Of a stretch of 44,084 nucleotides of DNA, positions 1-44,084 are shown one piece after another (within the stretch, counting starts at the first letter, position 1; the number at the start of each line of letters is the position of its first letter). The DNA is from Rhodothermales bacterium. GTDB taxonomy: Bacteria > Bacteroidota > Rhodothermia > Rhodothermales > VXPQ01. The DNA lies in assembly GCA_022821845.1 (NCBI GenBank), contig JAJECT010000031.1:1-44084 (forward strand), in the 5' to 3' direction. The position numbers and the translations under genes are program-made. The notes beneath the pieces are model-generated. The model saw nothing but the letters and a program-made list of their open reading frames with translations, did not search any database and was not told where the DNA came from.

Positions 1-326
1 CAAAGGAATACGGAAGCCTTATAGCGATCCTGATTACGCTGATTGGCGTTTGCGCGTTTACGTTTCGTCTCTGGAGCGTTCCGGCGCGGATGGACGCACT
101 CGACGGGCGTATGGACACGCTGGACGGACGCATGGACGAACTGGAAAAGCAAGTTCAGGCGCTTCGCATCGAACACGGCGAACGGTTGGCGCGGATTGAA
201 GGGGCGTTATTCGGGGTTACGCCCGTTTCGTCGGATTCCGCCGCCGCGCCTGTCGAGCCCGTGGAGGACAGCGCGTTTGCGTCCGTTCCGTCCGCATCGA
301 AAATCCGCGGGGGGGTGAAAAGATGA
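1..326 (+). CDS. Membrane-anchored coiled-coil protein, copy 1 (5' end outside window)
   Basis: The reading frame is open from base 3 and starts before the window. One hydrophobic segment (about SLIAILITLIGVCAFTF) is followed by heptads of the type MDALDGR/MDTLDGR/MDELEKQ, which suggest a short coiled coil, then a low-complexity Ser/Pro/Ala tail. A bitopic protein with a soluble coiled-coil part is the simplest reading; no enzymatic motif is visible. It ends in a TGA that overlaps the ATG of the next copy (ATGA, 323-326), so the two copies are probably translationally coupled. It is a near-identical tandem duplicate of the following gene, with one extra heptad. The function is unknown; membrane-tethered spacers of this shape also occur in phage-derived regions. 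Confidence 0.6.
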   Translation, partial: KEYGSLIAILITLIGVCAFTFRLWSVPARMDALDGRMDTLDGRMDELEKQVQALRIEHGERLARIEGALFGVTPVSSDSAAAPVEPVEDSAFASVPSASKIRGGVKR

Positions 327-610
327 AAAAGGCCCTTGCGAAAACAAAGGAATACGGAAGCCTTATAGCGATCCTGATTACGCTGATTGGCGTTTGCGCG
401 TTTACGTTTCGTCTCTGGAGCGTTCCGGCACGGATGGACGCACTCGACGGGCGCATGGACGAACTGGAAAAGCAAGTTCAGGCGCTTCGTATCGAACACG
501 GCGAGCGGTTGGCGCGGATCGAAGGGGCGTTATTCGGGGTTGCGCCCGTTTCGTCGGATTCCGCCGCCGCGCCTGTTGCGTCCATTGAAGACGGTTCGTT
601 TACGTCCGCC
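1..610 (+). repeat. Tandem gene duplication (about 320-bp units)
   Basis: Bases from 1 onward repeat from 345 onward almost without change (both start CAAAGGAATACGGAAGCC). The offset is 344 before the heptad region and 323 after it, because copy 1 holds 21 extra bases coding one MDTLDGR heptad. Both units remain open reading frames. Confidence 0.9.
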
Positions 611-622
611 TGGACACCGTGA
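323..622 (+). CDS. Membrane-anchored coiled-coil protein, copy 2
   Basis: This 99-residue protein has a short basic N-terminus (MKKALAKTKEYG), one membrane segment at about residues 12-30, then two heptads (MDALDGR, MDELEKQ) and a Ser/Ala/Pro-rich tail. The start ATG overlaps the stop of copy 1 and a purine-rich GGGGGGTGAAAAG lies just upstream. Compared with copy 1 it lacks one heptad (MDTLDGR) and the last residues differ. The topology should be N-in with the coil outside the inner membrane, or the reverse; the sequence does not decide. No family was recognised. Confidence 0.6.
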   Translation: MKKALAKTKEYGSLIAILITLIGVCAFTFRLWSVPARMDALDGRMDELEKQVQALRIEHGERLARIEGALFGVAPVSSDSAAAPVASIEDGSFTSAWTP

Positions 623-689
623 AACGCTGGCTCGTCCGGCATACAGACACGGGCCGGATGATACGCGCGGCGCGGATTGAAAACGCATT

Positions 690-2192
690 ATGTCAGGAGA
701 TTCCGATACGCAACAACGCTTTGGGAGCCGCCTCGGGTTGCTCCTGAGCGTACTCGGCATTGCCGTAGGCACGGGCAATATCTGGCGGTTCCCGCGCATC
801 GCCGCGCAAAATGGCGGCGCCGAAGGAGCGGGCGCTTTTCTTATCGCCTGGATTACGTTCCTGTTCATCTGGAGCATTCCGCTGATTATCGCCGAATACG
901 CGCTGGGGCGGCACGGGCGTCGGGGCGTCGTGGGGTCGTTCGTCAAGGCGGCGGGCAAACGCTTCGCCTGGATGGGCGCGTTCGTGGCGTTCGTGGCCAC
1001 GGCCATCATGTTCTATTATTCCGTGGTGGCGGGCTGGTGCGCGTATTATCTCCTGACCTCGGCGACGCAGCCGCTTCCCCTGAGTCTCGAAGGCGCCACC
1101 GCCGTATGGGACGGATTCCAGTCCGGCGGCGCGCCGCTGCTGTTTCATGCCCTTGCGATGGGCGGGGGCGCGTTCGTGGTCGTCCGGGGCATTTCGTCCA
1201 TCGAACGGGTGAACAAGGTCCTCATACCTGTCTTGTGCCTGATCGTGCTTTCGTCCGTTCTGCGCGCCGTCACCTTGCCCGGCGCGGGGGAGGGGCTGGC
1301 CTTTTTGTTTACGCCGCAGTGGGACTTGCTTGCCCGTCCGTCCCTGTGGCTGGAGGCGCTTACCCAGAACGCCTGGGACACGGGCGCGGGCTGGGGGCTT
1401 ATCCTGACCTACGGCGCCTACATGCGGCGGAGTCACGGCGTGGTGAAAAATTCTTTCATTACCGGCATAGGCAATAATGTCGTGTCCTTGCTGGCCGCCA
1501 TTATGATTTTCGGGACGGTATTCGCCGTGCTGGGCGCCGAAATGTCCCGCCCGGAAGTGCTGGACGTGATGAAAGACAGCGGCCCGGCCTCCACGGGCCT
1601 GACCTTTATCTGGATGCCGCAATTGTTCGCCAAAATGCCTTTCGGGCAAGGGATGGCGCTGCTCTTCTTCCTCGGGCTGTCGTTTGCGGCGTTCAGTTCG
1701 CTGATTTCCATGATCGAACTGGCCACCCGCGTACTGGTGGATGCCGGGCTGCGCCGCAAACAGGCCATTGCCTGCGTGGCCATTTTCGGATTCGTGCTGG
1801 GCGTGCCGTCCGCCTTGTATACGGGCTTTCTGGGGAATCAGGACTTCGTATGGGGGGTGGCGCTGATGCTTTCCGGCGCGTTCGTGGCGTTCGCCGTGGT
1901 TCGGTACGGGGCCGCGGATTTCGCCCGCAGAGCAGTTTCTGGCGCTGCGGGAGACTGGTCCGTGGGCAAGGGCTGGACCTTCCTGATCCGTTTCGCCGTG
2001 CCCGCGCAGGCGGCGGTCCTGCTGGGCTGGTGGCTATACCTGTCCGCCTCGCAGTACGCCCCCGCCTCCTGGTATAACCCTTTCGATCCCTACAGCGTCA
2101 TGACGTGTCTCGCGCAATGGGGCGTCGTTGCGGGGATTTTCCTCGTGGCGAACCGTTTTCTCGCGCGCCGCACGACGCTGGATACGCCGTAG
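690..2192 (+). CDS. Sodium:neurotransmitter symporter (SNF/NSS) family transporter
   Basis: The 500-residue protein has about 11-12 hydrophobic segments and the NSS signature GNIWRFP at residues 29-35, in the unwound TM1 that forms the sodium and substrate sites in LeuT-fold transporters. The EYALGRHGRRG stretch after TM2 is also typical. The family imports amino acids or related small compounds with Na+ across the inner membrane; the substrate cannot be told from sequence. The length is normal for bacterial members. The gene stands alone on the + strand, 67 bases after the coiled-coil gene and 46 before the LuxE-like gene, and may or may not share a transcript with the latter. Confidence 0.92.
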   Translation: MSGDSDTQQRFGSRLGLLLSVLGIAVGTGNIWRFPRIAAQNGGAEGAGAFLIAWITFLFIWSIPLIIAEYALGRHGRRGVVGSFVKAAGKRFAWMGAFVAFVATAIMFYYSVVAGWCAYYLLTSATQPLPLSLEGATAVWDGFQSGGAPLLFHALAMGGGAFVVVRGISSIERVNKVLIPVLCLIVLSSVLRAVTLPGAGEGLAFLFTPQWDLLARPSLWLEALTQNAWDTGAGWGLILTYGAYMRRSHGVVKNSFITGIGNNVVSLLAAIMIFGTVFAVLGAEMSRPEVLDVMKDSGPASTGLTFIWMPQLFAKMPFGQGMALLFFLGLSFAAFSSLISMIELATRVLVDAGLRRKQAIACVAIFGFVLGVPSALYTGFLGNQDFVWGVALMLSGAFVAFAVVRYGAADFARRAVSGAAGDWSVGKGWTFLIRFAVPAQAAVLLGWWLYLSASQYAPASWYNPFDPYSVMTCLAQWGVVAGIFLVANRFLARRTTLDTP

Positions 2193-2238
2193 CGCGGCCC
2201 CTTTTCTGCCTTTCGATCCGTTTGCCGGGCTGCGTTGC

Positions 2239-3300
2239 ATGACCATCGATCGCGTAATCCGGGAGTTTACCGGCGTCGGCAGCGCCGCTGCGTTCGACGA
2301 GATGGCCCAGGTTGCGCTTGGCTATCAGTATGCCCGTACCGCCGCGTACCGCCGGTATTGCGACGCCCTGCGTACGCCCGCCGCCCGCCGCGCCCTGGCC
2401 CCGCGCGCCCGCAACGCCGCCCCGCCGACCTCCTCAAGGCAATCTGCCTTCCTTTCGCCCGCCGGGCTCCCCGTATTTTTGCCGGTGGCGGCGTTCAAGC
2501 AGGCGGCGGTTACGGCCTTTCCCCCGGAAGAAGCCGAAAAAATCTTCGAAAGCAGCGGAACCGGCAGTGGCTTGCGCAGCCGGCATTACGTACGGGACGT
2601 CTCGATATACGAGCGGGCGCTCGCCGCGAATTTTGCCCGCGCTTTCGGAACCGGGCCGTTCCTGTTTGCCCTGTGCCTTCCCGGCTACGCCGAGCAGGGC
2701 GAAGCGTCGTCCCTTGCGTATATGGCGCATTTTCTTCTGCGCCGATTCGGGGCCGCGGGCAGCGGTTCGATCCTGGGCGCGCCGGAACGCTTGCGGCGCC
2801 TTGCGGAGCAGAGCGCAAACGACAATATTCCGCTCATGCTGTTCGGGGCCGCGTTCGGGTTGCTTGACCTTGCGGAAACGGCGTCGTTTTCTCTTCCTGC
2901 GCATGCCGTCGTCGTTGAAACGGGCGGCATGAAGACCCGCCGCCGGGAAATGTCGCGGGCCGAATTGCATGGCCGCCTTCGGGAGGGGTTCGGCGTGTCG
3001 TCCGTGTGCAGCGAATACGGGATGTGCGAACTGCTTGGTTCGTGCTACGCCCGGGAGGGGGGCGTGTTTTATCCGCCGCCCTGGATGCGCTATTGGATCG
3101 TGGATCCGGCGCGCCCTTTCGAGCCGCTCGAAGAAGGCCGGGAAGGCGCGCTGGCCCTGCTGGATTTGGCGAACGTCCATTCCGCTTCGGCCTTGCTGAC
3201 CGAGGATCGCGCCGTCCGGCGGGGCGACGGGTTCGAAGTGCTTGGCCGCCTTGCCGGGGCCGAACTCCGGGGATGCAACTTTCTATTGGAAGATGTTTAA
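2239..3300 (+). CDS. LuxE-like acyl-protein synthetase / acyl-activating enzyme
   Basis: This 353-residue protein resembles the LuxE domain of acyl-protein synthetases, members of the ANL adenylating group. The phosphate-binding motif is ESSGTGSGLRS (about 104-114), and a second conserved block is SEYGMCELLGSCY near residue 257. LuxE activates a fatty acid with ATP and hands it to a reductase. The chosen ATG (2239) starts the conserved part; the frame is open further upstream but that stretch has no family-like sequence. The gene overlaps the LuxC-like gene by 8 bases, so the two are surely one operon. There is no luciferase gene nearby, so the role is more likely aldehyde or alcohol formation for lipids than light. 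Confidence 0.82.
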   Translation: MTIDRVIREFTGVGSAAAFDEMAQVALGYQYARTAAYRRYCDALRTPAARRALAPRARNAAPPTSSRQSAFLSPAGLPVFLPVAAFKQAAVTAFPPEEAEKIFESSGTGSGLRSRHYVRDVSIYERALAANFARAFGTGPFLFALCLPGYAEQGEASSLAYMAHFLLRRFGAAGSGSILGAPERLRRLAEQSANDNIPLMLFGAAFGLLDLAETASFSLPAHAVVVETGGMKTRRREMSRAELHGRLREGFGVSSVCSEYGMCELLGSCYAREGGVFYPPPWMRYWIVDPARPFEPLEEGREGALALLDLANVHSASALLTEDRAVRRGDGFEVLGRLAGAELRGCNFLLEDV

Positions 3301-4342
3301 CCTGCTCAAACGCATCGCGGCGGTGGCGGAGGCGGCGCTCGCCTGGAGGGATCCCGATTACGCCGCCAGGGCGAACGCCGCCGAGGAGACGCTGCGCGCC
3401 CGGAATGCGTTTACGGAGGAGGCCATGGCGTTCGCCGCGAATCAGCAGATGGCGCTGCTTACGGAAGAAGCCCTTGCCGCGTGGATCCGGGACCGCCGCG
3501 CGGCGACGCCCGCCTCGGTGGGGACGCTGAACGCAGGCAACGTGCCGCTGGCGGGGTTGCAGGATTTTCTTGCGGTCGTCCTGACCGGACATCGCTATCT
3601 CGGAACCGTTTCGTCGAAGTCTCCGGCGCTGCTTCCTGCATTTGTCCGGGATGTTCGCCGGTTCGCGCCGGACGTCGAGGCGGCGTTTGCCTCCCTTCCC
3701 GATGTCCTCGCCCGCGCCGACGCCCTCGTGGCCACCGGCTCGGACGAAACGATCGCGTCCTTGCGGGCCCGCATTGCCCTGCCGCCGGATCGCTGCCTGT
3801 TTCGGGGGCATTCCTTTGCCGTCGCCGCGCTGGACGGCGCAGAGCGGGCGGACGCGTACGAACGCCTTGCGGAAGACATGCTCCTGCACGAAGGGTTCGG
3901 TTGCCGCAACGTGGCCGTGTTGTGGGCGCCCCGCGGCCTGTCCCCGGACGGCTTGCTGGACGCCCTGGCCCGGTTTCGGGGGGTGTTCCCCGCGCACGAG
4001 GGGACGCCGGGCCGGTTGGCCATGCAACGCGCCTTGCTAGAAGCGGCGGGGGCCTCGCACGCCTACGGCGAGGGCCTGGAATTTTTACTTAGCCGGGGGG
4101 AGCCCGAACCGCAGCCGCCCGGCCACCTGCGCTGGGTCGAATACGACGACCTTGCCGAGGCGGACGCCTGGCTGGCCGAACGGCCCGTGCAACTGGTCGT
4201 GGCCGAAGAACGGGTGCAAAAGCGGCTTGCCTTCGAGGGGCTATGCGTCGTTCCCGGCGAAGCGCAGCGCCCCGCGCTTGCCTGGCGCCCGGACGGCGTC
4301 GACACGGTGGACTTCCTGTCGGCTTTAGGAGGCTCTGATTAA
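3293..4342 (+). CDS. LuxC-like acyl-CoA/acyl-protein reductase
   Basis: The 349-residue protein matches the LuxC-type fatty acyl reductase family, relatives of aldehyde dehydrogenases that reduce an activated acyl group to an aldehyde with NADPH. A Cys at residue 204 (EGFGCRNVAVLW) sits about where LuxC carries its acyl-accepting cysteine; this assignment is by position only. The start ATG (3293) lies inside the end of the LuxE-like gene, 8 bases of overlap. The family is often longer (near 450-480 residues), so this is a short form. LuxE/LuxC pairs without luciferase are known from Bacteroidota. A hairpin overlaps the stop codon. Confidence 0.8.
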   Translation: MFNLLKRIAAVAEAALAWRDPDYAARANAAEETLRARNAFTEEAMAFAANQQMALLTEEALAAWIRDRRAATPASVGTLNAGNVPLAGLQDFLAVVLTGHRYLGTVSSKSPALLPAFVRDVRRFAPDVEAAFASLPDVLARADALVATGSDETIASLRARIALPPDRCLFRGHSFAVAALDGAERADAYERLAEDMLLHEGFGCRNVAVLWAPRGLSPDGLLDALARFRGVFPAHEGTPGRLAMQRALLEAAGASHAYGEGLEFLLSRGEPEPQPPGHLRWVEYDDLAEADAWLAERPVQLVVAEERVQKRLAFEGLCVVPGEAQRPALAWRPDGVDTVDFLSALGGSD

Positions 4343-4360
4343 ATCCGCTTTGCTCAGAGC
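4332..4360. terminator. Hairpin between convergent genes
   Basis: Arms GCTCTG (4332-4337) and CAGAGC (4355-4360) flank a 17-base loop. It overlaps the stop of the LuxC-like gene and precedes the end of the convergent Nfu_N gene, so it could serve both strands. There is no clear T tract. A related hairpin with a compensating base pair lies at 12859-12885. Confidence 0.4.
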
Positions 4361-4365
4361 ATCCT

Positions 4366-4647
4366 TTATAAGGCGTCTTTCGATGCCACTTCCCGAACCG
4401 CGCGTTGTACGGCGGGCAGGATGTCGTCCCAGTGGGCGGCGGGACTTTTGGTGATCGTCAGAAACTGGGGCACGATGAACACGTCGGTTACGCCCTCGAC
4501 GCCGAAGAGGCGTTCTCCAAGCGCGTGTCCAGCGGCCTCCTCTGCCGAGCGGAAGGATTCCATCCCTTCCGGAATGAACGCGCCCTTGCGGAGCGTGCAC
4601 TTGAGACTGTTCGGGTTCGGCGTGGGAGATATGTCGAGTTGCGGCAT
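4366..4647 (-). CDS. Nfu_N-domain (scaffold protein Nfu/NifU N-terminal-like) protein
   Basis: This 93-residue protein is a stand-alone Nfu_N domain: it opens with TPNPNSLKCTL, and continues with EAAGHALGERLFGVEGV and VFIVPQFLTITK, the usual core. The domain occurs at the N-terminus of Nfu iron-sulfur carriers; here the C-terminal NifU domain with its CxxC cluster ligands is absent, so cluster binding is not expected from this protein alone. The ATG at 4647 starts just before the conserved core; the longer upstream frame is unlike the family. It faces the LuxC-like gene tail to tail (23 bases) and is divergent from the holin-like gene (87 bases). Confidence 0.85.
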   Translation of the reverse strand: MPQLDISPTPNPNSLKCTLRKGAFIPEGMESFRSAEEAAGHALGERLFGVEGVTDVFIVPQFLTITKSPAAHWDDILPAVQRAVREVASKDAL

Positions 4648-4734
4648 GGGAAAACCGTATTGTCGGAATCGGGTATAAACAAGTATTGCGCTGCGGATTG
4701 CCGGGCGCTTGAAGATAGCGAATCCCAACCGGAC

Positions 4735-5196
4735 ATGGAGCCGCAACATATTTCAGAAGCGCGTCGGGGCGACGAGGACCCGGGCCCTGCGGACGAGGCG
4801 CCGCGCGGGAGGGGCAAGGCGCGTCGCATCGGTCGGGAAACGCGCGGCCTGTTCGAGGATTTCGCGGCCTGGGTGGAATTGCGCTTGCGGCTTGCGCAAC
4901 TGGACGTACAGGGCTACATTCGCCAGAAGATAGACGAGGCTGCCCTCAGGATCGCGCTGGCGGTCGCGGGTTTCCTCTCCGGCTTGTTCGCGCTCGTTAC
5001 GCTGGCGTTGTTCGCAGGCTGGCTGTTCGGGCATCCGGCCTGGGGTTTTCTGGCGGTAACCGGCTTGCTGCTGTTGTGGACCGGCCTCCTGTACGTCCGC
5101 CATCGCCGGATGGCGGCCCGGCGTGCGGAGCGCCTGCCGGGATCGTTTCTGTCGGGCGCGGCGTCGCAGAACGGCGAGCATGAACCCGGCGATTAA
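4735..5196 (+). CDS. Phage holin III superfamily-like (YqjE-like) membrane protein
   Basis: The 153-residue protein has a charged N-terminal half (GRETRGLFEDFAAWVELRLR) followed by two adjacent membrane segments (about residues 65-93 and 98-116) and a basic tail. This layout is that of the Phage_holin_3_6/YqjE family, small inner-membrane proteins that are usually host genes despite the name. The next gene looks like its usual partner, a YqjD-type protein, as in the enterobacterial yqjCDEK cluster. The ATG at 4735 opens this domain; the frame is open further left without family-like sequence. The molecular role of the family is unclear. Confidence 0.7.
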   Translation: MEPQHISEARRGDEDPGPADEAPRGRGKARRIGRETRGLFEDFAAWVELRLRLAQLDVQGYIRQKIDEAALRIALAVAGFLSGLFALVTLALFAGWLFGHPAWGFLAVTGLLLLWTGLLYVRHRRMAARRAERLPGSFLSGAASQNGEHEPGD

Positions 5197-5208
5197 TCCC
5201 CAAATCCC

Positions 5209-5739
5209 GTGAACGATCGCGCAAAACATACGCCGCCGGACCGCGCGCGGCCTGCGCCGGATGCGGACGACCGCGCCGCGCTCGAAGGGCGGCTTGCCCA
5301 GGCGCAGGCGTCCATACGGGCGCGGATAAAGCGCATCGAAAGCGAAGTCGGCCCTGGCCCGAAAGCGCTGTGGGCCGGCGCCAAAAAGCGCCCCGTCGCC
5401 ACGTTGCTGGCGGCTGCGGCGGCGGGCTTCCTGTTCGGGAACCTGATGTTTCGCAGGCGGCGGCGGACGGTCCGCCCCGTTCATCCGCCCGCGCCGCCAG
5501 GCGGACCGCCGACGGGAACGCCCGGCGGGTCGGGCGGCGGCATGCGCTACCTGTTCTGGATCACGCTGCTGCAAACCGGACTGGGGCTTTTCGCGGACGC
5601 AGCGGCGGATTTTTTCGCGGCTCGATCCGGCGGCGCACAGCGAATATTCAAAGAAAAACGAAGCGAGCCAGACAGGGAAGCAGGCGGCGAAACGCAGGAT
5701 GGGCCTCCGCATGCGGAAGATGGTTCGCCTTCTTCGTAG
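5209..5739 (+). CDS. YqjD/ElaB-like membrane protein with basic, Pro/Gly-rich linker
   Basis: The 176-residue protein starts at a GTG 12 bases after the holin-like gene. An amphipathic helical region (about 25-55) leads into KKRPVATLLAAAAAGFLFGN, a Gly/Ala-rich membrane helix followed by a run of arginines, much like the C-terminus of YqjD/ElaB proteins. A Pro/Gly-rich linker and a second hydrophobic segment (YLFWITLLQTGLGLF) follow, then a hydrophilic tail. YqjD-type proteins bind the inner membrane and, in Escherichia coli, ribosomes; that function is not proven for this distant relative. The second half has no match that I recognise. Confidence 0.6.
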   Translation: MNDRAKHTPPDRARPAPDADDRAALEGRLAQAQASIRARIKRIESEVGPGPKALWAGAKKRPVATLLAAAAAGFLFGNLMFRRRRRTVRPVHPPAPPGGPPTGTPGGSGGGMRYLFWITLLQTGLGLFADAAADFFAARSGGAQRIFKEKRSEPDREAGGETQDGPPHAEDGSPSS

Positions 5740-5814
5740 TTTTATTCGTCAGACTGTCATGTATCCGGCGCCGATGGCTGCGCCGGACCGATTATTTTAT
5801 CCAGTGGATTTATT

Positions 5815-6468
5815 ATGCGTATTGTGCTTTTTGGAGCGCCGGGCACGGGCAAGGGAACGCAGGCGACATTGCTTGCGGAGCGTCGCGGTTTGCACCATAT
5901 ATCTACGGGCGCCATGTTTCGGGACGCGATCCGGGCCCGTACGCCGCATGGTCGCATGGCCCAGGAGTATGTCCGGCGCGGCTGGCTGGTGCCCGACGAA
6001 TACGCCCGGGATATCGCCGAAACCGCCTTGCTGGACATCGGCCTGGACGGTTTCGTGCTGGACGGATATCCCCGCACGGTGGTGCAGGCGGAATGGCTTT
6101 CGGCGTTTTTGGCGACCCACGACACGTCGCTCGACCTGGTCGTCGCCATGGATCTATGCACAAATTGCATAATAGAGCGCCTTTCCATGCGTAGAATGCA
6201 TAGAGAGACGGGGGAGCATTATCATCTCGCCTTCAAGCCGCCTCCGCCGGACGTCGATCCGGACTTGATCGTGCAGCGACAGGACGACCGCCCGGACGCC
6301 ATCCGAAGCCGGATCGAGGGATACTGGAAAGCCACGCGCCCTGTCGTGGATTATTACCGAAAACAAGGCATTATCGTCGATGTGGACGCGGACGGGGCGT
6401 TCGAGGAGGTATTTGCGCGCATCGAAGAGGCGCTTGCGCAGATCGCGCCCGGCGCCCAAACGGCGTAA
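5815..6468 (+). CDS. adk: Adenylate kinase
   Basis: The 217-residue protein catalyses ATP + AMP = 2 ADP in the cytoplasm. The P-loop GAPGTGKGT is at residues 7-15, the AMP-binding region HHISTGAMFRDAIR at 27-40, LDGYPRT at 82-88 (usually LDGFPRT), and a LID of the long type at about 124-160 ending in RQDDRPDAIRSR with the catalytic arginines. The LID carries RRMHRETGEHYH and no four-cysteine zinc site. The ATG is the only sensible start since the P-loop follows directly. The gene lies between a membrane pair and a prenyl synthase, a context without functional link. Confidence 0.97.
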   Translation: MRIVLFGAPGTGKGTQATLLAERRGLHHISTGAMFRDAIRARTPHGRMAQEYVRRGWLVPDEYARDIAETALLDIGLDGFVLDGYPRTVVQAEWLSAFLATHDTSLDLVVAMDLCTNCIIERLSMRRMHRETGEHYHLAFKPPPPDVDPDLIVQRQDDRPDAIRSRIEGYWKATRPVVDYYRKQGIIVDVDADGAFEEVFARIEEALAQIAPGAQTA

Positions 6469-6498
6469 ATACGTCTCATGTAGCATACCCTGATCCAC

Positions 6499-7560
6499 AT
6501 GGCTTCGCGTCCAGACGAGCAAATGGTTTCGGCGGCCGCTGCGGCGGACGAGGAGGCGCATGCGCTTCGGGAGCGCGTCGAACAGGTTTTTTCGGCGTGG
6601 GCCGAGGGGCGCTCCGCCGTTTCCGTGCAGATTCCCGCGGCGCCGGAGGCCATGTACGATCCGGTCCGGCATGTGCTGGCCTCCGGCGGCAAGCGGCTCA
6701 GGCCCGTACTGCTCCTGTTGGCGGCCCGCATTTTCGGCGGCGACGAAGCGGATGCGCTCCCCGCCGCGCTGGCCGTGGAAGTTTTTCATAACTTTACGCT
6801 GGTCCACGACGACATCATGGATTCTGCGGACGAGCGGCGCGGGCGGCCTTCCGTGCACGCGAAGTGGGACGAAAGCGCCGCGATTCTTTGCGGAGATTAT
6901 TTACTGGGGTTGTCGTACGACTTGCTGGCGCGGGCGCGGCCCCGCGCAGGCGCGCCGCATTGGGGTCCCGAAGCCGCCATTGGGCGTTTCCGGGATATGC
7001 TGGGGCTTTTGTGCGAAGGGCAAACCCTGGACAAGGCGTTCGAGCGCCGAACGGACGTATCCGTCGAAGAGTATCTTGGGATGATCGACCGGAAGACGGG
7101 GGCCTTGCTGCAAACGTCGCTGGAAACGGGGGGGATGCTGGGCGGGGCGGACGAGGCGCAGTTGGCGCATTTGCGCGCCATCGGAAGGCATGCGGGGCGG
7201 GCGTTTCAGATTCGCGACGACCTGCTGGACCTTGTGGCGGACGACGTGCGCTGGGGCAAAAAGAAGGGCGGCGACCTGATCGAAGGGAAGCGGACCTGGA
7301 TGTTGCTGCGGGCCCTCGAACGTACGCGCGGCGCGGAGCGGCGGTGGTTCGAGCGCATTATAGCGGGATCGGGCCTCGCCGCCGACGAAGTAGGGGAAGC
7401 CTGCGAACGGATGCGGGCCGCGGGCGTGATAGCGGAGGCGGAGGCGGCGGTGCGGCGGCATACGGAAGAAGCGCTCCGCGCGGCGCGGCGACTCCCGGAC
7501 GTCGCTTCTTCGGCGACGTTGCGCGGATTGTTGCGCCGCATGCAGGAGCGCATGCATTGA
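6499..7560 (+). CDS. Trans-isoprenyl diphosphate synthase (polyprenyl synthetase)
   Basis: The 353-residue protein condenses isopentenyl diphosphate with an allylic primer. It shows GGKRLRP (63-69), the first Asp-rich motif DDIMD (104-108) followed by RRGRPSVH, and the second motif DDLLD (240-244) followed by WGKKKGGDLIEGK. Chain length cannot be fixed from sight; bulky FT residues four to five positions before the first motif (HNFTLVHDD) are compatible with farnesyl or geranylgeranyl diphosphate synthesis. It starts 30 bases after adk. The product could feed quinones, carotenoids or the UbiA enzyme encoded at 18278-19192. Confidence 0.94.
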   Translation: MASRPDEQMVSAAAAADEEAHALRERVEQVFSAWAEGRSAVSVQIPAAPEAMYDPVRHVLASGGKRLRPVLLLLAARIFGGDEADALPAALAVEVFHNFTLVHDDIMDSADERRGRPSVHAKWDESAAILCGDYLLGLSYDLLARARPRAGAPHWGPEAAIGRFRDMLGLLCEGQTLDKAFERRTDVSVEEYLGMIDRKTGALLQTSLETGGMLGGADEAQLAHLRAIGRHAGRAFQIRDDLLDLVADDVRWGKKKGGDLIEGKRTWMLLRALERTRGAERRWFERIIAGSGLAADEVGEACERMRAAGVIAEAEAAVRRHTEEALRAARRLPDVASSATLRGLLRRMQERMH

Positions 7561-7638
7561 GGCGGACGCCTGCCTTGCGCCCGCCTTGCAAGCCGCTGCG
7601 CCTTGCGGACGTAATCAGCGAACCTGATCGTGAACCCC

Positions 7639-7908
7639 ATGGTAACGAAGGAGGTAACCGTAATGAACAGGGCCGGGGTGCATACGCGCCCGGCATCCAT
7701 GATCGTTCGGGCCGCCGCCAGGTTCCAGGCGGATTTCTTCATTCGCAAGGATCAGTACGAAATCAACGGGAAGAGCATTATCGGGGTGATGACGCTGGCG
7801 GCCGAGCAGGGCGCCCGCCTCACCCTTGTGTTCGAGGGAGAAGACGAAAACGAGGCGGCGCAAGCCGTGTCCTGCCTGTTCGAAAGCGGTTTCGGAGAGG
7901 AATTATAA
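7639..7908 (+). CDS. ptsH: HPr phosphocarrier protein
   Basis: HPr accepts phosphate from Enzyme I and passes it on. Starting at ATG 7639 the protein has 89 residues and the active histidine in NRAGVHTRPAS becomes His15, exactly the classical position, which decides this start over the in-frame GTG nine bases upstream. A regulatory-type serine lies in NGKSIIGVM, the site that HPr kinase modifies in many bacteria; whether such a kinase exists here is not seen. The gene is 12 bases upstream of ptsI. No sugar-specific EII genes are present in the window, so a regulatory role is possible. Confidence 0.95.
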   Translation: MVTKEVTVMNRAGVHTRPASMIVRAAARFQADFFIRKDQYEINGKSIIGVMTLAAEQGARLTLVFEGEDENEAAQAVSCLFESGFGEEL

Positions 7909-7920
7909 CCGAAAAAAACC

Positions 7921-9693
7921 ATGAAGCCTGCCGAGGAAACGACCGAGCGGATCGTAGAGGGGATCGCCGTGGGGCCGGGCATCGCCATCGGCCCGGCGTA
8001 CCTGTATGCGCGCGCGGGGTTCGAAGTGGAGGATCGGCGGATCGCTTCGGAAGACATGGAGGAAGAGGTGGCCCGGTTCGAGCAAGCCGTGGCCCGGTCC
8101 GAGCGGGATTTTCGGAAAATCGCGACCGTGGCGCGCGAAAAACTGGGCGAAAGCAGCGCGGGCATTTTCGAGGCGCAAGCGCTGATGCTGCGGGACGCCG
8201 CCTTTTACGAAGCGGTCGTCCAGCATATCCGCCGGGACCGCATGGGCGCCGATTACGCCGCGCACGCGGTGTTGCGGCGGCACAGGCGCTTGCTGGAAGC
8301 CGGAGAGAGCGCCTATTTTCGGGAGCGGGCCAACGATATGCTGGACCTGGAGCATCGGGTGGTGCGGCACTTGCGGCGGGGGAAAATTCTCGCCGCCGTC
8401 GAAGACGGGTCCATCGTGGTGGCCGAGAATCTGTCGGCGGCGGACATCATCCTGTTCAGCCAGCGGTCGATTCTGGGGACCGTGCTGGATCACGGCGGCG
8501 CCACGTCGCATGTTTCGCTCATGGCGCGGGCGCTCGGGCTTCCCGCCATCGTGGGTACGCATGGCGTGACGGAGCAGGTGGCGCCCGGGGACATGATCGC
8601 GCTGGACGGCCTCGCGGGGCGCGTTGCGATTCGTCCGTCCGAAGACACCCTTGCGCACTACCGCGAACGGCAGCGGCGCTATCGGCGCTGGCGACAAGCG
8701 CAAAAGAAGGTCGTCTCCCTGCCTGCGCAAACGCAGGACGGACGCGGCGTCCGCCTCGCGGCCAACCTCGAATTCATGGAGGAGCTGGAGATGGTCGAGG
8801 AGTACGGCGCAGAAAGCGTGGGGCTTTTCCGCACGGAAATCCTTTTTCTGATGCGGCAGCGCGTTTCCCTGTCCGAGGAAGAGCAATTCAAGGCGTATCG
8901 CCGCATCGTGGAAGCGGTGTCGCCGCGTCCGGTAACGTTTCGCTTGCTGGATTTCGGGGGAGACAAGATGCTTCCCCTCGGCCACCGCGAGCACAATCCG
9001 TTCCTGGGGTGGCGCGGCGTACGGGTGCTGCTGGACAAGCCGGACATGCTCACTCCGCAGTTGCGCGCCATTGTGCGGGCCAGCCGTTTCGGGCCGCTGC
9101 GCATTTTGCTGCCCATGGTTACGGAACTGCGCGAGGTCCATGCCTTCCGGGGCCTGCTTGCGTCCGTATGCGACGACCTGACGGCGGAAGGCGCGGCGTA
9201 CGATTCCGAGATTCCCGTGGGCATCATGGTCGAGGTGCCCTCGGTGGCGATCCGGGCGGAACGGTTTGCCCGGGAAGTCGATTTTTTCTCTATAGGCACG
9301 AACGACCTTACGCAGTATACCCTCGCCGTGGACCGGGGCAACGATCTGGTGGCGGACAAGTACCAGGAACTCGACCCGGCGGTGCTCGAACTCGTCCGGG
9401 GCACGGTCGAGGGGGCGCATGCCGCGGGCATCGAGGTCAGCGTATGCGGAGAACTGGCGGCCCGCCCGGCGGCCACGCCTGTTTTGCTCGGGCTGGGCGT
9501 GGACGAACTGTCCGCCTCGCCGGTGTATCTTCCCGAGGTCAAGCGGGTGCTTCGCGCGATCCGCATGGACGAGGCGCAAGCGCTGGCGGCCCGCGCCTTG
9601 CAGGCTGCGCACGCCGCCGAGGCCGCTTCGCTGGTCGAGGCCTGGCTGCGGGACCGGGATTGCGACGCAGCAAGCATGTTCGAGACCTTCTGA
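7921..9693 (+). CDS. ptsI: PTS Enzyme I (phosphoenolpyruvate-protein phosphotransferase)
   Basis: The 590-residue cytoplasmic enzyme takes phosphate from phosphoenolpyruvate to HPr. The phosphohistidine motif is GGATSHVSLMARALGLPAIVG with the active His at residue 197; PEP-binding parts include VGLFRTEILFL and the metal-site region FFSIGTNDLTQYTLAVDRGN, and the C-terminal active Cys is in SVCGELAARP, which replaces the usual CGEMAGD. The length is normal (about 575). It forms an operon with ptsH. A 170-base gap without a gene follows before the protease/propeller gene. Confidence 0.96.
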   Translation: MKPAEETTERIVEGIAVGPGIAIGPAYLYARAGFEVEDRRIASEDMEEEVARFEQAVARSERDFRKIATVAREKLGESSAGIFEAQALMLRDAAFYEAVVQHIRRDRMGADYAAHAVLRRHRRLLEAGESAYFRERANDMLDLEHRVVRHLRRGKILAAVEDGSIVVAENLSAADIILFSQRSILGTVLDHGGATSHVSLMARALGLPAIVGTHGVTEQVAPGDMIALDGLAGRVAIRPSEDTLAHYRERQRRYRRWRQAQKKVVSLPAQTQDGRGVRLAANLEFMEELEMVEEYGAESVGLFRTEILFLMRQRVSLSEEEQFKAYRRIVEAVSPRPVTFRLLDFGGDKMLPLGHREHNPFLGWRGVRVLLDKPDMLTPQLRAIVRASRFGPLRILLPMVTELREVHAFRGLLASVCDDLTAEGAAYDSEIPVGIMVEVPSVAIRAERFAREVDFFSIGTNDLTQYTLAVDRGNDLVADKYQELDPAVLELVRGTVEGAHAAGIEVSVCGELAARPAATPVLLGLGVDELSASPVYLPEVKRVLRAIRMDEAQALAARALQAAHAAEAASLVEAWLRDRDCDAASMFETF

Positions 9694-9863
9694 CAATAAG
9701 GAGGCGGCGACCCAAAACCTGTCCGCCCGGCTCGCCCGCCGCGCGTTTTACGCCCTCTTTCCGCCGCGTCGGGAACGCTTCCCCGATTTTTTCCGTACGC
9801 TTGTATCCAGCTGTCCGGGCGCGCCAGGTCCCGGCTTCTCCCTTCTTTCCGTCGCCTCGCTTC

Positions 9864-12854
9864 ATGCCCCGCCTTCGACTGCGACATATAGCCCTGGCCC
9901 TGTGCTGCTTCGCCGCGGCCTTGCCTGCATGGGCGCAGTATACGTCCCATTTCGGGCGCAACAAGGTGCAGTACGAGCATTTCGATTGGCACATTCTCGA
10001 AACGGAGCATTTCGACATTTACTACTATACGGAAATGCGGGAACTCGCCGAATACGGCGCCGCGTTCGCCGAGGAAGCCTATCAGGAATTGCAGAACCGG
10101 TTCAATTTCTCGCTTACGCACCGCCCGCCGCTCATTTTTTATTCCACGAACCTGCATTTCAGGCAAACGAACATTACGCCGGGCTTCATTCCTCCCGGAG
10201 TGGGCGGATTTTTCGAATTCCTGAAAGGCCGGGTCGTTATTCCCGCCAACGGCAACGTGCACCAGTTTCGGCGGGTGATTCGGCACGAACTGGTGCATGT
10301 GTTCACCTACGCCAAGGTGCTTCGCGTGATTCGGGACCACCGCATTCCCCCGGAGCGTTTTCTTCCGCTCTGGTTTACGGAGGGGATTGCGGAATACTGG
10401 TCTGGTTCGCCCGACGAGTCCCACGAAATGATCATGCGGGACGCCGTCTATTCCAATTACCTCGTTCCCCTGTCGAATATCTACCGCATCGGGGGGACCT
10501 ATCTGATGTACAAGCAGGGGGAGGCCCTGTGCCGCTTCATGGCGGAAACCTGGGGCGAGGAGAAATTGCTGCGGCTGATGGAGAATTTCTGGATGGACCG
10601 CGATTTTCGCCACGTGATGGAAGTTACGTTTCTGGAAGATTTCGAGGAAATAGACCGAAAATGGCAGGCCTGGGTCCGGGCGCGGTATTTCCGGGAGATC
10701 GACGAGCTCCAGGTGGCGTCCATCGAGGCGGGCGGGGTGGCTACCGAAGGGTTCAGCGCCAAGCCCGCGTTCCATCGTTTCGCGGACGGGTCCCGCAGGG
10801 TGTATTTCGTGGGTAACCGGACGGGCTACGCCAACGTATACGAGGTGGAAGTCGATTCGCTGTTTCGTCCGCTCAGAGACCCTGAAATACTGATTCGCGG
10901 CGAGCGGACCGGCGATTTCGAATCGTTGCACTTGTTCGATAGCCGGATGGGCGTTTCGGCGGACGGGAAACTTGCGTTCGTCGCGAAAAGCGGCGAAACG
11001 GACGTGATCCATGTCTACGACCTGGTCGCGGACGCGCTGCTCGCCACCTACGGTTTCGACGGGCTGGTGGCCCTGTATTCCCCGGCCTGGAGTCCCGAAG
11101 GGGATCGCCTTGCGTTTTCGTCCATCGCAGAGAATGGCTTCAGCGACTTGTTCCTGTACGACCTTGCGGAGGGCCGCTTGCGGCAGTTGACGCGGGACCC
11201 TTACGACGATCTGGACCCGGCCTGGAGTCCCGACGGGCGGCGGGTCGCTTTCTCGTCGGATCGTACGGCCATGGGCAAGCGCGACGCCTACAATATTTTC
11301 TCCTACGACCTGGAGGAGGGGACCGTGGCGTACGTTACGTTTGGCGACCGGATAGACCATGGGCCGCGCTGGAGTCCGGACGGGCGCCGCCTGGTGTTTA
11401 CGAGCGCCGTGCGCGGCGAGGACGGGCGCTACGGCGCGCAAAACATATGGACTGCGGAAGCCCCGGCGGACGCTTCGCCCGAAATGGCTTCTTCCGGCAG
11501 CGCGGCGGGCCTCCTTGACGCCGACTTCGCCGAGGCGCCGGTGGGCTTGTCTTCGGGGCGGCGCCTGCGCCAGCTCACGAACCTGACGACCTCTGCGTTC
11601 GATCCGGTATGGACCCGGGACGGAAACCTGCTCTTTACGGGATTCGAGCACATGCGCTTTTCCATTCGCAGCTTGCCCGCCGCGGATTCGCTATGGGCGC
11701 ACCCGGAGCGCGAGGAAGTCGTCGATCCGACCCGGGGCGAAGCGCCGTGGGCCTTTGCCCGCATCGGCGCCGGGGAGGCGGGGGAAACCGTTCGGTACAA
11801 GAAGCGCTTCACGCTCGATCTGGCGCAAACCCTGGTGAGCCAGAATCCCGTCTGGGGTACGCAGGGGGGCGCCGCGCTGGCGTTTTCCGACCTGATGGGC
11901 GACGACAAATGGTTTTTGACGGTCTATAATAATGCGCGCGGCTCCAGCGATTTTCTGCGCAGCCTGAACCTGGCGGTTACGCGGCAGCAGTTGCACCGGC
12001 GCACGAATATCGCCTACGGGGCATTTCGCTTCGCCGGATTGCGCTACGACATCACCGACCCGGACGCGGCGCGGGAATTTCCTACGCTCTGGGAAACGAT
12101 TTACGGCGGTTTCGGACTGGTCAGCTATCCCCTTTCCATGTTCCGGCGCATCGAGGCGGGCACGTCGCTGAGCTGGGACGACAAGTCTATTCCCTGGGCG
12201 GACGTAGACCGGCGGGCGTTCCTGGCGTCGAATTCCCTGTCGCTGGTGCACGACAACGTGCTATGGGGGATGAACGGCCCCATAGAAGGGTATAGGGGGA
12301 GCGTTACGACAGCCTGGACCACCGACGTCCTGTATTCCAACGTGAACTACCTCACGCTTGCAGGGGATTTGCGCCATTACTGGCGGCTGCATCGCCACAT
12401 TACCTTTGCCTCGCGCGCGCTGGGCCGGATGAACAAGGGGCGGGAAGCGCGGCTGTTCTTCATGGGGGGCAGCTGGGACTTGCGCGGATTCCCCCTCTTT
12501 AGCGTACGCGGGCAAAAGATGTGGTTTACGTCCCACGAACTGCGTTTTCCGATTCTGCTGGCGCCCTGGCTGAGTTTGCCGGTCCTGGCGCCGCTGGGCG
12601 TGGTCAACCTGCGGGGCGCCTTTTTCCTGGACGCCGCCCATGCGTGGAACGGGTCGTATTCCGAGTCCGGCTTGACGGACCGGCTGCGCAGGCAGCTGAA
12701 CGTGGGCGAAACGCTGGGGGCCATTGGCGGGGGATTGCGCCTGAACCTTTTCGGGGGACTGGTGCTGCGCTACGACGTGGGATATCGGTATCGGGACGGA
12801 TTCCGGCGCCAGGAACGGTTCTTCAAGCAGTTCTTCTTCGGTTGGGATTTTTAG
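9864..12854 (+). CDS. Surface protein: zinc-protease domain, TolB-like propeller, C-terminal outer-membrane barrel
   Basis: The 996-residue exported protein has a signal peptide ending in ALPAWAQ (about residue 24). A gluzincin-like protease domain follows: HELVH at 141-145 and a downstream FTEGIAEYW (Glu 173 and 177), one of which is the expected third zinc ligand. Then come PD40/WD40-like propeller blades (for example PAWSPEGDRLAFSS, PAWSPDGRRVAFSS, PRWSPDGRRLVFTS, about residues 290-600). The last third is beta-rich and ends FFKQFFFGWDF, an aromatic end typical of Omp85/BamA-like barrels. ATG 9864 gives the signal peptide; the same frame stays open for 3 kb upstream but that part is antisense-style noise over ptsHI. 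The whole may be an outer-membrane-tethered peptidase; the substrate is unknown. Confidence 0.85.
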   Translation: MPRLRLRHIALALCCFAAALPAWAQYTSHFGRNKVQYEHFDWHILETEHFDIYYYTEMRELAEYGAAFAEEAYQELQNRFNFSLTHRPPLIFYSTNLHFRQTNITPGFIPPGVGGFFEFLKGRVVIPANGNVHQFRRVIRHELVHVFTYAKVLRVIRDHRIPPERFLPLWFTEGIAEYWSGSPDESHEMIMRDAVYSNYLVPLSNIYRIGGTYLMYKQGEALCRFMAETWGEEKLLRLMENFWMDRDFRHVMEVTFLEDFEEIDRKWQAWVRARYFREIDELQVASIEAGGVATEGFSAKPAFHRFADGSRRVYFVGNRTGYANVYEVEVDSLFRPLRDPEILIRGERTGDFESLHLFDSRMGVSADGKLAFVAKSGETDVIHVYDLVADALLATYGFDGLVALYSPAWSPEGDRLAFSSIAENGFSDLFLYDLAEGRLRQLTRDPYDDLDPAWSPDGRRVAFSSDRTAMGKRDAYNIFSYDLEEGTVAYVTFGDRIDHGPRWSPDGRRLVFTSAVRGEDGRYGAQNIWTAEAPADASPEMASSGSAAGLLDADFAEAPVGLSSGRRLRQLTNLTTSAFDPVWTRDGNLLFTGFEHMRFSIRSLPAADSLWAHPEREEVVDPTRGEAPWAFARIGAGEAGETVRYKKRFTLDLAQTLVSQNPVWGTQGGAALAFSDLMGDDKWFLTVYNNARGSSDFLRSLNLAVTRQQLHRRTNIAYGAFRFAGLRYDITDPDAAREFPTLWETIYGGFGLVSYPLSMFRRIEAGTSLSWDDKSIPWADVDRRAFLASNSLSLVHDNVLWGMNGPIEGYRGSVTTAWTTDVLYSNVNYLTLAGDLRHYWRLHRHITFASRALGRMNKGREARLFFMGGSWDLRGFPLFSVRGQKMWFTSHELRFPILLAPWLSLPVLAPLGVVNLRGAFFLDAAHAWNGSYSESGLTDRLRRQLNVGETLGAIGGGLRLNLFGGLVLRYDVGYRYRDGFRRQERFFKQFFFGWDF

Positions 12855-12858
12855 GATA

Positions 12859-12885
12859 CGCTGATCAAAGCCGCTTCGCGCAGCG
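12859..12885. terminator. Intergenic hairpin
   Basis: Arms CGCTG (12859-12863) and CAGCG (12881-12885) with a 17-base loop lie just after the stop of the barrel protein. The loop (ATCAAAGCCGCTTCGCG) closely resembles that of the hairpin at 4332-4360, and the arms differ by a compensating pair (T-A to G-C). This supports a real structured element; terminator function is a guess since no T tract follows. Confidence 0.4.
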
Positions 12886-12905
12886 CGTTCGCCCGTAACA
12901 AACAG

Positions 12906-14174
12906 ATGATTTTTTCGTTAAAATCAGCAGAAAACAGCGCGGATGCGCGGCGCAGCGGGCGCCTGGGCCTGTTTGCGGCGGCGTTTTGCGTGGCGTGCGC
13001 ATTGCCTGCCTGCTCTACGCTCCGCATGGCGCCGGGGGCCGCCATGCAGGCGGTCTGGCCGGTGGAAGGGGGGAACGGGTTTCGGTCCAACGCCGCGCCG
13101 GATTCGCTCCCGCCGCCCTTGCGACTGCGCTGGAAGTTCAACGCGCAAGCGGGTTTCGGGCCTGTTTCTCCCCTCGTGCTGGGCGAGGCCGCGCTTGTAG
13201 CCACCCGAAAGGGGGAGGTGCACGCCATCGATCTGGAATCGGGCAAGCGCGTCGGGCGCGATGCGTTCGGCGTTTCGATCGAGGGGACGCCGGCCTATGC
13301 GGACGGCCTTTTTCTGGCGCCGGTAGCCTGGGGAGGCCGGGCGGTGCATGCAAGGGATCTGGCAAGCGGCGGGCGGGCATGGCGGGCGGGCGATATCCCG
13401 GTCAGTTCCGGGCTGGCGCTATGGGGCGATTTCGTGCTGGCGGGGGATGTGGAGGGGTATGTCCGGGCCTGGCGGCTGGAGGACGGGGAAGAAGCCTGGT
13501 CTGTGCAACTGGACGACCGGGCAGGCATTTATTCGACGCCTGCGGTGATCGGGGACCTGCTGGTGGCGGCGAACGACCGGGGCAGGGTGGCGGCGCTACA
13601 TGCCCGGGACGGCGCCCTTGCATGGTCGGCGGAGGCGGGCGCGCCTGTGCAGGTTTCCCTCGCCGCTACGGAGGACCGCGTGTTTGTCGCCACGACGCGG
13701 GGCGGCGTACGGGCGTTCGATGCGCGCAGCGGCGTTTTGCAGTGGGCGTACGACGTCCCGAAAGAACGCGATGCGGCGGGCGGCGCCGAGGACGCTTTTG
13801 GCGCGACGGTCGCTTCGCAGATATATCTTACGGCGCCGGCGGCGGGGGCGCGCGACCTGGTGTTTGGCGCCTCCGACGGGACGCTGCGGTCCCTGAACGC
13901 GGCGGACGGATCCCTCAACTGGGTTGCGGAGGCTTCCGACGCGGTGTCGGCTCCGCCCCTGCTCGTCGCGGAAACCGTGTATGCGGGGACCATGGGCGCC
14001 ATGCTGAAAGCCTTCGACCGCCGCGACGGCCGCCTGCTGTGGGAGACGGCGCTGGAAGGCCGCGTGAAATCCGCTTTTGCGCTCAAGGAGTCGTTGCTCA
14101 TCGTGCTGGCGGAGCCGCGCCACGTGTACGCCTACGAACCGGAATTACAGGACCATAAAGCGAATGATGAATAA
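12906..14174 (+). CDS. BamB/PQQ-like beta-propeller lipoprotein
   Basis: The 422-residue protein starts with an export signal ending in the lipobox LPAC (Cys 36), so it should be a lipoprotein. The rest consists of PQQ-type propeller blades with the recurring pattern of a value read, a DG or DL turn and a Trp (for example VHAIDLESGKRV, WRLEDGEEAWSVQLD, ALHARDGALAWSAE, SLNAADGSLNWVAE, AFDRRDGRLLWETA). The fold is that of BamB, a scaffold of the outer-membrane assembly machine, and of quinoprotein-like proteins; nothing here shows PQQ binding or enzymatic activity. It lies directly after a barrel protein and overlaps the next gene, which fits an envelope role. Confidence 0.82.
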   Translation: MIFSLKSAENSADARRSGRLGLFAAAFCVACALPACSTLRMAPGAAMQAVWPVEGGNGFRSNAAPDSLPPPLRLRWKFNAQAGFGPVSPLVLGEAALVATRKGEVHAIDLESGKRVGRDAFGVSIEGTPAYADGLFLAPVAWGGRAVHARDLASGGRAWRAGDIPVSSGLALWGDFVLAGDVEGYVRAWRLEDGEEAWSVQLDDRAGIYSTPAVIGDLLVAANDRGRVAALHARDGALAWSAEAGAPVQVSLAATEDRVFVATTRGGVRAFDARSGVLQWAYDVPKERDAAGGAEDAFGATVASQIYLTAPAAGARDLVFGASDGTLRSLNAADGSLNWVAEASDAVSAPPLLVAETVYAGTMGAMLKAFDRRDGRLLWETALEGRVKSAFALKESLLIVLAEPRHVYAYEPELQDHKANDE

Positions 14175-14994
14175 GATGAATAAATCGAGAAGAATAGCGC
14201 TTCTGCGGCGGGTGCTTTGCGGCGTCTTGTGGCTGCTTGGCGCCGGGCTGCTTCCGGCGCGGGCGCAAGAGGCGGACCCTGCGGACGGTCCGGTCTACGT
14301 GCACATCGACACCAATTTCCCCGAAGCGCTGGTGTTCGCGGACAGCGCGCTGGTGGGCGGCGCGGCGCGCGCGATGCTGGCCGTGCCCGCCGGGAGTCGC
14401 TCGATTCGCCTTACCGCGCCGCGCCCGGACGCCTGGTCCATCGCTCCGATTATTCGCCCGCTGAATGCGGCGGCGGGCGATACGGTCCGCGTGGTCATGC
14501 ATTTCCCGTATCATTACCGGATCGAGTCTGAGCCGTTCGGGGCGGAGGTGTTCCTGGAGCGATCCGGCGAACGCCTCGCCTTGGGCGCGACGCCGTTGCT
14601 GCACCGGGCGGCAGCGCCGCTGGAAGGGCGTATTCTGGTTCGGCGAAACGGGTATGTTTCCCGGTCCGTGCAGCCGGGAAAAGCCGTATGGAATCGTCAT
14701 GTCGTACGCCTGGAGCCGATTAGTCCCCGCGATCCTGCGGCGGCGCTTCATGCGAACCCGCCCCGCAGGCGTCGCGCCTGGATCGACTACGCGGCGCTGG
14801 GCGCGGCGCTGGCGGCGGGCGCCGTGGCGGTCCGCTACAAATTCAAGGCCGACGACCTGGCGGACGAGTACGAGCGGACCCGAAATCCGGCGCTGACTTC
14901 GCGCATCGAAACGCACGATTTTCGCGCTGCGGCGGCGTTCGGGGTCATGCAGGGGGGGATCGGTATTTTTGCAATCCGGTTGGCGTTGCGGTAG
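14164..14994 (+). CDS. PEGA-domain-like exported protein
   Basis: The 276-residue protein overlaps the end of the BamB-like gene (two ATGs at 14164 and 14167; an ATG at 14176 just after the stop is another option). After a signal peptide (ending LLPARAQ) comes VYVHIDTNFPEALVFADSA and RIESEPFGAEVFLERSGER, two repeats with the 'x-x-P-x-G-A-x-V-x' look of PEGA domains, small beta domains found in surface proteins. A helical segment AALGAALAAGAVAVRYKFK near residue 220 and a C-terminal VMQGGIGIFAIRLALR suggest membrane association. The role is unknown; the overlap implies co-expression with the propeller lipoprotein. Confidence 0.6.
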   Translation: MMNKMNKSRRIALLRRVLCGVLWLLGAGLLPARAQEADPADGPVYVHIDTNFPEALVFADSALVGGAARAMLAVPAGSRSIRLTAPRPDAWSIAPIIRPLNAAAGDTVRVVMHFPYHYRIESEPFGAEVFLERSGERLALGATPLLHRAAAPLEGRILVRRNGYVSRSVQPGKAVWNRHVVRLEPISPRDPAAALHANPPRRRRAWIDYAALGAALAAGAVAVRYKFKADDLADEYERTRNPALTSRIETHDFRAAAAFGVMQGGIGIFAIRLALR

Positions 14995-14996
14995 CG

Positions 14997-15017
14997 CAAG
15001 GCCCGTTTTCGGGCTTG
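14997..15017 (+). terminator. Stem-loop after the PEGA-like gene
   Basis: CAAGGCCCG and CGGGCTTG pair over 8 base pairs with one bulged G and a TTTT loop, starting 3 bases after the stop codon. It is a good terminator stem, although it is followed by GTGGACAAAAAA and not by a T tract. Confidence 0.5.
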
Positions 15018-15030
15018 TGGACAAAAAAGA

Positions 15031-15063
15031 TTTGGAAATGTGGTTTATTGATTCGTATCTTTG
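15031..15063 (+). promoter_or_regulatory. Bacteroidota-type promoter upstream of the Calx-beta gene
   Basis: TTTG (15031-15034) and TATCTTTG (15056-15063) match the -33 TTTG and -7 TAnnTTTG elements of the Bacteroidota housekeeping promoter, with 21 bases between them. It lies just after the putative terminator and about 130 bases before the start codon at 15196. Function is inferred from the match. Confidence 0.55.
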
Positions 15064-15195
15064 CCCGCGTGTGTTGCCCGCCGGCAGATATTCTGTCCTT
15101 GCAACCTCCCTTTTTGCAGCGCGGAAACGCCTTGCGTGGCGTTACCGAAAAAGCGACGAGGGGGAGACCATAAGCAAAATACAATCCCCGAATCC

Positions 15196-18100
15196 ATGAA
15201 AAACCGAACCTTTCTCGCGGCGTCCGTCGCGCGTATCGCCTCCTTGATTTCTTCCCCGGGGGGGGGGGGGCTACTCTGCCATTTGCGTTGCGCCGGCGTA
15301 GCGATTCAGGCTTCTGCGCAAAAGCCCGTGGCTACTTTCGCCACCGCCTCCTCTTCCGTCAACGAAGACGGGGGTACGGTTACCTTAACCGTGAACCTGA
15401 CTTCGGCTGTCGATGAGGATGGGGAGATCGGGGTCAGTTATGCGGTGGGCAGCGATAGCGACACTTCGTCGCCCGCAGACTATACCGATCCCAATTCCGG
15501 CTTCGTAAGCTTGTCCACGGTCGCGACCTCGGTCAATATAACCATTACGATTGAGGACGACGGGTTACCGGAGGACGACGAGACGCTGCTTGTGACCCTT
15601 GAAGATGGCGGGTATTACGATGCGGGCAGCGCGAAGACGCACACGATTAAGATCATCGACAACGACGATCCCGCCGTTTCCTTTGTTGAAGTAGACGCCT
15701 CTTTTGCTTCTGACGCGGAGGAAGACGCAGGGTTTGTTTATGTAACCGTGCAGCTAAATAACGCGCACCAGGGATCCGATCTTGACATCGGCTATACCGT
15801 GACCGGTACGGCGACCTTCGACGCCGACGCGGACGGTTTCGCGGGAAGCGGGGATTTCGGCATTACGGGGCTCACGAATGTCAATGACGCGGAAGTGATG
15901 GTTTCTTCCTTTACGCAATTCGGCTACATAGATGTTGCTATTAACGACGACGGCACGGCGGAAGAGGACGAGACGGTGATTTTGACGCTTGTGGATGGCG
16001 ACGGATACACGGTAGTCAGCGACAGCAGCGTCTTCACGATAACGATAAAAGCCGACGACAACGACGAGGGCGCCGTCGTCCAAAAGCCGACCATAACTAT
16101 TGCGGGTAACGCGTCTACTTTCGAAGAAGGGGATAGGCTTACTTTTGACGTTAGCTCCGACGAGGCGGTCACCGCGGCTCTGGACGTTACGTTGACGGTC
16201 TCGGACGCTGCCGGAAGCGATTTCCTGGATTCCGCCAACGAGGGGGACCAGACGGTGACGATCAAGGTAGATTCAACCACCACCAGGTTTTACTTGCCGA
16301 CGCGGGTGAACGACGTCTATGACGTGCCCGGCACGATTACGGTAGCGTTGGCGTCAGGCGCCGGCTACGATGTGGGCACGCCGGCCTCGGTTTCTGCGGA
16401 TGGAACAGATCCGGAGGGGCCGTTTGTTTCTTTCGCCTCTGCTTCGAGTACTATTGAGGAAGACGCCAGGCAACTGATGGGCACTATTTACGAGCCCGTC
16501 TGGCATGATTTCGTCGTGAATATCGATCCCTCGTCCCCGGCCTTAGTGATATTATTTAGCGTAATGAAAGACGGCACTACGGCGGACGCAGGTGATTATC
16601 AGGTGGATTTTGGACCCGGGATTTCGGTGTTTTCAAATTCGATAGACCGCGGCGTGCAGATGTTCACGGCCCAAGTATCTGCTTACGTGCCGGACTTGTT
16701 CAAAAATGTGGAAGTTGATGCGGAAGAGGATGAAACGGTGATTTTTGAAATTGTGGATGGCCCGGGGTACAGGCCGGGCACACAGAACACCCACACGGTC
16801 ACGATTGAGGACAACGAGGTAACTGCTTCTTTTGCTTCCGCATCTACTGTCGTAGAGGAAGACGCCGGGACGGTTGAGGTAACCGTGAATCTGGATAAGG
16901 AGCCTGCGGCGCCGATCCAGATTATTTACGAGGTGACCCGTGGCGAGGGTGTGGATGCAGGCGACTATGTGCTCCTCAATGTTCTCGAGCAAGGGATTAT
17001 TACGGGCGTTACAAAAGATGTGGTCACAATACCTGTCGAGATCTTCGACGATATCAAGTCGGAACCCGACGAAACATTGACGCTGACGCTTCTTGGAGGC
17101 GTGAAGGAAGAACTGGAAGAAGGCGAAGTGCCTTACAATAACCATCTGGGCGACATCGTCGAGCACACCATCACGATCCGGGCCAGCGACGGCCATACAT
17201 CAACGGTTACGGCGCCCGTGGCGTCCTTCGCCTCGGCTTCGGCGACCGCGGCGGAGAGCGCCGGGACGCAGAACGTGGCGATCAACCTGAGCCCTGTGCC
17301 GTCCGCCGCGACCACGCTGAATTATACGTTGTCCGGCACGGCGACGCGGGGCGCGGACTATACGATCAGCGGCGTTACGAGCAACAACGGCACGGTGAAC
17401 GTCAACGGCGGCGACGCTTCCGTCAACATACCTGTCGTCATCACGGACGACAGCGCAGACGAACCGAATGAGACGGTAATTCTTACGCTCGCGAGCGGAA
17501 CGGGCTATGACGTGGGAAGCACTACCGCGTACACGCTGACCATTACGGACAATGACGACGCGGCGCCGCCTGCGACCGATACGCCGCCTGCGACCACCGC
17601 GGCGAGCGTAACGCTCTCGGCGTCTCCGAACCCTGTGGCCGAGGGGGATTCGGTAATGATTACGGTTACCCCTTCGCAGCTGCTCTCCAGCGACGTAACG
17701 GTTCCGCTGCTCTTGACGGCGGGTACGGCGGAAGCGGAGGATTACAGCGCGCTGGCTTCTATCGTCATCGAAGGCAACGAGCCAAACGGCACAGGCGTGA
17801 TCCGGGCCAGGAAGGACGTGGATATGGACGACGAGACGTTTACCGTGTCGCTGGGCACGTTGCCGTCGAGCGTCGTCGCGGGAACGCCTGCGTCCGTCGA
17901 GATCACGATTATGGATGTGGGAACTGTTTCCGCCGAGGCAGACGGGCAGGAACTCCCCGATGCGTTTGCGCTGGAGCAGAATTATCCGAACCCGTTCAAT
18001 CCGTCCACGGCCATCGAATACGCGCTTCCCGAGGCCGCCCACGTGGTTATCGAAGTGTTCGACGCCACGGGTCGGAGCGCGGGCGTGCTTGTAGACGGCG

Positions 18101-18222
18101 TACGCCCTGCGGGACGGCACAGCGCGCACTTCGAAGCGGGCAGCCTGCCTTCGGGCCTGTATGTGTACCGCATGCACGCGGGCGGGCAAACCATGGTCCG
18201 GAAAATGACCCTCGTTCGGTAA
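15196..18222 (+). CDS. Large secreted Calx-beta repeat protein with C-terminal sorting domain
   Basis: The 1008-residue protein has an N-terminal export signal (cleavage probably after QASA) and then about seven Calx-beta-like repeats. Most open with SFASAS-x-x-x-EE and close with TITDNDD or TIEDNE, with an acidic DDGLPEDDETLLVTL type core that should bind calcium. The end, from about residue 915, is EQNYPNPFNPSTAIEYALP followed by a small beta domain and LPSGLYVYRMHAGG, the C-terminal signal of the type IX-like sorting route in Bacteroidota. It should therefore be released or anchored at the cell surface as an adhesin or matrix protein. A run of 13 G (15258-15270) within the signal-peptide coding part makes its reading frame prone to slippage. 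A promoter lies at 15031-15063. Confidence 0.88.
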   Translation: MKNRTFLAASVARIASLISSPGGGGLLCHLRCAGVAIQASAQKPVATFATASSSVNEDGGTVTLTVNLTSAVDEDGEIGVSYAVGSDSDTSSPADYTDPNSGFVSLSTVATSVNITITIEDDGLPEDDETLLVTLEDGGYYDAGSAKTHTIKIIDNDDPAVSFVEVDASFASDAEEDAGFVYVTVQLNNAHQGSDLDIGYTVTGTATFDADADGFAGSGDFGITGLTNVNDAEVMVSSFTQFGYIDVAINDDGTAEEDETVILTLVDGDGYTVVSDSSVFTITIKADDNDEGAVVQKPTITIAGNASTFEEGDRLTFDVSSDEAVTAALDVTLTVSDAAGSDFLDSANEGDQTVTIKVDSTTTRFYLPTRVNDVYDVPGTITVALASGAGYDVGTPASVSADGTDPEGPFVSFASASSTIEEDARQLMGTIYEPVWHDFVVNIDPSSPALVILFSVMKDGTTADAGDYQVDFGPGISVFSNSIDRGVQMFTAQVSAYVPDLFKNVEVDAEEDETVIFEIVDGPGYRPGTQNTHTVTIEDNEVTASFASASTVVEEDAGTVEVTVNLDKEPAAPIQIIYEVTRGEGVDAGDYVLLNVLEQGIITGVTKDVVTIPVEIFDDIKSEPDETLTLTLLGGVKEELEEGEVPYNNHLGDIVEHTITIRASDGHTSTVTAPVASFASASATAAESAGTQNVAINLSPVPSAATTLNYTLSGTATRGADYTISGVTSNNGTVNVNGGDASVNIPVVITDDSADEPNETVILTLASGTGYDVGSTTAYTLTITDNDDAAPPATDTPPATTAASVTLSASPNPVAEGDSVMITVTPSQLLSSDVTVPLLLTAGTAEAEDYSALASIVIEGNEPNGTGVIRARKDVDMDDETFTVSLGTLPSSVVAGTPASVEITIMDVGTVSAEADGQELPDAFALEQNYPNPFNPSTAIEYALPEAAHVVIEVFDATGRSAGVLVDGVRPAGRHSAHFEAGSLPSGLYVYRMHAGGQTMVRKMTLVR
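15258..15270 (+). repeat. G13 homopolymer within the signal-peptide region of the Calx-beta gene
   Basis: Thirteen consecutive G are read as Pro-Gly-Gly-Gly-Gly. With 12 G the frame reaches a TAG about 10 codons later; with 14 G it reaches a TGA about 50 codons later. Only 13 (or 13 plus or minus 3) gives the full protein. Confidence 0.9.
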
Positions 18223-18229
18223 ACCCGCT

Positions 18230-18261
18230 GGCCCTTCTGGTCGACCAATGCCTTGAAGGCC
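18230..18261. terminator. Possible bidirectional terminator between convergent genes
   Basis: GGCCCTT (18230-18236) pairs with AAGGCC (18256-18261), one base bulged. Inside lies the palindrome TGGTCGACCA (18238-18247). It sits in the 55-base gap between the convergent Calx-beta and UbiA genes and is followed on + by TTCTTCCCC. The position fits a terminator; the stem is short. Confidence 0.35.
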
Positions 18262-18277
18262 TTCTTCCCCTCTCCGC

Positions 18278-19192
18278 TCACGTTACCGCAAAGCGGCGGG
18301 CGACGAGCATGGAGAGGGGGAGGAGGGCCAGCGTAAGGAGGCCTGCGGGCCAGGCGGCGAATCCGGCGGTTAGCGTAGCGTTAAGGGGGATCAAGGCCAG
18401 CACCCCCGCCTGAACGGCCCGTCGGATGCGCTTGGGAGAGGGGTCGGCGGCGGCCCGCCGAAACGAAGGCGCTGTGAGAAAGGCGAACAGGGCGAGAAAA
18501 GGCAGCGCGTCCAGCGTCCGGTAGTCCGCCCGAAAGCCGAGGGCCGCGAGCGCCGCGCATACGCCTCCCGTAACGCATAGCGCAAACAGCATGGCGCGCC
18601 GCTCGCCCCCATGCACTTCGCCCCGACTCACAATAACGATGGCCCCGACGTAGGCGATGGGAATCGCCGCAAGAAACCATAAATCTCCTATCGCCCCGGG
18701 AACGGCGCTTGCGCCCAGCAGCAAATTTCCCCCGCGGCACAGTCCCACTGAAAGGGGCCCCGCTGTGTCGTGTTGCTTGGTTGCGGCGTCGTACCCGAGG
18801 GCGCAGCATGCGATGGCCGCCGCCACGCCGAAGGACCAGAGCCCGACGCAGGCGGCGGCCCCCATGCCCCCCGCAAGCAAAACGCTTCCAAAGACGGCCG
18901 CTTGCGTTTTGGTAACGCGGCCGCTTGGGATGGGCCGCTCCGGGCGTTCTGCGGCGTCGAGTTCGGCGTCGAATACGTCGTTGAAGACCACGCCGCCCGC
19001 GTACAATCCCGCCGTTGCGGCGAGGAGCCACCCGAGGTCGCCAGGGAGGGCAGATTGCCCGCCAGAGAGCAGGTCCGCGAGGGCGCCCGCCGCGGCGAAC
19101 CCCGCCAGAATATCGGCGAATGCGGTAACGACATTGGCGGGGCGGGCGAGTTCCAGAAAGGCGCGCATGCGTTGGGGGACGGTTCTGGTCAT
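18278..19192 (-). CDS. UbiA-family prenyltransferase (possibly EboC-like)
   Basis: The 304-residue integral membrane protein has about eight or nine hydrophobic segments and the UbiA first Asp-rich motif NDVFDAELDAAERPERPIPSG region (N71, D72, D75, D79), which binds prenyl diphosphate through Mg2+. The second region YDAATKQHDTAGPLSVGLCR takes the place of the second Asp motif. Family members attach prenyl chains to quinone, haem, chlorophyll or other acceptors. The start LARPANVVTAFADILAGFAA is reminiscent of the EboC branch, but the other ebo genes are not in the window, so I leave the substrate open. It is the last gene of a - strand run behind the TonB-type receptor, 124 bases after it. 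Confidence 0.85.
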   Translation of the reverse strand: MTRTVPQRMRAFLELARPANVVTAFADILAGFAAAGALADLLSGGQSALPGDLGWLLAATAGLYAGGVVFNDVFDAELDAAERPERPIPSGRVTKTQAAVFGSVLLAGGMGAAACVGLWSFGVAAAIACCALGYDAATKQHDTAGPLSVGLCRGGNLLLGASAVPGAIGDLWFLAAIPIAYVGAIVIVSRGEVHGGERRAMLFALCVTGGVCAALAALGFRADYRTLDALPFLALFAFLTAPSFRRAAADPSPKRIRRAVQAGVLALIPLNATLTAGFAAWPAGLLTLALLPLSMLVARRFAVT

Positions 19193-19216
19193 GGCGTGGC
19201 GGGGAAAGGGTGCATT

Positions 19217-19330
19217 GGGTAAATATGTGACGGGTAAATATGTGACGGGGAAGTATGTGGCGGGAAAAACATGGCGGGAAAACGCGCTGTCAAAACCGGC
19301 TGTTAAAAACCGGCTGTTAAAAACCGGCGG
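19217..19330. repeat. Short tandem repeats between the receptor and the UbiA gene
   Basis: Two perfect copies of GGGTAAATATGTGAC (19217-19246) are followed by degenerate copies (GGGGAAGTATGTGGC, then GGGAAAAACATGGC). A second set, AAAACCGGCTGTT, occurs three times (19292 to about 19330, last copy diverging) and its end forms the stop region of the TonB-type receptor gene. They occupy the upstream region of the - strand UbiA gene. Confidence 0.8.
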
Positions 19331-21428
19331 CGGACGTGAAGCGCGCCGCTACGGAGAAGTAAAATTCCATGTAGAATACGGCCCCCGCCGGATGAAAGCG
19401 CATGGGTTCGTTGAGGATATTGCGAAGCCCCAGCGACACGTTCAGGCGATCGGCGGCCATGCGTTTCGCGGCGGTTGCGTTCAGGAGCCAGCGCGCGGGA
19501 AGGCGCCAGGTTTCCGGGAGGGCGTCCTCGTATTCGGGCCAGCGCGTGGCCGATGCGTACTGGATGAGCGCCGAGAGGCTGAAGCGGTCGTCCACGACCA
19601 GTTCGGTGGCCGAAACAAGGCGCAGCCGAGGCCTGTTGTCCGCGTAGAACAGGGTATGCGGACGGGAATGGCGGACCGCCTCGTACGCGCCGGATATGCG
19701 CTGCCGGAGCGCGGGCAAGGGGCGGAACGCGAGGGACGCGAATACGCCGCCCGTATGCCCGCGGATGCCTGAGACCAGACGCGCGGTCGTATCGAATCCG
19801 CTCGTATCGAGTCCATCCTGGTCGGTCTGGCGGGCTATGTCGTATTCCAGCTGGAGTTCGTTTCGAAAGCCCCGGTAAAAGGCAAGCAGGCTCCCGGAAA
19901 GGCCCTTTAGGTCCTTGGCCTGCATGCGCATCCATCCTGCGTCGAGGGTTACGCGGCGCGGCAAGGGCAGACGCTTCTCTCTGCCGCCCGGCAGGCCCTC
20001 GAACGCGCCGTAGGGCAGGGCATACCCCCGGTGACGCCACAGCGCGCGGCTTCCGGGATCGGGGGGCGCGGCCCCGTACGATCCGGCCAGCAGGAACGCG
20101 CGGCGGCGCGCCCGGATGTAGGCAACCGCTCCGTGCTGCGTTTCGCGGCGCGCCCATTCCAGCGCGAGGCGCATGCTTTTTTGCGGGCGCCCGCCCAGAT
20201 CGATTCCCCCGAAAAGCCGCAGATCGAACAGGGTTTCGTCCGCGAGGCGCTGGCTGGTTTCTGCGCGAAACGTTTGCAAGCGCCCGCCCGCGCGCAGTCT
20301 GCGCAGGCGAAGGTCCGCCTGAGCCTCGACGCGCCGCTGCGCCCAGTCCAGGTCGATATCTTCCCGGTTCTGCCGGAGCGGCAGCGCGTCGCGGGTTGTC
20401 GAGACGGCGTACCGGACGATCCCGCCGCGCCAGAGGGGCAGGCTGCCCGCCGCGCCCCACAGCGCCATGCGGTGCGTTACGGGAATTTCCAGGCCCGTTT
20501 CCGGGAAAAACGCCATGTCCCCGGTGTGCGCGAAGCCCGCAAGGACGCGCTGCCGCCCGTAGCCCCCGGCGAACCGCAGCGCGCGGGTGCGGATGTGGGG
20601 CTGCGTATCCGGTATGTCGTAGAGGCGGCGCGTCCGGTCTCGCAGCGCGGCGTCCATTACGTGGTGTTCGTCCAGGCGACCGCTGGCCTGTCCCGCCCCT
20701 GTTTGCTTGCCGACGGAGAGGCTTGCCGCGTGGATGGGGCCCGTGCGGTCGATGTTGACGGTTTCCGGGAGCGTGTAGCGGAAGGGGCCCGGGTCGTTGA
20801 TTTCGTTTCCGGCGGTTACTGCGGCTTGTATCGACAGTCCGAAAGCGGGCCGTTTCGTGTAGATGCGCAGGGCGCCCCCCGGCAGGAACGCCGGGCCTCC
20901 CATGTCCAGGCCGGATACGATTTCGACGCAGGCGACGTCGGAAAGCGCGATGGGCAAGGCGTTGAGGCGGTTTCTGCCCAATACGCGGGGACTCGCGGGT
21001 ATGTCGTCGATATACAGGCTCCAGCGCGCTGCGCCGTCGGGAAAGCCTGCCGGGGCGGTTTGCCAGTGGTAGCCGTCGACGCTGGCGGCGGACCAGCGGG
21101 CGGAAAAGGCGAGGACGTCGGCAAGGCGAAATAAACCGTGCCGGAGCAGGTCTGCCTGCGTTACGACTTCCTTGCCGATATCCGGGACGCAGGCGGAAGG
21201 ATTCGCCGGTTGTCCGTAGGCGGGGCGGGCCAACGCAAGCAGCAGGTTCAGGGAAAGCAGCGGGCCCAGCGCAAGCAGGACGCGCGGCAAGCCCGCGGCG
21301 ACAAGGCAGGATGCGCGGGGCGGATAGCGTTCGGGCGGGGCGGATACTATTCGGACGGGCCGGGTCCTGGGGCGGAGCGCGCGGAGGGCATGGCGCAGGC
21401 GGCGGTCGTATGCGCTTGTTTTATCCAT
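19317..21428 (-). CDS. TonB-dependent receptor-like outer-membrane protein
   Basis: The 703-residue protein has a hydrophobic signal region (LPRVLLALGPLLSLNLLLALARP) unusually far from the start, at about residues 47-70, so translation may begin later at a non-ATG codon. A plug-like domain follows (VVTQADLLRHGLFRLADVLA; IYIDDIP-like YIDDIPASPR; ALSDVACVEIVSGLDMGGPAF; GGALRIYTKR), then a long beta-rich barrel with an RNILNEPMRFHP region and the terminal aromatic FTSAAGF. This layout is that of TonB-dependent receptors importing siderophores, vitamins or sugars. There is no carboxypeptidase-like domain at the front. The gene starts 7 bases after the small barrel gene and is part of the same operon. 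Confidence 0.75.
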   Translation of the reverse strand: MDKTSAYDRRLRHALRALRPRTRPVRIVSAPPERYPPRASCLVAAGLPRVLLALGPLLSLNLLLALARPAYGQPANPSACVPDIGKEVVTQADLLRHGLFRLADVLAFSARWSAASVDGYHWQTAPAGFPDGAARWSLYIDDIPASPRVLGRNRLNALPIALSDVACVEIVSGLDMGGPAFLPGGALRIYTKRPAFGLSIQAAVTAGNEINDPGPFRYTLPETVNIDRTGPIHAASLSVGKQTGAGQASGRLDEHHVMDAALRDRTRRLYDIPDTQPHIRTRALRFAGGYGRQRVLAGFAHTGDMAFFPETGLEIPVTHRMALWGAAGSLPLWRGGIVRYAVSTTRDALPLRQNREDIDLDWAQRRVEAQADLRLRRLRAGGRLQTFRAETSQRLADETLFDLRLFGGIDLGGRPQKSMRLALEWARRETQHGAVAYIRARRRAFLLAGSYGAAPPDPGSRALWRHRGYALPYGAFEGLPGGREKRLPLPRRVTLDAGWMRMQAKDLKGLSGSLLAFYRGFRNELQLEYDIARQTDQDGLDTSGFDTTARLVSGIRGHTGGVFASLAFRPLPALRQRISGAYEAVRHSRPHTLFYADNRPRLRLVSATELVVDDRFSLSALIQYASATRWPEYEDALPETWRLPARWLLNATAAKRMAADRLNVSLGLRNILNEPMRFHPAGAVFYMEFYFSVAARFTSAAGF

Positions 21429-21435
21429 GCCGCCG

Positions 21436-22089
21436 CTATTCGAGGAGGCCGCGCAGCCAGTCCGGGGTCCGCGCGCGCAGGCCGACGCCGCCCGTCAGGC
21501 CCCCGGCGCGGAATCGCGGGAGCGTGTACGCCTGCATAACGTGGCCTTCGACGAACAGCCGCAGGTCTCTGGAGAGGTGCAGGTCGATCCGGGAAACGAG
21601 CGCAAGCGCGAATTCCTTTTCTTCTTCGTCGCCCGGCTCTTCGTCGAAGATCATATGGTACATGCCCGCGCGCAAGCCGCCGTACACGGACCAGGAGCCG
21701 GGCGACGTATGCCGGGCGCCCCATCCGACGAAGGTGAACCAGGCATACCAGGAGGGGGTGTTCCGAAGCGCCGCCGCATAGCGGTGCAGGGCTACGCCTG
21801 CCTCTATATCCCCCGCATGGAAGGGGGTCGCCGCCGAGAGCGCGGGGCCGTATCCGCGCCGCCAATGCGCGTAGGAAGCGTTGTGCCGGATGGTCGTCGC
21901 AAGGCTGCCGCGGAAGGCGACGTGCGAGAAGGGTTCCTGCGCTGCCTGGGCGCAGGCCGCCCCCGCGCCGAGTCTTCCCGTGGCGAGGCATACGGCGACA
22001 AGCGCAAGGGCGTTGCGGAGCGGGCGCAACGAGCGCAGCGGACGTATCGTGCGTATCGTGCGTATCGTGCGTATCGCGGGAGCGCTCAC
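21436..22089 (-). CDS. Small outer-membrane beta-barrel protein
   Basis: The 217-residue protein probably starts at GTG 22089, which overlaps the TGA of the Wzi-like gene (GTGA). It begins with an Arg/Thr/Ile repeat (three RTI units) and a hydrophobic segment NALALVAVCLATGRLGAGAA ending before CAQAAQEP, an export signal, followed by amphipathic beta strands (for example WSVYGGLRAGMYHMIF, LRLFVEGHVMQAYTL) and the end TPDWLRGLLE. An 8-strand-like barrel is the simplest model. No family was recognised. Its place between a Wzi-like barrel and a TonB-type receptor suggests a shared envelope role. Confidence 0.65.
   Translation of the reverse strand: MSAPAIRTIRTIRTIRPLRSLRPLRNALALVAVCLATGRLGAGAACAQAAQEPFSHVAFRGSLATTIRHNASYAHWRRGYGPALSAATPFHAGDIEAGVALHRYAAALRNTPSWYAWFTFVGWGARHTSPGSWSVYGGLRAGMYHMIFDEEPGDEEEKEFALALVSRIDLHLSRDLRLFVEGHVMQAYTLPRFRAGGLTGGVGLRARTPDWLRGLLE
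22043..22076. repeat. 9-bp tandem repeat in the start region of the small barrel gene
   Basis: CGTATCGTG is repeated three times plus a partial fourth (22043-22076, + strand). On the - strand it codes (Arg-Thr-Ile)n right after the GTG start, before the hydrophobic core of the signal peptide. The unit is a multiple of three, so copy changes keep the frame. Confidence 0.85.
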
Positions 22090-23750
22090 AGGGACAGGGC
22101 AATGCGTTTTGCGCCGCCGAAGCGGGCCATGGCGGACAGCGTTACCGTAAAGACCGTCCGGTTGTCGCCTTTCCTGTGGCCTTCGTTCCGGATGAAGGCG
22201 GGCCCCATGTCGATCTGGCCCCACCAGGCGCCGCCCCGCTGGGCCCGCAGGCGCAGCCCCGGACGCGCGACCCGTTCGGCCACGCCGTCGAGGATGAAGG
22301 CCACGCCGTCGGCGGAAGACGGGTAGGGCGCATGGATGTCCGCCTCGCCCTGGAACAGCACGTCGAGGCGCGGGGACACGCTCAGGTCGAAATTCTTGCC
22401 TGCTGCGTAGAACGTGGCGTAGGCCGCGCCGTGGATGTAGTCGTTCTGTGGCGCGCCCAGTCCGCGCAGGAGGTGGGTGTACCGGCCCTCCGGCTGGTGG
22501 GCGTTGTAGGTCCGCGCCGCTACGGCGGTCCAGGCCGTCCCCAGTTCGGCGCGGGCGAATCCGGCGTACGAGAGGCTCCCGCCGAGCGCGATGGACGACG
22601 GTTCGTCCGACTCGTTCAGCAGGTCCGCGTCGTCCAGCAGCCATTGCCCCTGGAACGTCCAGGCCTTGTACTGCGCCCACAGCATGGCGGCCAGCACCCC
22701 GTTGTTTTCGTCGTTCTTGGGGCGTCCGTCCACGGCAAGGGCATGGAGCGCGAGGGGATTGAAGAATTTGAGAGAAAGCCCGGCGGCCGGGCCCGACCAG
22801 ATCGTGGATTCCATGAGCGTAATGGCCGCGTGGCGGGACGGGCGCCAGTCCAGGCGATGCGCCGACAGGTAGCGCCGTACGCTGCCGGAGCGGACGCTGT
22901 CTGCCCCGGCGGTTCCGGTAAAGCGTCCGTCGCCCGTGCTGCTGTCCAGTTCGCCCACGATGCTTCTGAGGGCCAGCCGCCCGCCCCCGATGCGGACGTA
23001 CACGCGATCGAAATCCACTGGATTCCGGCTTACGAGGAGCGCCGTTTCTCCGTACGGTCCCCAATGCTGCGCGAAGCGCCCCCCATAGATCGCCGCGTAG
23101 CGGGTTCTCAGGCCCAGATAGGCTTCTTCGTTGCGAGAAATCAGCCGATTGGCGGCTTCGAGCGCGTCCGGGTCGTACCGGTACCAGGCGTCGAAGCGGA
23201 CGCCGCCTTGCGCCACCATCGGCCCGTGCTCCAGAAAGACCCGTACGGCAGCCTGGGGGTAGGCGTAGAGGTCGCCTATGCGCGTCGGGATATCGCTGTC
23301 CGGGGCCGGGCGCAACGGGTCCAGCCGCCGGGAGGATGAGGCGCGCAGGCCGGGCCGGATGTAGACGCCTGCTTGCGGGCCGCGTTGGGCGAGGGGTTCG
23401 GCGGGCGGTTCGGCGGGCGCGCCGTATTCTTCGCGCAGCCGCTCGGCCCAGCGGCGGGCGGGGTTCGGGAGTTCGGCTATCCGGAGGGTTTGCAAGGCGG
23501 ACGCAATCTCGCCTTCGGCGTAGGGGAGGGCCGTGGGATGCAGCGTCGTCAGGTGGCCGCGGGCTTGCAGGCGGCGGATATATTCGTAGGCCCAGTGATC
23601 GATGGGCGCGAGCCGATGGGATCCCCTGTCCCCCTGTTGCGCCAGGGCGGGGCGGACGCAGGGGAAGGCGAAGAGGGCGAACAGGACGCCGAGCGCAAGC
23701 GCCGCCGCAAGCGCGGGGAGGCGGGCGCGGCGCGGCCTGCGGGCGGGCAT
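22086..23750 (-). CDS. Wzi-like capsule-assembly outer-membrane protein
   Basis: The 554-residue protein starts at ATG 23750, preceded by GGGAGGCGCG, a good ribosome site, and right at a Sec signal (MPARRPRRAR, then ALAAALALGVLFALFAFP). The mature part has an N-terminal helical stretch (IDHWAYEYIRRLQARGHL) and then a barrel of 16-18 strands with Wzi-type blocks such as RYAAIYGGRFAQHWGP, SRNPVDFDRVYVRIG, and LMESTIWSG. Wzi binds group 1 capsule at the outer surface in Enterobacteriaceae; proteins of this family in Bacteroidota usually lie near polysaccharide genes. Here a divergent sugar-phosphate transferase starts 209 bases away, which fits exopolysaccharide assembly. Confidence 0.75.
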   Translation of the reverse strand: MPARRPRRARLPALAAALALGVLFALFAFPCVRPALAQQGDRGSHRLAPIDHWAYEYIRRLQARGHLTTLHPTALPYAEGEIASALQTLRIAELPNPARRWAERLREEYGAPAEPPAEPLAQRGPQAGVYIRPGLRASSSRRLDPLRPAPDSDIPTRIGDLYAYPQAAVRVFLEHGPMVAQGGVRFDAWYRYDPDALEAANRLISRNEEAYLGLRTRYAAIYGGRFAQHWGPYGETALLVSRNPVDFDRVYVRIGGGRLALRSIVGELDSSTGDGRFTGTAGADSVRSGSVRRYLSAHRLDWRPSRHAAITLMESTIWSGPAAGLSLKFFNPLALHALAVDGRPKNDENNGVLAAMLWAQYKAWTFQGQWLLDDADLLNESDEPSSIALGGSLSYAGFARAELGTAWTAVAARTYNAHQPEGRYTHLLRGLGAPQNDYIHGAAYATFYAAGKNFDLSVSPRLDVLFQGEADIHAPYPSSADGVAFILDGVAERVARPGLRLRAQRGGAWWGQIDMGPAFIRNEGHRKGDNRTVFTVTLSAMARFGGAKRIALSL

Positions 23751-23959
23751 CGCGCCTCCCGGACGGAAGGAATCCGCCGTGTTTTCCAATGGTTTTAACG
23801 AGGGAATCATAGGCGCTTTATGCGAACGGCCCCGCCGGGCGAAGCGGTCTTTTTCGGGGCGCCGCGCAGAATATCTGCATGGAATGCTTGCGCGGAATAC
23901 CGCACAAGATACGACGCGCATGAAACCATTTCGGGGTCGTTTCATGTAAGGGATTCATT

Positions 23960-25522
23960 ATGCAAATGCATCGCAGGAAAAACCGGGCGATGCGGATTGT
24001 TCGTTTTTTGCATGCGTTCGCCCCCTTTCCCTTCTTCCTGACACGCTTTTTCGGCGAATTTTTCTGCGTCGTGTCGCGCAAAACGGAATTCATAGCACTC
24101 GTTCTGGCCGATTTTCTGGCGTTCGGCGCAGCCAGCATGTTGCTCTACATGGGCCGCTTCGAATGGGAATGGTTCGGTACGGAATACGCGGAACCGCCCT
24201 GGATGTTTGTGCCCGTGGCCGTGCTGGCCGTCTACTGGTTTTGCCTGTTCCTGTTTTTCGGGATGTATCGGGAACGGTATGCGGAAAGCCGTTTCGACGA
24301 ACTGGTTTCCGTGGGCAAGGTGGTGACGGCGGGCGTGCTGGTCCTTGTTTTCGCCATTTTCATCGACACGCTGACGCCGGGCGCGACGCGCAGCCTCATC
24401 TTTTTCTACTGGGCCGTTACGGTGTCGCTGGTGGCGTGCGTGCGGGTGATTGTGCGTTCCGTGCAGAAAGCGCTGCTGGTGCGCGGACGGGGAACGCACA
24501 AGGCGCTGGTGGTGGGGTGGACGGACCGGGTGGAGCGGCTCTACGGCGAGGTGGCCCGCTACCCGGAAGCCGGTCTTGAGATCGTTGGCGCGATTCGCAT
24601 GCGGCGCAGCGAGCCGGACGCCTCGGAGGGCGACGGCGCCACCTCCTATTCGATCGCGAACGGCGACGACGCCTTTGCGCAAGCCGCCGACGGCGCCGAC
24701 GTGCATTCCATCGACGCCTTGCCCGGCCTGATCGACCGGCTCGGGGTGCAGGACGTCCTCATCGCGCTCGGATCGGAAGATCATGGTCCCCTGATCGATG
24801 TGCTGCGGCTTTGCGACGGCAAGCCGGTATCCCTGAAACTGGTGCCCGATTTTTACACCATTGTGGGCGGCATGGCGCGCACGGAGCATATCTACGGCCT
24901 GCCGCTTATCGAAGTGCTGCCGGAGCCCATGCCTGCCTGGGAGCAGAGCACCAAGCGGCTTATAGACTTCGTCGCGGCGTTCGCGGTGCTGATTGCAGGT
25001 CTTCCCCTCTGGATTGCGCTGGGGCTCGTGGTGCGCCTGACGTCTTCTGGCCCCGCCATTTACCAGCAGCGCCGGGTGGGGCAGCATGGCAAGCAGTTCA
25101 CCATGTGCAAGTTCCGGACGATGCGCCGCGACGCGGAAGCCGGAACCGGGCCGGTCTGGGCGCAGGAAGACGACCCCCGGTACACGCCGCCGGGACGCTG
25201 GCTGCGGAAAACGCGGCTGGACGAGATTCCCCAGCTGTGGAATGTGCTGAAAGGCGAGATGAGCCTGGTGGGGCCTCGCCCGGAGCGCCCGTATTTCGTG
25301 GAAAAACTGGCGGCGGAAATTCCGCTCTACAACCGGCGGCACCGCGTGAAGCCGGGCATTACGGGCTGGGCGCAGGTGAAATGGAAGTACGATTCGTCCC
25401 TTGAAGACGTGCGGCAGAAGGTCCGCTACGACTTGTTCTATATCGAGAACGTAAGCCTGCGCATGGATTTCAAGATTCTGTTTCGTACGATTCGGACGGC
25501 TATGCTCGGCAAGGGCCGATGA
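23960..25522 (+). CDS. Polyprenyl-phosphate sugar-1-phosphate transferase (PNPT, WbaP/exopolysaccharide type)
   Basis: The 520-residue inner-membrane enzyme starts exopolysaccharide or O-antigen units by moving a sugar-1-phosphate onto undecaprenyl phosphate. The N-terminal half holds about four or five membrane helices and a Rossmann-like CoA-binding-type domain (HKALVVGWTDRVERLY). The catalytic domain begins at STKRLIDFVAAFAVLIAGLP and contains the hallmark blocks QQRRVGQHGKQFTMCKFRTM, KTRLDEIPQLWNVLKGEMS, LVGPRPE and KPGITGWAQV. It is the full two-part WbaP-like form. The next gene starts inside its stop codon (ATGA). The Wzi-like gene is divergent, so both may be controlled from the 209-base gap. 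Confidence 0.92.
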   Translation: MQMHRRKNRAMRIVRFLHAFAPFPFFLTRFFGEFFCVVSRKTEFIALVLADFLAFGAASMLLYMGRFEWEWFGTEYAEPPWMFVPVAVLAVYWFCLFLFFGMYRERYAESRFDELVSVGKVVTAGVLVLVFAIFIDTLTPGATRSLIFFYWAVTVSLVACVRVIVRSVQKALLVRGRGTHKALVVGWTDRVERLYGEVARYPEAGLEIVGAIRMRRSEPDASEGDGATSYSIANGDDAFAQAADGADVHSIDALPGLIDRLGVQDVLIALGSEDHGPLIDVLRLCDGKPVSLKLVPDFYTIVGGMARTEHIYGLPLIEVLPEPMPAWEQSTKRLIDFVAAFAVLIAGLPLWIALGLVVRLTSSGPAIYQQRRVGQHGKQFTMCKFRTMRRDAEAGTGPVWAQEDDPRYTPPGRWLRKTRLDEIPQLWNVLKGEMSLVGPRPERPYFVEKLAAEIPLYNRRHRVKPGITGWAQVKWKYDSSLEDVRQKVRYDLFYIENVSLRMDFKILFRTIRTAMLGKGR

Positions 25523-27519
25523 CCGGCATGGAACAGGCGGCTGCGAACCGGGACGACTTGCTGGCGATTTACGAGCGCCTGTACGCGCCGAGGGCCATCG
25601 AGGAAAAGATGCTTCGGCTCGTTCGGCAGGGGCGCATTGCGAAATGGTTCAGCGGATACGGGCAAGAGGCCATCGCCACAGGGTGCGCGCTGGCGCTTGA
25701 AGCGCGGGACTATGTGCTTCCCATGCATCGGAATACGGGCGTCTGGACGGCGCGCGGCGTACCCTTGCGGCCGCTTTTTTGTCAACTGATGGGGCGCGAC
25801 GGAGGGTTTACCGGGGGGCGCGACCGGACGTATCATTTCGGACTGCCTGCGCGGCGCATCGTGGGGATGATTTCGCACATGGCGGCCATGCTGCCCGTGG
25901 CGTGCGGCCTGGGGCTGGCTTCGCAACTGCGCCAGGCGCGGTTCGTGGCGCTGTGTTTCGCGGGAGACGGGGGCACCCGCGAGGGAGATTTTCACGAAGC
26001 GATGAGTTTGGCGGGGTTGTGGAAATTGCCGGTCCTTTTCGTGGTCGAAAACAATGGCTACGGCCTTTCGACGCCGGTAGAGGAAGCCGTGCCCATAGGA
26101 GACATAGCCGACGCCGCGGCGGGGTACGGCATGCCCGGCATGGTGGTGGACGGCAACGACATACTGGAGGTGATGCGGGCGGTGCGGCGGGCGGCGGACC
26201 GGGCGCGCCGCGGCGACGGCCCGTCCCTTCTGGAAATGAAAACGTTTCGGATGCGGGGACACGAAGAGGCGTCCGGCACGGCCTACGTCCCCGATGCGCT
26301 CTTTGCCGAGTGGGCCGGGCGCGATCCGGTGGCGCGGCTTGCGCGGCAGGCGCTGGACGCCGGGCACGCTACGGAGGAGGAACTGAGGGCCGCGGAGGCG
26401 CGCATTGCCAGACAGGTGGAAGAAGACGTGGCGTATGCCCTGGCCCAACCGGCCCCGGAAAGTACGCCGCAGGCGGAACGGGCCGGGGTGTTTGCGCCCG
26501 TCCCTGCCGTGCGCGCCCCCTTGTCCGCCGCTGACCGGGACGCCGCCCCGACCAAGCGATACGTCGATGCGGTTTCGGAGGGGTTATGGCAGGCGATGGA
26601 GGCGGACGATTCCGTATTGCTGCTGGGACAGGACATTGCCGAATACGGGGGCGTATTCAAGGTAACGAAGGGGTTTCTGGAGGCGTTTGGCCCGGATCGC
26701 GTGCGTAATACCCCCATTATCGAAAGCGGGGCGGTGGGCGCTTGCATGGGCCTTGCGATCGAAGGGTTTCGCCCGGTTCTCGAAATACAGTACGCGGATT
26801 TCATTGCTTGCGGGTTCAACCAGATTGTCAATAACCTGGCCACGACCCATTACCGGTGGGGTCAGGCCCTGCCGGTAACGATTCGGGCGCCCATCGGGGG
26901 CGGAATCGGCGCGGGGCCGTTCCATTCGCAATCCAGCGAGGCCTGGTTTTGTCATATTCCCGGCCTGAAAGTGGCGTTTCCGGCCACGCCCTGCGACGCC
27001 AAGGGATTGTTGATGCAGGCGATCCGCGACCCGAATCCCGTGCTTTTCTTCGAGCACAAGCGTTTGTATCGCTCGCTGAAGGGGCCGGTCCCCGAGGCGC
27101 CGTACGACATCCCGTTCGGGAAGGCCCGCATCGCCCGGGAGGGCGCGGCGGCTACGGTAATCACTTGGGGCGGCGGGGTGTCGTGGGCTTTGGAGGCCGC
27201 CGAAGCGTGGGCCGCCGAGGGGTACGAACTGGAAGTGGTGGACTTGCGGACGCTTGCGCCCTGGGACGTGGAGACGACGCTGGCCTCGGTGCGGAAAACG
27301 AGCCGGGCGCTCGTCTTGCACGAGGCCCCGCTCTGCGGAGGATTTGGCGGCGAGGTGGCTTCCCGCATCGCGCAGGAGGCGTTCGGGCATCTGGATGCGC
27401 CGCCGATGCGGGTCGGGGCGGAAAGCACGCCCATTCCGTTTTCCGCCTCTCTCGAAGCAACGCTGTATTCCGCCCGCGCCAAATTGAACGAAGCCCTGCA
27501 TGCGCTGCTTTCGTATTGA
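25519..27519 (+). CDS. Fused alpha-beta E1 of a branched-chain-type 2-oxoacid dehydrogenase
   Basis: The 666-residue protein joins the alpha E1 part (about 1-330) to the beta part (about 350-666). The thiamine diphosphate motif is AGDGGTREGDFHEAMSLAGL through VVENNGYGLSTP (about 148-190); the beta part shows VLLLGQDIAEYGGVFKVTKG, TPIIESGAVGACMGLAIEG and VLFFEHKRLYRS. The fused order and motifs fit 2-oxoisovalerate dehydrogenase E1, which decarboxylates branched-chain 2-oxoacids to supply acyl-CoA for branched fatty acids; acetoin or pyruvate types are less likely. E2 and E3 genes are not in the window. The ATGA overlap with the sugar transferase ties their translation although the pathways are unrelated. 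Confidence 0.92.
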   Translation: MTGMEQAAANRDDLLAIYERLYAPRAIEEKMLRLVRQGRIAKWFSGYGQEAIATGCALALEARDYVLPMHRNTGVWTARGVPLRPLFCQLMGRDGGFTGGRDRTYHFGLPARRIVGMISHMAAMLPVACGLGLASQLRQARFVALCFAGDGGTREGDFHEAMSLAGLWKLPVLFVVENNGYGLSTPVEEAVPIGDIADAAAGYGMPGMVVDGNDILEVMRAVRRAADRARRGDGPSLLEMKTFRMRGHEEASGTAYVPDALFAEWAGRDPVARLARQALDAGHATEEELRAAEARIARQVEEDVAYALAQPAPESTPQAERAGVFAPVPAVRAPLSAADRDAAPTKRYVDAVSEGLWQAMEADDSVLLLGQDIAEYGGVFKVTKGFLEAFGPDRVRNTPIIESGAVGACMGLAIEGFRPVLEIQYADFIACGFNQIVNNLATTHYRWGQALPVTIRAPIGGGIGAGPFHSQSSEAWFCHIPGLKVAFPATPCDAKGLLMQAIRDPNPVLFFEHKRLYRSLKGPVPEAPYDIPFGKARIAREGAAATVITWGGGVSWALEAAEAWAAEGYELEVVDLRTLAPWDVETTLASVRKTSRALVLHEAPLCGGFGGEVASRIAQEAFGHLDAPPMRVGAESTPIPFSASLEATLYSARAKLNEALHALLSY

Positions 27520-27662
27520 CAGGGCGCCGGATCGCAGCCTCGGCATAAAACAACCGGACGTTCGCGGCGTATGGATGGTTCGTTCGCCGCGCAATCGACG
27601 TAGTGTCGAAACAAGCGGCGCGCGTTGTCTTTTTTTCATCATCCAGAACTTGCATTCAGAAC

Positions 27663-28145
27663 ATGGCGGAAAGTACTGCGAACATGCCTGCGAAAGGCGA
27701 AGCGGCCCCGGATTTCGAGGGATTGGCCCAGGGCGGCGAACAGGTGCGCCTCAGCGATTTGCGAGGCCGCAAGGTTGCGCTCTATTTTTATCCCAAAGAC
27801 GATACGCCGGGCTGCACGAAACAGGCCTGCAACCTGCGCGACAATCACCAGGCGCTGCTCGGCGCAGGCATTGCCGTCATCGGCGTGTCGCCGGACGACG
27901 AGGCGTCCCATGCGGCGTTCGTCGGAAAGTACGCCCTGCCGTTTCCCTTGCTTGCGGACGCGGACAAGAAGATTGTCCAGCGCTACGGCGTGTGGGGCGA
28001 GAAGAATCTCTACGGCAAGAAAACGATGGGACTCAAGCGCACGACGTTCCTTATCGACGAGGCGGGGCGCGTCGTCCATGTGTTCAAGCGCCCGAAGGTG
28101 GCGGAGCACGCCGAGGAAATCATGGCGAAATTCAATCTTGCGTAG
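27663..28145 (+). CDS. bcp: Peroxiredoxin, Bcp/PrxQ type
   Basis: This 160-residue cytoplasmic thiol peroxidase reduces hydrogen peroxide and organic peroxides. The active site is YPKDDTPGCTKQACNLRD with the peroxidatic Cys at 51 and the resolving Cys at 56, the five-residue spacing of the PrxQ group. KRTTFLIDEAGRVVHVFK is the usual C-terminal block. ATG 27663 gives the normal length; the frame extends 20 codons further left without family-like sequence. Its last 14 bases overlap the 3' end of the convergent lipoprotein gene. Confidence 0.95.
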   Translation: MAESTANMPAKGEAAPDFEGLAQGGEQVRLSDLRGRKVALYFYPKDDTPGCTKQACNLRDNHQALLGAGIAVIGVSPDDEASHAAFVGKYALPFPLLADADKKIVQRYGVWGEKNLYGKKTMGLKRTTFLIDEAGRVVHVFKRPKVAEHAEEIMAKFNLA

Positions 28146-28584
28146 GGCGCCATCGGAGCAGGAACGGCTCGTCGCCTTCCGGGTGCAACAGGTGGATTAC
28201 CGGGGATTTCAGTACGTTTGCGGGCAGGGGCACGACGATGCGGTCGTGGAGCCAGGCTTCGCAGGCGTCGCCGCCGGCGTCGTGGCGCAGCAGGACGGCT
28301 GCGGCCTGGCCCGTCGCGCGGCCCCGCGCTTCGAAGACGTGTTCGGCGCAGCCCCCCGCGTAGGCGACGAGTACGGAGAGCGAATCCGACACGATGGCGG
28401 GCGGTTCGTCGGGGGCGTGCGGCGCCAGGCTGGTGAGAATTTCGTACGGGTCGCCGAACCGTTCGGGGGCGGGCGGGGCGGACGGCGCCTTGCATCCGCT
28501 CCAGAGGGCGAGAAGGCCAACGCAGAGCGCGCAGCCGCCCGCCAGAATGCGGCCGCGCGTTATTTTTCGAACCTTACGTTGCAT
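28132..28584 (-). CDS. Small lipoprotein of unknown function
   Basis: The 150-residue protein has a basic start (MQRKVRKITRGR), a hydrophobic core and the lipobox-like end LLALWSGC (Cys 31), so it should be lipidated. The mature part is Ala/Pro-rich with VSDSLSVLVAYAGGCAEHVF and a C-terminal VIHLLHPEGDEPFLLRWRP, perhaps a small beta domain; no family was recognised. Its ATG is only five bases from the ATG of gatB on the other strand, so each promoter must lie inside the neighbour's coding part or start region. The 3' end overlaps bcp by 14 bases. Confidence 0.7.
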   Translation of the reverse strand: MQRKVRKITRGRILAGGCALCVGLLALWSGCKAPSAPPAPERFGDPYEILTSLAPHAPDEPPAIVSDSLSVLVAYAGGCAEHVFEARGRATGQAAAVLLRHDAGGDACEAWLHDRIVVPLPANVLKSPVIHLLHPEGDEPFLLRWRPTQD

Positions 28585-28589
28585 TGACT

Positions 28590-30272
28590 ATGGCGCATGT
28601 TGCGTACGAACCGGTCATTGGCCTGGAGGCGCATTGCCGGCTTCTTACCGATTCCAAGGCGTTCAGTTCTGATTCCGCCCGCTTCGGGGCCGGGCCGAAT
28701 GCGCATGTGGATCCGGTCAGCCTGGGGCATCCCGGCACGCTGCCCGTGCTGAATCGGCGCATGGTGGAATATACCTTGCGCATGGGTCTGGCTACGCAGT
28801 GCCGGATCGCGCCGCGCTCGGTGCTGGCGCGCAAACATTATTTTTATCCCGACCTGCCGAAGGGATACCAGATTTCGCAGTACGAAACGCCCATTTGCGC
28901 TGGCGGGCATGTGGATATCGCATTGCGGGACCCGGAGAACCCAGAGGCGGCGGCGGCCCGGAAGCGCATCGGACTCACCCGCATCCACATGGAAGAGGAC
29001 GCCGGGAGGTCCATTCACGACCAGGATCCGTACGACACGCTGCTGGACTACAACCGGTGCGGAACGCCGCTCATCGAAATCGTTTCGGAGCCGGACTTGC
29101 GCTCGCCCCGCGAAGCGTATGCGTACATGCGGAAGATTCGCCAGATCGTGCGGTACCTTGGCATTTCCGACGGCAATATGGAGGAGGGATCGCTGCGTTG
29201 CGACGCGAACGTGTCCATTCGGCCTGCGGGCAGCCGGAAATTCTTCGAGCGCACGGAGATCAAGAATATGAATTCGTTTCGGAATGTGGAGCGCGCCATT
29301 GAGTACGAGATTTCGCGGCAAATTCGCATTGTGCGATCCGGGGGCAAGGTGGTGCGGCAAACGCTGCTGTGGGATGCGGAGCGGCAGGAAACCCGCCCCA
29401 TGCGCTCGAAGGAGGAGGCCCACGATTACCGGTATTTTCCCGATCCCGATTTGCCGCCGGTGTTCGTCGCGGAGGAGGAACTGGACCGCTTGCGCGGCGA
29501 ACTTCCGGAAATGCCGGACGCGCGGCGGGCGCGTTTCATAGCGGCGTGGGGCTTGCCCGCCTACGACGCGGCGATTTTGACCGAGGAGCGCGACCTGGCA
29601 GATTATTTCGAGGAAACCGTGCGGGCGCTGGGCGCGGAAGGGGATGGCAAGGGGGCGTCTGGTCCGGAAGAGGGTGGCGTGGCGGGGGCGTCTGCAGAGG
29701 GGGGCGGGAAGGGGACGCATGGTCTGGAAGAGGATGGCGTGGCGGGGGCGTCTGCAGAGGGAGGCGGAAAGGGGGCGTCTGGCCTGGAAGAGGATGGCGC
29801 GGCGGGGGCGTCTGCAGAAGGGGGCGGGAAGGCAGCGCAGGGTCCGGTAAAGCGCGTCTCCAATATGATTATGGGCGACGTGCTGCGCGTGCTCAAGGAG
29901 ACGGGCATGGGGATTGAGGCGCTTCCCGTTCGTCCGCCTCGCCTGGCGGCGCTGGCGCGGCTGCGTCTGGAAGACCGGATTTCGTCCACGGCGGCGCAGG
30001 AGATTTTCGAAGCGATGCTGGAGCGGGAGGAGGCGCCGGAGGCCATTGCAAAGGAGCGGGACCTTATGCAGGTGTCCGATGCGGGTTCGCTTGCGCCCCT
30101 TGTGGAAAGCGTGCTGGACGACCATCCGCAGCAGGTGGCGATGTATCTGGGGGGAAAGGAGAGCCTGGTCGGGTATTTTATCGGGCAGGCGATGCGGCGG
30201 TTCGAGGGGGCCGCCGATCCGCGGCTTGTGCGCACGCTCCTCGTCGAACGGCTGGAAGCGCGGCGGAAATAG
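28590..30272 (+). CDS. gatB: Aspartyl/glutamyl-tRNA amidotransferase subunit B, with a repeat insertion
   Basis: The 560-residue protein is the kinase/tRNA-binding subunit of GatCAB, which turns Glu-tRNA(Gln) or Asp-tRNA(Asn) into the amide form. Signatures include YEPVIGLEAHCRL, HYFYPDLPKGYQISQYE, HMEEDAGRSIHD, DYNRCGTPLIEIVSEPDL and EIKNMNSFRNVERAIEYE, and the C-terminal tail domain with VSNMIMGDVLRVLKE. The GAVIGLE region (EPVIGLEAH) at the start supports ATG 28590 rather than the TTG six bases upstream. Between ADYFEETVRALGAE and KRVSNMIMGD there are about 66 extra residues made of three 20-residue repeats and a partial one (29637-29834), placed at the hinge between cradle and tail domains. 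gatA and gatC are not in the window. Confidence 0.95.
   Translation: MAHVAYEPVIGLEAHCRLLTDSKAFSSDSARFGAGPNAHVDPVSLGHPGTLPVLNRRMVEYTLRMGLATQCRIAPRSVLARKHYFYPDLPKGYQISQYETPICAGGHVDIALRDPENPEAAAARKRIGLTRIHMEEDAGRSIHDQDPYDTLLDYNRCGTPLIEIVSEPDLRSPREAYAYMRKIRQIVRYLGISDGNMEEGSLRCDANVSIRPAGSRKFFERTEIKNMNSFRNVERAIEYEISRQIRIVRSGGKVVRQTLLWDAERQETRPMRSKEEAHDYRYFPDPDLPPVFVAEEELDRLRGELPEMPDARRARFIAAWGLPAYDAAILTEERDLADYFEETVRALGAEGDGKGASGPEEGGVAGASAEGGGKGTHGLEEDGVAGASAEGGGKGASGLEEDGAAGASAEGGGKAAQGPVKRVSNMIMGDVLRVLKETGMGIEALPVRPPRLAALARLRLEDRISSTAAQEIFEAMLEREEAPEAIAKERDLMQVSDAGSLAPLVESVLDDHPQQVAMYLGGKESLVGYFIGQAMRRFEGAADPRLVRTLLVERLEARRK
29637..29834 (+). repeat. 60-bp tandem repeat inside gatB
   Basis: Three full 60-bp units start at 29637, 29697 and 29757, followed by a partial unit from 29817. 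Each unit codes 20 residues of the type EGGGKGASGLEEDGVAGASA. The repeat is in frame, Gly/Ala/Glu-rich and probably disordered. Confidence 0.95.
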
Positions 30273-30468
30273 GTTCTTTTGGGGGCTTGGCGGGCGTTTT
30301 CGGGGACGGGTGATTTTGGCGAGTTCGCGCATGCGCGGGCGTTCCTCATTTGCGTGCGCTCCTCGTCGAACGGCTGGAGGCGCGGCGGAAATAGGTTTGT
30401 GCGTGGCGGGCGTTTTCAGGGATGGGTGATTTGGGCGAGTTCGCGCATGCGCGGGCGTTACGCATTTA
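30226..30468 (+). repeat. Direct repeat of the gatB 3' end and its downstream region
   Basis: About 122 bases from 30226 (TGTGCGCACGCTCCTCGTCG, end of gatB and the following spacer) recur from about 30348 with few changes. Both hold CTCCTCGTCGAACGGCTGGA, GCGCGGCGGAAATAGGTT, a GGGTGATTT stretch and TTCGCGCATGCGCGGGCGTT. The second copy is a gatB end without a gene. Confidence 0.85.
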
Positions 30469-30777
30469 TGTTGTCGGTGGGGACATAAACCTGAAAATAC
30501 GCTAAAATTCAGGGATGGAGGTATTTAAAACCCATAAATCAAGCGAATTAGATCGAAAAATACACCACTTGGGCCATTAATTTCCTATTGAAAATTAAAA
30601 ATGAAAAACGCGGATATATTCGCGTACAGGTATATCCGCGTATCCGTATATTCGGATGCTTTCGGACGGAAAGGGCGGGGCGGACCTGGCCAGCCTGCGC
30701 GCGGAAGCCTTTTTCGCTGCGCGCGGCCGGGTTGCTCCTGCGCTGTTTTTGATTTACAACAAAAAACCTGAAAAATC
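30273..30777. other. Gene-free stretch between gatB and tpiA with AT-rich part and hairpins
   Basis: The first half is the duplicated gatB end (to 30468). From about 30480 to 30650 the sequence is clearly AT-rich in contrast to both sides. It contains the perfect inverted repeat CGCGGATATA (30609-30618) and TATATCCGCG (30631-30640) with a 12-base loop, followed by a smaller one, ATCCG and CGGAT around TATATT (30642-30657). The rest up to tpiA is GC-rich without an evident gene; the promoter of tpiA must lie here. Confidence 0.7.
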
Positions 30778-31560
30778 ATGCTGGTCGCCGGTAACTGGAA
30801 AATGCACATGGATGCGGGTAGCGCTCGCGCCCTGGCGCGCGACGTCGCGGAGGCGGTGGGAGATCCTGATGACGTGACGGTGGTCGTGTGCCCGCCGTTC
30901 GTGAGTCTGTCCGTCGTAGCCGAGGAGATAGCCGGTACGCCGGTCCTGCTTGGCGCCCAGAATATGCATGCGCGGGAGGCGGGGGCGTTTACCGGGGAAG
31001 TGTCTGCGCCCATGCTGACGTCGGCGGGGTGCCGGTACGTTATTCTGGGGCATTCGGAGCGGCGGCAGTATTTCGGGGAGACGGACGAAGGGGTGTGCGA
31101 GAAGATCGGGCGGGCGTACGCCCACGGCCTTGCGGTCATCGCGTGCGTGGGCGAAACGCTTGCGGAGCGCAAGGCGGGGCGGGCGGAGGAGGTCGTGGGG
31201 CGGCAACTGGCGCGGGGTTTGCGCGGCGTGGCGCCGGGCGAGCCGGATCAGCTGGTGATTGCGTACGAACCGGTCTGGGCGATCGGGACGGGCGAGACGG
31301 CTACGCCCGGACAGGCCCAGGAAATGCATGCCTTTATTCGGGAGCGGCTGAAGGAACAGTTTGGGCCCGAAATGGGCCGCGCCGTGTATATTCTGTACGG
31401 CGGGAGCGTGAAGCCGGGGAATGCGGCCGAACTGTTCCGGGAGGCGGACGTGGACGGCGGATTGATTGGCGGAGCCAGCTTGAATGGGGCGGATTTTGCA
31501 GCGATCGTGGAAGCGGCGGAAGAGTTTGCGGGATTTTGGGGCCGCCACGAAATTTTGTGA
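30778..31560 (+). CDS. tpiA: Triosephosphate isomerase
   Basis: The 260-residue cytoplasmic TIM barrel interconverts dihydroxyacetone phosphate and glyceraldehyde 3-phosphate in glycolysis. Catalytic residues are all visible: N6 and K8 in AGNWKMH, H92 in ILGHSERR and E164 in IAYEPVWAIGTG, followed by the phosphate-binding YGGSVKPGNAAEL and GGLIGGASL. The ATG at 30778 follows a 505-base stretch without a gene. The next gene is 93 bases downstream and belongs to another type of module. Confidence 0.98.
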   Translation: MLVAGNWKMHMDAGSARALARDVAEAVGDPDDVTVVVCPPFVSLSVVAEEIAGTPVLLGAQNMHAREAGAFTGEVSAPMLTSAGCRYVILGHSERRQYFGETDEGVCEKIGRAYAHGLAVIACVGETLAERKAGRAEEVVGRQLARGLRGVAPGEPDQLVIAYEPVWAIGTGETATPGQAQEMHAFIRERLKEQFGPEMGRAVYILYGGSVKPGNAAELFREADVDGGLIGGASLNGADFAAIVEAAEEFAGFWGRHEIL

Positions 31561-31653
31561 AAAATGCGTGAAAGGAACAGATGCGGGGTTACGGGATATG
31601 TTCTTGCAGGTCTATAGGGGTCCATCGAAACGCGGACAGGAGAGGGAATCGAT

Positions 31654-31989
31654 ATGACGGACGCAGCGCTATTGCAAGAAAAAGAGGCGGAGATAAAATC
31701 CGCTATCGAAAAAATCCTGCGGGATTGCCTTAAGACGGATGTTGTCTTTGACGATATCGTCATGCGGCTCCAGAATGACTATTACGATGACGAAGTCGAA
31801 GAATATCTTCGGATACGCGTCATTTTCGATGGGGAGCAGGAATCGCTGAATCTAAGGGAAGCGTGGGGTTGGACCGGGCAGCTCTGGGACGGACTGGAGG
31901 CGCTCGGGATGAAGGCCTTTCCGGTTACGACCTTTGTGGAAAAGTCAGAATGGGAGGAGGACCATGGCGTACGAGCAAAGACTGGTTGA
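31654..31989 (+). CDS. HEPN-associated small acidic protein, copy 1
   Basis: The 111-residue acidic protein contains AIEKILRDCLKTDVVFDDIVMRLQ, a central strand region LRIRVIFDGEQESLNLREAW and the end FPVTTFVEKSEWEED. I know related small proteins only as neighbours of HEPN genes; no catalytic motif is visible and it is not a nucleotidyltransferase. It overlaps the HEPN gene by 26 bases, as antitoxin-toxin pairs often do. A second copy of the pair lies at 32529. Both copies start in the shared context GGGAATCGATATGAC. I infer an antitoxin or partner subunit. Confidence 0.6.
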   Translation: MTDAALLQEKEAEIKSAIEKILRDCLKTDVVFDDIVMRLQNDYYDDEVEEYLRIRVIFDGEQESLNLREAWGWTGQLWDGLEALGMKAFPVTTFVEKSEWEEDHGVRAKTG

Positions 31990-32437
31990 GGCAGCCCGGA
32001 GTTTGGCCCGAATCGATAAACGTAAGCCGCGGCGGGCGAATTTATCTCGGGCGGCCAGCACAGCCTATTACGCGCTGTTTCACTGCCTGGCGCAGAATTG
32101 CGCGGATATGCTCGTAGGCGGTAGCTATTCAAGTCGTACTACGCGTGCGTGGAATCAGGCTTATCGGGCATTGCAGCATGGCAATACCAGGAATCGATGC
32201 AGAAACAAGGAAATAATTCGACAATTTCCTCAGGATATTCAAGAGTTTGCAAAGATATTTTGCGAGATGCAAGCCCAGCGAAATCAAGCGGATTACGACC
32301 CGCGCTTCGTACCATACAGATCGGAAGTGACGGGGGATATCAATAGGGTGGAGACATGCATTGACCGATTTGGAAAGGTTTCCATCAAGGATCGCCGGGC
32401 TTTTGCCGTGTATGTGCTGTTGCCGCTGCGGGCGTAA
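31964..32437 (+). CDS. HEPN-domain protein
   Basis: The 157-residue, mostly helical protein has the HEPN pattern: RANLSRAASTAYYALFHCLA at about residues 25-44 and AQRNQADYDPRF at about 104-115, the R-x4-6-type active-site region of HEPN ribonucleases (here RNQADYD, with the usual His not in place). HEPN proteins act as toxins or defence RNases, and in many operons pair with a small inhibitor. The start ATG (31964) lies inside the end of the partner gene. The weak active-site motif means that RNase activity is not assured. Confidence 0.7.
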   Translation: MAYEQRLVEAARSLARIDKRKPRRANLSRAASTAYYALFHCLAQNCADMLVGGSYSSRTTRAWNQAYRALQHGNTRNRCRNKEIIRQFPQDIQEFAKIFCEMQAQRNQADYDPRFVPYRSEVTGDINRVETCIDRFGKVSIKDRRAFAVYVLLPLRA

Positions 32438-32528
32438 TGGGGGGCGGGATGACGAAAACCTGCGCCCAGCAGCGACATTCGCTTTGCGCAGGGTCCGATT
32501 CACGAAAAAACGAAAGAAGGGAATCGAT

Positions 32529-32840
32529 ATGACAAAGGAAATATCCAAGGAGCTGCGCAAGCTCGTTGAAGACGTGTACAAGGAATGCTACGGCGACCAT
32601 GTGATCTTCAACGATTTCTTCCTCAAGTTCGATTACGACGAATATGGCGGCGAGATTCTTGTGGTCAAAGCGATTTTCGAGGGCAGCACCCAGAAGGGCT
32701 TGCGCGTCGATAGCGCCAGAGGGTTGATACGTCATCTTCGCAACAGGCTTGAAGAAGCTGGAATAGATGCGTTTCCTATCACGTCCTTTGTGGAAACGTC
32801 GGAATGGAAGGAGGTTTATGGAATGGGATCTTATTTATAG
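32529..32840 (+). CDS. HEPN-associated small acidic protein, copy 2
   Basis: This 103-residue protein is a paralogue of the gene at 31654: both have an N-terminal helix, a VIFxDxxx region, a LVVKAIFEGS/IRVIFDGEQ strand, and an almost identical end (FPITSFVETSEWKE versus FPVTTFVEKSEWEE). The ATG at 32529 is in the same GGGAATCGATATGAC context as copy 1. It overlaps the start of a broken HEPN gene by 23 bases, repeating the first pair's organisation. The two copies are clearly diverged in sequence, so the duplication is old. Confidence 0.6.
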   Translation: MTKEISKELRKLVEDVYKECYGDHVIFNDFFLKFDYDEYGGEILVVKAIFEGSTQKGLRVDSARGLIRHLRNRLEEAGIDAFPITSFVETSEWKEVYGMGSYL

Positions 32841-32911
32841 GGCGCGTAATCTTGCCGTTGCGGACAAGCGGAAGCCGAGGCAGGCGAACCTGCGTCGGGC
32901 AGCGAGCAGTA
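32818..32911 (+). pseudogene. Truncated HEPN gene, copy 2
   Basis: From ATG 32818 about 31 codons align with the N-terminus of the intact HEPN gene (DKRKPRQANLRRAASS against DKRKPRRANLSRAAST). After about base 32911 the similarity stops and the frame runs on for 58 unrelated codons to 33087, antisense to a cas gene. The stop of the - strand cas gene lies at 32949, only 38 bases further. The lost part holds the whole remaining HEPN fold, so the gene should be dead. Confidence 0.75.
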
Positions 32912-32948
32912 TTCCATTATTGTATATAAATCCCTTCTCCAAACATAA

Positions 32949-33865
32949 CTATATCGAATGCCATACAGTCTCCGGTGGCCCGAATGTACCATATCCACCC
33001 TGCTTGCTTCGTCGGATTGGTGATCGCAGGATGAAAGATATACTCCAGGAAGGGTACCAGCGATTACGATCTGATATGGACGGATGATAGTGGGCATGAG
33101 CCAGAAGAGATTTGACAACGTGTGGTGAGGCTGGTTTTCTCCAGATCGGCCAGGAATAATAACCGGATTTCCATGATCCTGAACATCCTTGAGTAAGCGT
33201 ACGGTCTCGACTTGCAAAGACCGGATGCATACTCAAGCCCAAAAGAGCCAGTGCCTCGGCACCCGGATTACTCGGTTTGTTTTCTGAACTAGGGTTATTG
33301 GCCCTCAGGGCATATACCCTGTCGTCGACAACATCCCATCCTAGGGAGGGGAGCTCGCTTTTATAGTCCCACGGTCCCTGTAAGGCAGTCTCAATATTCT
33401 CACCCAAGGTGTCGGTGAGGATTATGCGTGCCATTTCCAAAAATTTTTGTTGCCCAGCCACAAAGTATAAGTCGGAGGGTTTTGCTACCCCTTTTTTGTC
33501 CAAACTCCCTTCGGCCACCATAGCCATGGCCAGATTGCCACTTCGGTCACATTGCTTGGCTTGGTTGACATAGGATCTGATGTCTTGCGCTCTCAATTTC
33601 AACTCATCGGCTTTCGGGATATTTGATCCATCTGCCTGCCTCGGATTAAGGGCTACACTTTTTTGCCAATATGCAAATGTCTGTACTGCCTGGTTTACAA
33701 TTCTATCAATAGTAAACTTCTCATTGACGACGGCGTGAGGGGTAATGTCTTCACTCCACCACAAAAGTGGTTGCTCGTTCTCGTTGGCAAATGCTACTTG
33801 CACACCGAGAGCCGCCAGAAATCCCAAGGGATTCGTACCTTCTAGGCCAGTGAGATGAGTTCCTT

Positions 33866-33869
<4 letters not shown>
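32949..33869 (-). CDS. Fourth subunit of the type I-G CRISPR effector (Cas8-position/Cas3-extension-like protein)
   Basis: The 306-residue protein begins MKGTHLTGLEGTNPLGFLAALG, then WWSEDITPHAVV, a mostly helical middle and the end KQGGYGTFGPPETVW. I recall this GLxGxNPLGFLAALG start from small proteins encoded with type I-U/I-G cas3 genes, but do not know an assigned role. The ATG overlaps the cas3 stop (ATGA). It occupies the place where other I-G loci encode Csx17/Cas8g or Csb3, so a role in the target-recognition complex or as a cas3 helper is likely. It is much shorter than Csx17. It is the last gene of the effector operon. Confidence 0.65.
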
Positions 33870-38333
<4,464 letters not shown>

Positions 38334-39587
38334 CTATTCTGTCATCGGTTCATTTGCAGATACCTTGTGGCTGCGCCGAATCAACTCCAGCAGCTTAGGT
38401 GCGGGTTCAAGTCGAATATCAGCCGTCTCCCAACCAATCCCGGCCGCTGCGGCCTGCTCCGCCGCCGTCATGAGAATCTTGATGGCGTTTGCACGATCTA
38501 CTTCCACGATCTCACCGACAGAACCATCGCGGGAAAGCAATTCAAGCCTCGGCGGATGCGTTGGAAGTAGCAAGCAGCGTGAACGGAGGTCGAAGTCCAT
38601 TTCGTACTGGTAGGCGATGGCCGCGATGCCAAGGGCCGCAACAGCCGTATGCATGGCAGTTTCTGCTTCGCGACCATAGTCTTTGCACCGCAGCTTGCGA
38701 AGAGCGGCAAAAGATATCACTGTAGTCTGCAGGGCACTTGAAATAGTGACTCCGCCTGCCTGAGCATCTATCTGAGGAGGAATGTTGCCGTGGTTGATTT
38801 TGGAGGGCTGTCCGGCTTCGCCACTCCCACTACCTCGGGATGCATGGACAAGGTTTCCCTTCTTGTCTCTTTCAGCCTGTTTCGAATCGTCGGTCCATAC
38901 CTCGTTTGGATCTGCACTATTGTACAAACGATCATCTGGCGTAACCTTTTCAATCTGCAGTGGATCTATGCGGCTACCGACTTTTTTGCCTATCGAAGCG
39001 TCAAAACCCACGATCTCTGACACATAGGCCCGCTGAAATTTCGATCCCAGTCCGCCTTTCGGACCCGTTGAATCCCACATGCCGAACAGCAAAGAGGTGG
39101 GAGAGTAGCGAAACATATCCGTAGCGTTGCGGGGTGTAGCTTGAGTAACCGCAAGACCGATATCGGACAAGCGAAATAGTGTTCCGCCGAGCAAGCTGTC
39201 CCGGAAAATTGCATCCGCTAGTCGATGAGGCGCCTCCAGCACCGTCAACTTCTCGTAGTCCGTCGCGTCTCCGTCATTAGAGAAATCGACATAGGGCACG
39301 GGAAAAATCAACTCGCCTCGCTCCCAGCCAGCAAGCAGGGCGAGTTCCGCCCTGTTTGCCTGTGATGCGACAGAATCCAGCAACACAGTGATGGACACCT
39401 TGTCACTGCCACCAACCTGGCGTTCTTCCACTGCATACTTATGGTCAGCTCTTCCATCAACAGCGTAGGATGGAGGGAAGACCTTGTCCCCTTCACCCCC
39501 GGCGGGCTGAAGGGTCATGCGTGATCGCAGGGCAACTGCATTACCAGAGACGGCATCACGGAGCTTCTCGAAAGTAAGTTGAGCCAT
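38334..39587 (-). CDS. csb1: Type I-G CRISPR backbone protein Csb1 (Cas7, GSU0053 family)
   Basis: The 417-residue protein forms the crRNA-coating backbone of the type I-G complex. Recognisable parts are ALRSRMTLQPAGGEGDKVFPP, RVQLDSVASQANR-like LLDSVASQANRAELAL, SPTSLLFGMWDSTGPKGGLG, SKFQRAYVSEIVGFDA and the conserved GSRIDPLQI. The SVASQANR and SLLFGxWDSxG blocks are diagnostic for GSU0053-type Cas7. It starts 29 bases after the orf88 gene on the same strand and ends 3 bases before csb2. Confidence 0.92.
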   Translation of the reverse strand: MAQLTFEKLRDAVSGNAVALRSRMTLQPAGGEGDKVFPPSYAVDGRADHKYAVEERQVGGSDKVSITVLLDSVASQANRAELALLAGWERGELIFPVPYVDFSNDGDATDYEKLTVLEAPHRLADAIFRDSLLGGTLFRLSDIGLAVTQATPRNATDMFRYSPTSLLFGMWDSTGPKGGLGSKFQRAYVSEIVGFDASIGKKVGSRIDPLQIEKVTPDDRLYNSADPNEVWTDDSKQAERDKKGNLVHASRGSGSGEAGQPSKINHGNIPPQIDAQAGGVTISSALQTTVISFAALRKLRCKDYGREAETAMHTAVAALGIAAIAYQYEMDFDLRSRCLLLPTHPPRLELLSRDGSVGEIVEVDRANAIKILMTAAEQAAAAGIGWETADIRLEPAPKLLELIRRSHKVSANEPMTE

Positions 39588-39616
39588 TTTTTCCAGAAAT
39601 TTGGGTCAATGTTGCA

Positions 39617-39883
39617 TCAGTTATTGGTGTGGTTCTGCAGGGGGCTCTTGCCGGGAGCAACCTCCAAACATCTATCAGGTTCCAAAGAGCATTTCGTTGT
39701 AACGGAATGCCGAATATGCCGTGCAAGGCGCTCCCGAATCCACTCCTCGTCCACCGGCTCGCCTTCCATCGCCATAGAGTTGGCGACGTGTCGGGGAATT
39801 GCTTCCAGGCGCCGCCGTTGTTTTTCTTCAGGAGGGAGGCTGCGCCAGTATTCGACCGCTTCAATCCAGGATGTATCCGACAT
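39617..39883 (-). CDS. Small protein with Fic-inhibitor-like motif
   Basis: The 88-residue protein reads WIEAVEYWRSLPPEEKQRRR, then RHVANSMAMEGEPVDEEWIR and a tail without clear character. SMAMEG fits the pattern S/T-x3-E-G/N of the inhibitory helix in Fic regulators such as VbhA, and the flanking helices fit such an antitoxin, but no Fic gene is in the window. ATG 39883 is preceded by AGCAGGCAAAAC, a fair ribosome site; a GTG further upstream is possible. It sits between the PRTase gene and csb1, all on the - strand, so it may be co-transcribed with the CRISPR effector operon. Confidence 0.5.
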   Translation of the reverse strand: MSDTSWIEAVEYWRSLPPEEKQRRRLEAIPRHVANSMAMEGEPVDEEWIRERLARHIRHSVTTKCSLEPDRCLEVAPGKSPLQNHTNN

Positions 39884-40001
39884 GTTTTGCCTGCTTGTAG
39901 CCAGCTGCGATAAGGGTTTTTGTAGCGCGTTCATAGAATGGTCCATAAACCGCCCCACCCCTTACGCCTCATTCAGATTTTCAAGCATTTTGCCCGCCGC
40001 C

Positions 40002-40748
40002 TCAGCCATTTCCTTCTTGCTCCGCCGCAGCAAGCCGATTTCGTATCGCGTCAGCATCCGGGGAGCGGGCGAGGTACCGAGCTTCCGATTGAGTAAGGCA
40101 GTCGAAGGAGTGACCGAATCGGTCTCGCCACCATTTTTCGAAATCCGGTCCATGTTTTTCGCGGAGTTCATGAAGTTGCTCTCTGGAGGGATTCAGTTTG
40201 GCGGAATATGGCTTCCCGGTCAACGCAACGGCGCCGACAACCCGGGCGTCCTGGCATTCGATCCAACCGCGCAAATTCGCCAGCGTTCCGCCCTGCCCGA
40301 CAAAATCGTCCACCATAACGTAACTGTACTTTCTGCGTACTCGGCCCTTGAATCTGGCCTGCCGGACAAGGCGACCGTATCCGTCCGCCCCCGTATGATA
40401 GACAAGGTTCGCTTGCACGACGGTAACATCGCAAGGGATATTCAATCTATCCCCGAGAAATTTCGCCAACGCAATCGGAATTGCATTGACCCCGTCGCGT
40501 TCGTAGGCGTGCGCACTGATTAACATGAGCGGGCGCTCCCCCGTGATTTCTGCAATCAGTGATCGGATGGCGGCTATCCCTTTTGCGTTAACCAGATCGT
40601 GGACCAACCTTATTGCCGCTTCCACGTTGCCCGCTTTCGCGGCGGGATATTCGGGATGCTTCTTCGTATCGGATTCGGCGGCCAGCAAGACCACATCTGG
40701 AAAATCCTTCCAGACGATTCTTGGAGGAGAGGAGGAGTTCGCGCGCAT
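40002..40748 (-). CDS. Phosphoribosyltransferase (PRTase)-fold protein
   Basis: The 248-residue protein carries the PRPP-binding signature of type I PRTases: YVMVDDFVGQGGTLANLRG, with the acidic pair in VDDFVGQGGT at about residues 146-155, preceded by PLMLISAHAYERDGVN and followed by VGAVALTGK. The C-terminus (DRFGHSFDCLTQSEARYLARSPDADAIRNR, in pieces) is helical and not part of the core fold. The substrate is unknown; DNA-competence (ComF) and pyrimidine salvage types lack this tail. The gene starts 2 bases after the MNT gene ends; an alternative TTG start would overlap its TGA. Part of it is duplicated upstream of the MNT. Confidence 0.75.
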   Translation of the reverse strand: MRANSSSPPRIVWKDFPDVVLLAAESDTKKHPEYPAAKAGNVEAAIRLVHDLVNAKGIAAIRSLIAEITGERPLMLISAHAYERDGVNAIPIALAKFLGDRLNIPCDVTVVQANLVYHTGADGYGRLVRQARFKGRVRRKYSYVMVDDFVGQGGTLANLRGWIECQDARVVGAVALTGKPYSAKLNPSREQLHELREKHGPDFEKWWRDRFGHSFDCLTQSEARYLARSPDADAIRNRLAAAEQEGNG

Positions 40749-41263
40749 CGTCAAGGTCGAACATGAAGCACCGTCCCCTCCCGAAGCGCCCGTCCAAGGA
40801 CATGATTGCGAGAACCGCGCCAGCGATTCGCCTCGTCACGGCTATATACCAGAATGTCCGTTGAGACATTAAAGTCCGCCACGGCCTCGTATAGACGAGC
40901 AGCCTGAAGCCGCCGGCTCCGCGTCTTGCCAAAAGGAGCCGATTCGATCACGACCAGATCGACATCCGAGTTTTCCCTTGCGCTGCCAGAAGCGCGTGAT
41001 CCAAACAGGATTACCTCCTCTGGATTAACCGCGTCCACGATAGAGCGGACAATTTTTTGAACTATTTCGTCCATTGGTGTCGTATAGGGTCATTTCCCGG
41101 TCAACGCAACGGCGCCGACAACCCGGGCATCCTGGCATTCGATCCAACCGCGCAAATTCGCCAGCGTTCCGCCTTGCCCGACAAAATCGTCTACCATAAC
41201 GTAACTGTACTTTTTGCGTACTCGGCCCTTGAATCGGGCCTGCCGGGCAAGGCGACCGTATCC
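40213..41263. repeat. 170-bp direct repeat flanking the MNT gene
   Basis: Bases 40213-40382 and 41094-41263 are the same sequence with about six substitutions and no gap. Most of the changes are silent in the PRTase frame. The repeats are in direct orientation and lie about 710 bases apart, enclosing the 5' half of the PRTase gene and the whole MNT gene. Confidence 0.9.
40751..41074 (-). CDS. Minimal nucleotidyltransferase (MNT, pol-beta fold)
   Basis: The 107-residue protein has the nucleotidyltransferase motif LFGSRASGSARENSDVDL with GS at 25-26 and the metal-binding Asp at 37 and 39; a third Asp is likely D73 in STDILVYS. It ends NHVLGRALREGTVLHV, typical of MNTs that pair with HEPN toxins. 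MNTs in such pairs transfer AMP or another nucleotide to their partner and silence it. Here the adjacent gene is a PRTase and the HEPN genes lie 9 kb away, which is an unusual pairing. The gene is between two copies of PRTase sequence. Confidence 0.85.
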   Translation of the reverse strand: MDEIVQKIVRSIVDAVNPEEVILFGSRASGSARENSDVDLVVIESAPFGKTRSRRLQAARLYEAVADFNVSTDILVYSRDEANRWRGSRNHVLGRALREGTVLHVRP

Positions 41264-41305
41264 ATTCCTGCCCGCGCCAACAAAAGGCGAGGCAAATTCG
41301 TACAT
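41090..41305 (-). pseudogene. PRTase gene fragment (partial duplicate)
   Basis: This 71-codon frame reproduces about 57 residues of the PRTase including YSYVMVDDFVGQGGTLANL, with two amino-acid changes. It lacks both the N-terminal domain and the C-terminal tail. The start side (MYEFASPFVGAGRN) is unrelated. A stop follows the duplicated part directly. It is a remnant of a tandem copy, or a small expressed piece; I favour a remnant. Confidence 0.7.
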
Positions 41306-41390
41306 TGATTATAGCACAGATATCAGGTTGCAGATGCCGTTCCTGATCACGCGATTTCGTTTGACCCGATCCTCGCCTCGTTAAGCCGCC

Positions 41391-41609
41391 ATGGAACCGA
41401 ATAAATCCTCGCGTTCGGCTGATTCGCCGGACATCCCCTCAGCGTATGCGCAGAAGAAATTGCGGGAGTACAATGAAGAGATACGTCGTTTGCGCAAGGA
41501 ACTGGATCAGACCCAGGGCAGGCTGCACAAGGCGGAGACCGTTATAAGGATACAAACAAGATTGCTTGAAGCCGAACGCAAGCGACCAAGTGCTACAGAT
41601 CAGCCATGA
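41391..41609 (+). CDS. Small coiled-coil protein upstream of cas4-cas1
   Basis: The 72-residue protein is hydrophilic. Residues 22-62 (KKLREYNEEIRRLRKELDQT through RIQTRLLEAERKR) have heptad spacing of Leu/Ile and should form a coiled coil. No known Cas protein of this type comes to mind. It lies in the divergent region between the MNT-side genes and cas4-cas1, 103 bases before the latter and on its strand. Its codon use resembles that of cas4-cas1. It could be an independent small gene; its role is unknown. Confidence 0.45.
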   Translation: MEPNKSSRSADSPDIPSAYAQKKLREYNEEIRRLRKELDQTQGRLHKAETVIRIQTRLLEAERKRPSATDQP

Positions 41610-41712
41610 AGCGGACGATCACGCCGCCCAATCCACTCGAACCGCCTCGGTTCATTTCATTCTTTACAATATGAGGCAGTACAGGTAATCGCAATGGCGA
41701 AATATACCCTGC

Positions 41713-43422
41713 ATGGACAAAAAACCCCAACTTTCGCTCGCCTTGCCGCCTCCTCCGGTTTCGGGGGAAGTTCCGCTGATCCCGGCCCGCATGGTCAACG
41801 AGTGGGTGTATTGCCCTCGGCTGGCCTACCTGGAATGGGTGGAGAACGAGTGGGCCGATAGCGGCGACACAGCCCAGGGCAAGCGCGTCCATGCCCGCGT
41901 CGACGAAGGGAAGGGGAATTTTCCCGCCCCGGACGAACTCAGCGAGGAAATGGTCAAGGGCCGTTCCGTAACCATGTCCTCAGAGCGGCTTGGCGTGATC
42001 GCCAAAATGGATGTCGTAGAAGCGGAAGACGGTACGGTAATCCCGGTCGATTACAAGAAAGGAAAACGTCCCCATATCGCTGCCGGCGCCTACGAACCGG
42101 AACGGGTTCAGGTTTGCGTACAGGGCATGATTCTGGAAGATAATGGATACAAGGTTTCGCACGGCGCTTTGTGGTACGCCGGTTCGCGAGAGCGGGTGCG
42201 CATCTTTTTCGACGAAGAATTGCGGGCGCGAACGCTTGAAGCCATCGCAGGATTGCGCTACGCGGCTTCGGCTCTTCGGCGCCCGCCTCCGTTGGAGGAC
42301 AGTCCCAAATGTCCGCGCTGCTCGCTCGCCGGAATTTGCCTTCCGGACGAAATGAATCTCTTTCGCAAGGGCTTGTCGAATCTGCGTCCGCTGAATCCCT
42401 CCGACGATCCTGCGCTTCCGCTCTATGTACAAACGCCGGGGGCGAAATTGCGCAAAAGAGGAGAGCGACTTCTTGTCGAAACCGAGATGGACAAGGTGGA
42501 AGTGCCGATGATCGATGTTTCGCAAGTCGCGTTGTTCGGGCCGGTTTCCGTAACGACGCAGGCGCTTCACGCCCTGATGCGCGCCGAAATTCCGGTATCC
42601 TGGTTTTCCACGGGCGGCTGGTTGCTTGGGCACACCGTGGGGACGGGCAAGGGCAACGCAGCGACCCGCGAAGCGCAATACCGATTCGCTTTCGACGACA
42701 AGCGATGCCTTGCATTGGCGCAGGGCCTTATTGAGGCCAAAGTGCGCAACACCCGCACGATGCTGCGCCGAAACTGGAGAGGGGAGCCGGAGGAACGCGA
42801 AGAGGCTCTTGTCCGCCTGCAACGCATGGCCAAACGGGCGTCCAGAACGAAAGACGCGCAGCAATTGCTGGGAATCGAGGGGGAGGCGGCATCGATCTAT
42901 TTCGGGCGGTTCGAAAGCATGCTTGCGAAAGAAATCATAGCGCGGCTTCCCGTCTTTGCTTTCGAAAAACGAAACAGGCGTCCGCCCACAGACCCTGTCA
43001 ACGCCATGCTTTCGTTTGCCTATGCGCTTTTGACAAGAACATTTACGACGACCATTGCCGCTACGGGATTGGATCCATACATGGGATTTTATCATCGCCC
43101 CAGGCATGGACGTCCTGCGCTGTCGCTCGATCTGATGGAGCCTTTCCGGCCTGTTATCGCAGATTCCTGCGTGATTCAGGCTATCAACAATGGCGAGATC
43201 AAGGAAAACGATTTTGTGCTGAACGGCCCGTCCTGCGCCCTCAAATCCGGCGGACGCAAAGCGGTAATATCGGCTTTCGAACGCCGCATGGATCAGGAAA
43301 CCACCCATCCTTTTTTCGGATATCGGGTTTCCATGCGTCGCTTGATCGAAGTGCAGGCGCGCTTGCTGATTCGGTATTTTCAGGGGGAAATATCCACGTA
43401 TCCTCACTATCTTCCAAGGTAA
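41713..43422 (+). CDS. cas4-cas1: Cas4-Cas1 fusion protein (CRISPR adaptation)
   Basis: The 569-residue protein joins a Cas4 nuclease (about 20-215) to Cas1 (about 235-569). The Cas4 part shows its cluster ligands C34 (WVYCPRLAYLEW) and C200, C203, C209 (CPRCSLAGIC) and the nuclease residues D100 and D113/K115 (PVDYKKGK). The Cas1 part shows the metal ligands E391 (LLGIEGEAASIYF), H461 (GFYHRPRHGRP) and D473/E476 (LDLMEPFRPVI). Cas4 trims and orients prespacers; Cas1 with Cas2 inserts them next to the leader. Such a fusion is typical of type I-G/I-U. cas2 follows after 4 bases. Confidence 0.96.
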   Translation: MDKKPQLSLALPPPPVSGEVPLIPARMVNEWVYCPRLAYLEWVENEWADSGDTAQGKRVHARVDEGKGNFPAPDELSEEMVKGRSVTMSSERLGVIAKMDVVEAEDGTVIPVDYKKGKRPHIAAGAYEPERVQVCVQGMILEDNGYKVSHGALWYAGSRERVRIFFDEELRARTLEAIAGLRYAASALRRPPPLEDSPKCPRCSLAGICLPDEMNLFRKGLSNLRPLNPSDDPALPLYVQTPGAKLRKRGERLLVETEMDKVEVPMIDVSQVALFGPVSVTTQALHALMRAEIPVSWFSTGGWLLGHTVGTGKGNAATREAQYRFAFDDKRCLALAQGLIEAKVRNTRTMLRRNWRGEPEEREEALVRLQRMAKRASRTKDAQQLLGIEGEAASIYFGRFESMLAKEIIARLPVFAFEKRNRRPPTDPVNAMLSFAYALLTRTFTTTIAATGLDPYMGFYHRPRHGRPALSLDLMEPFRPVIADSCVIQAINNGEIKENDFVLNGPSCALKSGGRKAVISAFERRMDQETTHPFFGYRVSMRRLIEVQARLLIRYFQGEISTYPHYLPR

Positions 43423-43426
43423 TTAT

Positions 43427-43720
43427 ATGGCTGCCGAACGACTGTACATCGTCACGTACGATATTTCGGAACCCAGGCGCTGGCGAAAGGTGTTCAAAGC
43501 GATGAAAGGCTATGGGCGCTGGTTGCAACTATCCGTTTTTCAATGTCGATTGACGTCGCGACGCCATGCGGAGATGGCTGCTTGCCTGGAATCCTTGATC
43601 AAACCGTCGGAAGATCATATTCTGATCATCGATATCGGGCTGGTGGAGCGGGTTTCCATGCGGGTCGAGAGTCTGGGCAAGACCTACGAGGCCCCGAATC
43701 GTCAAGCCGTGATCGTTTAG
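43427..43720 (+). CDS. cas2: Cas2 (CRISPR adaptation)
   Basis: The 97-residue protein has the ferredoxin-like Cas2 fold: YIVTYDISEPRRWRKVFKAM at the start (D12 at the usual acidic position), QLSVFQCRLTSRRHAEM and DHILIIDIGLVERV. Cas2 forms the bridge between two Cas1 dimers during spacer integration. The length is normal. It ends 211 bases before the first repeat, so cas4-cas1, cas2 and the array are in one direction. Confidence 0.95.
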   Translation: MAAERLYIVTYDISEPRRWRKVFKAMKGYGRWLQLSVFQCRLTSRRHAEMAACLESLIKPSEDHILIIDIGLVERVSMRVESLGKTYEAPNRQAVIV

Positions 43721-43931
43721 CAAAAACAACCTGCCGTGTGCGTTGCGAGAACTTTGACAGGCCGATGACGATGGGCAGCCCTCGCTTTTTCATAACCGCT
43801 TTGCAGACAGGGGGATATGAGAATATTTTGATTCTTTGTAAGAAAAATTCGTATCATTACGGATACGCTGCGGCGCAGCGGTCGCAATATGCCTTGAAGG
43901 GCCAATGCCCACACAAAGATAGGTAGATGCT
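43721..43931 (+). promoter_or_regulatory. CRISPR leader
   Basis: The 211 bases between cas2 and the first repeat contain no gene of note. An AT-rich stretch (about 43818-43860, with ATATTTTGATTCTTTG) may carry the array promoter. A perfect hairpin CGCTG-CGGCG-CAGCG lies at 43866-43880 and is preceded by GGATA, as is the hairpin at 12859. Leader function follows from position next to cas2 and the first repeat. Confidence 0.75.
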
Positions 43932-44084
43932 ATTTCCGGGGCCGCGCGGCCCCGGCCTCATTGAAGCTTCTTCGCCGTCCTTCTCGTACCATACCGGAGA
44001 CAGATTTCCGGGGCCGCGCGGCCCCGGCCTCATTGAAGCCGCCGCGATTTCGATTTTTGCGCGCAGCCCCTCGGCATTTCCGGG
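43932..44084 (+). CRISPR. CRISPR array, leader end (continues beyond the window)
   Basis: The 36-bp repeat is seen at 43932-43967 and 44004-44039, identical, and a third begins at 44076. Two spacers of exactly 36 bases lie between (43968-44003 and 44040-44075). The repeat starts ATTTCC, has a perfect 20-bp palindrome in its middle and ends CTCATTGAAGC. The ATTGAAGC end is the usual crRNA 5' handle, so transcription runs left to right, from the leader. Neither spacer has an obvious match elsewhere in the window. Confidence 0.97.

Follow-up and report, generated by a model that had tools for sequence, protein, structure and literature searches.

The window, that is, the whole 44,084-nt stretch of Rhodothermales DNA that was analyzed, carries a gene for a predicted surface protein in which a homopolymeric run of guanines lies within the region coding for the N-terminal export sequence. 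The features at this locus are as follows.

14155..14994, + strand: upstream neighbor without a Pfam match, kept in all six genomes of the genus and marking the syntenic slot
15031..15063, + strand: promoter-like TTTG-N21-TATCTTTG pair resembling the Bacteroidota-type consensus, recognized by eye, with TATCTTTG kept in the sister locus L042
15196..18222, + strand: gene for a 1008-aa Calx-beta surface protein with a T9SS type A sorting tail, ON at G13 (open reading frame from the ATG at 15196, Pfam, TIGR04183)
15196..15318, + strand: N-terminal export region (about 41 aa) holding the tract, with likely cleavage between ASA and Q (from the sequence; 94 to 98% DNA identity to the sister outside the tract)
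15258..15270, + strand: G13 homopolymeric tract, the proposed slipped-strand switch (from the sequence, the frames, and G13 also in the sister genome G001)
15271..15275, + strand: CTACT, an instance of the lineage-specific CTAYT flank seen 3' of long G tracts (flank comparison)
15319..15666, + strand: first Calx-beta domain, residues 42 to 157 (Pfam PF03160)
17983..18207, + strand: T9SS type A C-terminal sorting domain, residues 930 to 1004 (TIGR04183, PF18962)
18278..19192, - strand: downstream neighbor, a UbiA-family prenyltransferase on the other side of the slot

The Calx-beta domain (PF03160) is recovered in two stretches of the protein (1.3e-18), and the C-terminal sorting domain scores above the cut-offs of both of its models (TIGR04183, 29.2 bits against a cut-off of 23; PF18962, 27.5 against 27). 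The check for the T9SS machinery was made with SprA, a core protein of the translocon, which is encoded in the same genome (SprA_N, 5.5e-89). The sorting domain and the presence of SprA are shared with the T9SS type A cargo of Bacteroidota, from which the window protein differs in having a slippery tract within its signal region. Judging from this architecture, the combination of Calx-beta and T9SS tail is that of a predicted exported surface protein and nothing beyond; an adhesin role for it is plausible. Signal-peptide traits, as read from the sequence, include the MKNRT... start and the ASA-Q junction, while the hydrophobic core is weak here but strong in the sister species: the stretch after the tract is LLCHLRCAGVAI here, with a best 11-residue mean in the export region of 1.65, and LLCLLLCAGVAI in the sister, with 2.92. 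Within 15271-15318, His and Arg here replace two Leu of the sister's signal-peptide core. This swap may weaken export of the protein, which is hence uncertain in the species under study. Upstream of the gene, the TTTG-N21-TATCTTTG pair at 15031-15063 resembles, by eye, the Bacteroidota promoter consensus, and the sister species shares the TATCTTTG box together with the sequence around it. A promoter of the phylum's type had been proposed upstream of the gene; the pair is there, with a match that is consensus-like only.

The tract at 15258-15270 on the forward strand consists of exactly 13 G, is read in frame as four glycines, and is the sole run of G or C of length 8 or more in the window; a search for repeats around it found none. 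The protein begins MKNRTFLAASVARIASLISSP-GGGG-LLCHLRCAGVAIQASAQ..., with translation running in frame across the tract, which separates two hydrophobic segments in the export region and stands ahead of the likely ASA-Q cleavage. In the three frames 3' of the tract, 983, 9, and 47 codons are open. Hence, tracts of G10, G13, and G16 yield the full protein (1008 aa at G13), whereas G12 ends it prematurely at about 34 aa and G14 at about 73 aa; a change of a single unit shifts the frame of an otherwise intact gene. The initial annotation had placed a G13 in the signal-peptide region of a 1008-residue Calx-beta protein and had held that gain or loss of one G ends translation early, and both statements are borne out by the exact count, the open reading frame, the Pfam match, and these frame lengths.

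The run lengths of the whole genome, a draft assembly of 2.82 Mb, were obtained from pattern searches and fetched stretches. Long poly-G at contig ends (L013:1-133, the start of contig C21 in the own genome, G000; L068; L098-L100; L103) probably reflects assembly artefacts; such loci were excluded from the run counts and the flank statistics, and in the own genome this removed one stretch (C21:1-133). The exact counts of G runs are 11, 6, 10, 9, 5, and 3 for lengths 8, 9, 10, 11, 12, and 13, respectively, against estimates, made from 218 kb, of about 904 and 116 per genome for lengths 6 and 7. The counts thus drop steeply and then show a second mode at 10 to 13, pointing to a separate class of long G tracts that is maintained. 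About 27 G tracts of at least 10 are present in the own genome, with the window G13 among the three longest. Markov simulations of 2.8 Mb produced no runs of at least 13, and runs of at least 12 appeared once at order 1 and not at orders 2 and 3. In two-letter shuffles of the GC-rich window a G8 seems ordinary, but the real genome avoids such runs. The window tract exceeds both chance expectation and the background run-length distribution; it is no chance run.

Several of the other tracts lie in genes for enzymes of DNA modification. These include a type III methylase (Mod; L014) and a type I HsdM (L015), both OFF, as well as a type ISP restriction-modification (RM) enzyme (L010) and an N6/N4 methylase with HNH (L019), in both of which the gene reads the C strand. 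Two HmaB-type adenine methylases carry a G12 in the conserved DPFAGGG motif, one ON (L011:1128-1139) and the other OFF (L024:2500-2511); these paralogues thus have equal tracts in opposite states owing to a one-base difference in the flank, and the sister copy (L090) is ON with G11. Further tracts lie in or next to the genes for two Calx-beta/T9SS proteins (L018, OFF; L029, ON), a Calx-beta/cadherin protein (L009, ON), a TonB-dependent receptor with the tract upstream of the gene (L028), a UDP-GlcNAc 2-epimerase (L031, ON), a Bac_transf sugar transferase (L017) and a TRAP DctM permease (L025), each with the tract just 3' of the stop, and two exported-looking proteins not assigned to a family (L034 and L022, both ON). 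A minority of tracts have no evident gene context. These host-gene classes are those usual for phase-variable genes.

The state of a tract was called from its assembled length, and only where both start and frame were clear, such that a miscount by one could flip single calls; the overall pattern of ON and OFF is unchanged by such homopolymer miscounts. Across the own and sister genomes, the judgeable copies divide into 12 ON and 10 OFF. ON in the own genome are the window gene, L009, L011, L022, L029, L030, L031, and L034, and in the sister L084, L090, L075, and L083; OFF in the own genome are L014, L015, L016, L018, L024, and L027 (two copies), and in the sister L071, L067, and L072. Several of the OFF tracts are backed by intact open frames of 495 to 1026 codons.

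The sister genome is G001 (JAJDWX01, Rhodothermales bacterium jk18x25bins.61), from another species of the genus. The "jk18x" isolate prefix has been used for metagenome-assembled genomes from Caribbean Ircinia sponges (PMC9531527), and the genus is probably sponge associated. G001 has 33 runs of at least 10, contig-end junk included, and the own genome is similar; there are 4 in G002, none in G004 and G005, and those of G003 are mostly contig-end junk. Orthologous tracts of the two species often differ in length (12 versus 11, 11 versus 13, 11 versus 12, 13 versus 11, and 11 versus 10), and a few are equal. Among the other species, an allele of the window gene is present only in G001; the slot is empty in G003, G004, and G005 and is occupied in G002 by a different protein with a T9SS tail. 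Comparison of relatives for tract length and presence of the protein had been proposed as a check, and at the window tract it gave no length difference, the tract being G13 and ON in both species that have the gene; in a comparison of two species, both perhaps sampled in the ON state, lengths equal modulo 3 are expected. Identity to the sister is 93 to 100% in the promoter region, signal region, tract, and T9SS tail, and 77 to 84%, with many indel columns, in the exposed body. At the sequence level, such conserved ends around a divergent body are the pattern of a putative surface antigen with conserved export ends.

Taking these findings together, we propose, with a probability of about 0.82, that the G13 tract is a slip-prone ON/OFF contingency locus operating via slipped-strand mispairing, a switch strongly supported by the genome-wide and comparative evidence. 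During replication, mispairing within the tract would add or drop one G; lengths of the form 3k+1 (10, 13, and 16) would connect the ATG and export region to the 983-codon Calx-beta/T9SS body, and other lengths would yield a peptide of 34 to 73 aa. A cell lineage would thereby switch production of a T9SS-exported surface protein on and off in a reversible manner, and with about 27 tracts in the genome, cells would come to differ in which surface proteins and DNA methylases are ON and which are OFF. That slippage occurs as mutation, that it is reversible, that populations are mixed, that the protein is displayed at the surface, and that it may play a part in contact with a host or in escape from phages are what we infer from these data. 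Each of the six genomes of the genus, even those with few tracts, encodes an intact-looking MutS, and loss of mismatch repair as the cause of the many tracts was rejected on this ground. There is thus no sign of a repair defect that would raise the slippage rate, a point that counts against the switch, and the instability would have to come from tract length itself. A dispersed repeat or cassette carrying the tracts was likewise rejected, the flanks being unrelated beyond about 5 bases except in a few paralogues. A slipped-strand switch was already the interpretation of the initial annotation, and it was largely right: the second mode, the placement in surface and RM genes, the OFF state of about half of the judgeable copies, and the length differences of orthologues speak for it, while the window tract itself is G13 in both species. 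It did not mention the T9SS sorting tail, the many tracts elsewhere in the genome, or the conserved flank.

This flank lies 3' of the tract, with CTA in 12 of 42 independent loci of the two sister genomes and TA in 9 more, against a background after short G runs of about 1% for CTA and 4% for TA (binomial P of about 1e-14 for CTA). It is commoner next to the longer tracts, with CTA at 7 of 11 tracts of length 12 to 13 and 5 of 31 of length 10 to 11 (Fisher P = 0.006). As the motif was spotted in the same data used for its frequency, these P values are after the fact. On the 5' side, a G stands two bases ahead in 25 of 42 loci, and YG[AC] stands directly ahead in 18 of 42. Copies of G10-CTAYT number 6 and 8 in the two sister genomes, in both of which the reversed pattern is absent, and none was found in the other 393 of 395 genomes of the phylum; this phylum search is the cleaner test, yet the flank and the presence of long tracts as such are inseparable in it. 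Loci with the CTA, mostly CTAYT, flank are the window (15271-15275), L010, L014, L016, L018, L019, L024, L030, L067, L070, L082, L084, L088, L090, L091, and L092. Since unrelated genes carry the flank, and carry it in either coding orientation, neither codon choice nor shared gene ancestry explains it. A codon cause (GGG-CTA, i.e., Gly-Leu) was also rejected as a general explanation in that no Leu codon is used less often than CTA in the window genes (6 of 258) and in that the flank is present where the gene reads the C strand (L010 and L019). Another candidate, a lagging-strand primase start at CTA with slipping of an oligo-C primer, found no support, as GC skew near CTA-flanked tracts indicates no consistent strand. 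We know of no such oriented flank for the tracts of Campylobacter or Helicobacter. A text search of PMC2823697 for flanking sequence found nothing.

One possibility raised by the flank is that a sequence-specific process creates the tracts, maintains their length, or varies them. A dedicated factor or a replication event may recognize the G(n)-CTAYT junction, so that phase variation would be targeted rather than due to passive slippage. We regard this as rather unlikely; should the flank prove real at the level of mechanism, it would hint that homopolymers can be destabilized in a targeted way. The same flank was sought in genomes from a different family of the order (G056 and G019) and is absent there, where tracts tend to follow A-rich sequence (AAAAAT-G(n)). 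These two genomes have many G tracts of at least 10 (L106-L117 and L127-L138), often directly after AAAAAT (AAAAAT-G10-13), a distinct lineage-specific context.

It could also be that G13 codes for a stable polyglycine linker of the signal region, with selection for the ON frame holding its length constant and with a switching rate too low to be useful. In keeping with this, G13 is found in both species that have the gene, and GGG is a fairly common glycine codon here (73 of 241). Four successive GGG plus an extra G are, however, improbable by codon choice (about 0.3^4 for the codons). Moreover, long runs of G are otherwise depleted (11 of length 8 in 2.8 Mb), and the other members of this class of tracts vary in length and are frequently OFF, all of which makes a fixed linker quite improbable. 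That the tract length, or the entire second mode, is an artefact of assembly or sequencing is suggested by the poly-G junk that does exist at contig ends (C21:1-133 in G000, and contig ends in G001 and G003). Interior tracts, however, are flanked on both sides by coding sequence continuing a conserved protein, and orthologous tracts stand at the same sites in the assembly of another species; we consider such an artefact highly improbable, with exact lengths perhaps off by one. Long homopolymers can provoke transcriptional slippage, and action at the RNA level, by programmed transcriptional slippage or ribosomal frameshifting that gives mixed products from every allele, could make an out-of-frame state at about half of the judgeable loci tolerable, but a fixed frameshift relation is absent, with loci and orthologues in differing frames, nothing pointing specifically to RNA was found, and this account is scarcely credible.

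Most of what is known of large poly-G phasomes comes from the host-adapted Campylobacter, Helicobacter, and Neisseria. The poly-G/C loci of Campylobacter and Helicobacter (PMC6321876, PMC2823697) are alike in having intragenic G tracts of about 9 to 16 with ON/OFF switching by frameshift, and in comprising dozens of loci that include surface and methyltransferase genes; in H. canadensis, tracts of G9 to G14 have been described, with ranges measured in reads. The present set differs in belonging to Rhodothermales, i.e., another phylum, in its GC-rich and uncultured bearers, known from assemblies, and in the oriented CTAYT flank. Orsi et al. (PMC2831843) treat homopolymeric tracts as a general switch at the 5' end of genes and likewise describe early truncation of a surface protein through a hypermutable tract close to the start of its gene, but those tracts are mainly poly(A) or poly(T), e.g., in inlA, whereas here the tract is poly(G) in a GC-rich genome. 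Phasevarions, i.e., phase-variable RM systems, are paralleled by other tracts of the own genome that lie in enzymes of types I, III, and ISP and in methylases; the window gene itself, in contrast, encodes a surface protein. We see the window locus as an ordinary slipped-strand phase-variation locus, of which only the CTAYT flank is out of the ordinary. A search of the literature on phase variation in sponge-associated Rhodothermales found no paper, and a large phasome of a Rhodothermales genus is apparently unreported so far. The distribution of about 27 tracts over T9SS surface proteins and RM or Hma methylases suggests bet-hedging of the same kind in a symbiosis with a marine animal, where it plausibly serves host contact and defense against phages.

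The tract of L030 (contig C24 of G000, at about 3100) borders a segment of about 2.3 kb that is absent from the equivalent site of the sister (L170). Five G tracts stand directly 3' of a TGA triplet (L017:3425, L023:660, L025:3062, L032:2978, and L039:961), which is the stop codon of the preceding gene in L017 and L025 and apparently also in L023 and L039. A change in the length of a tract behind a stop codon, as in L017 and L025, cannot alter the upstream frame. The TGA-adjacent tract of L017 is kept in the sister (L080), with G11 versus G12.
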